Shown: positions 1 through 64,000 of the stretch, piece by piece
Layout of the letters: each line of letters begins with the position of its first letter
How positions within the stretch are numbered: the stretch's first letter is position 1
The notes under the pieces: generated by a model
What the model was told of the DNA's origin: nothing
The model's input: only the letters and a program-made list of their open reading frames with translations
The model's database searches: none
Position numbers and translations under genes: made by a program
Assembly (NCBI GenBank): GCA_002307375.1
Contig: NTJI01000001.1
Coordinates: 248,001 to 312,000 of the forward strand
Origin: Lysobacteraceae bacterium NML93-0399
Lineage (GTDB): Bacteria; Pseudomonadota; Gammaproteobacteria; Xanthomonadales; Xanthomonadaceae
Reading direction: 5' to 3'
Length of the DNA: 64,000 nt

Positions 1-496
1 CCTTCTTGGCGGTCGTGGCACGGGTGGCGGTCTTGCGCGCGGGCGGCGTGGCGGCATCCTTGTCGGCGGAACGCTTCGCAGCGCTGGCCTTCGTCGCCGG
101 CGCCCTGGTCGCAGACTTCTTCGTGGCCGCCTTCGAAACGGTGCCCTGCGCGGACTTCGTGCCACGCGCCGCCGGCGTGCGCTTGGCGTCGCGGGCGACC
201 TGCTTCTGACGGTCTTCGAAGCGCTGCAGGATGTCGGCCAGCAATTCGACCTTCTCTCCGGTCCGCGCGTTCGCCTGTCCGCTGCGGCCCGACTTGCTAC
301 CGGTCTTGCCGCGCGAAGCCAGACGCTGGCGCTTCTCCAGATCACGCGCACGGTCACGGGCAGTGCGTGCGCGTCCGACGAGCTGGTTCAAGCGCGCATC
401 GCTGTGACCACGCAGCGCGTTGCTGCGGCTGTCGTCGAACAAGCCCATCTCGGTCTTGTTGAGCAGGGCGGTGGCTTTGGCTCGCGTAACGGCCAT
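1..496 (-). CDS. Lys/Ala-rich basic protein, partial (C-terminus beyond window)
   Basis: The frame is open from the ATG at 496 to the left edge, so the C-terminus is missing. A GGAG lies about 9 nt before the ATG. The first ~110 residues (MAVTRAKATALLNKTEMG..., then an RARTARDRARDLEKRQR stretch) look like a folded or helical domain rich in Arg. From ~residue 110 on it becomes a low-complexity Ala/Lys/Thr tail (repeated AATKK/ATRA/PATKA units) like histone-H1-type or AlgP-type bacterial tails. A DNA- or RNA-binding role is an inference from composition; I recognise no named family. Real coding is supported by the start context and the sustained basic tail. Confidence 0.7.
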   Translation of the reverse strand, partial: MAVTRAKATALLNKTEMGLFDDSRSNALRGHSDARLNQLVGRARTARDRARDLEKRQRLASRGKTGSKSGRSGQANARTGEKVELLADILQRFEDRQKQVARDAKRTPAARGTKSAQGTVSKAATKKSATRAPATKASAAKRSADKDAATPPARKTATRATTAKK

Positions 497-580
497 GAGG
501 TGCACTCCATCTGTGGTCGTGCAGCCAGAGGTATCACGCGTGACATGCAGGGCCGGTGAGAGCACCGGCGCACCGGGACG

Positions 581-1195
581 TCAGAACGACGGCGACGCCA
601 GGCGTTCGACGAACAGCCCCAGCACGCGCGGCTCCATCATCGCGGTGAACAACATGCCATAGCCCGCGCCCCACAGATGCGCGCTGTGGTTGATGTTGTC
701 GCCACCGCGCTTGTCCATCCAGATGCTGTAGCCGATGTAGGCCACGCCGAACACGATGGCCGGCATCGGAATGAAGAACACCAGCAGCAGTTGCCAGGGG
801 TTGATCAGGATCGATGCGAACAGCACCGCCGAGACCGCACCCGAAGCACCCAGACTGCGGTAGTGCGGATCGTGCCGATGCCGCAGATAGGTCGGGAGGA
901 TCGCCACCAGAATCGCCGACAGGTAGAACAGCAGAAAGCCGACCGGCCCGATGTAAGGGGCGAACGCGCGCTCGATGCCGGCACCGAAGAAGAACAGCGT
1001 GATCATGTTGAAGATCAGGTGCTGCCAGTCGGCATGGATGAAGCCATGCGTGAGCAGTCGGTCATACTGCTTGTGGCGGTCGACCGCCGGCGGCCACAGG
1101 ATCAGGCGCGCGATCAGTTTCGGTTTCTCGAACGCCTGCCACGAGACCACGGCGGTCACCGCGATCAGCAGCAGGGTCATGGGGCCAAAGTTCAT
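581..1195 (-). CDS. rhomboid family intramembrane serine protease
   Basis: A 204-residue polytopic membrane protein. The rhomboid catalytic serine sits in GASGAVS (about S118) in a membrane segment, and the histidine partner in NHSAHLWGAGYG (about H173), followed by the usual Gly spacing. The N-terminal HxxxN-type segment (HLIFNMITLFFFG) matches the oxyanion-region helix. Rhomboids cleave transmembrane substrates inside the inner membrane. I chose the ATG at 1195 because AAGGAT precedes it; an in-frame upstream extension lacks any RBS. It lies 16 nt downstream of the peptide transporter gene, so the two are probably co-transcribed. Substrate unknown. Confidence 0.88.
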   Translation of the reverse strand: MNFGPMTLLLIAVTAVVSWQAFEKPKLIARLILWPPAVDRHKQYDRLLTHGFIHADWQHLIFNMITLFFFGAGIERAFAPYIGPVGFLLFYLSAILVAILPTYLRHRHDPHYRSLGASGAVSAVLFASILINPWQLLLVFFIPMPAIVFGVAYIGYSIWMDKRGGDNINHSAHLWGAGYGMLFTAMMEPRVLGLFVERLASPSF

Positions 1196-1211
1196 CGGAA
1201 CATCCTTTGCG

Positions 1212-2831
1212 TCAGGCGATGCGGTAGTGGTCCTGCATCGGGTAACGACGCGCGTAGAGACCGAACGCCAGCGCCGCGACGAAGGCGAAGCCGGCAAAGA
1301 AGAACATCAGGAATGCGTTTTCGCTCAACCCCGTCGATGCGATGTAGGCGGTGACCGCCTCGTTGCGCACGCCGGCATTGGTCAGCAGCACCCAGAGGCT
1401 GCCGAAGGTACTGGTGAGGTACCAGAACGCCATGATCACGCCCTTCATGGCTTGCGGCGCCTGGCTGTAGGCGAACTCCAGCGCCGTCGCCGACACCAGG
1501 ACCTCGCCGAAGGTCAGCAGCAGGTAGGGCAGCGACTGCCACGCCAAGGAGACTTCCTGGCCGCCGTCGAGCCACAACTGCAGGCCACCGGCGACGATCC
1601 ACGACGTGCCGGAGATCGCGATGCCCCAGCCCATCCGACGCAGCGCGGTCGGCTCGAACCCCATGCGACGCAGCGCCGGGTACAGCACGAAGTTGTTGAA
1701 CGGGATCAGCAGCATCACCAGCAACGGATTGAGCGCCTGCATCTGCGCCGGGTTGTCGATCAGCCAGCTCGGCCACCACCACGCGGCATGCGGCACCACC
1801 ATCTCGCGGCCCTGGATGATCCAGGTCGAGGCCTTCTGGTCGAACAGCGACCAGAACGGCGTGACCAGCGCGAACACGATCAGGATCCGCAGCACGGCGC
1901 GGACGCCGTCCACGGCGGCGTCCGGGTGCAGGCCACGCGCGCGTTCGAGCTGCATCGACGCGCCCCAGCCACCGAGCGCGATGATCACGCCCAGCGCAAG
2001 GCAGGCGGTGATGACGAATCCGAAGTCGGTCGGCCACCATGCCAGCCCGACCGTCGCCGACAGCGCCCACAACAGCAGCATCACCGCGGCGGTGACCACG
2101 CCGGTCATTGCGACCAGCAGGCCTGGACGCGCGCGGCCTGCGCCATGCGCCCGCAGCGCAGTCTTGACCACTTCGGAAAAGCCGTGCGGGTCGCGGCGCG
2201 ACGGCGGGACGTTGATGTAGTGGCGGCGGCCCAGCCAGAACACGAAGGTCGCGATGAACATCAGCACGCCCGGCACGCCGAATGCGACCGCCGGGCCGTA
2301 GCTGTCGAGCAGGCGCGGCGCCAGCAGGGATGCGAAGAACGAACCGAAGTTGATGATCCAGTAGAACGCGTCGAAGACCACCTTGGCCTTGGACTTGTTG
2401 GTCTGGTCGAACTGGTCGCCGCAGAACGAAACCACCAGCGGCTTGATGCCGCCCGAACCCAGCGCGATCAGGAACAGGCCGGTGTAGAACCCGTTGGCGT
2501 TGTTCTCGAACAGCGCCAGACACGCATGACCGGCGCAGTAGATCAGCGAGAACCACAGGATGGTGTGGTACTTGCCGAAGAACCGGTCTGCCAGCCAGCC
2601 CCCCAGCAGCGGGAAGAAGTACACGCCGATCACGAACATGTGGAAGATGTCCTTGGCCTGCGCTTCGCGGTCGCCTTCGCTGGGCAGGTAGCCGAGGAGG
2701 ATCGAGCTGATCAGGAACGGCACCAGGATGTTGCGCATGCCGTAGAAGCTGAAGCGCTCGCAGGCCTCGTTGCCGATGATGTAGCCGATCTGGCGGGGCA
2801 TGCGCCCGTGGGTGGTCGGGACGGTGGACAT
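1212..2831 (-). CDS. POT/PTR family proton-dependent oligopeptide MFS transporter
   Basis: A 539-residue, 12-14 TM MFS protein. The N-terminal family signature ExxERFSFYG (NEACERFSFYGMR) and the PTR2 motif GGWLADRFFGKYHTI identify the POT family, which imports di-/tripeptides with protons across the inner membrane. The start MSTVPTTHGRMP at 2831 places the ExxERF motif at the usual distance from the N-terminus; the longer upstream frame has no family character. First gene of a short minus-strand unit with the rhomboid protease, divergent from the secreted M14 peptidase gene across ~140 bp. A peptidase and a peptide importer side by side suggest peptide scavenging (inference). Confidence 0.9.
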   Translation of the reverse strand: MSTVPTTHGRMPRQIGYIIGNEACERFSFYGMRNILVPFLISSILLGYLPSEGDREAQAKDIFHMFVIGVYFFPLLGGWLADRFFGKYHTILWFSLIYCAGHACLALFENNANGFYTGLFLIALGSGGIKPLVVSFCGDQFDQTNKSKAKVVFDAFYWIINFGSFFASLLAPRLLDSYGPAVAFGVPGVLMFIATFVFWLGRRHYINVPPSRRDPHGFSEVVKTALRAHGAGRARPGLLVAMTGVVTAAVMLLLWALSATVGLAWWPTDFGFVITACLALGVIIALGGWGASMQLERARGLHPDAAVDGVRAVLRILIVFALVTPFWSLFDQKASTWIIQGREMVVPHAAWWWPSWLIDNPAQMQALNPLLVMLLIPFNNFVLYPALRRMGFEPTALRRMGWGIAISGTSWIVAGGLQLWLDGGQEVSLAWQSLPYLLLTFGEVLVSATALEFAYSQAPQAMKGVIMAFWYLTSTFGSLWVLLTNAGVRNEAVTAYIASTGLSENAFLMFFFAGFAFVAALAFGLYARRYPMQDHYRIA

Positions 2832-2974
2832 CGGCGGATCCGCGGCTGGAAAGCGGCACAGACTACCCGATCCCGACGCGCCGACTGCCACCTCCCGAGC
2901 GGCTTCTGCAGGCGCGGCCTTGGGGCTGCGGACGCGGCGCGGCATCATGGGCGGTCGCCCGCCCGGACCCTGCC

Positions 2975-4768
2975 ATGTCTCTGCCCCGCCTGCCGCTCGC
3001 CGCCGCCCTCGCCCTGTTGCTGACCGCCCTGCCCGCGGCCGCCACGGACGACCCACGCATGACCGTCGCCGAGCGCAGCGGCTTCATTGAAACCGGCCGC
3101 TACGACGAAGTCATCGCCTTGTGCGACACCTTCGCCCGTCTGCATCCCGAGGCGGTGCGCTGCGTGCAATTCGGCACCTCGCCCGAGGGCCGTCCGATGC
3201 AGGCGCTGGTCGCCAGCCGCAGCGGCGCGCTGGAACCCGAAGCAGCCCGTGCGGCCGGCGTACCGGTGGTGCTGGTCCAGGGCGGGATCCACGCAGGCGA
3301 GATCGACGGCAAGGACGCCGGTTTCCTGGCGCTGCGCGAATTGCTCGATGGCGCCGCCGCGCCGGACGCGCTCGATGCGCTGGTGCTGGTGTTCGTGCCG
3401 GTCTTCAGTGTCGATGGACACGAGCGCTTCGGCGCCTGGAACCGGCCCAACCAGCGCGGCCCGCGCGAGATGGGCTGGCGCACCACTGCGCAGAACCTCA
3501 ATCTCAACCGCGACTACGCCAAGGCCGATGCGCCGGAGATGCAGGCGATGCTCGCGCTGGTCGAGGCCTGGGATCCGATCGCCTACGTCGACCTGCACGC
3601 CACCAATGGCGCGCAGTTCGAACACGACATCTCGATCCAGGTCGAACCGGTGCACGCGGGCGATGACGCGCTGCGCGAGATCGGGCGTGAATTTCGCGAT
3701 GCGGTGATGGTCGACCTCGCCGCACAGGGCTCGTTGCCGTTGCCGTTCTACCCCTCGTTCGTCGAGCACGACAATCCCGAGTCGGGTTTCGAGGACGGCG
3801 TCTCGCCGCCGCGGTTCTCGACCGGCTATTTCCCGCTGCGCAACCGTCTGGCCATGCTGGTGGAAACGCATTCGTGGAAGGAATATCCGGTGCGTGTGCG
3901 CATCACCCGCAACACCGTGATCTCGGTGGTCGAGCAGATCGCGCGCCACGGCGGCGACTGGATGCGTGTCGCGCGCGAGGCCGATGCACGCGCGTCGGCG
4001 CTCGGCGGCACACGCGCGCCGCTGGCGTGGACGGCTACCGATGCCAGCCACACCGTCGATTTTCGCGGCTATGCCTACACGCGCACGCCGTCGGAGATTT
4101 CCGGGGCCCTGATGACGCGTTACGACGAGACCACGCCGCAGCTGTGGCGTGTGCCGCTGCGCGACACCCTCACGCCGTCAGTTGAAGTCACACTGCCGCG
4201 CGGCGGTTATCTGGTGCCAGCCGCGCATGCGGCCTGGGTCGGCGAGAAGCTGCGCCAGCACGCCATCGACTTCCACAGGCTCGATACCGCGCAGCCGGCG
4301 CTTGCAGTGGAGGCGTTCCGCGCGACGCAGGCGACGCCGGCCGCGGGATCGGTCGAGGGCCACCAGCGGCTGACGCTCGACGGCGACTGGGCGACGGAAA
4401 CGATGGATGTCGCAGCCGGGGCGCTGTTCGTGCCGATCGCCCAGCCGAAGGCGCGCCTGGTGGCCGCCCTGCTCGAAGCGCAGGCGCCCGACGCGCTTGC
4501 GGCCTGGGGCCACTTCAACACGCATTTCGAGCGCAAGGAATACATGGAGGACTACGTCGCCGAGCAGGTCGCGCGCGAGATGCTCGCCGCCGATCCGTCC
4601 CTGCGCACCGAGTTCGAAGCCAGGCTGCGCGATGATCAAGCGTTCGCCGAAAGCTCCGCGGCGCGGCTGGAGTTCTTCTACCGACGGCACAGCGCCTGGG
4701 ATGACCGCTACAACCTCTATCCCGTCCTGCGCACCGACACCGTCCTGACCGGAGCCCCCGCGCCATGA
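2975..4768 (+). CDS. M14 family zinc carboxypeptidase, secreted
   Basis: 597 residues with a clean signal peptide (MSLPRLPLAAALALLLTALPAAA). The zinc-binding HxxE is in GGIHAGEIDGKDAG, the third ligand is the His of YVDLHATNGAQFEHD, the substrate-carboxylate region is NLNRDYAKADAPE, and a candidate catalytic Glu is in LVETHSWKEY. The domain covers roughly residues 25-340; the remaining ~250 residues form a C-terminal region with no motif I can name. Probably periplasmic or secreted peptide trimming. Its stop overlaps the ATG of the next gene (ATGA), so the two are translationally coupled. Confidence 0.87.
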   Translation: MSLPRLPLAAALALLLTALPAAATDDPRMTVAERSGFIETGRYDEVIALCDTFARLHPEAVRCVQFGTSPEGRPMQALVASRSGALEPEAARAAGVPVVLVQGGIHAGEIDGKDAGFLALRELLDGAAAPDALDALVLVFVPVFSVDGHERFGAWNRPNQRGPREMGWRTTAQNLNLNRDYAKADAPEMQAMLALVEAWDPIAYVDLHATNGAQFEHDISIQVEPVHAGDDALREIGREFRDAVMVDLAAQGSLPLPFYPSFVEHDNPESGFEDGVSPPRFSTGYFPLRNRLAMLVETHSWKEYPVRVRITRNTVISVVEQIARHGGDWMRVAREADARASALGGTRAPLAWTATDASHTVDFRGYAYTRTPSEISGALMTRYDETTPQLWRVPLRDTLTPSVEVTLPRGGYLVPAAHAAWVGEKLRQHAIDFHRLDTAQPALAVEAFRATQATPAAGSVEGHQRLTLDGDWATETMDVAAGALFVPIAQPKARLVAALLEAQAPDALAAWGHFNTHFERKEYMEDYVAEQVAREMLAADPSLRTEFEARLRDDQAFAESSAARLEFFYRRHSAWDDRYNLYPVLRTDTVLTGAPAP

Positions 4769-5601
4769 AGCAGCTGCTGTGCGCCCTGCTCGCCCTGACC
4801 CTCTCCGCCTGCGGCAGCGTGCAATCGCAGGACGGCGCCGCGGTCGATCACACGCCGGCCGATCTGCGCGTGGTCACGCTCAACATCTACCACGACAAGG
4901 CCGACTGGCCGAAGCGCCTGCCGCTGATCGTCGCGCAACTGCGCGGGCTCGATGCGGATGTCATCGCCCTGCAGGAAGTGCTGCAGTTCGACGGCCTGCC
5001 CAACCAGGCGCACACGATTGGCGATGCGCTCGGGTATTCGGTCCAGTTCGTGTCCAACGACCCGGACGATCAGGCGCATCGTTACGGCAATGCGTTGCTG
5101 ACACGCCTGCCGGTACTCACGCAGGCCTGGACGCCGCTCGCGCCGCATGAGGATTCACGTTCGATGGGCCATGCCCGCCTGCGCTTCGACGGCCGACCGA
5201 TCGATGTCTATTTCACCCACCTGCACCACACCGCCGAGGGCAGCGCCCTGCGCCGGCAGCAATTGCGCGACGCGCGTACGTTCATGGCGCGCCGCAACGA
5301 CGGCACACCGGCGCTGGTCATGGGCGACTTCAATGCGCCAGCCAGTGCACCGGAGCTCGGTGCGCTCGACGGCTTCTTCGATACCTTCGGCGCCCTGCAT
5401 CCCGAAGCCGACGCACGCGGCGTGACCACGCTCAACCCGCACTTTTTCGACGTGCGCCGCCGCATCGACCACGTCTTCGCCCAGACGGGTCGCTTCGAAG
5501 CCATCGAGGCGCGCATCGTGCTCGACACGGCGGGCGCCGACGGCACCTGGCCCTCGGACCACTTCGGCACCTTCGTCGTGCTGCGTCCGACAGGCCGTTG
5601 A
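4765..5601 (+). CDS. endonuclease/exonuclease/phosphatase family lipoprotein
   Basis: 278 residues. The N-terminus carries a lipobox (LTLSAC), so it should be lipid-anchored in the envelope rather than cytoplasmic. Conserved EEP-superfamily motifs appear in order: TLNIYHD, ALQEV (metal Glu), a THLHH segment, GDFNAP (Asp/Asn pair) and SDHFG (Asp-His) at the C-terminus. Family members hydrolyse phosphodiester or phosphate bonds in nucleic acids, sphingomyelin or inositol phosphates; the substrate cannot be read from the sequence. Starts inside the stop codon of the M14 peptidase gene. Confidence 0.85.
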   Translation: MKQLLCALLALTLSACGSVQSQDGAAVDHTPADLRVVTLNIYHDKADWPKRLPLIVAQLRGLDADVIALQEVLQFDGLPNQAHTIGDALGYSVQFVSNDPDDQAHRYGNALLTRLPVLTQAWTPLAPHEDSRSMGHARLRFDGRPIDVYFTHLHHTAEGSALRRQQLRDARTFMARRNDGTPALVMGDFNAPASAPELGALDGFFDTFGALHPEADARGVTTLNPHFFDVRRRIDHVFAQTGRFEAIEARIVLDTAGADGTWPSDHFGTFVVLRPTGR

Positions 5602-5662
5602 CCGCAGGTTGCACGGGGCGGGCGCATGCTCGCGGTCCGACCAGTCCCCGGAAGTGCCGACC

Positions 5663-6121
5663 ATGCCACGCGTCCCGCTCCGCCTCACCGCACTGTCGCT
5701 ATGTGCGTCCGCGCTGCTCGCCGCCTGCCAGTCTTCGCCCACATCCGCCACCGGAGCCCCGCCGATGTCCGAGTCCACTGCCCAGGTGCGCGTGCAAGGC
5801 GAAGCGGTGTATTTCGAGAAGATCCTGATGCCTGCGGGATCGCAGCTGCGCGTGCAGCTGCTCGACAACCAGCTCGCCGACACGCAACAGGCGGTCCTCG
5901 CCGAGCAGGTATTCACGGTCGGGGCCGGCCCCTATGAATTCGCCATCGACGTGCCGCGTGCGCAGCTGCGTGACGGGGGCCGGTACGGCCTGCATGCTTC
6001 GGTGTCGATGCCCGACGGTGAGTTGCGCTTCGTCACCGACACGCGGGTGCCCGTGGAGATCGGAAGCAACGCGCTCGATGTGCACGTGGGACGCATCCGC
6101 CTCCACCACGTGCAGCCGTGA
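5663..6121 (+). CDS. YbaY family lipoprotein
   Basis: 152 residues, beginning MPRVPLRLTALSLC and followed by a lipobox (LLAAC), then a Ser/Thr/Ala-rich linker and a beta-rich domain with 'VRGEAVYFEKI'-like opening (VQGEAVYFEKILMPAG), typical of the YbaY/YscW-pilotin-like fold (PF09619). ATG 5663 was chosen because an in-frame upstream extension would bury the signal peptide. Likely an outer-membrane-anchored lipoprotein of unknown function. It follows the EEP gene by 61 bp and converges with alr, ending 3 bp from the alr stop. Confidence 0.8.
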   Translation: MPRVPLRLTALSLCASALLAACQSSPTSATGAPPMSESTAQVRVQGEAVYFEKILMPAGSQLRVQLLDNQLADTQQAVLAEQVFTVGAGPYEFAIDVPRAQLRDGGRYGLHASVSMPDGELRFVTDTRVPVEIGSNALDVHVGRIRLHHVQP

Positions 6122-6124
6122 CCG

Positions 6125-7213
6125 TCAGCCGTTGACGAAGCGGACGCGTCTGGTGATGCCGCAGGTCAGCGCATAGGAAATGGTGCCCGCCGCGTCGGCC
6201 ACCGTCTCGACGGGCAATGCATCGCCCCACAACACGACCGGGTCGCCGGCCCGCGCATCGGGCTGGTTGCGCAGGTCGATGGTCATCAGATCCATGGATA
6301 CGCGACCGGCGACCGCGGCCATACGGCCGTTGACCAGCACGGGCGTGCCGGCAGGCGCCAGGCGCGGGTAACCGTCGCCGTAGCCGACCGCGGCCACGCC
6401 GACCGCCATGTCCTCGGGCGCCTCCCAGGTCGCCGAATAGCCGATGCGTTCGCCCCTGACGACCCGGTTCACCGCAAGCAGGCGCGTCTCGAAGGTCATC
6501 GCGGGCCGCAGGCCGAAAGAAGCACCGGTGCGTCCGGCGACGACCGACATGCCATACAGCGCCCCACCCGGCCGGATCCAGTCGCCATAGGCGTCCGGCC
6601 AACCGAGTACGGCCGCCGAATTGGACAGCGAGCGCGGACCGTCCAGGCCTTCGGTCGCGGCCATGAACACGCGCATCTGCGCGGGCGTCTGCAGGCCGTT
6701 GCGCGAATGCGCGTCGAACTCGTCGGAGCTGGCGAAATGCGTCATCAGCACGATCTCGCCGGTCACCCCGCGCGCAGCGCGCAGGCGCGCGTAGGCCTCG
6801 CGCACCTGTTCGGGCGGAAAGCCCAGGCGATGCATGCCGGTGTCGATCTTGAGCCATACGCGGATCGGCGCGCCCTCGGTCTGTTCGAGCAGATCGAGCT
6901 GCGCGGCGTGGTGCACGATCGCATCGGCGCGCAGCGCACGCAGCTGGTCGAGATCATCTGGATTGTCGAAGCCCGACAGCACCAGAATCGGTTGATCGAG
7001 ACCGGCCGCACGAATGCGCGTGGCGTCGTCGATTGCAGCGACCCCGAACGCATCGGCCTCCGACAGGCCGCGCACCACCGTCTCCAGTCCATGGCCGTAG
7101 CCGTCGGCCTTGACCATCGCCATCAGCCGTCGCCCCGGCGCCCGCGCGCGTATCGCGGCGAGGTTGTGGCGCAGGGCGTCGAGGTGGATGGTGGCGGTGA
7201 TCGGGCGGGCCAT
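6125..7213 (-). CDS. alr: alanine racemase
   Basis: 362 residues, standard length. Interconverts L- and D-alanine with PLP, supplying D-Ala for peptidoglycan. The PLP lysine is in AMVKADGYGHG (K35); the second catalytic base Tyr lies in RIGYSATW; PLP-phosphate and dimer motifs (SNSAAVLGWPD, RPGGALYGM) are present. Located 98 bp downstream of dnaB, an order common in gammaproteobacteria, and probably cotranscribed with it. Start ATG 7213 gives the canonical MARPITATIHLDAL N-terminus. Confidence 0.97.
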   Translation of the reverse strand: MARPITATIHLDALRHNLAAIRARAPGRRLMAMVKADGYGHGLETVVRGLSEADAFGVAAIDDATRIRAAGLDQPILVLSGFDNPDDLDQLRALRADAIVHHAAQLDLLEQTEGAPIRVWLKIDTGMHRLGFPPEQVREAYARLRAARGVTGEIVLMTHFASSDEFDAHSRNGLQTPAQMRVFMAATEGLDGPRSLSNSAAVLGWPDAYGDWIRPGGALYGMSVVAGRTGASFGLRPAMTFETRLLAVNRVVRGERIGYSATWEAPEDMAVGVAAVGYGDGYPRLAPAGTPVLVNGRMAAVAGRVSMDLMTIDLRNQPDARAGDPVVLWGDALPVETVADAAGTISYALTCGITRRVRFVNG

Positions 7214-7311
7214 GCTGTGGACGAATCAGAGTGGAACAAGCCGCCTATTGTGCGCGCTCCGCGCACGCCGCGCCGCTGCGGGGTGTCGCGACGGCCTTAG
7301 CCGCGACGGCC

Positions 7312-8733
7312 TTACTCGAAGCTGCCGATCGAGTCGTGCGAGAGATTGTCGAAGCGTGTGTACTCGCCGAAGAACTTCAGCTTCACCGAGCCGGTCGGGC
7401 CGCTACGCTGCTTGCCGATGATGATCTCGGCCAGGCCTTTGTCCGGCGAGGTTTCCTTGTTGTAGTAGTCGTCGCGGTAGATGAAGATGATGATGTCGGC
7501 GTCCTGCTCGATCGCGCCCGATTCGCGCAGGTCGGCCATCACGGGGCGCTTGTCGGCACGCGTTTCCAGCGAACGGTTGAGCTGCGACAGCGCGATCACC
7601 GGCACGTTCAACTCCTTGGCCAGACCCTTGAGCGAGCGCGAGATCTCCGAGATTTCGGTCGCGCGGTTCTCGCTGTTGCCCGGCACGCTCATCAGCTGCA
7701 GGTAATCGATGACCACCAGGCCCAGATCGTGCTCGCGCTTGAGGCGGCGGCATTTGGCGCGCAACACATCCGGGCCCAGACCCGGCGTGTCGTCGATGAA
7801 GATCTTGGTTTCCTTGAGCATGCGGATCGCGCTGCTCACCCGGCTCCAGTCCTCGTCCTCCAGTTGGCCGGTGCGCAGGCGCGTGGCGTTGATGCGGCCA
7901 TTTGACGAAATCAGGCGCAGCGCGAGCTGGCTGGCCGACATTTCCATCGAGAACACGCCGACGGCCTTCTTGGTCTTGATCGCCGCGTACTCGGCGATGT
8001 TGAGCGCGAACGTCGTCTTGCCCATCGCCGGGCGTGCGGCCAGGATGATCAGGTCGGTCGGCTGCAGGCCGGCGGTCATCTCGTCGAATTCGGTGTAGCC
8101 GGTCGGCAGGCCGGTGACGCCTCCGCCGTTGGTGTAGCGCGTCTGCAGGACGTCGAACGCATCGGCCATCGCCTTGTTGATCGCGGTGAAGTCCGTGCGC
8201 CCCTGCGCGCCGGCTTCGGCGATCTTGAACACCTGCTGCTCGGCCTTGGCGAGGATCTCGCTGCTGTCGCGGCCTTCGGGCTGGAAGCCATCGTTGACGA
8301 TTTCGGTGCCGACGTCGATGAGCTGCCGCAGGATCGCCTTGTCGCGCACGATCTCGGCATAGGCGCGGATGTTGGCCGCTGACGGCGTGGTACTGGCGAG
8401 TTCGCCCAGGTACGCGCCGCCGGCGACGAGTTCGGACAGGCCATTGGAATCGAACCACTCGCCCAGCGTCACGGCATCGAAGGGCTTGCTCTTCTCGGCC
8501 AGTTCCTGGATCGCCGAATAGATCTTCTGGTGGTCGCGGCGATAGAAATCATCCGGCACCAGCAGATCGGCGATGCGGTCGTAGGCATCGGGCACCAGCA
8601 TCAGGCCGCCCAGCACCGCCTGTTCGGCCTCGACCGACTGCGGCGGCACACGCAACTGCTCCACGCGCGCATCGCTGCGGTCGCGATCGCGGTCGAAGCG
8701 GTCGTTGTTGCGGAATTCGTTGCGTGCGGACAT
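7312..8733 (-). CDS. dnaB: replicative DNA helicase DnaB
   Basis: 473 residues, normal length. Hexameric 5'-3' helicase of the replication fork, loaded by DnaA/DnaC-type factors. The N-terminal DnaG-interacting domain (PPQSVEAEQAVLGGLML...) and the RecA-like C-terminal domain are both complete, with Walker A AARPAMGKTTFALN, Walker B VVIDYLQLM and the arginine-finger region KQRSGPTG. No intein is present. Upstream DNA contains two DnaA-box matches, so expression may respond to DnaA. Confidence 0.98.
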   Translation of the reverse strand: MSARNEFRNNDRFDRDRDRSDARVEQLRVPPQSVEAEQAVLGGLMLVPDAYDRIADLLVPDDFYRRDHQKIYSAIQELAEKSKPFDAVTLGEWFDSNGLSELVAGGAYLGELASTTPSAANIRAYAEIVRDKAILRQLIDVGTEIVNDGFQPEGRDSSEILAKAEQQVFKIAEAGAQGRTDFTAINKAMADAFDVLQTRYTNGGGVTGLPTGYTEFDEMTAGLQPTDLIILAARPAMGKTTFALNIAEYAAIKTKKAVGVFSMEMSASQLALRLISSNGRINATRLRTGQLEDEDWSRVSSAIRMLKETKIFIDDTPGLGPDVLRAKCRRLKREHDLGLVVIDYLQLMSVPGNSENRATEISEISRSLKGLAKELNVPVIALSQLNRSLETRADKRPVMADLRESGAIEQDADIIIFIYRDDYYNKETSPDKGLAEIIIGKQRSGPTGSVKLKFFGEYTRFDNLSHDSIGSFE

Positions 8734-8789
8734 GGCGATGGACTTCTGGAGAAACGGACTACGGCGCTTGGAATGCTAGGGCGTACGCC

Positions 8790-8821
8790 TGTGGATACGC
8801 GACGACACAACCTGTGGATAA
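8790..8821 (-). promoter_or_regulatory. two DnaA boxes upstream of dnaB
   Basis: Read on the minus strand, 8813-8821 is a perfect TTATCCACA box and 8790-8798 is GTATCCACA (one mismatch). Both have the same orientation, start-to-start distance 23 bp, lying 57-88 bp before the dnaB ATG. DnaA-ATP binds this nonamer at oriC and at regulated promoters. I saw no other match in the flanking 1 kb. Function at this site is an inference. Confidence 0.55.
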
Positions 8822-8908
8822 GCTTGGGAATGCACAGCTTTACAACGGGTTGTTTCGCGGCTTGAGACGACTTCTTCGGAAACAGCGAGGGACCGGCCGG
8901 GATTGCTC

Positions 8909-9307
8909 CTCGGCTCGGTCAGTCATCCCTGACTGACTCGCCGCCGCGGACCATCCATGGTCCGCTCTCCGCAACGCCCGGCCGATCCCTCGCCCGCGAG
9001 CTGGGACTATGCAGCTTCTAAAGCTCATGCGCGCTGCGGTTGGATTCCGCAGACGTACCAAACGCCTCCGAAAAGCGCTGCTGCGTGAGGCGTTTCCGAA
9101 GGCACGAAAGCCGGATACTCACCGCAAGCAGCGGACTGGCGGGTCATGGCTGTGCCGAGCGCGCAATGAATGGCGCGCGCCCGAGTCAGGGCAGGGTGAG
9201 TGGGGACCGCTTGCGCGGCACAGCCGTGCGTCCACACAAACGCCGCGAAGCGGCCCTGACCGAGGGAGAAGCGACCTTGGCCCGGCAGGCCGATGCGTCC
9301 ATCCGAG
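8909..9307 (+). repeat. composite dispersed repeat, copy A
   Basis: Matches, in inverse orientation, the intergenic DNA at 17677-18042. Module 1 (8909-8975, 67 bp) differs from its partner (17976-18042) at only four positions and contains two hairpins: 8918-8937 (8-bp stem) and 8946-8965 (9-bp stem around GGACCATCCATGGTCC). Module 2 (9118-9307) matches 17677-17889 with a ~24-bp indel. The spacer between them (8976-9117) is less alike and holds a further 9-bp-stem inverted repeat at 9060-9068/9087-9095. It fills most of the rplI-dnaB gap. No transposase or terminal repeat is visible. Confidence 0.8.
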
Positions 9308-9342
9308 GCCGGAAAAGAAGCCGGGAAGCCAACAGAGCCCCA

Positions 9343-9372
9343 AACGAAAACGGGCGCCTTTCGGCGCCCGTT
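9343..9372 (-). terminator. rho-independent terminator of rpsF-rpsR-rplI
   Basis: On the minus strand AACGGGCGCC-GAAA-GGCGCCCGTT forms a 10-bp GC-rich stem with a GAAA tetraloop, followed by a T-rich tail (TTTTCGTTT). It begins 23 bp after the rplI stop, so it separates the ribosomal-protein operon from dnaB. Confidence 0.88.
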
Positions 9373-9394
9373 AAGGACAACCCGATCCGATGGA

Positions 9395-9847
9395 TCAGGC
9401 GACCTCGCCTTCGATGATCACCTTGACGGTGGTCTCGGCGTCGGCGTGCAGGTGCACCACGACTTCGAACTCACCGGTGTTGCGGAATGCGCCTTCGCCC
9501 AGCACGACTTCCGACTTGTTGACCGGCGTGACCGCCTTGGTCAGGGCCTCGGCGATTTCGCGCGGGCCGACCGAGCCGTACAGCTTGCCTTCGGTGGAGG
9601 CGTTGGCATAGATCGTCACGCTGGCGTCTTCGAGCTTGGCCAGACGCTGGGTGGCTTCGTCGAGCTGGGCCTGGGCCTTGGCTTCGTACTCGGCGCGGCG
9701 CGCTTCGAACTCGGCGACGTTGGCTTCGGTCGCCGGCACGGCCTTGCCCTGCGGGACCAGGAAGTTGCGGCCGTAGCCCGGCTTGACGTTGACCTTGTCA
9801 CCGAGGTTGCCGAGGTTGGTGACCTTCTGCAGGAGGATCAGTTGCAT
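9395..9847 (-). CDS. rplI: 50S ribosomal protein L9
   Basis: 150 residues, standard length. Starts [19 protein letters not shown] with the L9 signature [13 protein letters not shown], the long connecting helix (roughly residues 45-75) and the C-terminal 23S-binding domain. Binds domain V of 23S rRNA at the base of the L1 stalk. Last gene of the rpsF-rpsR-rplI operon. Confidence 0.98.
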
Positions 9848-9996
9848 GGTGTTGCTCCGTATCCGTTAGCGGCGCGCAAGGCGCCGCAACGTGTGCTGTC
9901 CGAAACGGACGATGGAATGTCGGGGACGGTGTCGCATTCCGCTCGTGGAAAGTCCGGCCATCAAAAGCCGGGCTTTCGCGGAAGGACCCGCGTACC

Positions 9997-10227
9997 TCAG
10001 ACGTTGTGGTTGTCGGTGTACGGAATCAGCGCAAGGTAACGCGCACGCTTGACGGCCGTGGCCAGCTGGCGCTGGTAGCGCGACTTGGTGCCGGTGATGC
10101 GGCTCGGCACGATCTTGCCGTTCTCGGTGAGGTTCTGGCGCAGGGTGTTGAGATCCTTGTAATCGATCTCCTTGACACCCTCGGCGGTGAACTTGCAGAA
10201 CTTGCGGCGGCGGAAGAACTTGGACAT
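9997..10227 (-). CDS. rpsR: 30S ribosomal protein S18
   Basis: 76 residues, beginning [14 protein letters not shown] and containing the S18 core ([26 protein letters not shown], here split by text only). Binds 16S rRNA as a heterodimer with S6 on the 30S platform. Lies 11 bp downstream of rpsF and 149 bp upstream of rplI. Confidence 0.98.
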
Positions 10228-10238
10228 GTGCGTAATCC

Positions 10239-10676
10239 TCAGGCGGCTTCGGCGTTGTTGTCGGACTTGTCGGTTTCGGCATCGTTGTTGCCGGTCGACT
10301 CGCCTTCGTCGTCACGGCGACGACGCTCGCCACGCTCGGGCTTGTCGCCCTTCTCGTCCTTGTTCTTCATGATCAGGGACTGCTCGGTGTCAGCCTCGTC
10401 GCGGCGGATCACCAGGTGGCGCAGCACCGCGTCGTTGAAGCGGAACGCTTCGACGAGTTCGTCGAGGCCGGCCTGGCCGACTTCGATGTTAAACATCACG
10501 TAGTGGGCCTTGACGAGGTTGTTGATCGGGTAGGCCAGCTGGCGGCGGCCCCAATCCTCGAGACGGTGGATCTTGCCTTCGGCGCCTTCGATCAGCGACT
10601 TGTAGCGCTCGATCATCGCGGGCACCTGCTCGCTCTGGTCCGGATGGACCAGGAACACGACTTCATAATGACGCAT
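10239..10676 (-). CDS. rpsF: 30S ribosomal protein S6
   Basis: 145 residues. The S6 fold is seen in [18 protein letters not shown] through [11 protein letters not shown], residues 1-~95. The C-terminus (about residues 105-145) is an unusually long charged, Asn/Asp/Glu-rich tail ([16 protein letters not shown] then [15 protein letters not shown]) likely disordered, comparable in position to the glutamylated tail of E. coli S6 but longer. ATG 10676 follows GAAAGGAAACC. Partner of S18 encoded next. Confidence 0.97.
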
Positions 10677-10679
10677 GGT

Positions 10680-10715
10680 GGTTTCCTTTCGGGTATCGAC
10701 CGCAATACGATGCGG
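10680..10715 (-). promoter_or_regulatory. rpsF: rpsF leader hairpin and RBS, candidate S6:S18 autoregulatory site
   Basis: The minus-strand leader has a CCGCA-TCGTAT-TGCGG hairpin (10700-10715) directly upstream of the AAAGGAAA Shine-Dalgarno. Many bacteria carry an S6:S18-binding leader with a conserved CCG before rpsF; the position and CCG element fit, but I have not shown the full consensus. Confidence 0.3.
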
Positions 10716-10793
10716 CCCGGATAGCCCCCCGGCACGCGGCATGACCGCACGGTGGGGCAAGGGCCCCGCGGCGCGGGCCGCAGGGAGCCGGGC

Positions 10794-10822
10794 ATTGTCA
10801 CAGAAGCCCAGGGGCCAGGCAA
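10794..10822 (-). promoter_or_regulatory. predicted sigma-70 promoter of rpsF operon
   Basis: On the minus strand TTGCCT (-35, 10817-10822), 17-nt spacer, GACAAT (-10, 10794-10799) preceded by TG, then a GC-rich discriminator (GCCCGGC) as is usual for stringently controlled ribosomal promoters. Predicted transcript starts about 110 nt before the rpsF ATG. Confidence 0.5.
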
Positions 10823-11066
10823 GCTGACGCCGCACAATGCGCCGGGCGCAGGAGTGCGACATTCCGTCGCAGTCTCAAAGTCTGGCGCGACGTGGTGGAA
10901 TAACCACGCCGCGTCGCAAGGTCGCGTGCCATCCAGGGCTTGCCGCCCCACCCCTGCCGACTGTCGTCCGCTTGCCGCGGATCCGAGGAAGCCTGCCTTG
11001 AACGCTCGCCGCCCCCGTCAGACGTACGCGCCCCGCAAGGCGGCGTACGTCCGTGGGCCGCTCGGA
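10823..11066. other. intergenic DNA with a 9-bp-stem hairpin
   Basis: No credible gene. The only feature is a perfect inverted repeat GACGTACGC/GCGTACGTC at 11021-11029/11043-11051 with an inner CC-GCAA-GG mini-stem, placed just after the stop of the minus-strand MFS gene. It has no T-tract, so it is a weak terminator candidate or an mRNA 3'-end stabiliser. Confidence 0.4.
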
Positions 11067-12386
11067 TCAGCGCACCGTTTCGAGCGTCCGGCTGAATGCC
11101 AGTGCGGCCAAGGTCACCACCGCGCCCGAGAGCAGGTAGTAGCCGACGTAGGCCAGACCGAACTCGCTGCACAGCCACAGGGCGACCAGCGGCGCGAAGC
11201 CCGCACCCACCAGCCAGGCGATGTCGGATGTGACCGCCGCGCCGGTATAGCGATAGATGCTTTCGAAGCGCGATGCGATGGCGTTGCTCGCCTGTCCGAG
11301 CGACAGGCCCAGCAGCGCGAACCCGATCACCACATAAGTAGTGCGACCGCCGGTGGTGTCAGCGCCCAGAAGCGGCGCTGCGAAGAAGCTGAAGATCGCG
11401 ATCAGCACCGCGGCGATCGCCAGCTGGCCGCGACGACCAAAGCGGTCGGCGAGGATGCCCGACAGCATGATGCCCAGACCGCCGACGATCGCCCCCAGGA
11501 ACAGGCTGCCCAGGAAATCGGTGGCGGTGTGGTCGGTGAACAGGGTCGCCCAGCTCAGCGGGAAGATCGTCACCAGGTGGAACATCGCGTAGGTGGCGAG
11601 CGGGATCAGCGCGCCGACGAAGACCTGGCGCGGATGCGTGCGCACGGTTTCGATCACACGCCGCGGCTGCAGCTCCTTCTCGTCGAACAGGCGCTTGAAC
11701 TCGGGCGTCACCACCATGCGCAGGCGTGCGAACAAGGCCACGACGTTGAGCGCGAGCGCGACGAAGAACGGGAAGCGCCAGCCCCAGGCCATGAAGTCTT
11801 CCTGGCTCAGAACGCGGGTGAAGATCAGGAACATGCCGCAGGCGAGCATGAAACCGAGCGCTGCGCCCAGCTGCGGCACCATCGCGTACCAGCCGCGGCG
11901 CTCGCGCGGCGCGCTCAGCGACAGCAGCGACGGCAGTCCGTCCCAGGCACCGCCCCAGCCCAGGCCCTGGCCGAAACGGAACACCGCCAGCAGGATCGGC
12001 GCGAGCATGCCGACCTGTGCGTAGCTGGGCAGGAAGGCAATCGCCATCGTCGAGCCGCACAGCAGGAACAGCGCACCGATCAGCTTGGCCGCGCGACTGA
12101 AATTGCGGTCGACCGCCATGAAGATGATCGAGCCGATCGGGCGCGCAATGAAGGCCAGCGAGAACACCGCGAACGACTTGAGCGTCGCATCGACCGGATC
12201 GCTGTCGGGGAAGAACAGGTAGGGAAAGACCAGTACCGCGGCAATGCCGTAGACGAAGAAGTCGAAGAACTCCGATGTGCGCCCCATGACGACCGGAAAC
12301 GCGATCTTGCCTGGAGAGACTTCCAGGTCGTCGGTCTCCGGCGCATCTTCGAGGCCGGTGGTGGCTTGCTGTGCGGTTTCGCTCAT
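11067..12386 (-). CDS. MFS transporter (metabolite:H+ symporter type)
   Basis: 439 residues with ~12 hydrophobic segments. The N-terminal segment SEFFDFFVYGIAAVLVFP and the loop PIGSIIFMAVDRNFSRAAK resemble the ProP/KgtP (metabolite:H+ symporter) branch, and ILADRFGRRGQLA is the MFS loop 8-9 motif. The start MSETAQQ at 12386 follows GGAGAG. Substrate unknown. It is divergent from cyoA across 178 bp, so both may share regulatory DNA. A functional link to the oxidase is a neighbourhood inference only. Confidence 0.85.
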   Translation of the reverse strand: MSETAQQATTGLEDAPETDDLEVSPGKIAFPVVMGRTSEFFDFFVYGIAAVLVFPYLFFPDSDPVDATLKSFAVFSLAFIARPIGSIIFMAVDRNFSRAAKLIGALFLLCGSTMAIAFLPSYAQVGMLAPILLAVFRFGQGLGWGGAWDGLPSLLSLSAPRERRGWYAMVPQLGAALGFMLACGMFLIFTRVLSQEDFMAWGWRFPFFVALALNVVALFARLRMVVTPEFKRLFDEKELQPRRVIETVRTHPRQVFVGALIPLATYAMFHLVTIFPLSWATLFTDHTATDFLGSLFLGAIVGGLGIMLSGILADRFGRRGQLAIAAVLIAIFSFFAAPLLGADTTGGRTTYVVIGFALLGLSLGQASNAIASRFESIYRYTGAAVTSDIAWLVGAGFAPLVALWLCSEFGLAYVGYYLLSGAVVTLAALAFSRTLETVR

Positions 12387-12564
12387 CTGCGCGCTCTCTC
12401 CGGTCGTTATGGGGGATAATGCACCGCATTGTGAACCCGAAACGGGCCCGCCAAGCAAGATGCGAAGCAGCAAGGCCCGGCGCCCCACCACTGCCTCACG
12501 CTAACGTCCGCACCGTGGCGTTTCCGTCAAACCGTTTTCTTTTCCGCTGTCGTCGATCTCCTCA

Positions 12565-13764
12565 ATGAAATCCATTCTTCGAGTCTCCGCGCTGCTGCTG
12601 GCAGCCACGCTGCTGTCGGGCTGCGACTGGGTCGTCATGTCTCCGGCCGGCGACATCGCCGTGCAGCAGCGCGACCTGATCGTGCTGTCCACGGTCCTGA
12701 TGCTGCTGATCATCGTGCCGGTGATCTTCCTGACGTTCTTCTTCGCCTGGAAGTATCGCGAGTCGAACCGGGACGCCGAGTACGCACCCGACTGGCACCA
12801 CTCCACCCGCCTGGAGGTCGTGATCTGGTCGGCGCCGCTGGCGATCATCCTCGTGCTGGGCACGGTGACGTGGATCGCGACCCACAAGCTCGACCCGTAT
12901 CGGCCGCTCGACCGAATCGACGCCAGCACGCCGATCGCCGAAGGCGTGGAGCCGCTGGTGGTCGAAGTGGTCGCGATCGACTGGAAGTGGCTGTTCTTCT
13001 ATCCCGAGCAGGGCATCGCGACGGTCAACGAACTGGCCGCGCCGGTGGACCGGCCGATCCAGTTCAAGCTCACGTCCTCGTCGATCATGAACTCGTTCTT
13101 CGTGCCGGCGCTGGCCGGCCAGATCTACGCGATGCCCGGCATGCAGACCATGCTGCATGCGGTGATCAACGAGGAAGGTCAGTACAAAGGCTTCTCGGGC
13201 AATTTCAGCGGCGACGGCTTCTCGCACATGCGCTTCGACTTCCTGGGCATGAGCGAATCGGACTTCGACGCCTGGGTGGCCAAGGTCCAGGCCGACCCCA
13301 CCCGTCTGGGCCGCGAGGAATACCTGGTGCTCGAGCGTCCGTCGGAGCGTGAGCCGGTGCGCTACTTCGGCGACGTCGACCCGGCGCTGTTCGAGGCGAT
13401 CGTCAACATGTGCGTCGCGCCCGGCTCGATGTGCGTGCACGAGATGACGCACATCGATCGCAGCGGCGGCGGTGGCGTCGACAGCCGCGAGAACTACGCG
13501 CGTCTGCGCTACGACAACCGCCATGCCGACGATCCGGTCGCCGCGCCCGCTGCGACCTTCCCCGAGGCCGGCCGCGAGGCCCGTGGCGACGAGCCGCAGG
13601 GTCACCAGCCGCGCGCCGTGTCCCCGGAAGAGCCGACGCCGCAGCCCACGCCGTCCAACGAAGACGACGACGAAGGCATCAAGCCGATTCCGCCGGGCCA
13701 GGCACCGCGCCCCGAAGGCGCGCCCGGCAAGCCGGACGACGACAGCGGCCCCGCCGGCCGCTGA
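12565..13764 (+). CDS. cyoA: heme-copper ubiquinol oxidase subunit II (CyoA)
   Basis: 399 residues. Lipoprotein signal with lipobox (LLSGC), two TM helices (~residues 40-65 and 85-110), then the cupredoxin domain. The region that holds CuA in cytochrome c oxidases reads GNFSGDGFSHM: both Cys ligands are replaced, so this subunit takes electrons from quinol, not cytochrome c. The C-terminus (about residues 300-399) is a long Pro/Asp/Glu-rich low-complexity tail (EEPTPQPTPSNEDDDEG), longer than in E. coli CyoA. No strong Shine-Dalgarno is seen before ATG 12565. First gene of cyoABCD-SURF1. Confidence 0.95.
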   Translation: MKSILRVSALLLAATLLSGCDWVVMSPAGDIAVQQRDLIVLSTVLMLLIIVPVIFLTFFFAWKYRESNRDAEYAPDWHHSTRLEVVIWSAPLAIILVLGTVTWIATHKLDPYRPLDRIDASTPIAEGVEPLVVEVVAIDWKWLFFYPEQGIATVNELAAPVDRPIQFKLTSSSIMNSFFVPALAGQIYAMPGMQTMLHAVINEEGQYKGFSGNFSGDGFSHMRFDFLGMSESDFDAWVAKVQADPTRLGREEYLVLERPSEREPVRYFGDVDPALFEAIVNMCVAPGSMCVHEMTHIDRSGGGGVDSRENYARLRYDNRHADDPVAAPAATFPEAGREARGDEPQGHQPRAVSPEEPTPQPTPSNEDDDEGIKPIPPGQAPRPEGAPGKPDDDSGPAGR

Positions 13765-13809
13765 TCGTCCGCACCGCATCCAAGCAATCCAGTACCAGGC
13801 AGGAACTCC

Positions 13810-15822
13810 ATGTCCGCACCCCAGGACCAAATCACTTCACCGTGGATCGGGCGGTTGTCGCTCGATGCACTGCCCTTCCTCCATGACCCGGTCGTCGGCG
13901 TCACCTTCATCGGTGTCGTGCTGGGTGGCATCGCCCTGCTCTTCCTGCTGACCAAGTACCGCCTCTGGGGGTACTTGTGGAAGGAGTGGTTCACCAGCAT
14001 CGACCACAAGAAGATCGGCATCATGTACTGCGTGCTGGCGATCGTGATGCTGCTGCGCGGCTTCGCCGACGCGGTGCTGATGCGCGCGCACCAGGCCATG
14101 GCCTCCAGCGGTGGCGAAGGCTTCCTGCCCCCGCACCACTACGATCAGATCTTCACCGCCCACGGCGTGATCATGATCTTCTTCGTGGCCATGCCCCTGG
14201 TGACGGGCCTGATGAACTACGTCGTGCCGCTGCAGATCGGCGCCCGTGACGTGGCGTTCCCGTTCCTCAACAACTTCAGCTTCTGGATGACCGCCGGCGG
14301 CGCCGCGCTGATCATGCTGTCGCTTTTCCTCGGCGAGTTCGCGCGCACCGGCTGGCTGGCGTATCCGCCGCTGTCGGGCGCCGACTACAGTCCGGGCACA
14401 GGCATGGACTACTACCTGTGGGCGCTACAGGTGGCGGGCGTCGGTACAACGCTATCGGGCATCAACCTGATCGTGACCATCGTCAAGATGCGCGCGCCGG
14501 GCATGAAGCTGATGCGCATGCCGATCTTCACCTGGACCTCGCTCTGCACCAACATCCTGATCGTCGCCTCGTTCCCGATCCTGACGGCGACGCTGGCGCT
14601 GCTCACTATGGACCGTTACGTGGGCACCAACTTCTTCACGAACGATCTCGGTGGCAATCCGATGATGTACGTGAACCTGATCTGGATCTGGGGTCACCCG
14701 GAGGTCTACATCCTGGTGCTGCCGGCGTTCGGCATCTTCTCTGAAGTGGTGGCCACCTACTGCGGCAAGCGCCTGTTCGGCTACACCTCGATGGTCTACG
14801 CCACCGCGGTGATCACGATCCTGTCGTACCTGGTGTGGCTGCACCACTTCTTCACGATGGGCTCGGGCGCGAGCGTCAATGCGTTCTTCGGCATCACGAC
14901 GATGATCATTTCGATCCCGACGGGCGCGAAGATCTTCAATTGGCTCTTCACCATGTACAAGGGCCGCATCCGCTTCGAAGTGCCGATGCTGTGGACGATC
15001 GGCTTCATGTTCACCTTCGTCATCGGTGGCATGACCGGCGTGCTGCTCGCCGTTCCGCCGGCCGACTTCGTGCTGCACAACTCGCTGTTCCTCGTCGCGC
15101 ACTTCCACAACGTGATCATCGGCGGCGTGCTGTTCGGCCTGTTCGCCGGCATCGTCTACTGGTTCCCGAAGGCGTTCGGCTTCAAGCTCGACGAGTTCTG
15201 GGGCAAGGTCTCGTTCTGGTGCTGGCTGGTCGGTTTCTGGCTGGCGTTCACCCCGCTCTACATCATGGGCCTGATGGGCGTGACCCGTCGTCTGAGCCAG
15301 TTCGAGGACACCTCGCTGTCGGTGTTCCTGATCGTGGCGGCGATCGGCGCGGCGCTGGTCGCGGCCGGCATCGGCGCGTTCCTGCTGTCGATCGCGGTCG
15401 CGGTCAAGAACCGCAAGAAGCTCGTCGACACCACGGGCGATCCGTGGAACGGCCGCACGCTGGAATGGGCGACCTCCTCGCCGCCGCCGAACTACAACTT
15501 CGCGTTCACCCCGGTCGTCCATGAGATCGACGCCTGGAACGACATGAAGAAGCACGGCTACAAGCGGCCGACCACGGGCTTCACCTCGATCCACATGCCC
15601 AAGAACACCGGCGCGGGCGTGGTGCTGTCGGCGATCAGCACGGTGGTGGCCTTCGGCCTGATCTGGCACATCTGGTGGCTGGCCGGTCTGTCGTTCGTGG
15701 CGCTCGTCGTCGCGTCGATCTGGCACACCTTCAATTACGACCGCGACTACCACATCCCGGCCGACGAAGTGAAAACGACCGAGGACGCACGCACCCGCGC
15801 CCTCGCACAGCAGGCACTCTGA
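13810..15822 (+). CDS. cyoB: ubiquinol oxidase subunit I (CyoB)
   Basis: 670 residues, the catalytic subunit. Heme and copper ligands are visible: His in [11 protein letters not shown] (low-spin heme), [15 protein letters not shown] (CuB His plus the cross-linked Tyr), LHHFFTMG (two CuB His) and HFHNVIIGG (high- and low-spin heme His). Reduces O2 to water and pumps protons across the inner membrane. The gene is 45 bp after cyoA and 3 bp before cyoC. Confidence 0.97.
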
Positions 15823-15825
15823 ACC

Positions 15826-16476
15826 ATGGCACATCCGATCCAATCCACCGGCGATGTCACCGAGCGCGTGTACCACGTGATCGAGGACCCGCACGCCCAC
15901 GACGGGCACGAGCACCATCCTGAAACCGGCACCAATCTCGGTTTCTGGATGTACCTGATGAGCGACTGCCTCATCTTCGCCATCCTGTTCGCCGTCCACG
16001 CGGTGCTCGGTCGCAATTACGCGGCCGGCCCGTCGCCGGCCGACCTGTTCGACCTGAAGCTGATCCTGGTCGCGACGTTCATGCTGCTGTTCTCGTCGAT
16101 CACCTACGGGTTTGCGATGCTGAACTCGTACAAGAACAACGTTCGCGGCACGATCGGCTGGCTGCTGGTCACGGGCCTGTTCGGCCTGGCGTTCCTCGGC
16201 ATCGAGATCTACGAGTTCCACCACCTGGCCCATCTGGGTGCGACGCCGCAGCGCAGCGCGTTCCTGTCGTCGTTCTTCACCCTGGTCGGTACCCACGGCC
16301 TGCACGTGACGTTCGGCCTGATCTGGCTGGTGACGCTGGTGTTCCAGCTGAAGAAGCACGGCCTCAACGCCGCCAACAACCGCCGCCTGATGTGCCTGTC
16401 GATGTTCTGGCACTTCCTGGACGTCATCTGGATCGGCGTCTTCTCGTACGTGTATCTGATGGGAGTCGTGGGATGA
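15826..16476 (+). CDS. cyoC: ubiquinol oxidase subunit III (CyoC)
   Basis: 216 residues with five TM helices; a His-rich N-terminal stretch ([15 protein letters not shown]) precedes TM1. The subunit III features [12 protein letters not shown] and [14 protein letters not shown] are present. Structural subunit thought to stabilise subunit I and proton entry. Ends in an ATGA overlap with cyoD. Confidence 0.96.
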
Positions 16477-16862
16477 GCACCGAGGTCAACAAGCACGCCC
16501 ACCCCGCCCACGAGTCGGCGCACGATGCGCACGGCCACGGCAGCATGCGCGACTACGTGATCGGCTTCGTGCTGTCGGTCATCCTCACCGTGATTCCGTT
16601 CTGGCTGGTCATGGGCGATGTGCTCGAGAGCCGTGTCTGGACGGTCGCGCTGATCATGATCTTCGGCGCCATCCAGATCGTCGTGCACATGGTGTACTTC
16701 CTGCACATGAACAGGAAATCGGAAGGCGGCTGGATTCTGATGTCGCTGCTGTTCACCGGCATCATCATCGTTATCGCGCTGGTGGGGTCGCTGTGGGTCA
16801 TGCACCACCTGGAAAGCAACATGATGCCGATGTCGCCCGAGGAGATGCGCGTCGCTCCGTGA
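16473..16862 (+). CDS. cyoD: ubiquinol oxidase subunit IV (CyoD)
   Basis: 129 residues, three TM helices, His-rich N-terminus ([16 protein letters not shown]) followed by [20 protein letters not shown] and the family segment [13 protein letters not shown] 16473 overlaps the cyoC stop, which decides the start. Assists CuB insertion/assembly of CyoB in the E. coli enzyme (family knowledge). Confidence 0.95.
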
Positions 16863-17614
16863 CGCGTCCGGTCTTGAGCGACACCGCACGTCCCGCTGCA
16901 CGCCCGGTCATCCGCTGGGTGTTGCTGGCCTTCTTGCTGATCGCCGCCGGGGGCTTCGTCGCCCTCGGCGTCTGGCAGGTGGACCGGCTGCAGTGGAAGC
17001 GTGACCTGATCGCACGCATCGATGCACGCGTGCACGCGACGCCGGCTCCAATGCCGGCGTCGTCGTCCTGGAGCGGCGTCAATGCCGCCGACGACGAATA
17101 CCGCCGCGTCACCGCGGACGGACGATTCCTGCACTCGCAGGAAGTGGCGGTCTACGCCTCCACCGAACGCGGCCCCGGCTACTGGATCTTCACCCCGCTC
17201 GTCACCGCCGACGGCGCGGTGTGGATCAACCGCGGGTTTGTCGACAACGCGCATCGCGCGCGCGACAGCCGCGCCCGGCATGACGAGGACGAGGTGATTT
17301 CGGTGACCGGCCTGCTGCGCCTGCCCGAACGCGCCGGCCTCTTCCTGCGCGACAACGTGCCCGCTGAAGACCGCTGGTACACGCGCGCACCCGACGAGTT
17401 CACCGCCGCGCGCGAAGTGCCTGCGCCGGTCGCGCCGTTCTTCGTGGATGCGCAGAACCGCATCGACACCGGCAACTGGCCGGTCGCGGGCATGACGATG
17501 CTGCAATTCCGCGACAACCACCTCAGCTATGCGCTGACCTGGTTCGGCATGGCGCTGCTGGCACTGCTGGCGACCGGGTTCGTGGTGCGCAGCGAGTTCC
17601 GCCGCAAGCGCTGA
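16859..17614 (+). CDS. SURF1 family oxidase assembly protein
   Basis: 251 residues from a GTG start at 16859 that overlaps the cyoD stop (GTGA); GAGGAG lies about 12 nt upstream. The SURF1 layout is clear: N-terminal TM (WVLLAFLLIAAGGFVALGVWQVDRLQWK), a periplasmic domain with PGYWIFTPL and WINRGFVD, and a C-terminal TM ending in SYALTWFGMALLALLATGFVV. SURF1 proteins help insert heme a into aa3-type oxidases; its coupling here to quinol oxidase genes suggests the Cyo enzyme may be its client. Fifth gene of the operon. Confidence 0.92.
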   Translation: MTRPVLSDTARPAARPVIRWVLLAFLLIAAGGFVALGVWQVDRLQWKRDLIARIDARVHATPAPMPASSSWSGVNAADDEYRRVTADGRFLHSQEVAVYASTERGPGYWIFTPLVTADGAVWINRGFVDNAHRARDSRARHDEDEVISVTGLLRLPERAGLFLRDNVPAEDRWYTRAPDEFTAAREVPAPVAPFFVDAQNRIDTGNWPVAGMTMLQFRDNHLSYALTWFGMALLALLATGFVVRSEFRRKR

Positions 17615-17676
17615 GTGTTTGCTTCTTCGCGAGCAACCTCTTCGAGACGTTAGGCTCTCGGTACTCAAGCAGGCTC

Positions 17677-18042
17677 ACTCCGGATAGGCATCGGCCTGTC
17701 GCCCGGAAGCCGCTTTCCCCTCGGTCAAGGCCGCTTCGCGGTCCGGCCCGGCGCAGCGCGCCGCGCGTTCGTCTGGACGCGCGGCAGTGCCGCGCAAGCC
17801 ATCCCCACTCACCCTGCCTTGACTCGGGCGCGCGCCATCCATGACGCACTCGGCGCGGCCACCGGCCACCGGTCCGCTGCGGCGAGCTTCCAGCGGTTGC
17901 GTTCGGATAGCGAAAGTCCCGTCTGCGAGAAAGAAGTCGCGATCTCATGGTCACAGCGCGTTGCGCCGACGGGGGGTTGCGGAGAGCGGACCATGGATGG
18001 TCCGCGGCGGCGAGTCAGGCATGGATGCCTGACCGAGCTGAG
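17677..18042 (-). repeat. composite dispersed repeat, copy B
   Basis: Inverse-oriented partner of 8909-9307, occupying most of the 550-bp gap between SURF1 and the HesB gene. Module 1 is 17976-18042 with hairpins at 17986-18005 (9-bp stem) and 18014-18033 (9-bp stem GTCAGGCAT/ATGCCTGAC). Module 2 is 17677-17889. The hairpin at 18014-18033 differs from copy A by a T-A to G-C swap that preserves pairing. The rest of the gap (17615-17676, 18043-18164) holds nothing I recognise. Confidence 0.8.
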
Positions 18043-18164
18043 GCGCAACCCCCGGCCGGCGCAACGCGCTTTGCCGAAGTCGCTCACTCCCACGCTGCAA
18101 GCCGCGGTCGACGCTCGCTACAACTTGGCCATCACGTTCATGGCTGCCCTCTTGGGCGGACGGC

Positions 18165-18500
18165 TTACTTGGTGGGATCGGTCGTAAAACTTTCGCCGCA
18201 GCCGCAGGCTGCAGCGGCATTCGGGTTGCGGAACACGAATTCCTGGTTCAGGCCCTTCTGCGCGAAGTCGATCTCGGTGCCGTCGACGATCGGCTGACTC
18301 TGCGCGTCGACGTAGATCCGCACGCCGTCCTGCTCGCTGATCGCATCGCCCGGCTGTTCCTCGCGCGCGATGTCGACGACGTAGCCCCAGCCCGAGCATC
18401 CGGTGCGGGTGACGCCGAAGCGCAGACCCAGCGCATCGGGGCTGGCGGCAAGGAAGCGGCGGGCGCGTTCGAGGGCGGCGGGGGCAAGTGCGATGGCCAT
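18165..18500 (-). CDS. HesB/IscA family iron-sulfur cluster assembly protein
   Basis: 111 residues. The A-type carrier cysteines are present: [13 protein letters not shown] near residue 35 and the C-terminal CGCGESF pair. Such proteins receive Fe-S clusters from the IscU scaffold and deliver them to apoproteins. Whether it is IscA, ErpA or another paralogue cannot be decided here; no isc genes are adjacent. It is divergent from asnS with ~100 bp between starts. Confidence 0.85.
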
Positions 18501-18602
18501 GACGTGATTGTACTCCCGTGGACCCGAACGCCCGCTGGCGCGGCCGTCGGCTCCGGTAGACTGTGCGGCCGTGTATCGGACCGGATTTCCAGGATTCAAG
18601 GC

Positions 18603-20000
<1,398 letters not shown>

Positions 20001-20012
20001 GGAGCCGTAATT

Positions 20013-20114
20013 GGTGATTCGTGATTCGTGCTTCGGAGGAGCGGTTTACCAACGCGTTACATATATCGACCGGAGCATGGCTTTGCTGTTTCGAATCACA
20101 AATCACGAATCACC
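20013..20114. repeat. 102-bp AT-rich element with 14-bp inverted ends
   Basis: GGTGATTCGTGATT (20013-20026) and its exact reverse complement (20101-20114) flank an AT-richer core that includes ACATATATCG. It begins 12 bp after the asnS stop. It could be a long terminator hairpin or a small palindromic element; no T-tract follows. Confidence 0.5.
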
Positions 20115-20129
20115 CATCACGGTCGCCCG

Positions 20130-20432
20130 GTGACCCTCTTCCTCGCCCTGTGTTTCTTCGGCGTCGCGATCGGTGGGTTCACCGCCTTCGTGATCTTCTG
20201 GCCGCTGTCGCTGGTGCATCTGCGCGACTGCCATCCCGAGGTGCGCGCGCGATTGGGCGACGGCGCGTTCCTGGCGCCTGCGGCGTTGCACTGGCTGCTG
20301 GCGGGGCGGTACTACGAAGTGGCGGATCGTCGCTTCACCGGGCTGGCCACGCCGGCCCGCATTTCCCTGATCGTGATCCTGTCCGCGCTCGGCGCCTCGC
20401 TGGTGCTGTGGCTGTGGTCGATCGCGCCCTGA
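20130..20432 (+). CDS. small conserved membrane protein
   Basis: 100 residues from a GTG at 20130. Two TM helices (FLALCFFGVAIGGFTAFVIFW and ISLIVILSALGASLVLWLW) flank a cytoplasmic or periplasmic loop. No family recognised. The start is inferred: the frame is open further upstream, but that part would translate the palindromic element. Next gene follows after 16 bp, so probably one operon with it. Confidence 0.6.
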   Translation: MTLFLALCFFGVAIGGFTAFVIFWPLSLVHLRDCHPEVRARLGDGAFLAPAALHWLLAGRYYEVADRRFTGLATPARISLIVILSALGASLVLWLWSIAP

Positions 20433-20448
20433 TCTTTCTGGAGTTCCC

Positions 20449-20748
20449 ATGACCCGCGACCACTGGTGGCTCGCATCGCTCGGCCGCACCGTGATCTGGG
20501 CGCGCCTGCGCGTGCTCGAGGCCGGCACGGCGGAAGTGTTCGACAGTGACGGCAATACCCTGCCCTACGACAGCGAGGACACCGCGCGCGGCATGTTGCT
20601 CGATGCGGAGTTCGTCGAGTGGGACGGACTCGATCCGGAAGACGCGCTGGCACGGGGGTTCGCGCTCGACGAGATCGCGCCGCCCCAGGCCGACAGCGAC
20701 GCCCAGCTGCGCGAGCGCATGGTGCAGTCGCTTGGCGCCCGCGCCTGA
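20449..20748 (+). CDS. conserved hypothetical protein, acidic, 99 aa
   Basis: Soluble acidic protein beginning MTRDHWWLASLGRTVIWARL, with a compact beta-rich core (AEVFDSDGNTLPYDSEDTA) and Asp/Glu-rich second half. A TTTCTGGAG-type sequence precedes the ATG. No named family; resembles small conserved proteins of xanthomonads by impression only. Sits between the membrane protein and the SDR gene in the same direction. Confidence 0.7.
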   Translation: MTRDHWWLASLGRTVIWARLRVLEAGTAEVFDSDGNTLPYDSEDTARGMLLDAEFVEWDGLDPEDALARGFALDEIAPPQADSDAQLRERMVQSLGARA

Positions 20749-20765
20749 CGCGCGCCGCCGCCGGC

Positions 20766-21551
20766 ATGGATCTCGATCTCACAGGCCGCCATGCACTCGT
20801 GTGCGGCGCATCGGAAGGCATCGGGCGGGCAACCGCGCTCGAACTGGCCCAGCTGGGCGCCTCGGTCACTGTCCTCGCCCGCCGCGCCGACGCGTTGCAG
20901 GCGGTCGTCGCAGACCTGCCCCGCGCGCAGGGCCAGCACCACCATGCGCTGGCGGTCGACATGGACGACACCACGGCCCTGCAGGCAACGGTCACGCGGC
21001 ATGTGGCCGTGCATCCGGCACAGATCCTGATCCACAACACCGGCGGGCCGCCGGGCGGCACGGCGCACGAGGCCGAAGCGGCCGCATTCGAGTCCGCGTT
21101 CCGCCGTCATCTGATCGGCGGCCAAGTGCTCGTGCAGGCCGTGCTGCCGGGCATGCGTGCGGCCCGCTGGGGTCGCATTGTCAACGTGATCTCGACGTCG
21201 GTGCGCGAACCGATTGCCGGCCTGGGCGTGTCGAACACCGTCCGCGGCGCCGTCGCCAGCTGGGCCAAGACGCTCTCGCGTGAACTCGCGCCCGAGGGCA
21301 TCACCGTCAACAACGTGCTGCCGGGCTACACGCGGACCGGTCGCATCGACCAGATCGTCGCCGATCGTGTGCGCCGCACCGGTCAGGACGAGGCCACGGT
21401 GCTGGCCGCGATGCGCGCCGGCGTGCCGGCCGGGCGTTTCGCCGAACCCGCCGAGACGGCCGGGGTCATCGCTTTCCTCTGCGCGCCCGCGGCCGCCTAC
21501 GTCACCGGCGTGAGCCTGCCGGTCGACGGCGGACGGATGGCCTCGATCTAG
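20766..21551 (+). CDS. SDR family oxidoreductase with atypical catalytic site
   Basis: 261 residues. The Rossmann nucleotide motif is CGASEGIGRATAL rather than the exact TGxxxGIG, and NTGG (HNTGGPPGG) replaces NNAG. After the catalytic Ser (NVISTS) the expected YxxxK is absent: the region reads GLGVSNTVRGAV, with Ser/Arg at the Tyr/Lys places. This fits the 3-oxoacyl-ACP-reductase-like SDR subgroup known to lack a perfect tetrad. The C-terminal SLPVDGGRMASI is typical. Start ATG 20766 directly precedes the Rossmann strand. Substrate unknown. Confidence 0.85.
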   Translation: MDLDLTGRHALVCGASEGIGRATALELAQLGASVTVLARRADALQAVVADLPRAQGQHHHALAVDMDDTTALQATVTRHVAVHPAQILIHNTGGPPGGTAHEAEAAAFESAFRRHLIGGQVLVQAVLPGMRAARWGRIVNVISTSVREPIAGLGVSNTVRGAVASWAKTLSRELAPEGITVNNVLPGYTRTGRIDQIVADRVRRTGQDEATVLAAMRAGVPAGRFAEPAETAGVIAFLCAPAAAYVTGVSLPVDGGRMASI

Positions 21552-21588
21552 TCACGAGGTCGCGACGCGGACGCTGCTTCGATGCGGC

Positions 21589-22398
21589 ATGCCCGAAGGT
21601 CCCGAAACCCACGCGCTCGCAGATCGCCTGTCGTTGCTGCTGGTCGACGAGACGCTGACGCGTGTCCGCTTCGTCGATCCCAAGCTGCAACGCCGGCGCG
21701 CCGTCCTCGAAGGCAAGCGCGTACTTGCGGTGGAGGCGCGCGGCAAGGCTCTGCTGACGGCCGTCGAAGGCGGCTGCACGCTCTATACCCACAGCCATCT
21801 GTTCGGGTTCTGGCGCTTCGCCGACGAGGCCGACGCATTGCCCGATGGCGCTCCGCCGCGCCTGCTCCTGGTGACCGTGCGCGGCGCCGCCGCCCTGTAT
21901 GCCGCGCCTTCGATCTCGCTCTGGCGCACCGATACGCTCGACACCCAGCCCTATCTCGCCCGGCTCGGCCCGGACGTGCTCGACCCGGCCGTCGACGCCC
22001 GGATTCTGCTCGCGCAGATGCGCATTCCACGCTTCGCCAAGCGCACCCTGGCGATGTTGCTGCTCGAACAGGATTTCGCCGCCGGCATGGGCAACTACTT
22101 GCGCTCGGAAGTGCTGTTCCAGGCGCGCCTGTCGCCGTACCGGATCCTGCAGGACCTCACGACCGGTGAGCGCCGCCGGCTGGCGAACGCACTGCTCGAT
22201 GTGCCGCGCCGGGCCTACCGCGCCAAGCACGACGACGTCCTGCCGCCGGGCAAGGATTACCTGGCCCGCACCCGCGCCCGGTTCGGGTTCGAGGTCTTCG
22301 AACGCGCCGGTGCGCCCTGCCCGCGCGGCGACGGCACGGTCGCCGAGATCCGCCTGGCCGGCCGCCGGCTGTACTGGTGCCCCGGTTGCCAGCATTGA
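21589..22398 (+). CDS. nei: endonuclease VIII-like DNA glycosylase/AP lyase
   Basis: 269 residues. MPEGPET gives the Pro2/Glu3 catalytic N-terminus of the Fpg/Nei family, which excises oxidised pyrimidines and cleaves the abasic site. GMGNYLRSEVLF is the helix-two-turn-helix. The C-terminal zinc finger ends in YWCPGCQH, but the first Cys pair reads CPRG instead of CxxC, leaving three cysteines. The bases at 22318-22329 clearly encode this, so it is either a real loss or a ligand substitution. Confidence 0.88.
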   Translation: MPEGPETHALADRLSLLLVDETLTRVRFVDPKLQRRRAVLEGKRVLAVEARGKALLTAVEGGCTLYTHSHLFGFWRFADEADALPDGAPPRLLLVTVRGAAALYAAPSISLWRTDTLDTQPYLARLGPDVLDPAVDARILLAQMRIPRFAKRTLAMLLLEQDFAAGMGNYLRSEVLFQARLSPYRILQDLTTGERRRLANALLDVPRRAYRAKHDDVLPPGKDYLARTRARFGFEVFERAGAPCPRGDGTVAEIRLAGRRLYWCPGCQH

Positions 22399-22404
22399 CG
22401 CCTG

Positions 22405-22432
22405 GTGCAGGAGCGCGCTCGTGCGCGACGGG
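22405..22432. repeat. single REP element
   Basis: GTGCAGGAGCGCGCTCGTGCGCGAC carries the 'GTAGGAGCGCGC' head and inner palindrome seen at 41044, 52731 and 57388, here slightly decayed. Confidence 0.6.
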
Positions 22433-22546
22433 CACCACCAGAGACACCCGGAACGCACCGAGGCCTTGCGCGCGAAGCCCCTCGCGCGCGCGCGCGCTTC
22501 TACAGACGGCGGATTGACCGCCACGCACCTCCGGTAAGCTGCCTTC

Positions 22547-23974
22547 ATGCAACGGCTGACGCACTGGATCGACGGCGCCGCGCGCGCACCCGCCCGTGAC
22601 CACTGGCTGCCGGTGCACGAGCCGGCCACAGGACGTATGTACGCCGAGGTCGCTGCGGGCGACGCCACCGATGTCGATGCGGCGATCGACGCAGCCGCGC
22701 GCGCCGCGCCCGGCTGGGCCGCACTGCCCAACAGCGTGCGGTCGCGCTGGCTCGAACGCCTGGCCGCGGCGCTCGAGGCACGCCTCGACGATTTCGCCCA
22801 CGCCGAGGCGCGCGATGCCGGCAAGCCCTTCGCGCTCGCGCGCGATGCGGAGATTCCGCGCGCGGTCGCCAACCTGCGCTTCTTCGCGCATGCGGCCACG
22901 CAGTTCGCCAGCGAATCGCACCACGGCGAAGCCGGGCTCAACTACACCCTGCGCGCGCCGTTGGGCGTGGTCGCGGCGATCTCGCCGTGGAACCTGCCGC
23001 TGTATCTGTTCACCTGGAAGATCGCGCCGGCGCTGGCGGCCGGGAACACCATCGTCGCCAAGCCGTCCGAAGTCACGCCGGCCACGGCGACGTTGCTCGC
23101 GGCGCTGTCGGGTGAGATCGGCCTGCCGCCGGGCGTGCTCAACCTCGTGCACGGCGTCGGGGCCGATGTCGGCGATGCACTGGTGGACGATGCGCGCGTG
23201 CGCGCGGTGTCGTTCACCGGCAGTACCGCCGTGGGCCGGCGCATCGGCGCGCGCACCGGCGCGCAGCTCAAGAAGGCCTCACTGGAACTGGGCGGCAAGA
23301 ACGCCACGCTGGTGTTCGCCGACAGCGACTGGGAGGCCCAGCTCGGCACGCTGGTGCGCTCGGCCTTCCAGAACAGCGGCCAGATCTGTCTGTGCGGCTC
23401 GCGGATCCTCGTCGAGCGCGGCATCTACGAAAGTTTTCGCGAGCGCTTCGTCGCCGAGGCGATCGCACTGCGGGTCGGCGACCCGATGGATCCCGACGCG
23501 CGCATGGGACCGCTGGTCTCGCAGGCGCAGTTCGACAAGGTGCTCGGTGCGGTCGAACGGGCGCGCGTCGAGGGCGGCCGCGTGCTGTGCGGCGGCCAGG
23601 CGCTGGACCGGCCGGGCTGGTTCGTCGCGCCGACCGTCATCGACGGTCTCGGCCCCGACTGTGCGACCAACCGCGAGGAAATCTTCGGACCCGTCGTCAC
23701 GCTGCAGGCCTTCGACGACGATGCGCACGCACTCGTGCTCGCCAACGCCGGCGATTACGGCCTGGCCGCATCCGTCTGGACGCGCGATCTGCAGCGCGCA
23801 CACCGCCTTGCCGCCGGGCTGCGCGCGGGCATGGTCTGGATCAACACCTGGCTGATGCGCGATCTGCGCACGCCCTTCGGCGGTACCGGCGCATCGGGGG
23901 TGGGCCGCGAAGGCGGCATGGAGGCGATGCGTTTCTTCACCGAACCCAAGAACATCGGCCTGTCTCTGGAATAA
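22547..23974 (+). CDS. 2-aminomuconate/2-hydroxymuconate semialdehyde dehydrogenase
   Basis: 475 residues, ALDH superfamily. [13 protein letters not shown] and the catalytic Glu/Cys regions ([22 protein letters not shown]) are present, and the sequence resembles the AMSDH/HMSDH group. Position as first gene of a kynurenine-pathway operon supports 2-aminomuconate-6-semialdehyde as substrate, oxidised with NAD to 2-aminomuconate after ACMS decarboxylation. Followed by carbonic anhydrase after 7 bp. Alternative: another semialdehyde substrate. Confidence 0.88.
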
Positions 23975-23981
23975 TCACCGC

Positions 23982-24656
23982 ATGGGCGAACTCGACAACC
24001 TCCTCCGCAGCAACCGCGACTGGGCCGAGCGCATCGTGCGCGACGACCCGGACTTCTTCCACCGCCTCGAGAACCAGCAGGCCCCCAAGTACCTGTGGAT
24101 CGGCTGTTCCGATTCGCGCGTGCCGGCCAACCAGATTCTCGGCCTCGACCCGGGCGAGGTCTTCGTCCACCGCAACATCGCCAACGTGCTCTCGCATGGC
24201 GATCTCAATGCCTTGTCGGTGATCCAGTTCGCCGTCGACGTGCTCAAGGTCGAGCACATCCTGCTGGTCGGCCACTACGGCTGCGGCGGCGTCCACGCCG
24301 CGCTGACCGGTGCCCGCGTGGGGCTGGTGGACAACTGGCTGCGCCACGTGTCCGACGTGGCCCACAAGCACGGCGATCTGCTGGCCTCGGTCGACGATGT
24401 CGGCCTGCGCCATGCGCGACTGTGCGAACTCAATGCCATCGAACAGGCGCTCAACGTCTGCCAGACCACGGTGATCCGCGACGCCTGGGCGCGCGGCCAG
24501 AAGCTCTCTGTGCACGGCTGGGTCTACGCGGTGGGCGACGGCCGCGTGCGCGAGCTGGGCATGTGCGTGACCGCGCACGACCAGATCGGCCCGGCCTATG
24601 CGGCCGCGGTCGCGGATGTCGCGCGTGTCGCGGCCCAGGGCCGGCGTGATGGCTGA
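23982..24656 (+). CDS. can: beta-class carbonic anhydrase
   Basis: 224 residues. Zinc ligands and catalytic dyad: IGCSDSRVPANQI (Cys, Asp, Arg) and VGHYGCGGV (His, Cys). Interconverts CO2 and bicarbonate in the cytoplasm. Unusual place: embedded in the kynurenine operon, 7 bp after the dehydrogenase and overlapping the RidA gene by 8 bp. The operon contains a decarboxylase, so local CO2 handling is a plausible link (inference). Confidence 0.95.
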   Translation: MGELDNLLRSNRDWAERIVRDDPDFFHRLENQQAPKYLWIGCSDSRVPANQILGLDPGEVFVHRNIANVLSHGDLNALSVIQFAVDVLKVEHILLVGHYGCGGVHAALTGARVGLVDNWLRHVSDVAHKHGDLLASVDDVGLRHARLCELNAIEQALNVCQTTVIRDAWARGQKLSVHGWVYAVGDGRVRELGMCVTAHDQIGPAYAAAVADVARVAAQGRRDG

Positions 24657-25074
24657 GGCCATCCGCGCCAATGCAGCGCCGCGACCGGTCGGTCGCTATC
24701 CGCACGCGCGGCGTGCAGGTGGTCTGCTGTTCCTCTCGGGCATCGGCCCACGCGATCCGGCCAACGATTCGGTCCCGGGCAACGTGCTCGATGGCGAGGG
24801 CCGCGTGGTCGCACACGACATCGCCGCGCAGACGCACGCGGTGTTCGCCAATGCGCGCGCGGTGCTCGAAGCCGCGGGCGCCCGCTGGGACGATCTGGTC
24901 GACGTGACGGTGTATCTGACCGACATGGCCCAGGATTTTCCCGCCTACAACGCGGTGTGGGCCGAGTATTTCCCCGACCCTGCGACCGCGCCCTGTCGCA
25001 CGACGCTGGGCATCGATGCGTTGCCGACGCCGATCGCGATCGAACTCAAATGCATCGCCGCGCCGAAGGAGTGA
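24649..25074 (+). CDS. RidA family protein, probable 2-aminomuconate deaminase
   Basis: 141 residues, YjgF/YER057c/UK114 fold ([11 protein letters not shown] near residue 30; the conserved Arg in [24 protein letters not shown] at the end). In Pseudomonas-type 3-hydroxyanthranilate pathways a RidA relative deaminates 2-aminomuconate to 4-oxalocrotonate/2-hydroxymuconate; the flanking genes make this the likely role. ATG 24649 lies inside the end of the carbonic anhydrase gene. Confidence 0.85.
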
Positions 25075-25078
25075 GGCC

Positions 25079-25627
25079 ATGATTCCCGGACCGCTGAACT
25101 TCCAGAAGTGGATCGACGAACACCGCCACCTGCTCAAGCCGCCGGTCGGCAACAAATGCATCTACGACGGTGACTTCATCGTCATGGTCGTCGGCGGCCC
25201 GAACGCGCGCACCGACTACCACTACGACGAAGGCCCGGAATGGTTCTACCAGCTCGAAGGCGAGATGGTGCTGCGCATCCAGGAAGACGGCCGTCCGCGC
25301 GATATTCCGATCCGCGCCGGTGAAACCTTTCTGCTGCCGGGCAAGGTGCCCCACTCGCCGCAGCGCAGCGCCGGCTCGATCGGCCTGGTCATCGAACGCA
25401 AGCGCCTGCCGCACGAGAAGGACGGCCTGCTGTGGTTCTGCGAGCGCTGCAACCACAAACTGTTCGAGCAGTACTTCGAACTGGGCGACATCGAGCAGGA
25501 CTTCCCGCCGGTGTTCGACCGCTTCTACGGCTCGACTGAACTGCGCACCTGCGAGGTCTGCGGGCATCTGAATCCGCGGCCGGATCGCTATGGCTCGGAC
25601 GTCGACGCGCGCATTCAAGGCACTTGA
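25079..25627 (+). CDS. nbaC: 3-hydroxyanthranilate 3,4-dioxygenase
   Basis: 182 residues, typical bacterial HAAO. Cupin with iron ligands in [17 protein letters not shown] (His, Glu) and VPHSPQRS (His). A C-terminal rubredoxin-like site is formed by CERC and CEVC. Cleaves 3-hydroxyanthranilate with O2 to 2-amino-3-carboxymuconate semialdehyde (ACMS). Start ATG 25079 follows GGAGTGAGG, 4 bp after the RidA stop. Confidence 0.97.
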
Positions 25628-25696
25628 GCACCGCCTGCGCTGCGAGCGGTGCATCGCGGCGTGATCGTCCACGGCCGGTCGTCTAGGATGACCGCC

Positions 25697-26707
25697 ATGC
25701 TGAAGATCGACATCCACGCCCACTATCTGCCACGCGACTGGCCGGATCTGGCGTCGAAGTACGGCGAGGCGCGCTTCCCGGTGGTCCACCACACCGAAGA
25801 CGGCCGCCACCGCATCTACAAGGATGGGCGTTTCTTCCGCGAGATCTGGTCCAAGACCTGGGACGCGCAGGAGCGCATCGACGACTACGCGCGCTTCGGT
25901 GTGCAGGTGCAGGTGATCAGTACGGTGCCGGTGATGTTCAGCTACTGGGCCAAGCCTGCACACGCGCTGGAACTGCACCAGTCCCTCAACGACCACATGG
26001 CGGCCACCGTGGCGGCGCATCCGCGCCACTACGCCGGTATCGGCACGGTGCCGCTGCAGTCGCCGCGCCTGGCCATCCAGGAACTGGAGCGCTGCGTCGA
26101 TCAACTGGGCCTGCAGGGCGTGCAGATCGGCAGCCACGTCGGCGACTGGAACCTCGACGCGCCGGAGCTGTTCCCGTTCTTCGAAGCCGCGGCAGACCTC
26201 GGCGCAGCGGTCCTCGTGCATCCCTGGGACATGATGGGCAGCGAATCGATGCCCAGGTACTGGCTGCCGTGGCTGGTCGGCATGCCGGCCGAGCAGTCGC
26301 GCGCGGCGTGCTGCCTGATCTTCGGCGGCGTGCTGCAGCGGTTGCCGAAGCTGAAGATCTGCATGGCCCACGGCGGCGGCAGTTTCCCGTACACGATCGG
26401 TCGCATCGAGCACGGCTTCAACATGCGGCCCGATCTCGTCGCCACCGACAATCCGCACAATCCGCGCGGCTATCTCAAGCAGCTCTACTTCGATTCGTGG
26501 GTCGCCGATCCGCGGGCGCTGCAGTATCTGCTCGACACCTGCGGCGTCGACCGGGTGATGCTCGGCACCGACTATCCCTTCCCGCTCGGCGAACAGGTGC
26601 CCGGCGCCGGCATCGAGCAGGTCGCACTCGCCGAAGCCGAGCGCGCCCGCCTCTATCACGGCACCGCGCTCGAATGGCTGGGTCTGCCCGCCGGCCGCTT
26701 CCTCTGA
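25697..26707 (+). CDS. aminocarboxymuconate-semialdehyde decarboxylase (ACMSD)
   Basis: 336 residues from ATG 25697 (AGGA at 9-nt spacing), the usual ACMSD length; ATG 25688 in the same frame lacks an RBS. Amidohydrolase metal sites: MLKIDIHAHYLP, the His in VLVHPWDMMG, and the Asp in MLGTDYPFPLG. Decarboxylates ACMS to 2-aminomuconate semialdehyde, which competes with spontaneous ring closure to quinolinate and so steers tryptophan carbon away from NAD. 69 bp after nbaC. Confidence 0.96.
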   Translation: MLKIDIHAHYLPRDWPDLASKYGEARFPVVHHTEDGRHRIYKDGRFFREIWSKTWDAQERIDDYARFGVQVQVISTVPVMFSYWAKPAHALELHQSLNDHMAATVAAHPRHYAGIGTVPLQSPRLAIQELERCVDQLGLQGVQIGSHVGDWNLDAPELFPFFEAAADLGAAVLVHPWDMMGSESMPRYWLPWLVGMPAEQSRAACCLIFGGVLQRLPKLKICMAHGGGSFPYTIGRIEHGFNMRPDLVATDNPHNPRGYLKQLYFDSWVADPRALQYLLDTCGVDRVMLGTDYPFPLGEQVPGAGIEQVALAEAERARLYHGTALEWLGLPAGRFL

Positions 26708-26717
26708 CGGACACTTC

Positions 26718-27097
26718 ATGCCCCATCTGATCCTGCACCACACCGCGAACCTCGACGGGTTCGATGCCGACGCTGCGCTCGCGGCCGCCAATCGCGCGCT
26801 CGTCGACAGCGGCCATTTCGAGGATGTCGCGATCAAGAGCCGCGCGATCGCACTCGACCATTACCGTATCGGCAGCGACGACAGCGGCCACGGTTTCGTC
26901 CACGCGACGCTGAAGGTCCTGCCCGGCCGTTCCGATGACATCCGCGCCGCCCTGGGGCGCGACGTGCACGACGCGCTCCTCCCCTGCCTGCCGGCGCTCG
27001 ACCTGCACTGCCAGTTGTGCGTCGAAGTGGTGGAACTGCAGGCCGCGACCTACTTCAAGAGCACGCACGCACCGCGCGTCGTGCCGGAGACCCTTGC

Positions 27098-27101
<4 letters not shown>
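26718..27101 (+). CDS. 5-carboxymethyl-2-hydroxymuconate isomerase family tautomerase
   Basis: 127 residues, standard CHMI length, with Pro immediately after the initiator Met (MPHLILHHTANL), the catalytic general base of the tautomerase superfamily. Family members convert 2-hydroxymuconate-type dienols to their keto isomers. In this operon the natural substrate would be 2-hydroxymuconate formed after deamination of 2-aminomuconate (inference). Starts 10 bp after the ACMSD stop and overlaps kynU by ATGA. Confidence 0.85.
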
Positions 27102-28362
<1,261 letters not shown>

Positions 28363-28366
<4 letters not shown>

Positions 28367-29742
28367 ACGCATCCGCACGACATCTGACGATCATCGGCGC
28401 AGGCCTGGCCGGCGCCTTGCTCGGCATCCTGCTGCGCCGGCGCGGCTGGGAGGTCGACCTGTACGAGAAGCGTGGCGACCCGCGCGTGCAGGGCTACGGC
28501 GGCGGGCGTTCGATCAATCTGGCCCTGGCAGAGCGCGGCCGCCATGCGCTGCGCGCGGCCGATGCCGACGATGCGGTGATGCGCCACGCCATCATGATGC
28601 GCGGCCGCATGGTGCACGTCGGCGACACCGAGCCGGTGCTCCAGCGTTACGGCCGCGACGACAGCGAGGTCATCTGGTCGGTGCATCGCGGCGATCTGAA
28701 CATCGTGCTGCTGGACCTGGCGGAAGCCGCGGGCGCGCGCCTGCATTTCGATGCGGGGCTGGACGCGGTGAACTTCGATTCCAGACGCGCGGTGTTCCGC
28801 GATCCACGCGACGGTCAGACGCGTGAAGTCACGTTCGAGGCACTGGTCGGCGCCGACGGCGCAGGCTCGGCGCTGCGCGCGGCGATGCATCGCGTGCGCG
28901 ATCTGGGCGAGCGCAGCGATTTCCTCGACCACGGCTACAAGGAACTGGAAATCCCGCCGACCGCCGAAGGCGGTTTCCGCATCGAGCCCAATGCCCTGCA
29001 TATCTGGCCGCGCGGGCACTACATGTGCATCGCGCTGCCCAACGACGAGAAGACCTTCACCGTCACCCTGTTCCTGCCGCATCACGCGGATGGAAGCGAC
29101 GGCCCCGCGTTCGACCAGCTGCTCGATGTCGCCGGTGCACGCGCGTTCTTCGAACGCGAGTTTCCGTCCGCGCTGGCGCTGATTCCCGACTTCGACCAGG
29201 ACTGGCAGAGCAACCCGATCGGCCAGCTCGCCACGCTGTATCTCGACCGCTGGCATCTCGACGGCCGTGCGGTGCTGCTCGGCGACGCCGCACACGCGAT
29301 GGTGCCCTTCCACGGCCAGGGCATGAACTGCGCATTCGAAGATTGCGTGGCGCTGGCCCGGCAGCTCGATGCGCACACCGATCTGGCCGCCGCATTCGCG
29401 GCGTTCGAGACCGGACGCAAACCCGACGCCGCGGCCATCCAGCGTATGGCGCTCGACAATTATCTGGAGATGCGCGACCGCGTCGACGATGCCGACTACC
29501 TGCTGCAGCGCGAACTCGAGCTGGCCCTGCAGGCGCGCCATCCGGGCCGCTTCGTGCCGCACTACGCGATGGTCACCTTCATGCGCATTCCCTACTCGCT
29601 GGCGATGACCCGGACCGACATCCAGCGCGGCATTCTCGAGCGCGCCACGGCCGGCCACGCGTCGCTGGCGACACTGGACTGGGCAGCGATCGATGCCGAC
29701 GTCCTGAGGCAGCTGTCCACGCTCGAGGATGTCCCCGCCTGA
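28363..29742 (+). CDS. kmo: kynurenine 3-monooxygenase
   Basis: 459 residues from a GTG start overlapping the kynU stop. FAD motifs in order: GAGLAGALLGILLRRRGWEV, the DG motif in LVGADGAGSALR, and GDAAHAMVPFHGQGMN. Hydroxylates L-kynurenine to 3-hydroxykynurenine with NADPH and O2. Last gene of the operon; tryptophan 2,3-dioxygenase and formamidase genes are not in the window. Confidence 0.97.
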
Positions 29743-29784
29743 CCGGACGTGCCCGCGCCTGCACGCGCGTCCTATCCTAGTGGC

Positions 29785-31254
29785 ATGACCGACAGCTTTC
29801 TCTTCTACGATCTCGAAACCTTCGGCGCCGATCCGCGCCGCTCGCGCATCGCCCAGTTCGCCGCGATCCGCACCGATGCCGAACTCAACGAACTCGATGC
29901 GCCGATCGACATCTTCGTGCGGCCTGCAGACGACCTGCTGCCCTCGCCTGTCGCCACCCTGATCACCGGCATCACGCCGCAGCACGCGCAGCGCGTCGGC
30001 ATGCCCGAGGCCGATGCGCTGGCCCGCATCCACGAGGAGATGTCGCGGCCGAAGACCTGCACGCTGGGCTACAACTCGCTGCGGTTCGACGACGAGTTCG
30101 TGCGTTTCGGTCTGTACCGCAATTTCTTCGACCCCTACGAGCGCGAGTGGCGCAGCGGCAATTCGCGCTGGGATCTGCTCGACGTCATGCGACTGTGGCA
30201 CGCGCTGCGCCCCGAAGGGCTGATCTGGCCGACGCGCGAGGACGGCGCGACCTCGTTCAAGCTCGAACATCTCGCCGCGGCCAACGACGTACGCACCGGT
30301 GATGCGCATGAGGCGCTGTCGGACGTGCGCGCGCTCATCGGTCTGGCCCGGCTGTTCCGCGCCGCGCAGCCGCGGCTGTGGGACTACGCGGCCAAGCTGC
30401 GCAACAAGCGCCATGCCGCATCGATGCTCGACACCATCGCGATGACTCCGGTGCTGCACATCTCGCAGCGGTATCCGGCCGCGCGGCTGTGCGCGGCGCC
30501 GGTGCTGCCGATCGCCCGCAATCCGCGCATCGACAGCCGGGTGATCGTGTTCGACCTGGATGGCGATCCGGACATGCTGCTTGATCTCGACGCCGAGACG
30601 ATCGCCTCGCGCGTGTTCGTGCGCCGGGAAGACCTGCCCGAAGGCGTGGCCCGCATTCCGCTCAAGGAAGTCCACAGCAACCGTTGCCCCGCCATCGTGG
30701 CCTGGAGCCATCTGCGCGATGCGGATTTCGAGCGCCTGTCGATCGATGCGGCCACGGTCGAGGCACGCGCGGCGCGCCTGCGCGGAGCCGGCCCGGCACT
30801 GGCGGAGAAGATCCGACAGGTCTTCGCCGTCGAACGGGAATCGGGCGCATCGGATCCGGACGCCGCGCTCTACGACGGCTTCCTCGCCGACGGCGACCGC
30901 CGCCGCATGACAAAGGTGCGCGCGACCCCACCGCCGCTGCTCGGCGCACAGGACTTCGGTTTCGAGGACCCGCGCCTGGACGCACTGCTGTTCCGCTACC
31001 GTGCCCGCAACTGGCCCGAGCTGCTGTCGACCGAAGAGCGCGTGCGATGGGATGCCTATCGTCGCCAGCGGCTCGCGCCCGGCACCGTGCTGGCCGAACA
31101 GGATTTCACCGCCTACTTCACGCAGATCGACGCGCTGCGCGCCGAGAATCCCGACGACCCGCGCACCGGCGCCCTGCTCGACGCCCTGCTGGACTGGGGC
31201 CGCGACATCGGCGCCGGCCTGTCCGCCGCGCCCACCGCACCGATTCCGGCATGA
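29785..31254 (+). CDS. sbcB: exodeoxyribonuclease I
   Basis: 489 residues. DEDD 3'-5' single-strand exonuclease: FYDLETFGADP (Asp, Glu), GYNSLRFDDEF (Asp) and the HxAxxD-type DAHEALSDVRALI. SH3-like and C-terminal domains follow at normal length. Acts in recombination and mismatch repair. Start ATG 29785 begins MTDSFLFYDLE; its stop overlaps the next ATG (ATGA). Confidence 0.96.
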   Translation: MTDSFLFYDLETFGADPRRSRIAQFAAIRTDAELNELDAPIDIFVRPADDLLPSPVATLITGITPQHAQRVGMPEADALARIHEEMSRPKTCTLGYNSLRFDDEFVRFGLYRNFFDPYEREWRSGNSRWDLLDVMRLWHALRPEGLIWPTREDGATSFKLEHLAAANDVRTGDAHEALSDVRALIGLARLFRAAQPRLWDYAAKLRNKRHAASMLDTIAMTPVLHISQRYPAARLCAAPVLPIARNPRIDSRVIVFDLDGDPDMLLDLDAETIASRVFVRREDLPEGVARIPLKEVHSNRCPAIVAWSHLRDADFERLSIDAATVEARAARLRGAGPALAEKIRQVFAVERESGASDPDAALYDGFLADGDRRRMTKVRATPPPLLGAQDFGFEDPRLDALLFRYRARNWPELLSTEERVRWDAYRRQRLAPGTVLAEQDFTAYFTQIDALRAENPDDPRTGALLDALLDWGRDIGAGLSAAPTAPIPA

Positions 31255-31937
31255 CGACGTATTTCAGCGACAAGAGTTTCAAATTCCTGCGCGCACTCGC
31301 GCGTCACAACGAGAAGCCCTGGTTCGAGGCGCACCGCAAGGATTACGAGGCGCATGTGCGCCAGCCGTTCCTGCGTCTGATCGGCGATCTGCAGCCCGAC
31401 GTCGCTGCCGTCAGCCCGCATTTCCGCGCCGACACGCGCACCGTTGGCGGCTCGCTGTTCCGCATCCACCGCGATGCGCGCTTCTCCAACGACAAGTCGC
31501 CCTACAAGACCTGGCAGGGCGCGCGACTCTTCCACGAGCGCCGGCGCGAGACCGCCGCGCCCTCGTTCTACGTGCATCTGCAGCCGGGCGAGAGCTTCGT
31601 GGGCGCGGGCCTGTGGCATCCCGAGTCGGACACGCAGCGCAAGGTGCGGCAGTTCATCGTCGACAACCCCGGCAGCTGGAAGGCGGCGGCGCACGCGAAG
31701 AAGCTGCGCGGACGTTTCGAGTTCGAAACCAGCGAAATGCTGGTGCGCCCGCCGCGCGGCTTCGATCCCCAGTTCGAGTTCATCGACGACCTCAAGCACC
31801 GCAACTGGGTGTTCTGGCGCACGCTCGACGACGCCACGATGACCGGGCCCAGGCTGCGCCAGACCATCGCGACCGATCTGGTCACGCTGGCGCCGTTCGT
31901 CGATTACCTCTGCGCGGCACTCGAACTGGAGTTCTGA
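31251..31937 (+). CDS. DUF2461 domain-containing protein
   Basis: 228 residues. Matches the DUF2461 (TIGR02453) pattern: FLRALARHNEKPWFEAHRKDY near the start, FRIHRDARFSNDKSPYKTW in the middle, and FYVHLQPGESFVGAGLWHP. Function unknown. Translationally coupled to sbcB by an ATGA overlap. The 3' end overlaps the convergent TetR gene by 34 bp. Confidence 0.92.
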   Translation: MTTYFSDKSFKFLRALARHNEKPWFEAHRKDYEAHVRQPFLRLIGDLQPDVAAVSPHFRADTRTVGGSLFRIHRDARFSNDKSPYKTWQGARLFHERRRETAAPSFYVHLQPGESFVGAGLWHPESDTQRKVRQFIVDNPGSWKAAAHAKKLRGRFEFETSEMLVRPPRGFDPQFEFIDDLKHRNWVFWRTLDDATMTGPRLRQTIATDLVTLAPFVDYLCAALELEF

Positions 31938-32560
31938 ACCGCGCCGGGCGGACGCAGCATGTCCACCATCATGCGCCGGTGCGCATCGCGGAGCGCCGGG
32001 TCGCCCAGGCTGTCGTGGCCGGTCACGATCTGCGTGATCGCAGCCGACAGCGCCGGGGCATAGGCCAGCGGGAAATGTTCGGTGAGCGGCCCTTCACGGA
32101 TCACCCCCCGTTCGACCCCGCGCGCCATCGTTCGCGCCTGGGCACGATGGAACGACACCACGAACTCGGCATGCCAGCGCTGGATCAACGCAGGCACGCG
32201 CGCGCTCTCGGCCACCATCAGCCGCAGCATGCCCAGCACCCGGGGGTCGGCCATGCGCGTGTAGATGCGGTCGATGAAGCGATCGACCAGGGATTCCACC
32301 GACTCGAAGTCTTCTTCCAGCGGCTGCGCCTGGTCGGGCCCAGGCTCCATCACATGCGTCAGCAGCGCCTCGAAGATCGCTTCCTTGCTTGCGTAGTGCG
32401 CATACACGCCGCTCTTGGACAGACCCGCGCGATGGGCGATGTCCTCGATGCGCGTGGCGGTGAAGCCATGCTCGGCGAATTCGACGAGCGCCGCTTCGAG
32501 CAGATGCCGCGCGCGCACCTCGGCCGGCAGACGGACCCGCTTGCGTGCCGGCGCGGTCAT
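31904..32560 (-). CDS. TetR family transcriptional regulator
   Basis: 218 residues. N-terminal HTH typical of TetR (LLEAALVEFAEHGFTATRIEDIAHRAGLSKSGVYAHY, here given only as a landmark region, residues ~20-57). Probably represses the efflux genes upstream in its own transcript; it overlaps the outer-membrane factor gene by ATGA. With the pump gene lost (see 34098-34240) its target may be gone. Confidence 0.92.
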   Translation of the reverse strand: MTAPARKRVRLPAEVRARHLLEAALVEFAEHGFTATRIEDIAHRAGLSKSGVYAHYASKEAIFEALLTHVMEPGPDQAQPLEEDFESVESLVDRFIDRIYTRMADPRVLGMLRLMVAESARVPALIQRWHAEFVVSFHRAQARTMARGVERGVIREGPLTEHFPLAYAPALSAAITQIVTGHDSLGDPALRDAHRRMMVDMLRPPGAVQNSSSSAAQR

Positions 32561-34101
32561 GCGCCTGACTCCGGCTGGCGGATTCGGTCGGGCACAGGCG
32601 CGTCCAGCAGTTCGCGCCCCACCGCCTCCAGGCCGCCCGGTGCGGCCGGGTCGGCCTGCCAGCCGCCACCGAGCGCGCTGTAGAGCGCGATCTGCGCGGT
32701 GGCCAGGGCGACTTCGGTTTCCAGCCGGTCGCGCCGTGCCTGCAGTGCGCCTTCCTGCGCCTGCAGTACGGCATCGAGATCGGAAATGCCCACCTCGTAG
32801 CTGCGCCGTGCCATTCGCAATGCCTCTTCGCCACGGGCGAGTGCGTCGTCACGACGTTCGAGTTGGCGCTGGCGCGCATGACGCTGCGCATTGGCGATTT
32901 CGACTTCTTCCAGTGCCGCGGCAATGGCCTGGCGCAGACCGACGAATCCGGCATCGGCCTGGGCGTCGGCCTCGTCGATCGCCGCGCGCGTGGCGCCGAA
33001 GTCGAGCCACGGAAACGTCAGCTGCGCCGCCGCGCTGCGCAGGGTGGAGGCACTGGAGATCGCATCGCCCAGCGCCAGGCCCGAGCGGCCGTAGGACGCA
33101 TTGACCGCGAGCTTGGGGAACAGGTCGCGCCGACTGGCCAGCGCGTTGCGCTCGCTGGCGTCGAGTTCGGCGGCCGCGGCGATGACGTCGGGGCGTCGGC
33201 GCAGCAGGTCGACCGGCTGCCCCAGTGGAATCGACGGCGACGCCCGCGGCACGTCGCTCGCATCGCCGAGCATTGCGCGCGTGCTGCCTGGTGGCCGGTC
33301 GGTGAGCGTGTCGATGGCGAAGGTGGTCTCGGCGATCGCCGCGTCCAGGTCCCCGCGCTGGGCCTGCAGCGCGGCACGCTGCGCTGCCGTCGACTCCACG
33401 TCCAGGCGTGTCACCTCGCCCAGTTCGAAACGCGCGTTGGCGACACGTTCGAGTGCGAGGGCGTTGTCGATGCCGGCATCGAGCAGCGTCATCTGCGCCA
33501 GCAGACCCCGCGCCTGCACGTAGGCCTGGGCCACGTTGCCGGCCACCGCCAGGCGTGCGGCCACCAGTTGCGCCTGCGCCGCGCCCAGCCGCAGCGCGCC
33601 CGCCTTGCGGCGCAAGCGGTTGGCGCCGAACAGGTCCAGTTCCCAGCTCGCTTGCAGCGCGAGTTGCCAGGAATCGAGTTCGGTGTTGCCTTCGCCGCCC
33701 AGCAGATCGCCCAGTGGGTTGTCCTCGCCGTCGAGTGCATCGCCCAGGTCCAGCCATTGCCGGCTGGCCTGGCCACTGCCGTCGAGCACCGGCCACAGTG
33801 CCGCCGATGCACCGCGCAGCTGCGCGCGGGCCAGCCGCAGCTCCGCCAGCGCGCCCTGCACGTCGAGGTTGCGCGACAGCGCGGCGTCGACGAGTGCGTG
33901 CATCTGCGGATCGTCGAACTGGTGCCACCACTGCGCAAGGCGCGCGGCGTCGGCGCCATCGGGCGCCGTGCCGGCCGGCCCGAACCAGGCTGCCGGCAAC
34001 GGCGGCTGGGTGCGCTGCGGCGGGGCGCTCGCGCACGATGCCAGCAGCAACGCCAGTACGCCGATGCCCAGCGATGGACGCAGTCCGGTCCAGACACTCA
34101 T
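32557..34101 (-). CDS. efflux transporter outer membrane factor (NodT/OprM-type lipoprotein)
   Basis: 514 residues with a lipobox (LLLASCAS, Cys ~23). Two OEP-type repeats: long alpha-helical heptad stretches (residues ~60-250 and ~270-480) rich in Ala/Leu/Gln/Arg, with the family landmarks WELDLFGANRLRR and DLLRRRPDVIAAAAELDA. TolC-like channel for RND or MFS pumps. It overlaps the RND remnant upstream by 4 nt and TetR downstream, consistent with an old pump operon. Confidence 0.93.
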   Translation of the reverse strand: MSVWTGLRPSLGIGVLALLLASCASAPPQRTQPPLPAAWFGPAGTAPDGADAARLAQWWHQFDDPQMHALVDAALSRNLDVQGALAELRLARAQLRGASAALWPVLDGSGQASRQWLDLGDALDGEDNPLGDLLGGEGNTELDSWQLALQASWELDLFGANRLRRKAGALRLGAAQAQLVAARLAVAGNVAQAYVQARGLLAQMTLLDAGIDNALALERVANARFELGEVTRLDVESTAAQRAALQAQRGDLDAAIAETTFAIDTLTDRPPGSTRAMLGDASDVPRASPSIPLGQPVDLLRRRPDVIAAAAELDASERNALASRRDLFPKLAVNASYGRSGLALGDAISSASTLRSAAAQLTFPWLDFGATRAAIDEADAQADAGFVGLRQAIAAALEEVEIANAQRHARQRQLERRDDALARGEEALRMARRSYEVGISDLDAVLQAQEGALQARRDRLETEVALATAQIALYSALGGGWQADPAAPGGLEAVGRELLDAPVPDRIRQPESGA

Positions 34102-34240
34102 TGCGCAGCCTCCACAGTCTCGTCCTCGCGCACCTTGAAGAACTTCAGATACAACGCCGGCACCACGAACAGCGTCAGCAGCGTGGCGAACAGCATGGAC
34201 ATGGGCAGGCGACCGTTGACCAACGGGGCCTGCACGCTAA
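34098..34240 (-). pseudogene. 3' stump of an RND efflux pump gene
   Basis: The frame ends in PMSMLFATLLTLFVVPALYL followed by KFFKVREDE: the last transmembrane helix and cytoplasmic tail of HAE/RND permeases. The rest of a ~1,000-residue pump is missing; upstream residues in frame (34241-34283) show no RND character, and 34284-34382 leads straight into another gene. I read this as a deletion junction near 34220-34290. Confidence 0.75.
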
Positions 34241-34382
34241 CGACCGACGGGTCGATAGCGTATGAAGACGCGCTGACCGGCACTGTGGCGGCATGGCGTC
34301 CTTCCGCGAGCAGGCGCCTTTCCGTTCAGCCCGCACCGCCTGCGCGGCACGACAATGCAGCCGGTCGCTCCGGGAGTCGTCT

Positions 34383-34913
34383 ATGAGAAAGCTGGTCTTC
34401 GGCGCCGTCGCGCTGGCGTGTCTGCTGCTGGCTTATGTCGCAGCAGGTCCCTGGCTGACGATCCGCGCCATCCAGGACGCCGTCCGCACCGAGGATTCGC
34501 GCGCGCTCTCGCGTCAGGTGGACTTCCCCGCACTACGGCAGAGCCTGCGCGCGCAGCTCTCGGACGCGATGGTGCGCGAGGCAGGCGCGGAGCTGCAGTC
34601 GAGCCTGCTGGGCGCCATCGGTCTTCGCATCGCCGGTAGTGCGGCTGGCGCCGGCGTGGATACGCTGGTCACGCCGGTCGGCCTGAGCGCGTTGATGCGC
34701 GGACAGCGGCTGTGGAGCCTGGCGGGCGGCGCCTCGCCGCTACGCGCCCCGGATCCGGCGCCCACCGCGCCGCTCGAGGACGCGCATTACCGTTACCACT
34801 CGCCGTCGCGCTTCACCGCCACCGTGCGTGACGAACGCGGGCGTCCGATCGAGTTCGTGCTGACCCGCAAGGGCCTGCAGTGGAAGCTGTCGGATATCCG
34901 ACTGCCGATCTGA
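34383..34913 (+). CDS. DUF2939 domain-containing membrane-anchored protein
   Basis: 176 residues. N-terminal signal anchor (MRKLVFGAVALACLLLAYV) followed by AAGPWLTIRAIQDAVRTEDS, the hallmark of DUF2939, and a C-terminal domain ending in LTRKGLQWKLSDIRLPI. Probably faces the periplasm. Function unknown. ATG 34383 chosen because it starts the anchor. Confidence 0.85.
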   Translation: MRKLVFGAVALACLLLAYVAAGPWLTIRAIQDAVRTEDSRALSRQVDFPALRQSLRAQLSDAMVREAGAELQSSLLGAIGLRIAGSAAGAGVDTLVTPVGLSALMRGQRLWSLAGGASPLRAPDPAPTAPLEDAHYRYHSPSRFTATVRDERGRPIEFVLTRKGLQWKLSDIRLPI

Positions 34914-34950
34914 TGGCCGCGCCCGGCACGATGCCGGCGCGGGGGTCGCC

Positions 34951-35646
34951 TCAGTTCGGCCGTGCCCATCCGAATGTCGGGCGGTGATACATCACCAGAT
35001 ACACGCCGACGGTCCAGACCGACGCCGCCGTCCAGCCGGCGAGGATGTCGGAGGGGTAATGCACGCCCAGATACACGCGCGAGAGGCCGACCATCGGCAC
35101 GAACACCGCCATCGCCCCGATCACCCACCAGCGCAGTCGCGTCGGCCAGGCCAGCAGCACCAGCACGGTGGCCAGCGTCATCGAGCCCATCGCATGGCCA
35201 CTGGGAAAGCTGTAGGTGGTCTCGGGCGCGATGGACTCCCACAGGCTCGGCCGATCACGCGCGAACAGGCGCTTGGTGCCCATGTTGAGCAGCGCCGCGC
35301 CACCGGTCGCGATGGCCGCGAACAGTCCGTCGCGCCACCGCCGACGCGCCAACAGCACCAGCGCCAGTGCGACCGAACCGGGCACCACGCCCCAGGCGTA
35401 GCCGATCGCCGAGAAGAACAGGAACACCCGGTCGAAGCCCTCGTGGGCCATCTGCTGCGCGAACAGCAGGATCGGCTCGTCGAACGGGATCGCCTCGGCC
35501 TCGTGGACCTCGTCGGCGAGCTCCATGAAGGCCCACATCGGCAGCAATACACCGACGAACAACAGCAGGAATTTCCAGCCATGGCGACGCAGCAGGCCAC
35601 CGGTCGCGCTTGAGCCTTCGGCGACGGCGTCGCCGTCAGCCGGCAT
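34951..35646 (-). CDS. PAP2 superfamily phosphatase
   Basis: 231 residues, about five TM helices. The tripartite acid-phosphatase signature is complete: [17 protein letters not shown] and [12 protein letters not shown]. Likely dephosphorylates undecaprenyl-PP or another lipid phosphate at the inner membrane. ATG 35646 overlaps the end of ispG by 11 nt; isoprenoid synthesis next to an isoprenyl-phosphate phosphatase is suggestive but unproven. Confidence 0.9.
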
Positions 35647-36928
35647 GCGTGCGGCCGTAGGTGCGGTGCACGTAGTCGTCGACCAGGGCGACGAATTCGT
35701 GGGCGATGTTCTCGCCGCGCAGGGTGACGGCCTTCTCGCCGTCGATGAACACCGGCGCCGAAGGCGCCTCGCCGGTGCCCGGCAGCGAGATGCCGATGTT
35801 GGCGTGACGCGATTCGCCCGGGCCGTTGACCACGCAGCCCATGACCGCAAGCGTCATGGTTTCCGCGCCGGGGTGGGTGATCTTCCACTCGGGCATCTTC
35901 TCGCGCACATGGTCCTGCACCACGCCGGCCAGCTCCTGGAAGAACTCCGAGGTCGTGCGGCCGCAGCCCGGGCACGCGGTGACCATCGGCGTGAACGCGC
36001 GCAGGCCCATGGTCTGCAGCAGTTCCTGCGCCACGACGACTTCCTTGGTGCGCGAAGCGCCGGGCTCGGGCGTCAGCGAGATGCGGATGGTGTCGCCGAT
36101 GCCTTCCTGCATCAGGATCGCCAGCGCGGCGCTGGAGGCGACCATGCCCTTGGAGCCGATGCCGGCCTCGGTGAGGCCCAGATGCAGGGCGAAGTCACAG
36201 CGCGCGGCGAGGTCGCGATACACGGCGACCAGCTCCTGCACACCGCTGACCTTGGCACTGAGCACGATGCGGTCGCGGCCCAGACCGAACTCGACGGCGC
36301 GCTCGGCCGAATCGACCGCCGAGCGGATCAGCGCCTCACGCAGCACGCGGCCCGCATCCCAGGGCACGGCGCGCTGCGCGTTCTCGTCCATCAGCGCCGC
36401 GGCCAGCGACTGGTCCAGCGAGCCCCAGTTCGCACCGATGCGCACCGGCTTGCCGTACCGCATGGCGAATTCGATCAGCTGACCGAACTGCAGGTCCTTC
36501 TTCTTGCCGAAGCCGACGTTGCCCGGATTGATGCGGTACTTGGCCAGCGCTTCCGCGCAGGCCGGCTCCCCGGCAAGCAGCTGATGCCCGTTGTAGTGGA
36601 AGTCGCCGATGATCGGCACCTCGATGCCCTGCATCGCGAGGCGCTCGACGATCCGCGGCACCGCGGCGGCGGATTCGGGATTGTTGACGGTGATGCGCAC
36701 CAGCTCCGAGCCCGCGCGCCAGAGTTCGCCGATCTGCTTGGCGGTCGAGGCGACATCGGCCGTATCGGTATTGGTCATCGACTGCACGACGACCGGCGCT
36801 GCGCCTCCGACGGGCACGCCACCGATGCGCACCTGGCGCGTGCCACGGCGGGCGGCGGCGCCGAAGGCCGGCAGCGGCGTCGGTTCGGACAGGCAATCGG
36901 CGGGCATGGAGGCGGGCTGGGCGGACAT
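35636..36928 (-). CDS. ispG: 4-hydroxy-3-methylbut-2-en-1-yl diphosphate synthase
   Basis: 430 residues. MEP-pathway enzyme (GcpE) converting MEcPP to HMBPP with a 4Fe-4S cluster. TIM-barrel region with [14 protein letters not shown]; cluster cysteines in ACPGCGRT and [14 protein letters not shown]. The ~30-residue N-terminal extension before [10 protein letters not shown] is seen in related gammaproteobacteria. Shows that isoprenoids are made by the MEP route. Confidence 0.97.
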
Positions 36929-37058
36929 GCGCGCATTTTAGCCGGTCGGCGCCGTGCGCACGTCGTCGGCAGGCCGTATGCCGCGCAGGTGCGACCGAAC
37001 GCCGCAGCGGCGCCCATCCGCCCTGCGCCCGGTCAGCGGTGGCTTACGATGGCCGCCG

Positions 37059-38294
37059 ATGCAACACCCGTCCGCCACCGCCCTGCTCCGCATCCTGTAC
37101 AGCCTGCGCTGGTTCGCGGTGGGCGGACAGTCGCTGACGATCGCCTGGGCGGTACTCGGCCTGGACATGGCGCTGCCGACACTGGCGCTGTGGTCGTCGG
37201 TGCTGCTGCTGGCCGGATTCAATCTGGTCGTCTACGTGCGGCTGCTGCAGGTACGCGACGCCACGCCGGCCGAAGCCTTCGTGCACGTGCTGGTCGACAC
37301 CGCGGTGCTGGCCTGGCTGATCGCCTGGACCGGCGGCATCGCCAATCCCTTCGCCTCGCTGTTCCTGCTGCCGATCGCCCTGACGGCGATGGCGCTGCCA
37401 CAGGCCTGGGCGATCGCCACCGCGACCGCGTGCGTCCTCGGCTACCTGCTGGCGATCAGCTTCGGCCAGCCGCTGCCGCATCTGCACGACCATTTCGATC
37501 TGCATCTGGTCGGCATGGCGGTGAACTTCTTCCTGTCGGTGGCGCTGGTGTCTTGGTTCCTGGTGCGGCTGGCCGCGGCGCGCGATCGCCGCGAGCGCGA
37601 GCTGGCCAGCCTGCGCGAGCGCTTCGTGCGCAACGAGGGCATCCTCGCGCTCGCGACCCACGCAGCCTCGGTCGCGCACGAACTCAATACGCCGCTGGGC
37701 ACGATGACCCTGCTGCTCGACGATCTCGATACCAGTCGCCTGGGCGCCGACGGGGCCGACGACGTGGCCACGTTGCGCCGGCTGGTCGACATCTGCCGCG
37801 ACCGCGTACGTTCACTGGCCGATCCGGCCGATCCGGCCGCGACGACGCTGGTCGGCATCGACCGCGTCCTCGAACACTGGCAGCTGGTGCGCCCGGCGAT
37901 CGTGCTTGCGCGCAGTGGCAACGTGGACGCCGGCCAGCGCGTGGACCGCGCCATCGGCCACCTGCTGCTGGCCCTGCTCAACAACGCCGCCGACGCCAGC
38001 GAGGGCAACGGCAGCCAGCGCGTGGACCTGCACCTGCAGCTCGACCACGGCCTGCTCGACTGCACCATCCGCGACTACGGCACCGGCTTCGATGCCCAGG
38101 TGCCGTTCCTGCCGGTGCTGTTCCGCAGCGGCAAGCCCGACGGCCTGGGCGTGGGCCTGGCGCTGTCGCACGCGGCGATCGAACAACTCGGCGGCGAACT
38201 GGAAATGGACGAAGCCGACGGCGGCGGCGCGCGCGTGCGCTTCCGCGTACCGCTGCGCCTGCCCGCGCGCCAATCTGCGGAGACGACACTATGA
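37059..38294 (+). CDS. regB: RegB/PrrB-type redox sensor histidine kinase
   Basis: 411 residues. Six TM helices at the N-terminus, with the quinone-binding heptapeptide pattern GGxxNPF (TGGIANPFASLF) typical of RegB/PrrB. H-box HELNTPLGT (phosphorylated His), then N-box NNAADAS and GTGF/GLGVGLAL ATP-binding boxes. RegB senses the ubiquinone pool and oxygen tension and phosphorylates RegA. ATGA overlap with the response regulator. ATG 37059 starts close before TM1. Confidence 0.93.
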   Translation: MQHPSATALLRILYSLRWFAVGGQSLTIAWAVLGLDMALPTLALWSSVLLLAGFNLVVYVRLLQVRDATPAEAFVHVLVDTAVLAWLIAWTGGIANPFASLFLLPIALTAMALPQAWAIATATACVLGYLLAISFGQPLPHLHDHFDLHLVGMAVNFFLSVALVSWFLVRLAAARDRRERELASLRERFVRNEGILALATHAASVAHELNTPLGTMTLLLDDLDTSRLGADGADDVATLRRLVDICRDRVRSLADPADPAATTLVGIDRVLEHWQLVRPAIVLARSGNVDAGQRVDRAIGHLLLALLNNAADASEGNGSQRVDLHLQLDHGLLDCTIRDYGTGFDAQVPFLPVLFRSGKPDGLGVGLALSHAAIEQLGGELEMDEADGGGARVRFRVPLRLPARQSAETTL

Positions 38295-38866
38295 AAGGCC
38301 TGCTGGTCGACGACGACACCCTGTATCTGGACGCCTTGCGCCGGGCCCTGACCCGGCGCGGGATCGACTGCGAGATCGCCGCCGATCCGGCGACCGCGCT
38401 CGAGGTCGCGCGACGCATCGCGCCGGATTTCGCACTGGTGGATCTCAAGCTCGGCGACGCATCGGGGCTGTCGCTGATCGAGCCGCTGCGCGCGATCCGC
38501 GCCGACATGCGCATCCTGCTGGTGACCGGCTATGCCAGCATCGCGACGGCGGTGGAGGCGATCAAGCGCGGCGCCGACGACTATCTGCCCAAACCGGTTT
38601 CGGCCGACACGCTGCAGCGGATCCTGCTCGACAGCGACCGCGCGTCCGGCGCCTCGCCGGCCGATCGCGACGAGACCGAATCACTCGAAAGCCCGACGAT
38701 GATTCCGCTGCACCGGCTGGAGTGGGAACACATCCAGCAGGCGCTGGCCGAAACCGGCGGCAACATCTCCGCCACCGCGCGCCTGTTGGGCATGCACCGC
38801 CGCTCGCTGCAGCGCAAGCTCGCCAAGCGGCCCGGCCCGGAGCGCAGGCCGCCGATCAACGGCTGA
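38291..38866 (+). CDS. regA: RegA/PrrA/ActR-type response regulator
   Basis: 191 residues. Receiver domain: LLVDDDTLYLDALRRAL, phospho-Asp in FALVDLKLGD, Thr in LLVTGYAS, Lys in DYLPKPV. A short linker with Pro, then a Fis-type HTH (GGNISATARLLGMHRRSLQR), the distinctive RegA layout. Controls respiratory and redox genes; terminal oxidase genes such as the cyo operon are candidate targets. Confidence 0.93.
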   Translation: MKGLLVDDDTLYLDALRRALTRRGIDCEIAADPATALEVARRIAPDFALVDLKLGDASGLSLIEPLRAIRADMRILLVTGYASIATAVEAIKRGADDYLPKPVSADTLQRILLDSDRASGASPADRDETESLESPTMIPLHRLEWEHIQQALAETGGNISATARLLGMHRRSLQRKLAKRPGPERRPPING

Positions 38867-38960
38867 GGCGTTTCTGCGCAGAGCGCGATGACGCGCAAGA
38901 CGCGTCTAGCGAAGCGCTTCTCGCGCGCCGGCGTGCTCTGCTGGAATGACGCCTACCTGC

Positions 38961-39479
38961 TCAGTGGCCCGAGTGCGCGTCGTGTGCCGGGGCATCGCCC
39001 GCCAGCGGACGGACTTCGAACGTCACCGTCTGCGCCGGCGCGTGTTCGAAGCGCAGGGTCGCCTCGATCGACTGGCCTGCGCGCACCGGTTCGACCGGAT
39101 CGATGAACATCAGGTGGTTGCCGCCGGGCGCGAGCGCGACATCGGACCCTGCGGGCAGCTCGAGGCCGTCGGCCAGTTCACGCATGCGCATCATGCCGCC
39201 CTCGTGGGACATCTCGTGGATCTCGACACTGGCTGCGGCAGGCGTCTCGACTGCGACCAGACGGTCTGCCGAACCGCTGCGCAGCACGAGATAGCCGCCC
39301 GCGACGCCGGCATTGGGCGGGGTTTCGCGAATCCAGGCGTCGCTGACGGTGACGCCGGCGGCGGCGTCGGGCGTGGCGCTGGTCTCTGCGGCATCCGGCG
39401 TGCCCGGCTGGCAGGCGGCGAGTGCCAGCACGAGAGCTGCGGTCACGGGGGCGAGGAAGAACGGACGGCGTGCGGACAT
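38961..39479 (-). CDS. PCu(A)C family periplasmic copper chaperone lipoprotein
   Basis: 172 residues. Lipobox VLALAAC, Ala/Thr-rich linker, then the DUF461 beta-sandwich ([20 protein letters not shown]). Copper ligands follow the H(M)x10Mx21HxM idea: [13 protein letters not shown] and GGNHLMFI; a His-rich tail (HDAHSGH) adds more. Delivers Cu(I) to CuA/CuB oxidase centres. AAGGAG precedes ATG 39479. Convergent with regA. Confidence 0.92.
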
Positions 39480-39687
39480 CGCAAGGCTCCTTGAACGGGA
39501 CGGACGGGCGACGCGGTGGCGCCGGATGCGCCGCATTATCGGCAACGCAGACGTCGCCACCATGGCGCGCCCGTTCGGCCATGCTCGCCGCGGCGACGAC
39601 GCCCCGCCAATGCGACCGGCTGTCGCACCTGTTTCGCGCAATGCAGGCACCGCCGGGACGTTCGCCCGGCGCAGGTATCCTGTGCGC

Positions 39688-41031
39688 ATGCACGGCACCG
39701 ACTCCTCGAACGTCCTCACCCCGACACAGCTCAACACGCTCGCACGCGGTCTGCTGGAAGACACGTTTCCGAACGTGGTCGTCGAAGGGGAGCTGGGCAA
39801 TGTCTCGCGGCCGGCCTCGGGGCACCTCTATTTCACGCTCAAGGACGCGCGTGCGCAGGTGCGCTGCGCCCTGTTCAAGCCCAAGAGCCAGTGGCTGCGG
39901 TTCGCGCCGCGCGACGGCCTGCTCGTGCGCGCACGGGGCCGGGTCACGCTGTACGAGGCGCGTGGCGACTACCAGCTGATCCTCGACTCGCTGGAGGAAG
40001 CCGGAGAAGGCGCCCTGCGGCGTGCGTTCGATGCGCTCAAGGCGCGCCTGCAGGCCGAGGGCCTGTTCGATGCCGACCGCAAGCGTCCCCTGCCCGCCTA
40101 TCCGCGCCGCATCGGCGTGATCACCTCGCCGTCGGGCGCGGCGGTACGCGACGTGCTGAGCGTGCTGGCGCGGCGCTGGCCCCTGGTCGAGGTAGAGGTG
40201 CTGCCGGTGCCGGTGCAGGGCGCCGAAGCGCCGCCGCGGATCGTCGCCATGCTCGAACGCGCCGGCGCCAGCGGCCGTTACGACGCGCTGCTGCTTGCGC
40301 GCGGCGGCGGATCGCTCGAAGACCTGTGGGCCTTCAACGACGAAACCCTGGCACGCGCAGTCGCCGCATGTCCGGTGCCGATCGTGTCGGCGATCGGCCA
40401 CGAGACCGACTTCAGCCTCACCGACTTCGCCGCCGACGTGCGTGCGCCGACGCCGTCGGTGGCCGCCGAACTGCTCGTACCCGACCGCATGGAGGCCGCA
40501 ACCCGCGTGCGCCGGTTGCAGCGGCACGTCGACGAGGCGCAGCTGCGCGCGATGCAGCAGCGCTTCCAACGGCTCGACCGGGCGGCGCTGCGGCTGCAGG
40601 CCCAGCGCCCCGAGGCGCGCCTTGCGGCGCTGCGGCGGCGCCAGGACGAAGCCCTGCGCTGTCTGAACCTGGCGATGCGCCAGCGCCTGCAGCGCGACGA
40701 GGCGCGGCTCCGGCATGCAGGCGCGGTGCTGCGCACCACCTCGCCGCAGCGCCGGCTGACGCAGTTGCGCGAGCGCCTGGCCGCGCTGGCCCCGCGCCCG
40801 CAATCGGCGCTCGCGCGTCGGCTGCAGCGCGAGGCCCTGCACCTGCGCGGACTGGCGCGCTCGCTCGAGGCGGTGAGTCCGCTGGCGACGATCGCGCGCG
40901 GCTACAGCATCCTGCAGCGCAAGGACGGCGGCATCGTGCGAAGCGTCCTGGATGCAAGGCCCGGCGAGCCGCTGGATGCGCGCCTTGCCGACGGCAATCT
41001 GCGCGTTCGGGTGGAATCCGCGTCGGACTGA
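39688..41031 (+). CDS. xseA: exodeoxyribonuclease VII large subunit
   Basis: 447 residues. N-terminal OB fold ([20 protein letters not shown]), catalytic domain with [33 protein letters not shown] and [16 protein letters not shown], then a long coiled-coil arm rich in Arg/Leu/Gln (residues ~280-400) and the terminal ARGYSIL motif. Degrades single-stranded DNA with XseB, not encoded here. ATG 39688 chosen; GTG 39682 is an alternative two codons earlier. Confidence 0.95.
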
Positions 41032-41043
41032 GCGCCGAGCGTC

Positions 41044-41128
41044 CTGTGGGAGCGCGCTTGCGCGCGATTCCCGCGACACGTCCCCTGCAACTCCCCCGGA
41101 ATCGCGCGCAAGCGCGCTCCTACAGGGG
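41044..41128. repeat. inverted REP pair (BIME)
   Basis: Arm 1 CTGTGGGAGCGCGCTTGCGC (41044-41063) and arm 2 GCGCAAGCGCGCTCCTACAG (41107-41126) face each other across ~43 bp, just 12 bp after the xseA stop. Same family as the arrays at 52731 and 57388. Confidence 0.8.
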
Positions 41129-41140
41129 CAAGATGCGCGC

Positions 41141-41209
41141 GCCGGTGGTGATAGTGGTGGTCGGTCAGCGGATTGCAAATCCGCGTACGCGGCTTTCCGA
41201 ATCGCACGC
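41141..41209 (+). pseudogene. tRNA-Cys-like relic
   Basis: GTGGTCGGTCAGCGGATTGC-AAATCCGCGTAC resembles the D-loop/anticodon part of a bacterial tRNA-Cys: the anticodon arm GCGGA-TTGCAAA-TCCGC (41168-41184) is perfect with anticodon GCA, followed by a GTACG variable region. The T-arm is broken (CTTTCCGAATC instead of GTTCGAATC) and no 3' acceptor strand pairs with the 5' side, so it is not a working tRNA. Resemblance judged from memory of tRNA-Cys sequences. Confidence 0.4.
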
Positions 41210-41311
41210 TGTGAGTCGTGGAGATCGGATGCAACGTTCCGGCGACCTCGCCCGGCTGTCACGCATTCGCTGGCATGCTGGACCTCCATGTCACGACGGA
41301 GTCCCCGCACG

Positions 41312-42961
41312 ATGACCAAGGCGTCCGACCTGTTCGTCCAGGCGCTGCAAGCCGAGGGCGTAACCCACGTCTTCGGCATCCCCGGTGAAGAGAACCTCGA
41401 CCTGCTCGAATCGCTGCGCGCCTCGTCGATCGAGCTGGTGCTCACCCGGCACGAACAGGCTGCAGGCTTCATGGCCGCCACCTACGGACGGCTGACCGGC
41501 AAGGCCGGTGTGTGCCTGTCGACGCTGGGACCCGGCGCGACCAACCTCGTTACCGCTGCGGCGTACGCCCAGCTCGGTGCGATGCCGATGCTGATGATCA
41601 CCGGGCAGAAGCCCATCCGGACCAGCAAGCAGGGACATTTCCAGATCGTCGACGTCGTCGACATGATGCGGCCGCTGACCAAGTCGACCCACCAGCTGGT
41701 GTCGGCCGACGGCATTCCGGCGCGCGTGCGCGATGCCTTCCAGCGCGCGGAAGAGGAACGTCCGGGCGCCACCCATCTCGAACTGCCGCAGGACATCGCC
41801 GGTGACGACACCGACGCGCGCCTGCTGCCGGCGCCATACGCACGTCGACCGCTGGCCGAGGACAAGGCGATCGCGCATGCCGCCGAGGCGATCCGCAAGG
41901 CGAAGCATCCGCTGCTGATGATCGGCGCCGGCGCCAACCGCAAGACCACCGCCAGGATGCTGCGCGCCTTCGTCGACCGGCTGGGCATTCCGTTTTTCAG
42001 CACGCAGATGGGCAAGGGCGTGCTCGACGAGACGCATCCGCTGTGGCTGGGCACGGCCGCACTGTCGGACAAGGATTTCGTGCACCGCGCGATCGACGCG
42101 GCCGACTGCATCATCAACATCGGCCACGACGTCATCGAGAAGCCGCCGTTCTTCATGCGTTCCGGCGCGCGCACGGTGATCCACGTCAACTACGCCAGCG
42201 CGATCGTCGACCAGGTGTACTTCCCCCAGATCGAGGTGGTCGGCGATATCGCCAACGCGGTCTGGCAGCTGGCCGAAACACTCGATGGGCCGCAGTCGCA
42301 CTGGGACTTCACCTTCTTCGAGCGCGTGCGCGATGCCCTGTGCGACGACATCGCCCAGCGCAGCGCGGACATGCGGTTCCCGATCCACGGCCCGCACCTG
42401 GTCAAGGCGCTGCGCGATGCGCTCGACGCGCAGGATGTCGTCTGCCTCGACAACGGCCTCTACAAACTGTGGTTCGCACGCAATGATCGTTGCCGCGCGC
42501 CCAATACCCTGCTGCTCGACAACGCCCTGGCCACCATGGGCGCGGGCCTGCCGTCGGCCATCGCCGCCAAGCTCGTGCACACCGACCGCAAGGTGGTCGC
42601 CGTCTGCGGCGACGGCGGTTTCATGATGAATTCCCAGGAACTCGAAACCGCAGTGCGGCTCAAGCTCGATCTGGTGGTCATCGTGCTGCGCGACGATGCC
42701 TACGGCATGATCAAGTGGAAGCAGCAGCACGAGGACTACCCGGTCTACGGCATGGATTACGGCAATCCCGACTTCGTGCGCTACGCGCAGAGCTATGGTG
42801 CGCGCGGCCACCGCCCCGACAGCGCCGAGGCGTTCGCACGCGTTCTGCAGACCGCACTCGACACACCCGGCGTCGACCTGATCGATCTGGCCATCGATTA
42901 TTCCCGGGACGATGCCCTGCTCAACACCGAAATTCCCGAGCGCAGCGCTGCAATCACCTGA
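41312..42961 (+). CDS. acetolactate synthase-like ThDP-dependent enzyme, large subunit
   Basis: 549 residues with the three ThDP-enzyme domains. The catalytic Glu is in TRHEQAAGFMA; VFGIPGEENLDLLESL is the usual N-terminus; the ThDP/Mg motif is GDGGFMMNSQELETAV...RDDAYGM. No regulatory small subunit follows, which suggests a catabolic (AlsS-like) acetolactate synthase or a related pyruvate decarboxylating enzyme. GGAG lies 10 nt before ATG 41312. Next gene is an aldehyde dehydrogenase 43 bp downstream, so the true product may be an aldehyde rather than acetolactate. Confidence 0.82.
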   Translation: MTKASDLFVQALQAEGVTHVFGIPGEENLDLLESLRASSIELVLTRHEQAAGFMAATYGRLTGKAGVCLSTLGPGATNLVTAAAYAQLGAMPMLMITGQKPIRTSKQGHFQIVDVVDMMRPLTKSTHQLVSADGIPARVRDAFQRAEEERPGATHLELPQDIAGDDTDARLLPAPYARRPLAEDKAIAHAAEAIRKAKHPLLMIGAGANRKTTARMLRAFVDRLGIPFFSTQMGKGVLDETHPLWLGTAALSDKDFVHRAIDAADCIINIGHDVIEKPPFFMRSGARTVIHVNYASAIVDQVYFPQIEVVGDIANAVWQLAETLDGPQSHWDFTFFERVRDALCDDIAQRSADMRFPIHGPHLVKALRDALDAQDVVCLDNGLYKLWFARNDRCRAPNTLLLDNALATMGAGLPSAIAAKLVHTDRKVVAVCGDGGFMMNSQELETAVRLKLDLVVIVLRDDAYGMIKWKQQHEDYPVYGMDYGNPDFVRYAQSYGARGHRPDSAEAFARVLQTALDTPGVDLIDLAIDYSRDDALLNTEIPERSAAIT

Positions 42962-43004
42962 TCGCACCGCGCCCACGTCCTTCCATCCGACTCCGGAGCG
43001 CCCC

Positions 43005-44471
43005 ATGGCCAAGCAGAAGACCGCCCGCAAGACCGCCGGGCTTGCGCGCAGCTATCCCTACTACCTCGCCAATGCCGCGGTCGCGGCGAACACCGATCTC
43101 GAAGTGCGCGACAAATACAGCGGCAAGGTCGCCACGCGCGTGGCAATGGGCGACGCGGCGACGATCCGCAAGGCAATCGTCGCCGCGCACAAGGCGCGCG
43201 GTGCGATGGCCGACTTTCCGCCCGACAGACGCCGCGACGTGCTCGAACATTGCGTGCGCCGCTTCGAGGAACGCTTCGAGGAACTCGCACTCGCCTTGTG
43301 CATCGAAGCCGGCAAGCCGATCAAGGACGCCCGCGGCGAGGTCACGCGCCTGATCGACACCTTCCGCATCGCCGCCGGCGAGGCCACGCGCACCGAAGGC
43401 GAATACGTCGAGCTGCAGATTTCCGAGCGCACGCGCGGATATCGGGGCATGGTCAAGCGCGTGCCGATCGGCGTCTGCAGCCTGATCACACCGTTCAACT
43501 TTCCGTTGAATCTGGTTGCGCACAAGGTCGCGCCGGCAATCGCGGCCGGCTGCCCGTTCGTACTCAAGCCTGCCGCCAAGACGCCGGTCGGCGCGCTGAT
43601 CATCGGTGAGATCCTGGCCGAGACCGACCTGCCCAAGGGCGCGTTCTCGGTGATTCTGTGCAGCAACGAGGACGCGGCCGCGCTGACCGAGGACGAGCGC
43701 ATTGCGCTGTTGAGCTTCACCGGCGGCCTGATCGGCTGGGATCTCAAGGCGCGCGCCGGCAAGAAGAAGGTCGTGCTCGAACTCGGTGGCAACGCGGCCT
43801 GCATCGTCGACGAAGACCCCGGCATGCCGCTGGACAAGGTCGTCGAGCGCCTGGTGTTCGGCGCCTATTACCAGTCCGGCCAGAGCTGCATCGGTGTGCA
43901 GCGCATCTATGCGCACCGCAACGTCCACGATGCACTGCGCCGCAAGTTGAAGAAGGCGATCGCCGGCTTGCGCGGCGGCGATCCGCGCGACGAGAACACC
44001 TTCGTCGGGCCCGTCATCGACAGCGACGCGGCCGACCGGATCGAGTCGTGGATCGCCGCGGCCCGCAAGGGCGGCGCCAAGGTGCTGGCCGGCGGCCCGC
44101 GCGAGGGCAACATCATTCCCGCCACGTTGCTTGAGAACGTGCCGCGCGACGCCGACCTGCAGCGCAAGGAAGTCTTCGGCCCGGTCGCGATCCTGGAGCC
44201 GGTCGACAGTTTCGAAGACGCGATCGCGCGCGTGAACGACAGCGATTTCGGCCTGCAGGCCGGCGTGTTCACCGGCAATCTCGCCCACACGATGCGTGCC
44301 TGGGACCGGATCGAAGCCGGCGGCGTCGTGGTCGGCGACGTGCCGAGCTTCCGCGTCGACAACATGCCCTATGGCGGCATCAAGGACTCGGGCCTGGGCC
44401 GCGAAGGCGTGAAATACGCGATCCGCGACATGACCGAAGAACGCCTGCTGGTGATTCGCGACCCGGCCTGA
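43005..44471 (+). CDS. aldehyde dehydrogenase family protein
   Basis: 488 residues. ALDH features: TPFNFPLNLVAHK (cofactor loop), LELGGNAACIVDEDPG (catalytic Glu), QSGQSCIGVQRIY (catalytic Cys) and EVFGPVAILEPV. The basic N-terminus (MAKQKTARKTAGLARSYPYY) is unusual. Resembles NADP-type lactaldehyde/glyceraldehyde-3-phosphate ALDHs, but the substrate is not clear. Probably co-transcribed with the ThDP enzyme; a route oxidising an aldehyde made by it is an inference. Confidence 0.88.
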   Translation: MAKQKTARKTAGLARSYPYYLANAAVAANTDLEVRDKYSGKVATRVAMGDAATIRKAIVAAHKARGAMADFPPDRRRDVLEHCVRRFEERFEELALALCIEAGKPIKDARGEVTRLIDTFRIAAGEATRTEGEYVELQISERTRGYRGMVKRVPIGVCSLITPFNFPLNLVAHKVAPAIAAGCPFVLKPAAKTPVGALIIGEILAETDLPKGAFSVILCSNEDAAALTEDERIALLSFTGGLIGWDLKARAGKKKVVLELGGNAACIVDEDPGMPLDKVVERLVFGAYYQSGQSCIGVQRIYAHRNVHDALRRKLKKAIAGLRGGDPRDENTFVGPVIDSDAADRIESWIAAARKGGAKVLAGGPREGNIIPATLLENVPRDADLQRKEVFGPVAILEPVDSFEDAIARVNDSDFGLQAGVFTGNLAHTMRAWDRIEAGGVVVGDVPSFRVDNMPYGGIKDSGLGREGVKYAIRDMTEERLLVIRDPA

Positions 44472-44481
44472 TCAGCGTCCT

Positions 44482-44543
44482 GAGAGTCCTTTGCAGGACC
44501 TCTCGAGCGTCATTCCCGTGAAAGCGGGGATGACGTCGTTTTC
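44482..44543 (+). terminator. tandem hairpins after the aldehyde dehydrogenase gene, second one a REP-type palindrome
   Basis: First hairpin GAGAGTCCT-TTGC-AGGACCTCTC (44482-44504, one bulged C). Second GTCATTCCCG-TGAAAG-CGGGGATGAC (44509-44534), a member of the 'GTCATTCCCGC' family, followed by GTCGTTTTCG. Could serve as terminator on the plus strand. Confidence 0.5.
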
Positions 44544-44600
44544 GAGCGGTCTGCAACGGCCTCGTTCCGACAAAGGCCGCGCATCGCCGCGCCAGTCCCC

Positions 44601-44624
44601 GCAGCGGTTTGGCTCAACCGCTGC
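44601..44624 (-). terminator. possible terminator hairpin at the hisIE stop
   Basis: GCAGCGGTT/AACCGCTGC form a 9-bp stem whose loop contains the hisIE stop codon. No T-tract follows on the minus strand, so rho-independent termination is doubtful. Confidence 0.3.
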
Positions 44625-45249
44625 GTGCTGTCAGCACCCGCTCGACATCCGCCAGCGAGAGTCCGCGCGCACGCAGCAGCACCACCAGGTGGTACAGCAG
44701 ATCCGCGCTTTCGCCGAGCAGCTCCTCGTCGGTCTGCACCAGGGCGGCGAGCGCGGTTTCGACGCCCTCCTCGCCCACCTTCTGTGCGATCCGGCGGATG
44801 CCCCCGTCGAACAGCCGCGTGGTGTAGCTGCCGTCGGGGCGCTCGCGTTCGCGGGTTTCGATCAGCGCATCGAGTTGGGCCAAGGTGCTTGCCGGCGCTG
44901 CGGGGAAGCAGCTCGGGCGCTGGAGGTGACAGGTCGGACCTCGCGGGGTCGCCAGCACCAGCAGGGTGTCGGCATCGCAATCGGTCTGCATCGACACCAG
45001 CTCGAGCACGTGGCCGGAGGATTCGCCCTTGGTCCACAGCCGGCGCTTGCTGCGGCTGAAGAACGTGACTTCGCCGCGGCGCAGGGTTTCGGCAAACGCG
45101 TCGCGATTCATATAGCCGAGCATCAGCACCCGCAGCGTGGCGGCGTCCTGGACGACGGCGGGAAGCAGGCCCTCGCCCTTCGACCAGTCGAGGGCGCCGA
45201 TGTCAGGGGCGATGGCGGTGGCGGGTGCGTCGTCGTGCGGCAGTGTCAT
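44614..45249 (-). CDS. hisI: bifunctional phosphoribosyl-AMP cyclohydrolase/phosphoribosyl-ATP pyrophosphatase
   Basis: 211 residues, fused HisI-HisE. HisI part: [34 protein letters not shown] and [10 protein letters not shown] (zinc/metal ligands). HisE part from ~residue 115: [14 protein letters not shown] and [13 protein letters not shown]. Catalyses steps 2 and 3 of histidine synthesis. The ATG overlaps the hisF stop (ATGA). Last gene of the operon. Confidence 0.96.
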
Positions 45250-46019
45250 TGGAGTCTGATATCGATGGCCTGGTCGGCCAGTGCACGCTTGAGGTCGGGG
45301 ATGGCGATACGGCCGCTGTGGAACACACTGGCCGCGAGTGCGCCGTCGACATCGGCCTCGATGAAGGCGGCGGCGAAGTGTACGGCTTCGCCGGCTCCGC
45401 CGGATGCGATCAGGGGCACCGGGCACACCGACCGGGCGGCCTGCAGCTGGGCGATGTCGTAGCCGCGCCGCACGCCGTCATTCTCCATGCAGTTGAGCAC
45501 GATCTCGCCCGCCCCCAAACGCACGGCCTCGCTGATCCAGTCCAGGGTGCGGGTCGGCAGCGCCCGGGTGCGATCGGGATCACCGGTGTGGCTGCGGACG
45601 CGCCATTCGCCGTCGGCTTCCCGGATCGAATCGATGCCGACCACGACGCACTGCACGCCGAATGCCTCGGCAAGCTCGGAGATCAGCGCCGGCCGCTCCA
45701 GCGCGGGCGTGTTGATCGAAATCTTGTCGGCGCCGGCCTGCAGCACGGCCCGGGCGGTGTCGACATCGCGGATGCCACCGGCCACACAGAACGGGATGTC
45801 GATCAGCCGCGACACGCGCGTCACCCAGCCGCGGTCGACCGATCGCCCCTGCGGGCTGGCGGAGATGTCGTAGAACACCAGTTCGTCGGCGCCGGCATCG
45901 CGATAACGCAATGCGAGGTCGACGATGTCGCCCATGTCGACGTGATCGCGGAAGCGCACGCCCTTGACCACCCGGCCGTCGCGCACGTCCAGGCAGGGAA
46001 TGATGCGCCGGCTCAACAT
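45246..46019 (-). CDS. hisF: imidazole glycerol phosphate synthase subunit HisF
   Basis: 257 residues, TIM barrel starting [20 protein letters not shown]. Catalytic Asp residues in CLDVRDG (D11) and GIDSIR (D130). Cyclase subunit paired with HisH; forms IGP and AICAR from PRFAR. The start overlaps the end of hisA by 7 bp. Confidence 0.97.
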
Positions 46020-46747
46020 GCCAATGCTTCGGCCAGATCCAGGCGACCTTCGAGCAGCGCGCGACCGAGCACGATGCCACCGCAGCCCCGGGCCTTCGCG
46101 GCGCGCACGTCGGCAAGCTCGCGCACGCCGCCGGAGGCCTGCACGTCGAGGGCGGGTGCCAACGCCTGCAGATGCGCATAGAGATCGAGATTGGGCCCCG
46201 ACAACATGCCGTCGCGGGCGATATCGGTGCTCAGTAGATGCCGCAGCCCGCCCTGCGCATAGCGCGCGGCGAGCACGTCGAGTGTGGCCTCGGCCGCTTC
46301 GGTCCAGCCATGCACCGGCAGCTGCCACACGCCGTCGCGGCCCTGACGGGTATCGAGCGCGACGGTGATGCGGTCGGCACCGAACGATTCGATCCAGCCC
46401 AGCACGCGCTCGGGTTCGCGCACGGCCAGCGAACCCACCACGACGCGTTCGGCGCCGGCGTCGAGAATGCTGCGCACGTCTTCTTCGGTGCGCACGCCGC
46501 CGCCGGTCTGCACGCGCAAGCCAGTGCCGGCCCGGATGCGGCCCAGCAGTGGCGCCAGCGTGTAGCCGCCGTCGCGTGCGGCATCGAGATCGACCAGGTG
46601 CAGCCACTGCGCGCCGGCCGCAGCGTAGGCCTCGATCTGCGCCAGAGGATCGTCGCCATAGCGGGTTTCCTGCGCATAGTCGCCCTGGGCCAGGCGCACG
46701 ACGCGACCATCGCGGATGTCGATCGCGGGATAGACGGTGAACGACAT
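46013..46747 (-). CDS. hisA: phosphoribosylformimino-5-aminoimidazole carboxamide ribotide isomerase
   Basis: 244 residues, TIM barrel, [22 protein letters not shown] with the catalytic Asp (AIDIRDG), and the second acid in [16 protein letters not shown]. ProFAR to PRFAR isomerisation. Three bp after hisH. Confidence 0.97.
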
Positions 46748-46750
46748 GAC

Positions 46751-47350
46751 TCAGGCCTCGAACGCAGGGGACAGGAAATTGCGCAACACGCGCGCACCGA
46801 TGGCGGCCGAGCGCTCGGGATGGAACTGGCAGCCCGCCACCGGCCCGCGACGCACCGCCGCGGCGAACGCCTGGCCGTGATCGCAGGCCAGCACGCAGTC
46901 GTCGGTGACCGGCGCGGCGAAGCTGTGCACGAAATACGCCTGCGCGCCGTCGACGCCCTCGACCAACGGGTCCGCGCGCAGCGCCCGCAACGTGCTCCAG
47001 CCCATATGCGGTACACGCAGGCCCGGCCCGCCCCGCAGACGCGACACCCGGCCGGGCAACAGCCCGAGGCCGGCGACCTCGCCCTCTTCCGACGACTCGA
47101 ACAGCAACTGCATGCCGACGCAGATGCCGAGCAGCGGGCGCTCCAGCGTGCGCAGCACGTCGACGAGATCGAGCTGCTGCAGCCGTGCCATGACCTGGGC
47201 CGCGGTGCCGACGCCAGGCAGGATCACCCGGTCGGCAGCACGGATGCCGTCCGCGTCGGTGACCAGCGCGGCATCGATGTCCAGGCGCTCGAAGGCGTAG
47301 CGCACCGAGCCGGTGTTGGCGCCGCCGGCATCGACCATCACGACGCGCAT
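46751..47350 (-). CDS. hisH: imidazole glycerol phosphate synthase subunit HisH
   Basis: 199 residues, class I glutamine amidotransferase. Nucleophile Cys in [12 protein letters not shown], His/Glu in GCQFHPERS, oxyanion loop [10 protein letters not shown]. Supplies ammonia to HisF. Separated from hisB by 103 bp that contain a REP palindrome. Confidence 0.97.
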
Positions 47351-47398
47351 GGATTCTCCTGCGAAGTTCGGCCAGCTTTCGCGCGCACCCCGACTACC

Positions 47399-47424
47399 GT
47401 CATTCCCGCGAAGGCGGGAATGAC
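47399..47424. repeat. REP palindrome between hisB and hisH
   Basis: GTCATTCCCGCGAAGGCGGG-AATGAC is a near-perfect 26-bp hairpin of the 'GTCATTCCCGC' family (others at 44509, 55744 and 55798), inside an otherwise tightly packed operon. Confidence 0.8.
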
Positions 47425-47453
47425 GGGTTCAGGTAGTCCTGGATTCGCCCCCA

Positions 47454-48539
47454 TCACAGCACCCCCTTCGTACTCGGCAGCGCATCCCCGCTCCGCCGCA
47501 CCGCCTGTCCCAGCGCACGCGCAAAGGCCTTGAAGCAGGCTTCGATCTTGTGGTGATCGTTGTCGCCTTCGACCTTCAGATTGAGATTCAGTGCGGCCGA
47601 ATCGCAGACCGAGCGGAAGAAATGCTCGACCAGTTCGGTCGGCATGTCGCCGACGCGTTCGCGCGCGAAGTTGCCGTCGAACACGAGATACGGGCGACCG
47701 CCGAAATCCAGCGCGGCGCTGGCGAGCGTCTCGTCCATCGGCAGGGTGAAGCCGTAGCGCCCAATACCGCGCTTGTCGCCCAGCGCCTCGCGCAGTGCCT
47801 GGCCCAGCGCGATGCCGGTGTCCTCGACGGTGTGGTGCTCGTCGGTCTGCAGGTCGCCTTCGGCCTGCACGGTCAGTGCGATGCCGGCGTGCTTGCCGAT
47901 CTGGTCGAGCATGTGGTCGAAGAAGGGCAGGCCGGTCGACACCTGCGCATCGCGCGCGGCGTCGAGATCCAGTTCGACCCGGATCCTCGTTTCCTTCGTA
48001 TTGCGCACGACCGTCGCGCGGCGCGGCGCATCGCACAGCTCGTGCGCGATGCCGGCCCAGTCCCAGTCGCCGCCGAACTGCGGCGTGCGCAGCTTGAAGC
48101 CGCGGATCTTCAGGTTCTCGGCGAACTGGATGTCGGTGTCGCGGTCGCCGACCATGGCCGACCCGTCGAGATCAATGCCGCGGTCGCGCAGGTAGTGCAT
48201 CACCAGACCCAAGGCCGGCTTGCGCGTGGGCGCGTTGTCGGCCGGCCAGCTCTTGTCGACCAGTACTTCGCGGAACGCGATGCCCTGGCTTTCGAAGATC
48301 CGCAGCATCAGATCGTTGGGGCCATCGAAACTCGCCTGCGGATAACCGTCCGTGCCGAGGCCGTCCTGGTTGGTGACGATGACGAACTCGAAGCCGGCAT
48401 CGCGCAGCCGCAGCAGCGCCGGGATCACGCCGCGAACGAAGCGCAGCTTCTCGTAACTGTCGATCTGGAAGTCGGCCGGTTCTTCGATCAGCGTGCCGTC
48501 GCGGTCGACGAACAGGATCTTCTTGCCACGCGCGCTCAT
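47454..48539 (-). CDS. hisB: bifunctional histidinol-phosphatase/imidazoleglycerol-phosphate dehydratase
   Basis: 361 residues. N-terminal HAD phosphatase ([30 protein letters not shown]), ~residues 1-165; C-terminal IGPD with metal-binding HHTVEDTG and [15 protein letters not shown]. Catalyses two separate late steps. Fusion is normal for gammaproteobacteria. ATGA overlap with hisC. Confidence 0.97.
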
Positions 48540-49618
48540 GCGGCGGTCTCCAACGATTGCAGGGTGGCCAATACGCGCGCGTTCTGCGCCGGTGTGCCGA
48601 GACTGATGCGCAACGCATCACCGAGTTGCGGCGCGGCGCGCTGGTCACGCACCACGATGCCGGCGGCGAGCAAGGCGCCGAACGCGCAGTCAGCGTCCTC
48701 GAAATGCACCAGCAGATAGTTGCCCGCGGACGGGTAGACCCGGCGTACGCCGGACGTCAAGGCCAGCGCGGCGGCAAGTGCATCGCGCTCGGCGATGGTC
48801 TCGGCGATGCGCGCACGGGTGACCTCCAGCGCCGCAGGAGACAGGCCCGCCAGCGCGAGATCGGCGCATGGCGTCGGCACTGGATACGGCGCCTGGCACC
48901 GGCGCAGCACCGCGATCAGATCGGGATGGCCGATCGCAACGCCGATCCGCGCCGCCGCGAGCGCATGCGCCTTCGACAGCGTGCGCAGCACGACGAGGTT
49001 GTCATGTACGCCGAGGAGTGTCGTCGCAGACGGCGCATCGGCGAATTCGACGTAGGCCTCGTCGACGACGACCAGCGCGCGTCCGTTTAGCGCCGTCGCC
49101 AATGCAGCCACATCGGCCAGCGGCACGAGTCCGCCGGTGGGATTCGATGGCGAGCACAGGAACACCAGCTTCGCGTTGCGCGCCAGCGCGGTCGTACGCA
49201 CCGCGTCGACGTCCACGCCGAAACCTTCGGGCCCGTCGACCAGCGGCACCTCGACGAGCGCCGCGCCCTGCAGGCGTGCGCTGACGGCGTACATGCCGAA
49301 TACCGGTGGCGTTGCCAGCACCGCATCGCGTCCGGCGACGCATAGCGCACGCACCAGCAGATCGATGGCCTCGTCACTGCCGCGTCCGATCAGCAGCTGC
49401 CCCGGATCCACCTCGTAGAGCGCGGCCAGCGCGCTTTGCAGCTCCGGCGGCTGCGGCGCGGGATAGCGCCGGCAGCGACCGTCGGCATCGCCCGGATTCG
49501 CCAGCGGCGCCTCGTTGGCGTTGAGCCAGATCTCGCCGTCGAGCTTCTGCGAGCGCGCGGAGGCATAGCCGGCGAAGTCGCGCAGTTCTTCGCGCACCAG
49601 ATCGAGCACGCTGCTCAT
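48536..49618 (-). CDS. hisC: histidinol-phosphate aminotransferase
   Basis: 360 residues, class I/II PLP aminotransferase. PLP motifs: [31 protein letters not shown] and Schiff-base Lys in [16 protein letters not shown]. Stop and start overlap hisB and hisD by ATGA. Confidence 0.97.
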
Positions 49619-50955
49619 GCCGCCGCCTTCGCGATGCGCAGCGCGACCGCATTGGCGTGCGCGTCGAGCCCTTCGGCGCGGGCCATCGTCACCGCGTCCG
49701 GGCCGATCGCGCGGATGCCCGCAGCGGACGCCGACTGCACGCTGACGGTGTTCTGGAAACTCGACACGCTCACCCCGCTCCACGAGCGCGCCGCGCCGCC
49801 GGTCGGCAGCACGTGATTGGTGCCGCTGCAGTAGTCGCCCAGCGCTTCGGGAGTCCAGTCGCCAAGGAACACCGAGCCGGCGACCTCGACCCTCTCGAGC
49901 CAGTCGCGCGGACTGCGCAACGCGAGAATCAGGTGCTCGGGCGCGTAGCGGTTGCTGATGTCGAACGCTGTGTCGAGCGCGTCCACGCGCAGCAGACGCG
50001 AGCGTGCCATCGCCTGGCGGGCGATCGCCGCGCGCGGCAGGCTCGCGAGCTGGGTGGACAGTTCGGCGCGCACGTCGTTGAGCAAGGTCTCGTCGTCCGA
50101 CAGCAGCAGCACCTGCGAGTCCGGGCCGTGTTCGGCCTGCGACAGCAGATCGGCGGCGACGAAGGCCGCATCGGCGCCGGCGTCAGCGATCACCAGCACT
50201 TCCGAAGGCCCGGCCGGCATGTCGATCGCGACGGTGCCGGACTGGGCGACCTGCTGCTTGGCCTCCGTCACGAAGCTGTTGCCGGGCCCGAACAGTTTGT
50301 CGCAGGCCGACACGCGCTCGGTGCCGAAGGCCATCGCGGCGATCGCCTGCGCGCCGCCGAGCTTGAACACGCGGTGCACGCCGGTCAGACGTGCAGCGAC
50401 CAGCACCGCAGGATCGGCGCTGCCATCCGACCGCGGTGGCGTGCACAGCACCACCTCGCGGCAGCCAGCCAGGCGCGCCGGCACGCCCAGCATCAGCGCG
50501 GTCGACGGCAGCGGCGCCGTGCCCGCGGGCACGTACAGGCCCACGCGCGGGATCGGCCGCACGATGCGCGCGCAATTGACGCCTTCGGCGGTGTCGATGT
50601 CATAGGGCGCGGTCATGCCGGCGGCGTGGAAACGCTCGATGCGCGTCGCCGCGTTGACCATCGCCTCACGCAATTCGGCGGGCACGGCGGCCTCGGCCGC
50701 GGCGAACTCGTCGGCGCCGACTTCGAAATCGTCCAGCGCGACGCGGTCGAAGCGTTCCGTCAGTTCGCGCAGCGCGACGTCGCCGCGCGTGCGCACATCG
50801 TCGAGTACCTCGGCGACCGCGGCGCGGGTGGTCGCAGCAATCACCTGCGTGGGGCGACGCAACAGCTCGGCCTGCGCAGCGGCATCGGCCTCGTTCCAGT
50901 CGACGATCGCCGGTACGGCAGCGTCGAGCTGCGGGGCATCGCATGACGTGCTCAT
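49615..50955 (-). CDS. hisD: histidinol dehydrogenase
   Basis: 446 residues. Zn/NAD enzyme for the last two oxidations to histidine. Landmarks: [55 protein letters not shown] (Zn ligands Gln/His) and [18 protein letters not shown] 50955 overlaps hisG's stop. Confidence 0.97.
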
Positions 50956-51866
50956 GCCAGCATCCGCTCCACCGGCAGCACCATCAGGCCCGCGGCGCCG
51001 GCCTGCTTCAGCGCTTCGAGTCGCGGCCAGGTCATCTCGCCGTGGCAGAGCACCTGCAGCGCGACGCAGTCGCTGCCGTCGACCTGCAGCAGCGTCGGCG
51101 CTTCGGCGTCGGGCAGCAGCTTGAGCAGCGCGTCGACCCCATCGCGCGTGGACTGGAACATCACCAGCCGGCTGTCGCGCAGGCGCAGCACGCCGTCGAG
51201 GCGACGCAGCAGCAGCGACGCGAGCTCGCCGCGCACGTCCGAAAACGGCGCGATCGGGCCGGCCAGCACCGCCTCGCTGGTCATCAGGGTGGCGGCTGGC
51301 TTGAGCTGATTGGCGGTGAGCGTCGCGCCGCTGGACACCAGGTCGCAGATCACGTCGGCCTGGCCGAGGCGCGGCGCGATCTCGACCGAGCCCGACAGCG
51401 TCACGATCGTCGCCTGCACGTCGTTCGCATCCAGCCACTGCTGCAGCAGCCCCGGATAGCTGGTCGCGACGCGGCTGCCCTGCAGTTGCGCCGGGCCGCT
51501 CCATTCCTGCGAATCGGGAATCGCGATGTCGAGCCGACAGCCACCGAAGCCCAGCGCCCGCACCGCCTTCGAGACCTGCGGCAGGCCGCGCAATGCGCGC
51601 TCGGCGGCCACTTCGTCGAGCACGTTGCGGCCGACGATGCCGTAATCGCAGACGCCATCGGCCAACAGACCGGGAATGTCGTCGTCGCGCACCAGCAGCA
51701 GGTCCACCGGCAGTGTCTCGCCATAGCAGAACAGCTTGTCGCGACTTTCGCGCCAGGACAGGCCGCAGGACGCCAGCAGGGAACGTGCCGGATCGCTGAG
51801 GCGACCGGATTTCTGGATGGCGATACGCAGGCGGTCACGCGCGGCGCCGCCGTTCACAGGACTCAT
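50952..51866 (-). CDS. hisG: ATP phosphoribosyltransferase, long form
   Basis: 304 residues, the long HisG form with a C-terminal ACT-like regulatory domain (from ~residue 225), so it does not need HisZ and should be feedback inhibited by histidine. Core motifs: [34 protein letters not shown] and the PRPP loop [16 protein letters not shown]. First enzyme gene of the operon, 10 bp after the regulator. Confidence 0.97.
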
Positions 51867-51876
51867 GGGGATGACC

Positions 51877-52200
51877 TCAGTGGGATTCGTTCGAGCGCGA
51901 CGCGCGACGCGCGGCAATCGCATAGCCGCCGGCGCCACGATCGAGCGTGCGCGCGACCCGGCCGACCGTCGTCACGCTGACGCCGGTGCGCTCGTGGATC
52001 TCGCGATACGGCACGCCCTGCTGCAGCAACGGCACCACGCGCCAGCGATCGACCAGTGCTTCCAGCTCGGCCGGGGTGCACAGATCGTCGAGAAAGCGCG
52101 CGACCTCGTCGGCACTCTTCAGCCCGACGAACGCACGCGCCAGCGCCGTCAGCGAGGCACTGGCTTCGTGGTCCGGCAGGGGTTCGGCGCGTTGCTTCAT
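51877..52200 (-). CDS. YerC/YecD family TrpR-related regulator, probable his operon repressor
   Basis: 107 residues from ATG 52200 (a TTG at 52221 would add 7 residues). TrpR-like helical protein: [20 protein letters not shown], then the [23 protein letters not shown]. It heads the his operon and the promoter just upstream carries a palindrome, so autogenous, histidine-responsive repression is likely (the HisR regulator of xanthomonads is of this family, from memory). Basic C-terminus. Confidence 0.88.
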
Positions 52201-52222
52201 GGGCTCGAGTGCGTGTTGCAAT

Positions 52223-52266
52223 GTAATAGCGTGCTAATACGTTACTCGCATCTGGCCGTGAGTCAA
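52223..52266 (-). promoter_or_regulatory. his operon promoter with palindromic operator
   Basis: On the minus strand, TTGACT (-35, 52261-52266) stands 16 nt from TAACGT (-10, 52239-52244). Directly overlapping and following is the 18-bp near-palindrome GTATTAGC-AC-GCTATTAC (52223-52240), like TrpR operators in size and placement. It ends 22 bp before the regulator's ATG. Confidence 0.6.
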
Positions 52267-52373
52267 GGGCGCTGGGGGTGCCCGGAGCCGAAGGCTGGCG
52301 GATCGCAGCATTCCATTCAGACGGCGCGCTTCGGGGTGACAATCGCGTTCCGCGTCCCAAAAACAGGCTTTCC

Positions 52374-52691
52374 ATGCGCAACCGACTGCAGGCCATGCTC
52401 GATGCTGGACGCGACGATGCGCTGCTGCGTTTCGGGCTCGGCAACGCCTGCCTGCAGGCGGGCGACGCGGACGCTGCCGCACTCCACCTCGCTGCGGCGA
52501 CACGGCATGATCCGGACTATTCGGCGGCGTGGAAGCTGCTGGGCAAGGCCTTCCTGGCACTCGGGCGCGAGCACGAGGCGGAAGCCGCGTGGCGATCGGG
52601 TCTCGACGCAGCTGCGCGTCGTGGCGACGTGCAGTTGACGAAGGAAATGTCCGTGTTCCTGCGGCGGATCGAACGCGGACGACAAGGCTGA
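52374..52691 (+). CDS. tetratricopeptide repeat protein
   Basis: 105 residues, all helical, with about two TPR units (residues ~15-45 and ~50-85; ALLRFGLGNACLQAGDADAA, then AAWKLLGKAFLALGREHEAE). Probably a small scaffold protein; partner unknown. It is divergent from the his operon across ~170 bp. Confidence 0.78.
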   Translation: MRNRLQAMLDAGRDDALLRFGLGNACLQAGDADAAALHLAAATRHDPDYSAAWKLLGKAFLALGREHEAEAAWRSGLDAAARRGDVQLTKEMSVFLRRIERGRQG

Positions 52692-52730
52692 CTGGCCGCG
52701 GTGGCGGCATTGTGCGTGCGCCGCGCGCTA

Positions 52731-53360
52731 CCCCCTGCAGGAGCGGCCTTGGCGGCGATTCACGCAGATCTTTTCGGTGCAAACGAAGCGCGATTCGCGC
52801 GATCGCCCTCCGCGCATCGCGCGCAAGCGCGCTCCTACATGGGCCTGCGTCGACTGCGGTCGCACTGCATCTGTCGTGCAGATTTCTGCTCCACGCGACG
52901 CCCCCTGTAGGAGCGGCCTTGGCCGCGATTCGCGCGGATCTTTTCGGTGAAAACGAAGCGCGAATCTCGCGATCTCCCTCCGCGTATCGCGCGCGAGCGC
53001 GTTCCTACATGGGTTTGCTTCGACCGCGGTCGCACTGCATCTGTCGTGCAGATTTCTGCTCCACGCGACGCCCCCTGTAGGAGCGGCCTTGGCCGCGATT
53101 CGCGCGGATCCTTTCGGTGAAAACGAAGCGCGAATCTCGCGATCTCCCTCCGCGTATCGCGCGCAAGCGCGCTCCTACAGGGGTCTGCTTCGACTGCGGC
53201 CGTACTGCATCTGTTTCTCAGACCCTGTCGCGCGACAGCCCCTGTAGGAGCGGCCTTGGCCGCGATTCACGCCGATCTTTAGCGTGCCGGCGACACGCGA
53301 ATCGCGCGATCCCCCCCCCCCCCGCGCATCGCGCGCAAGCGCGCTCCTACAGGGGCTCGC
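52731..53360. repeat. REP/BIME tandem array, four units of ~170 bp
   Basis: Units start at 52731, 52901, 53071 and 53238 (periods 170, 170, 167). Each has a GTAGGAGCGGCCTTGGCCGC arm and, ~95 bp later, an opposing GCGCGCAAGCGCGCTCCTAC arm, with a common spacer ('TGCATCTGTCGTGCAGATTT') between units 1-3. Unit 4 contains 13 consecutive C at 53311-53323 and a diverged spacer. No gene is supported in 52692-53404. Confidence 0.88.
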
Positions 53361-53404
53361 GCCGCGTGTTCCCCGCCGGAAACTTGCAGCCGCGCGTTTG
53401 CTGC

Positions 53405-53767
53405 TCAGTCGGCCAGCGACTTGCGATGCAGTGCCATCCACGCAAGCGCAACGCCGGACAGCGCGGCGAGCGACGACATGAACACCCGCGTGGCGAGGAA
53501 GTTCGGATCATGGATCTTCTGCAACGCGATGCGTGCGTAGACCGGCGATTCGAGTCTGACCACGCCCATGTAGAACAGATGCCAGGCGTCGATTCCCGCC
53601 GCCGCTGCAACCGACACCACGCAACCCCAGCCGATGGCGTGGCCGGGCGTCCACCCGAAGCGGCGGCCGAGCCGATCGAACACGACGTAGGCGAGAGCGC
53701 CGATCACAAGCGCGATCAGCGCCGCCTCCAGCACACCCAGCCAGCCGAAATGCAGCGGCAGGTTCAA
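53405..53767 (-). CDS. conserved membrane protein, four predicted TM helices
   Basis: 120 residues. TM segments near FGWLGVLEAALIALVIGALA, GWGCVVSVAAAAG and a C-terminal pair (FMSSLAALSGVALAWMAL). No family recognised. The start is a TTG at 53767 that overlaps the stop of the ammonia-lyase gene (TTGA), which suggests coupling; a later start is possible. Confidence 0.6.
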   Translation of the reverse strand: MNLPLHFGWLGVLEAALIALVIGALAYVVFDRLGRRFGWTPGHAIGWGCVVSVAAAAGIDAWHLFYMGVVRLESPVYARIALQKIHDPNFLATRVFMSSLAALSGVALAWMALHRKSLAD

Positions 53768-55695
53768 GCGCCGGCGCCGGGGTCGGCCGCGCTGGACATC
53801 GGCACACGCCAGCGCGGCAGCACGCCGAGCAGCGCGCCCTCCGCGACGAGCTTCACCGCAGCCGCGACTTCGCCGTCGAGCGCACGGTCACGGTCGAGGA
53901 ACGGGATGGTCTCGCGGATGACGGCATGCGCGGCGGCGACGACGCTGCCCGGATGGAAGGGCTCGCAGGCGGCCAGCTCGGCGCGCAGGCCTTCGACCTC
54001 GTCGACGAAGGCGCCGCGCGTCGCGCGATCCGAGGCAGGACCGCCCTGCACTTTCGCCGCCAGCGCCTCGGCATCACCGCGGCGGGCCAGATCGCGGGCG
54101 GCATTGATCATGTCCACGCGCAGATCCAGCGCCTGCGCGGCGGTATAGATCTCCAGCGCGATCACCTTGCCCAGATCGTCCGCCATCGACAGCACGTGCC
54201 GCGCCTCGTTGGTGCCCATGGACACGTGGTCCTCGGCGTTCGCGCTGGTCGGCACCGAATAAACGCTGGCCGGATGCGCGCGCGTGGCGAGATCGTTGAC
54301 GATGGCCGCGGCCGTGTATTGCACGATCATGTAGCCGGACTCGGTCGCATCCTCGTTGCCGATCAGGAAGCCCGGCAGGCCGTCATTCGTCGCCGGATCG
54401 ACCAGCTTGTTGAGGCGGCGTTCGGAGATCGAGGCCAGCACCGGAATCGCCGCCTTGACGTAGCTCATCGCCAGCGCGAGCGGCATGCCGTGGAAGTGGC
54501 CGGCGGAGATCACCTGCTCTTCGACGTGTTCGGCCGCGCGATCCGGGAACACCAGGGGATTGTCGGTGACCGCATTGAGTTCGACGTCGAACACGCGCTT
54601 GGCCTGCTCGACCGCATCGCGCACCGCGCCATGGACCTGCGGAATGCAGCGCAGCGAATAGCTGTCCTGCGGCTGGTGCTTCTTGCCGCCCCGGAACGGG
54701 CGGAAGCGCGTGTAGAACTTTTCGCGGCCGTGGCGCTGGTCGCTGGGCACCCAGTCCCAGCCGATGTCGAAACGCAGCGCCTGCGCCTCGGGCGTGTTCC
54801 AGCTCGAGGGCAGCCAAGGCCGGAAGCGCGGCACCAGGTGGTAGGGAATATCGGCCAGCGTGGAGCCGTCGAGCAGCTCGCGCAGGTGCGCCGCGACCTC
54901 GACCTGGCCCGGATGCGGACGCAATGCATGTACGTCCGGGTCGAAAGCGCCCAGACGGCCGGCGAAGGCGTCAATGGTCATGGCCGCGGCCAGATCGGCG
55001 GTGTCGAGCAGCGCGTCGAGCTTCTGCAGCGCGAGCACGCCGGTGGCGAGCATCTGCGCGGTGCCGTTGTTGAGCGCCAGGCCTTCCTTGTACGACAGCG
55101 TGACCGGCTCCAGTCCGGCGCGCTTCAGGGCGTCGGCGCCGGACATCCGCTCACCGTCGACAAAGGCCTCGCCACCTCCGAGCAGCACGATCGCCAGATG
55201 CGACAGCGGCGCGAGATCGCCGGACGCACCGACCGACCCCAGTGCCGGCACCACCGGCACGATGCCCGAGTTGAGCAGCGCGGCCAGCGCCTGCAGCGTC
55301 TGCACGCGAATACCCGAATGGCCCTTGAGCAGCGTATTGATGCGGATGCACAGCATCGCGCGCACCACGTCGGCAGACAGCGGCTCGCCCACGCACACCG
55401 CATGGGTGACGATCAGGTTGACCTGCAATTCCTCGTGCAGCGAGCGGTTCGAGCGCGCCGCGCCGGGCAGATCATCGCGCAGCGGACGCGCGCCGAGCAG
55501 ACGGTCGGCATTGCTGCCGAAGCCGGTCGACACGCCGTAGATCGGCTCCTCGCGTCGCACCTGTTCGGCCAGAAACTCGGCCGCGCGCGCGACGCCCTTC
55601 AGCGCCTCGTCGTCGAGTGCGACCGGCGCGCCATGCGCGACCATGACCAGTTGCGCGCGGGTGAGCGAGCGGCCGTCCAGGCGGATGGATTTCAT
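53764..55695 (-). CDS. hutH: histidine ammonia-lyase-like aromatic amino acid lyase (MIO enzyme)
   Basis: 643 residues, ~130 longer than ordinary HutH. The MIO prosthetic group forms from Ala-Ser-Gly in GSVGASGDLAPL. The residue pair that sets substrate choice reads Thr-His (NLIVTHAVCVG), like the Ser-His of histidine lyases and unlike the His-Leu of tyrosine lyases, so histidine is the best guess. The extra length includes an insert around residues 290-345 (WLPSSWNTPEAQ... and RGGKKHQPQDS). No hutU/I/G genes are near, so the role may be other than histidine degradation. Next to hisS and the his operon. Confidence 0.82.
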   Translation of the reverse strand: MKSIRLDGRSLTRAQLVMVAHGAPVALDDEALKGVARAAEFLAEQVRREEPIYGVSTGFGSNADRLLGARPLRDDLPGAARSNRSLHEELQVNLIVTHAVCVGEPLSADVVRAMLCIRINTLLKGHSGIRVQTLQALAALLNSGIVPVVPALGSVGASGDLAPLSHLAIVLLGGGEAFVDGERMSGADALKRAGLEPVTLSYKEGLALNNGTAQMLATGVLALQKLDALLDTADLAAAMTIDAFAGRLGAFDPDVHALRPHPGQVEVAAHLRELLDGSTLADIPYHLVPRFRPWLPSSWNTPEAQALRFDIGWDWVPSDQRHGREKFYTRFRPFRGGKKHQPQDSYSLRCIPQVHGAVRDAVEQAKRVFDVELNAVTDNPLVFPDRAAEHVEEQVISAGHFHGMPLALAMSYVKAAIPVLASISERRLNKLVDPATNDGLPGFLIGNEDATESGYMIVQYTAAAIVNDLATRAHPASVYSVPTSANAEDHVSMGTNEARHVLSMADDLGKVIALEIYTAAQALDLRVDMINAARDLARRGDAEALAAKVQGGPASDRATRGAFVDEVEGLRAELAACEPFHPGSVVAAAHAVIRETIPFLDRDRALDGEVAAAVKLVAEGALLGVLPRWRVPMSSAADPGAGA

Positions 55696-55743
55696 GCGCG
55701 ATATCTCCTGCTAACCGTCGTGCCGCCTAACATCACCTGTGTT

Positions 55744-55826
55744 GTCATTCCCGCGCAGGCGGGAATCCACGGACCCTGGCAACTACGATCGAACGTCCAT
55801 GGATCCCCGCCTGCGCGGGGATGACG
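55744..55826. repeat. inverted pair of 'GTCATTCCCGC' REPs
   Basis: GTCATTCCCGCGCAGGCGGG (from 55744) and GGATCCCCGCCTGCGCGGGG with ATGAC (55801-55825) face each other between hutH and hisS. Could act as a bidirectional transcript end for the intervening minus-strand mRNA. Confidence 0.78.
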
Positions 55827-55854
55827 AGCTGAAACACGTTGTTGTACGCACCAC

Positions 55855-57225
55855 TCAGGGCATCAACCTCGCCTGCTCGCGCTCGACCAGCAACGTGCGG
55901 GCGAGATCGTCATCGGCCACTTCGAACTGTTCGCCGCGGCGCAGGTCCTTGACCGCGACTACGCCCTTGCCGGCCTCGTCCTCGCCGCGGATCACGACGA
56001 AGCGGATGCCCGCGCGGTCGGCGTACTGCATCTGCTTGGCGAGCTTGCGCGGTTCGAGCTGGGTTTCGACGTTGAGGCCGCTGGCGCGCAGGCGTTGCGA
56101 CAGCGCGAGCGCGTCGGGCAGCGAGGCATCGTCGAGCAGCGTCACCAGCACGTCGACCGAACTGTCGGCGGTCGCGACCAGGCCGGCTTCGCGCAGCTGC
56201 CAGAACAGGCGCGTGAGACCGATCGAAATGCCGACACCCGGCAGCTTGGACTTGGTGTAGTGGCTGGCGAGATTGTCGTAGCGGCCGCCCGAGCAGATCG
56301 AACCGATCTGCGGGTGCGCATCGAGCACGGTCTCGTAGACCATGCCGGTGTAGTAGTCGAGGCCGCGCGCGATCGACAGGTTCAGCGCATAGCGCGATTC
56401 CGGCACGCCGAGCGCGCGCAGCTGATTGAGCAGGTCACGCAGTTCGTTGCGGCCCTCTTCGAACAGTTCGGTGCCGGCGCCGAGCGCATCGAGCTTGGCC
56501 AGTGCATCGTCGTGGCCGGTCGAGCGCACGCGCGAGAACGCGAGCAGACGTTCGGCAACCTCGTCCGACAGGCCGAAGTCCTCACCGGTCAGCGTGGCGC
56601 GCACCGCGTCCTCGCCGCGCTTGTCAAGCTTGTCGATCTCGCGCAGCACGGTCATCTGGCGCGCATCGTCGATGCCCTGCCCTTCGAAATAACCGCGCAG
56701 CAGCTTGCGGTGGTTGAGCTGGATCGTGAACTCGCCGATGTCGAGCGCGGCGAACACGGCGCTGATCACCGCGGGCACTTCGGCGTCGTAACGCGGCGAC
56801 AGACTGTCCTTGCCGATGACGTCGATGTCGCACTGGTAGAACTCGCGGAAGCGCCCGCGCTGCGCGCGCTCGCCGCGATAGACGCGCTGCATCTGGTAGC
56901 GGCGGAACGGGAATGCGAGATCATGTTCGTGTTCGGCAACGTAGCGCGCCAGCGGCACGGTCAGGTCGAAGCGCAGGGCGAGTTCGGGCAGACCTTCTGA
57001 CGCTTTTTCGAGCGCGCCGGTGGACTGCACGAAGTACACCTGGCGCTCGGTCTCGCCACCGGACTTGGTCAGCAGCGTGTCCGACAGCTCGAACACCGGC
57101 GTCTCGATCGGCAGGAACCCGAACCCCTCGAACGTGCGGCGGATCGTGTCCAGCATGCGCTGGAAGGCGATCTGGTCGCGCGGCAACAGTTCCATGACGC
57201 CGGGCGGGGTCCGGGGCTTGATCAT
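55855..57225 (-). CDS. hisS: histidyl-tRNA synthetase
   Basis: 456 residues. Class II synthetase: motif 1 region [11 protein letters not shown], motif 2 [23 protein letters not shown] (residues ~115-137), HisA motifs [13 protein letters not shown] and SGGRYDNL, C-terminal anticodon-binding domain from ~residue 355. Charges tRNA-His. Upstream DNA (57226-57609) is a REP cluster. Confidence 0.96.
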
Positions 57226-57387
57226 GCGGGCAGGCTCGTTCGTGATGCGATGGAGGCCGACATTCTAATCGGTCCCCACACCGGGCCGAGGCGCCGGGCG
57301 ATGAACGCCGATGCGACGCGCGCGGGACAGAGCGTGCGGCGGAATCCGCCGTCGCCCCGCGCCTGCCCGCCCGTGAAGCGTCTCCAC

Positions 57388-57617
57388 CTGCAGGAGCGCG
57401 CTTGCGCGCGAAGGGGGTGTGCTGGCCAGGCCCCTCGCACACGAGCAATCCAGGGAACGCCCTCGCGCGCAAGCGCGCTCCTACACGGGCTTGGCTCCTG
57501 CGCGGGCGATGCGACGGCCTGCTTCGTGTAGGAGCGCGCTTGCGCGCGATGAGGCTGTCCTGACCAAGCTCCTCGCAGACACGGAGCAATCCCGGGATGC
57601 CCGCGCGCCCTACAGGG
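57388..57617. repeat. REP cluster between hisS and cydC
   Basis: Three clear REPs at 57388-57412 (+), 57463-57489 (-) and 57526-57550 (+) with the GGAGCGCGCTTGCGCGCG core, plus a decayed one at 57599-57617 that overlaps the cydC stop. The rest of 57226-57609 holds no gene. Confidence 0.85.
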
Positions 57618-59310
57618 ACGGAACGTCGTGTCGAGGCGGCGCCGAGTGGAGACGCCCATCGCGCAGCCACAGGTGCCGGTCGACCAGCCCGGGCGGCAGC
57701 GTGCCATGGGTGATCAGCAGCAGGCTGCGGCCTGCAAGCAGGTCCGGCAGTTCGCGCAGCAGGGCGTCGGCGGTGTCGTGGTCGAGGCCTTCGGTGGGCT
57801 CGTCGAGCAGCACCAGCGGCGCATCGCGCACCAACGCTCGCGCCAGTGCCAGGCGCCGGGCCTGGCCGGCGGACATCGTCACACCCGATTCGCCTACCCA
57901 GGCATCGAGTCCGCCGATGCGCTCGGCCCAGGTCTTGAGGCGCACACGTGCGAGCACCGCCCACAGTGCTGCGTCGTCGGCATCCGGCGCGCCGAACGCG
58001 AGGTTGTCGCGGACGCGGCCCGCGAACACCGGCGCGTTCTGCGGCAGCCAGGCGATGCGCGCATACCAGTCGGCCTGCGCCATCGCGTGCAGATTCACGC
58101 CACCCCAACTCACGCGCCCCGTCTGCGCGGTCGCGCTGCGCAGCAGCAGTGCACCGAGCGTGGATTTGCCCGCGCCGCTGTCGCCGCTGATCGCGACGCG
58201 TTCACCCGGTGCGATCGACAGCGACAGCCCGTCGAGCACCGGACGCGCGCCCTCGTCCCAGGCGAAACGCACCGCGTCGAACTCCAGTACTCCGTGCGCA
58301 GGCACTGGCTCGGGTTGCGCGGGATCGACAACTGCCGGTGCGGCCCCCGCGACCGCATCGAGCCGCGCGATCGACGCACGCGCGGCGCGCAGCGCCTGCC
58401 ACGCCAGGCCGGCACCGGACCAGGCTTCGAACAGCCCGATGGCGATGAAGAAGATCGCCGCCGCGTGCGCAGCGCTCAGGCCGCCCCCGGTGTAGCCGAT
58501 GGCCACACTCCACAGCAGACCGAGCAGGCCGAGCGCGGCCACCAGGCCATGGAGGCCCTGCGCGTCGGCCAGCTGGCGACGACGCGAACGCTCCAGCGTG
58601 GCGCCCGACGCCGCATCGGCCTCCACCCGGGCCAGCCAGCCGGCGGTGGCATCGAGCGCGGCGAGATCGGCGCGGCCTTCGTAGAGTTCGTGCAGTCGCG
58701 CGCGCAGGGCCGCGCGGCGCGCAGCGCGCTCGCTTTCCATCGCGCCGCGCCGCCAGGCCACGCGCGCGGGCACCAGCACCGCCAGTGCCAGCGCGATCAG
58801 CGCAAGCCACGCCGCGCTGGGCGGATGCAGCCAGGCCACCGCGCCCAGGCCGATCAGGCCGATGCCCAGCAGCGCGAGCAGCGGCCCGGTCGCGCGCAGC
58901 AGCAGGCCGTCGACCGCGTCGATGTCGTCGAGCAGACGCGCGAGCAGGTCGCCTGTCCGCAGCCGCCCCAGTTGCGCCGGGCTCAGGCGCAACGCCCGCG
59001 CGAAGAACCAGCTGCGCAGGTCGCGCGCGATGCGCAGCATCGTGTCGTGGCCGACCAGCTTTTCGAGATAACGCGAAACGATGCGCGCCAGCGTCAGTCC
59101 ACGGATGCCCGCTGACGGGGTGAAGAAATTGAAGGTGCCCAGCGTGCCGTAGGTCAGCGCCGCCGCGGTGAGAAAGCCGCCCGACAGGCCGAGCAGGCCC
59201 ACACCGGCCACCAGCGTCAGCAGCATCAGCGCCACGGCCAGCAACACGCCCCCGCGATGGCCACGCAGCAGCGCCCGGGTGCTGGCGATGCGCTCGAGTT
59301 GCCGGCTCAT
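57610..59310 (-). CDS. cydC: thiol reductant ABC exporter subunit CydC
   Basis: 566 residues, six TM helices then an ABC ATPase. Walker A GDSGAGKST, signature MSAGQARRLALARAL (MSAGQ rather than LSGGQ) and Walker B LVLLDEPTEGLD. With CydD exports cysteine/glutathione to the periplasm for cytochrome assembly. The stop codon TAG and the last residues (VPSL) lie in a decayed REP ('CCCTGTAGG'), hinting that a repeat insertion set the present C-terminus. ATGA overlap with cydD. Confidence 0.92.
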   Translation of the reverse strand: MSRQLERIASTRALLRGHRGGVLLAVALMLLTLVAGVGLLGLSGGFLTAAALTYGTLGTFNFFTPSAGIRGLTLARIVSRYLEKLVGHDTMLRIARDLRSWFFARALRLSPAQLGRLRTGDLLARLLDDIDAVDGLLLRATGPLLALLGIGLIGLGAVAWLHPPSAAWLALIALALAVLVPARVAWRRGAMESERAARRAALRARLHELYEGRADLAALDATAGWLARVEADAASGATLERSRRRQLADAQGLHGLVAALGLLGLLWSVAIGYTGGGLSAAHAAAIFFIAIGLFEAWSGAGLAWQALRAARASIARLDAVAGAAPAVVDPAQPEPVPAHGVLEFDAVRFAWDEGARPVLDGLSLSIAPGERVAISGDSGAGKSTLGALLLRSATAQTGRVSWGGVNLHAMAQADWYARIAWLPQNAPVFAGRVRDNLAFGAPDADDAALWAVLARVRLKTWAERIGGLDAWVGESGVTMSAGQARRLALARALVRDAPLVLLDEPTEGLDHDTADALLRELPDLLAGRSLLLITHGTLPPGLVDRHLWLRDGRLHSAPPRHDVPSL

Positions 59311-61112
59311 GCGACCGCCTCGGTCATCGCCGGCACGCGCCAGCGCGCGCCGGCCCAGTCGACGACGGCCTCGCTGTGCGTGGCGACGACGACGGTGCAG
59401 TCCGCCGGCAACCAGGCGTCGAGCGCTGCAAGCAGGTCGGCTTCGGTGCCCGGGTCGAGGAATGCCGTGGGCTCGTCGAGCAGCAGCAGTTGCGGCCGCA
59501 GCAACAGCGCACGCGCCAGCGCGACGCGGCGCGCTTCGCCACCGGACAGGCCGAAGCCCCTTTCGCCGATCACCGTGTCCATGCCCTCGGGCAGCTGGGC
59601 CACGAACTGCGTGACCTGGGCGATGCGCGCCGCCTGCGCGAGCGCCGCGTCGTCGGCATCGGGCGCGCCGATGCGCAGGTTGTCGGCGATGCTGCCGTGG
59701 AACAGCCAAGGCCGCTGGCCGGCCAGCGCGATGCGCGTGCCGGGCGCCACGCACACCTCGCCTGCCTCGGGCGGCAACCAGCCGGCCATCGTGTCGAGCA
59801 GCGTGCTCTTGCCCGAGCCGCTCGGGCCGATCAGCGCGAGTCGGCTGCCGGCGGGGATCGATAACGAAACGTCACGCAATGCAGGTGTTCGTGCGCCGGG
59901 GTGGCGGAGGGTGGCGTTGGAAATTCGGACGCGCACCTCACTCTGCGCACTGCTGCTCTGCCCCCTTCCCCCGCCCGCGGGGGAAGGCTGGGATGGGGGC
60001 AGCTTCGAGGGGCCGATCTCTGTCGATGGCGCGCAAGCGTCGCCCCCACCCCAACCTTCCCCCGCGTGCGGGGGAGGGAGCCGGTCCCACGAGAATTCCG
60101 GCAACCCCTCGAACGCCGCTTCGATCTCCGCCACCGCCGCCAGCGCATTCGCGCGGTCGTGGTAGTTCGCGGCCAGCCGCCGCAACGGCGCGTAGAACTC
60201 CGGCGCCAGCAGCAGGCAGAACAGACCGGTCGACAGCGGCAGCGTCTCGCCGCGCAGGTCGAGCATGCCGAGGTAGGTGAAGCCGAAATACACCGCCAGC
60301 AGCGCGACGCTGACCGAGGCGAAAAATTCGAGCACCGCCGAAGACAGGAATGCGATCCGCAGCACCCGCATGCTGCGCACGCGGATCGCCTCGGTTGCCT
60401 CGCCGACTTGCGCCAGTTCCGCATCGCCGCGGCCGTAGACGCGGATCAGGTCGAGCCCGCGCAGGCGGTCGGTGAAATGCGCACCGGCGCGCGCCAGTGC
60501 GACCAGCTGGCGGCGCCCCGCGCTCTCGGCGCCCATGCCGATCAGCATCATGAAGATCGGTGCCAGCGGCGCGGTCAGCAGCAGGACGATGCCGACGATC
60601 CAGTCGACCGAAAACACCGCGACCAGGATGGCCAGCGGCACCAGCATCGTTTCGGCGCGCGCAACGAGATAGCCGCTAAAGTAGTTGGCGGTCGCATCGA
60701 CGTGACTGGTCGACAGCGCCACCAGCGCGCCGCTACGCCGTCCGCGCAGCCAGACCGGGCCGCGCGCCGCGACCGCAGCCGCCAGATCCACGCGCATGCG
60801 CGCAAGCACCGTCTCCACGACATCGGCCTGCAGCCGCTGGCCGATCCACACCAGCACCGCACGGGCGAGCAGCGTGCCCGCCAGCAGCAGCATCGGGGCG
60901 CGGATCGCGGCCAGACCTGCCCCGGCGAACAGCAGCGCATCGAGCGCCCAGGCGATGGCCGCGGCCTGCGGAATCCACAGCCAGCCGGCCAGCACCTGGC
61001 AGGTGCAGGCCAGGCGATGCCGGCCCCGCGACGTTGCGAGCCGCGCGTCCAGCCACTGCGTGCGCTGGCGCCGTTGCGCGCCCGCGGCGTTCACTGGCGT
61101 GGGCACGCTCAT
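59307..61112 (-). CDS. cydD: thiol reductant ABC exporter subunit CydD, with in-frame REP-pair insert
   Basis: 601 residues from ATG 61112. TM domain (residues ~20-320) then ATPase: Walker A GPSGSGKST, signature LSGGEARRVALARAL, Walker B LLLLDEPTAFLD. Between them residues ~343-385 are not protein-like: LPPPHAGEGWGGGDAC and KLPPSQPSPAGGGRGQ, the translation of a palindromic DNA element (59957-60084). The linker keeps the frame open, so the exporter is probably functional. First gene of cydDC; cydAB are not in the window. Confidence 0.92.
   Translation of the reverse strand: MSVPTPVNAAGAQRRQRTQWLDARLATSRGRHRLACTCQVLAGWLWIPQAAAIAWALDALLFAGAGLAAIRAPMLLLAGTLLARAVLVWIGQRLQADVVETVLARMRVDLAAAVAARGPVWLRGRRSGALVALSTSHVDATANYFSGYLVARAETMLVPLAILVAVFSVDWIVGIVLLLTAPLAPIFMMLIGMGAESAGRRQLVALARAGAHFTDRLRGLDLIRVYGRGDAELAQVGEATEAIRVRSMRVLRIAFLSSAVLEFFASVSVALLAVYFGFTYLGMLDLRGETLPLSTGLFCLLLAPEFYAPLRRLAANYHDRANALAAVAEIEAAFEGLPEFSWDRLPPPHAGEGWGGGDACAPSTEIGPSKLPPSQPSPAGGGRGQSSSAQSEVRVRISNATLRHPGARTPALRDVSLSIPAGSRLALIGPSGSGKSTLLDTMAGWLPPEAGEVCVAPGTRIALAGQRPWLFHGSIADNLRIGAPDADDAALAQAARIAQVTQFVAQLPEGMDTVIGERGFGLSGGEARRVALARALLLRPQLLLLDEPTAFLDPGTEADLLAALDAWLPADCTVVVATHSEAVVDWAGARWRVPAMTEAVA
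59957..60084. repeat. REP pair (BIME) embedded in cydD
   Basis: Left arm CCCTTCCCCCGCCCGCGGGG-GAAGGCTGGGATGGGGG (59964-60000) and right arm CGCCCCCACCCCAACCTTCC-CCCGCGTGCGGGGGAGGG (60041-60078) are inverted copies, each also an internal palindrome. The region is translated in frame and lies at the TMD-NBD linker. Confidence 0.85.
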
Positions 61113-61263
61113 CGGAAGATGGCCATGCGCAAAAACGTCACCCCGTTTCGATACCGACACCGCACACCGGCATCGCGAGACGCTATTATCGCAGCCCGCC
61201 GCGTCCGGGACGCAGCCGCCACCCGCATCGCGACGTGGCCGCCGCCGATCCTTCACGAAGTGC

Positions 61264-61293
61264 TTGCCCTCCCCGAGGGTGCATCAGTAGAAT
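61264..61293 (+). promoter_or_regulatory. predicted promoter of tRNA-Pro
   Basis: TTGCCC (-35, 61264-61269), 18-nt spacer, TAGAAT (-10, 61288-61293) followed by a GC-rich discriminator (GCGCGGC), typical of stringently controlled stable-RNA promoters. The tRNA starts 15 nt later. Confidence 0.65.
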
Positions 61294-61307
61294 GCGCGGC
61301 TCACCTT

Positions 61308-61385
<78 letters not shown>

Positions 61386-61412
61386 CGGCCGCAAAGCGGC
61401 AGGTGATCATCG

Positions 61413-61437
61413 AAAACCGGCCAATGGCCGGTTTTTT
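61413..61437 (+). terminator. rho-independent terminator after tRNA-Pro
   Basis: AAAACCGGCC-AAT-GGCCGGTTTTTT: 7-bp GC stem plus A/T extension and six T. Starts 29 bp after the tRNA. Confidence 0.92.
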
Positions 61438-61486
61438 CGTTTTCTGCCGCGCCCGGCTCGCGGTGATCCAGGTGCCGCCCGCCGCC

Positions 61487-62707
61487 ATGACGCCCCACGC
61501 CTCTGCACGCACTTCGCGCGTGCTGCCGATCCTGGTGCTGGCGGGTATTGCGCTCTCGGCCTTCAACCTGCGCACCGCGGTGACGTCGTTGACGCCGCTG
61601 CTCGACCTGCTCGGCGCGCGATTCGGATTCGGGTCCACCACGGCCGGCCTGCTCGGCATGCTGCCGACGCTGGCATTCGCCCTGTTCGGTGTCGCCACGC
61701 CCGCGCTCACGCGGCGCATCGGTCTGGAGCGCACGGCCCTGCTGGCGATGTCGCTCGCAGCACTCGGGCTGATCATGCGTTCGCTGGCCCAGGGCGTGGG
61801 CGTCCTGGGGCTCGGCGCGGCCGTGGCGCTGGCCGGCATGGGCATCGGCAACGTGGTGCTGCCGCCGCTGGTCAAACGCTGGTTTCCCACGCGGGTGGGC
61901 GCGATCAGCACCGTCTACATCACCGTGCTGCAACTGGGCACGATGCTGCCGGCGCTGGTCGCGGTGCCGCTGGCCGATGCCGCCGGCTGGCGCGTGGCGC
62001 TGGGCGTATGGGCACTGACGGCCGCCGTCGCCGCGCTGCCGTGGGCCTGGCTGCTGCTGCGCCATCGCGACGCGCTGGCTCCGCCGGTGGCGACGGTCGA
62101 TGCGTCGGCAGCCGCGTCGGCGCCGGTCGGCCGGGTCTGGCGTTCGCCCATCGCCTGGGGCATGGCGCTGATGTTCGGCACCACGTCGCTGATCACCTAT
62201 TCGATGTTCACCTGGCTGCCGCTGCTACTGACCGAAGCCGGCGCCTCGCCCGCTTTCGGCGGCGCGATGGTCGCGCTGTTCTCGGCGCTGGGCCTGGTCG
62301 GCGCGCTCGGCATGCCGGCGGTTGCGGTGCGCATGCGCAATCCGTTCGTCATCGTGCTGCTGTGCGCCGGCTGCCATCTGGCCGCCTATGCGGGCCTGCT
62401 GCTGGCGCCGATGCAGGCACCGGTGCTGTGGGTGTTCCTGCTGGGCCTGGGGCCGACCACGTTTCCGCTCGCGCTGACGCTGATCAATCTGCGCACGCGC
62501 ACGCCCGCCGGCTCGGCCGCACTTTCCGGCTTCATGCAGGGCACCGGCTATGCGATCAGTTGCGCCGGGCCACTGCTGTTCGGCGTGCTGCACGCAGCAA
62601 GCGGCGGCTGGGTCTGGCCGTTCGGGATGCTGGTGGTCGCGGTGGCGGTTCTGCTGTTCGGCGGATGGCTGGCGTGCAAGCCGCGTTGGCTTGAGGACAG
62701 CTGGTAG
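61487..62707 (+). CDS. MFS transporter, CynX/NimT-like
   Basis: 406 residues, ~12 TM helices. The opening ILVLAGIALSAFNLRTAVTS with the NLR motif, and WFPTRVGAISTVYITVLQLG in TM4-5, are characteristic of the CynX/NimT group. Substrate unknown (cyanate or nitroimidazole transport has been linked to relatives). ATG 61487 chosen from the position of TM1. Confidence 0.85.
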   Translation: MTPHASARTSRVLPILVLAGIALSAFNLRTAVTSLTPLLDLLGARFGFGSTTAGLLGMLPTLAFALFGVATPALTRRIGLERTALLAMSLAALGLIMRSLAQGVGVLGLGAAVALAGMGIGNVVLPPLVKRWFPTRVGAISTVYITVLQLGTMLPALVAVPLADAAGWRVALGVWALTAAVAALPWAWLLLRHRDALAPPVATVDASAAASAPVGRVWRSPIAWGMALMFGTTSLITYSMFTWLPLLLTEAGASPAFGGAMVALFSALGLVGALGMPAVAVRMRNPFVIVLLCAGCHLAAYAGLLLAPMQAPVLWVFLLGLGPTTFPLALTLINLRTRTPAGSAALSGFMQGTGYAISCAGPLLFGVLHAASGGWVWPFGMLVVAVAVLLFGGWLACKPRWLEDSW

Positions 62708-62734
62708 GGTCGCTGACTGCCGTACAGGCTTCGC

Positions 62735-62748
62735 TGAGAATTTTCTCA
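62735..62748. promoter_or_regulatory. palindrome upstream of the PgaA-like gene
   Basis: TGAGAATTTTCTCA is a perfect 6-bp inverted repeat with a TT centre, 172 bp before the GTG start. Just after it GCAGAT/ATCTGC (62753-62772) forms another short stem. Candidate operator for the downstream gene. Confidence 0.3.
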
Positions 62749-62919
62749 ACCCGCAGATTGCTCCGGATCTGCGCCGGTTCGGTTGCCAACGTGTGGCTAA
62801 CTGACGTTTCCCATCGTGCATCGCCGTAATGCCGAGGCGCGCGCTCACACATCGCGTGGACGGGTATCTCAACAGCATGCCGCGGCCCGCGACATCCGCC
62901 GCAGTTCCGACGAGATGCC

Positions 62920-64000
62920 GTGCTTCGTGTTCACAGCTTCACCGCAACGCATCGCCTGCGCGTACTTCCGCTCGCATTGGCAGCTGCGCTCTGCGCGCTT
63001 CCCGGTCGCGCAAGCGCCGTGGCCGGTGGCGACGTGCTCAGCAGGACCGAGATGCAACGCGCGCAGGGGCACCATGCCGAGCCGCTGTCGTCGATCGAAC
63101 GACATCTAGCAGCCGCGCCTGGCGACGACGATGTGTTCCGACTGCGCGTGCTGACGCTGGCCGATCTGGGCGCGTCGCGTCTGGCGGCCGACGCAATGCG
63201 CGAGCGTCCGCACCTGTTCGCCGACCATGAGCGCGAACGCATCGAAGGCGATGCAGTGGCCCGCGCGATCGGATGGGGCCGGGTCGAACCCGAATCGCCG
63301 GGAGCCCGTCTCGACGAGAGCCGCGCCGCGCTGGCCGAACTCGAGCGCCTGCAGCGCGACACGCCGCGCCAGACCAACTGGGAAGCGACGCGTCTGCGGG
63401 TGGATGCACTGTCGGCTCTGAACCATCTGCAGCGGCACGAAGCGGTCGTGTCCGGCTATCAGGCGCTGCTCGATGACGGCATCGACGTGCCCGCCTACAT
63501 CCTCGGCACGGTCGGCGATTCGCTGGTCGCCCTGCGCCGCCCCGACGAAGCAATCCCGGTCCTCGAATCGGCGAGCGCGCATGCGCCCGGTGACGTCAAC
63601 GCACAGATCCTGCTCGGTTACGCCTACATCGAGACCGAGCGCTTCGAGCGTGCACTGCCGCTGTTCGAGACGCTGGCCGCGTCGCAAGAGGCCTGGCCAC
63701 GTCAGGCCGGTGCGAACCATGGCTACGAGAACTGGGACCGCTACAGCGCCGACGTGAACCACGCGCTGGCGCATTCCTATGCGAACGACAACGCGCGCGC
63801 CGAGGCGATGCTGCAGTCGCAGGTCGCCATCGGTCCGAACAATGCCGGTCTGCAGGCTGCCTACGGCGCGGTGCAATCGCGACGCTCGCGCCCGGCCGCT
63901 GCGCTGGAACGCTTCGACATGGCGCGCACGCTGGCGCCGCAGGATCTCGACGCGCTGGCCGGACGCGTCGGCGCGCTGACCGCGCTGGACCGCATCGACG
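62920..64000 (+). CDS. PgaA-like exopolysaccharide export porin, partial
   Basis: Frame open from 62830 to the right edge; GTG 62920 gives a signal peptide (VLRVHSFTATHRLRVLPLALAAALCALPGRASA). The following ~320 residues are TPR-like helical pairs: LRVDALSALNHLQRHEAVVS, GYQALLDDGIDVPAYILG, LVALRRPDEAIPVLESASAH and ILLGYAYIETERFERALPLF. The order of repeats and the phrase 'YQALLDDGIDVPAYI...ADSLVALRRPDEA' resemble the periplasmic domain of PgaA (poly-N-acetylglucosamine export). The outer-membrane barrel would lie beyond the window. Confidence 0.6.
   Translation, partial: MLRVHSFTATHRLRVLPLALAAALCALPGRASAVAGGDVLSRTEMQRAQGHHAEPLSSIERHLAAAPGDDDVFRLRVLTLADLGASRLAADAMRERPHLFADHERERIEGDAVARAIGWGRVEPESPGARLDESRAALAELERLQRDTPRQTNWEATRLRVDALSALNHLQRHEAVVSGYQALLDDGIDVPAYILGTVGDSLVALRRPDEAIPVLESASAHAPGDVNAQILLGYAYIETERFERALPLFETLAASQEAWPRQAGANHGYENWDRYSADVNHALAHSYANDNARAEAMLQSQVAIGPNNAGLQAAYGAVQSRRSRPAAALERFDMARTLAPQDLDALAGRVGALTALDRID

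Follow-up and report, generated by a model that had tools for sequence, protein, structure and literature searches.

Introduction

The closest described relative of the repeat examined here is the TwoAYGGAY RNA (Rfam RF01731, clan CL00106; PMC2864571), a three-way junction in which a variable external stem encloses two hairpins with AYGGAY loops on the same strand, and which has been predicted to bind CsrA (PMC4333381). The family was called relatively unexplored in a 2025 paper (PMC12199142). Repeated GGA hairpin loops on one RNA are also found in the CsrB/CsrC and RsmX/Y/Z sponge RNAs, although these are probably one or few single genes carrying many loops. RsmA controls virulence and motility in Xanthomonas, yet no significant homologue of CsrB, CsrC or RsmV-Z was reported in any sequenced Xanthomonas genome (PMC7694677). 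The same study described RsmU (sRX061) of Xanthomonas campestris, an RsmA-binding RNA made from a 3' UTR at a single locus and reported as conserved in Xanthomonas and no other bacteria. Notably, RsmU in which all four GGA motifs had been changed still bound RsmA, a caution against reading GGA motifs alone as proof of binding. At the DNA level, REPIN/BIME repeats with RAYT transposases appear to comprise inverted pairs of palindromic units dispersed between genes.

In this study, we examined a repeat in a 64,000-nucleotide stretch (the window) of contig NTJI01000001.1 from Lysobacteraceae bacterium NML93-0399. A preliminary description had noted a two-copy 67-bp module with paired hairpins and a compensatory base change, and had proposed a retained structure, RNA or cruciform, that was not one of the standard REP types. 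We find that this observation is correct and that the module is the core of a longer, dispersed element with two loops per unit and many units, whose loops resemble CsrA/RsmA sites. Related copies in sister species are matched by RF01731, whereas the window's own copies are not.

Results

The 67-bp module is the core of a three-way junction

Copy A (8909-8975) and copy B (17976-18042, reverse complement) differ at exactly 4 of 67 positions: 8912 G/A, 8923 T/G, 8929 C/A and 8932 A/C. Positions 8923 and 8932 pair with each other (T-A in A, G-C in B), 8929 lies in the apical loop, and the second hairpin is unchanged. The next best gapless 67-mer on either strand of the window has 32 mismatches, so the match is not chance. 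The element is longer than was first recognized, extending over 8885-8994 (A-I, minus strand) and 17957-18067 (B-I, plus strand), with an outer stem of 22 predicted pairs in each copy. Counted from its outer end, 14 of these pairs are the same in A and B, 2 differ on one side, 4 differ on both sides and still pair, and 2 have no counterpart; 8 of 23 positions of the 5' arm differ. Shuffle z-scores of folding are -7.3 for A and -9.1 for B.

In A-I, read on the minus strand, the 5' arm of the outer stem (8971-8993) pairs with the 3' arm (8885-8906) and encloses one hairpin (8946-8965) with the hexaloop AUGGAU (8953-8958, ATCCAT on the plus strand) and a second (8912-8945) with the hexaloop AGGGAU (8925-8930, ATCCCT on the plus strand), which carries the T-A to G-C change and departs from Y in its loop. 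In B-I, hairpins at 17986-18005 and 18014-18033 each present AUGGAU (17993-17998 and 18021-18026). A-I lies between what appear, judged from their sequences, to be rplI (9395-9847, minus strand; upstream, found in 52 of 52 genomes of the genus) and dnaB (7312-8733, minus strand; downstream), and its RNA-sense strand runs in the same direction as both.

Each copy has a related second element about 100-150 bp away in inverted orientation. A-II (9131-9300, plus strand) has one decayed loop (AUGAAU) and its other arm is expanded by an insert module, so it is probably degenerate; B-II (17692-17878, minus strand) has one AUGGAU loop and a second arm expanded in the same manner. The boundaries of both are approximate, read from the sequence, and neither was among the hits of the covariance model described below. 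The insert, hairpin-rich and roughly 85 bp (window 9190-9255, with equivalents at loci L008 and L118), sits inside one arm of several units (A-II, B-II and two further own-genome units, D-I and D-II), replacing the GGA loop, and its own stems also seem to vary while staying paired.

The element is widespread and its pairing is conserved

A blastn search found four copies in the own genome and matches in 8 of 31 genomes, the own one included. A covariance model (R1) built from 18 elements scored A-I at 112.7 bits and B-I at 116.8 bits, and found 6 elements in the own genome, hits in 33 of 52 genomes of the genus, and hits in 68 of 247 genomes (21 of 54 genera) drawn from the family. A closer search of six genomes gave 90 copies in G016, 58 in G018, 49 in G017, 23 in G011, 22 in G008 and 6 in the own genome (labels beginning with G denote genomes, those with L loci). 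Since the searches over more than 40 genomes scored only part of the candidates, copy numbers are lower bounds. Folding of places chosen by eye gave nine units in five places of the own genome, of which five have two intact GGA loops; the other four have fewer (A-II none; B-II, D-I and D-II one), as expected of a decaying repeat. No match was found by blastn in plasmid and phage records. A twin-loop pattern gave 15 stretches in viral contigs. A match to sX5 in the window was weak (14.9 of 50 bits).

R1 gave 128 hits in the loci examined, of which 115 do not overlap. From these loci we aligned 102 units from 75 sources chosen by hand, leaving out near-duplicates by eye and one further locus (L024). 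Of the aligned cells, 94.8% are paired, 29 of 33 pairs have changes on both sides, and the covariation score is 0.482 against 0.125 for shuffles and 0.04-0.08 for slid pairings. The alignment was fitted to the model and therefore leans toward it; the gap to the slid controls is large. Members of one genome are not independent. Pairing is kept, not randomly lost.

Wobble mismatches favor one strand read as RNA

To distinguish RNA from cruciform DNA, we folded the units with G-U pairing forbidden and counted one- and two-base mismatches inside stems. A DNA cruciform forms on both strands, so G.T and A.C should be equal. On the exact units, the sense strand has 167 G.T, 17 A.C and 140 other mismatches, while random control windows have 24, 38 and 124 on one strand and 34, 30 and 144 on the other. 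With 25-nt flanks and 115 units, we obtained 176 A.C and 31 G.T on the model strand, and 163 G.T and 43 A.C on refolding the reverse strand. The excess holds per element (82 to 5, with 15 ties) and per genome (50 to 1 of 55, with 4 ties). In 22 outward-facing pairs, the left members give 38 to 5 and the right members 39.5 to 3 (means of two foldings), so each half is selected when read outward. The same bias, weaker (70 to 36), appears in 125 twin-loop sites found by a DNA pattern scan, although of 131 pattern sites only 39 fold with both hexaloops and an outer stem of five pairs or more within 45-nt flanks. Transcription-linked C-to-T mutation could add to the bias, but would itself require transcription of that strand. 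The choice between RNA and cruciform left by the preliminary description can therefore be narrowed in favor of a single strand read as RNA.

The loops resemble CsrA/RsmA sites

On the sense strand, the 368 loops of the 115 units with flanks include AUGGAU (112), AGGAU (33; one base shorter), AGGGAU (21), ACGGAU (9), AAGGAU (4) and rarer forms; 218 contain GGA and 18 UCC. In the 102-unit set, 91 have two GGA loops, 9 have one and 2 have none, and the spacing of the two GGAs is 26-30 nt in the 91. The base before GGA is nearly free (0.40 bits), although the loops tabulated were chosen for GGA. This A(N)GGA(U/C) form agrees with what is probably the CsrA/RsmA hexaloop, ANGGAN, and the GGA hairpin motif and dimer binding have been described (PMC4333381). 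A CsrA gene (PF02599) is present in 50 of 52 genomes of the genus, and that of the own genome is intact in sequence. CsrA presence does not discriminate, however, since it is found in 240 of 247 genomes of the family and two weak carriers (G243 and G264) lack a match. Conversely, 19 of 52 genomes of the genus have no detected copy of the element though CsrA is near-universal, so the element is not essential.

RF01731 exceeded its cut-off at 21 places in 5 of 52 genomes of the genus, including L055 at 51.9 bits with both loops and the outer stem aligned, at L177, and in 15 of 369 genomes of the class. Seven places that coincide with R1 hits could be compared (3 over and 4 under the cut-off), and 7 of 7 lie on the predicted sense strand. 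The model does not hit the window at its gathering score, the copy A region (8700-9420) even at E 10, or the own genome at E 0.001.

Neighboring elements face outward and vary in presence

Of 26 neighboring elements within 400 bp, 22 face outward, 4 the same direction and 0 inward. At E 1e-7, 50 of 75 clusters show a single element, so pairing is common but not general at that threshold. An independent model showed the same arrangement: among RF01731 hits in the class, with at most 7 candidates scored per genome, four neighboring pairs (three genomes of one genus) face outward, one is same-direction and none inward. The 75 clusters, after dropping those with the same first 60 bases, were tandem in 36 (one overlapping a predicted gene), convergent in 30, divergent in 5 and at an edge in 4; these counts are rough, as our gene caller missed one gene (the minus-strand gene ending at 18165). 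Single units showed no preferred orientation to flanking genes by eye. Geometry also varies, since Stagnimonas and a Lysobacter (L226 and L192) carry the twin-loop sites in direct tandem with a longer loop-to-loop stretch of 54 bases.

About 18 of 20 G016 loci, by eye, share the same pair and lose similarity outside it. At the L027 site, G008, G011, G048 and G054 carry element sequence (rearranged in G054), while the own genome has 28 bases and G009 has 102 bases between the matching flanks; in G048 and G011 the element lies inverted relative to G008. Exact insertion boundaries and target duplications could not be set, as the flanks are too diverged. Likewise, in a subset of genomes, the rplI-dnaB gap ranges from 181-302 bp without an element to 555-767 bp with one. 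Others hold different or degraded repeats. A different long structured repeat (containing CAAGGAGGAGGC and CCTCCTCCTTG) occupies the gap in G062 and G005 (L131 and L133), and a different palindrome (GAGTGCAATTTC...GAAATTGCACTC) lies where element II would be in G011 (L117).

Discussion

Taken with the conserved structure, strand, loops, outward pairing, dispersal and presence/absence, we consider it most likely (probability roughly 0.68) that each copy is an approximately 110-nt three-way-junction RNA of the TwoAYGGAY kind, in which the outer stem presents two hairpins whose loops, about 28 nt apart, each offer one CsrA/RsmA site, such that one RsmA dimer could bridge them. Where two elements are neighbors they face outward, so transcription from either side reads one of them in the right sense. 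The most likely action is as decoys or processed 3'-UTR RNAs that bind and titrate RsmA, and RsmU provides a precedent for such a route. While the RNA structure is well supported, transcription, RsmA binding, titration and the means of movement are inferred, in the absence of expression or binding data, and no sigma-70-like promoter was found near either copy. The pairs multiply and disappear like a non-autonomous mobile repeat. High copy number, outward pairs and a mobility-like distribution were not described in the accounts of TwoAYGGAY that we consulted, and a partial literature search, judged by titles and the start of abstracts, listed no paper describing this organization. The element is a candidate RsmA antagonist in a family where classical ones seem missing, and it would give a function and a genomic organization to this Rfam family. 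More tentatively, a mobile repeat family may spread ready-made RsmA decoys through Gammaproteobacteria, with outward-facing pairs guaranteeing that any neighboring transcript yields one sense copy, and with copy number, rather than a dedicated sponge gene, setting the RsmA-buffering capacity. This would supply the missing Csr/Rsm antagonists of the Lysobacteraceae, explain TwoAYGGAY as a dispersed repeat class, and be an example of a mobile repeat that distributes protein-binding RNAs.

An alternative, which we regard as unlikely, is that the element is a mobile palindromic DNA repeat (REP/BIME/MITE-like) in which hairpins serve only transposition or protein binding at the DNA level, the GGA loops being a transposase recognition feature. 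In support of this are its dispersal in up to 90 copies, inverted neighbors, homology limited to the pair in about 18 of 20 G016 loci by eye, presence/absence at one site, and variable outer stems. However, double-stranded cruciforms should not favor G.T over A.C on one strand, yet both pair members show this when read outward. There is also no dependence on PF01797 (RAYT/IS200-type transposase): of 52 genomes, 23 have elements and PF01797, 10 elements only, 10 PF01797 only and 9 neither (odds ratio 2.1, Fisher p 0.25). G016 (an 89% complete assembly) and G018, with 90 and 58 copies, have no PF01797 match, and the own genome has one hit on the same contig, about 83 kb from copy A. A weak trend or another enzyme is not excluded. 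ORFs between distant inverted units in L066 and L077 gave no transposase by eye, offering no support for an autonomous element.

Still less likely is a role in transcriptional punctuation, as a bidirectional terminator or 3'-end stabilizer (RNase barrier). The predominance of tandem and convergent contexts, and the position of the element shortly (about 40-60 bp) after an intrinsic terminator at the two sites inspected (window 9349-9372, at rplI, and L027 about 1400-1426), are compatible with such a role. Yet no terminator-like U-tract was found at B-I or A-I, punctuation does not explain the conserved A(N)GGA(U/C) loops, and a terminator already precedes the element at both sites, as if terminator tails were preferred targets. 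Template-switch repair of palindromes, which would fit the long outer stems of differing sequence among copies, is disfavored because it predicts no strand preference, whereas 50 genomes to 1 show a G.T excess, and because loops are conserved while stems vary. Lastly, a hybrid unit at L030 (1474-1577) joins halves of type II and type I at the CCATCCATGG hairpin, suggesting recombination there.
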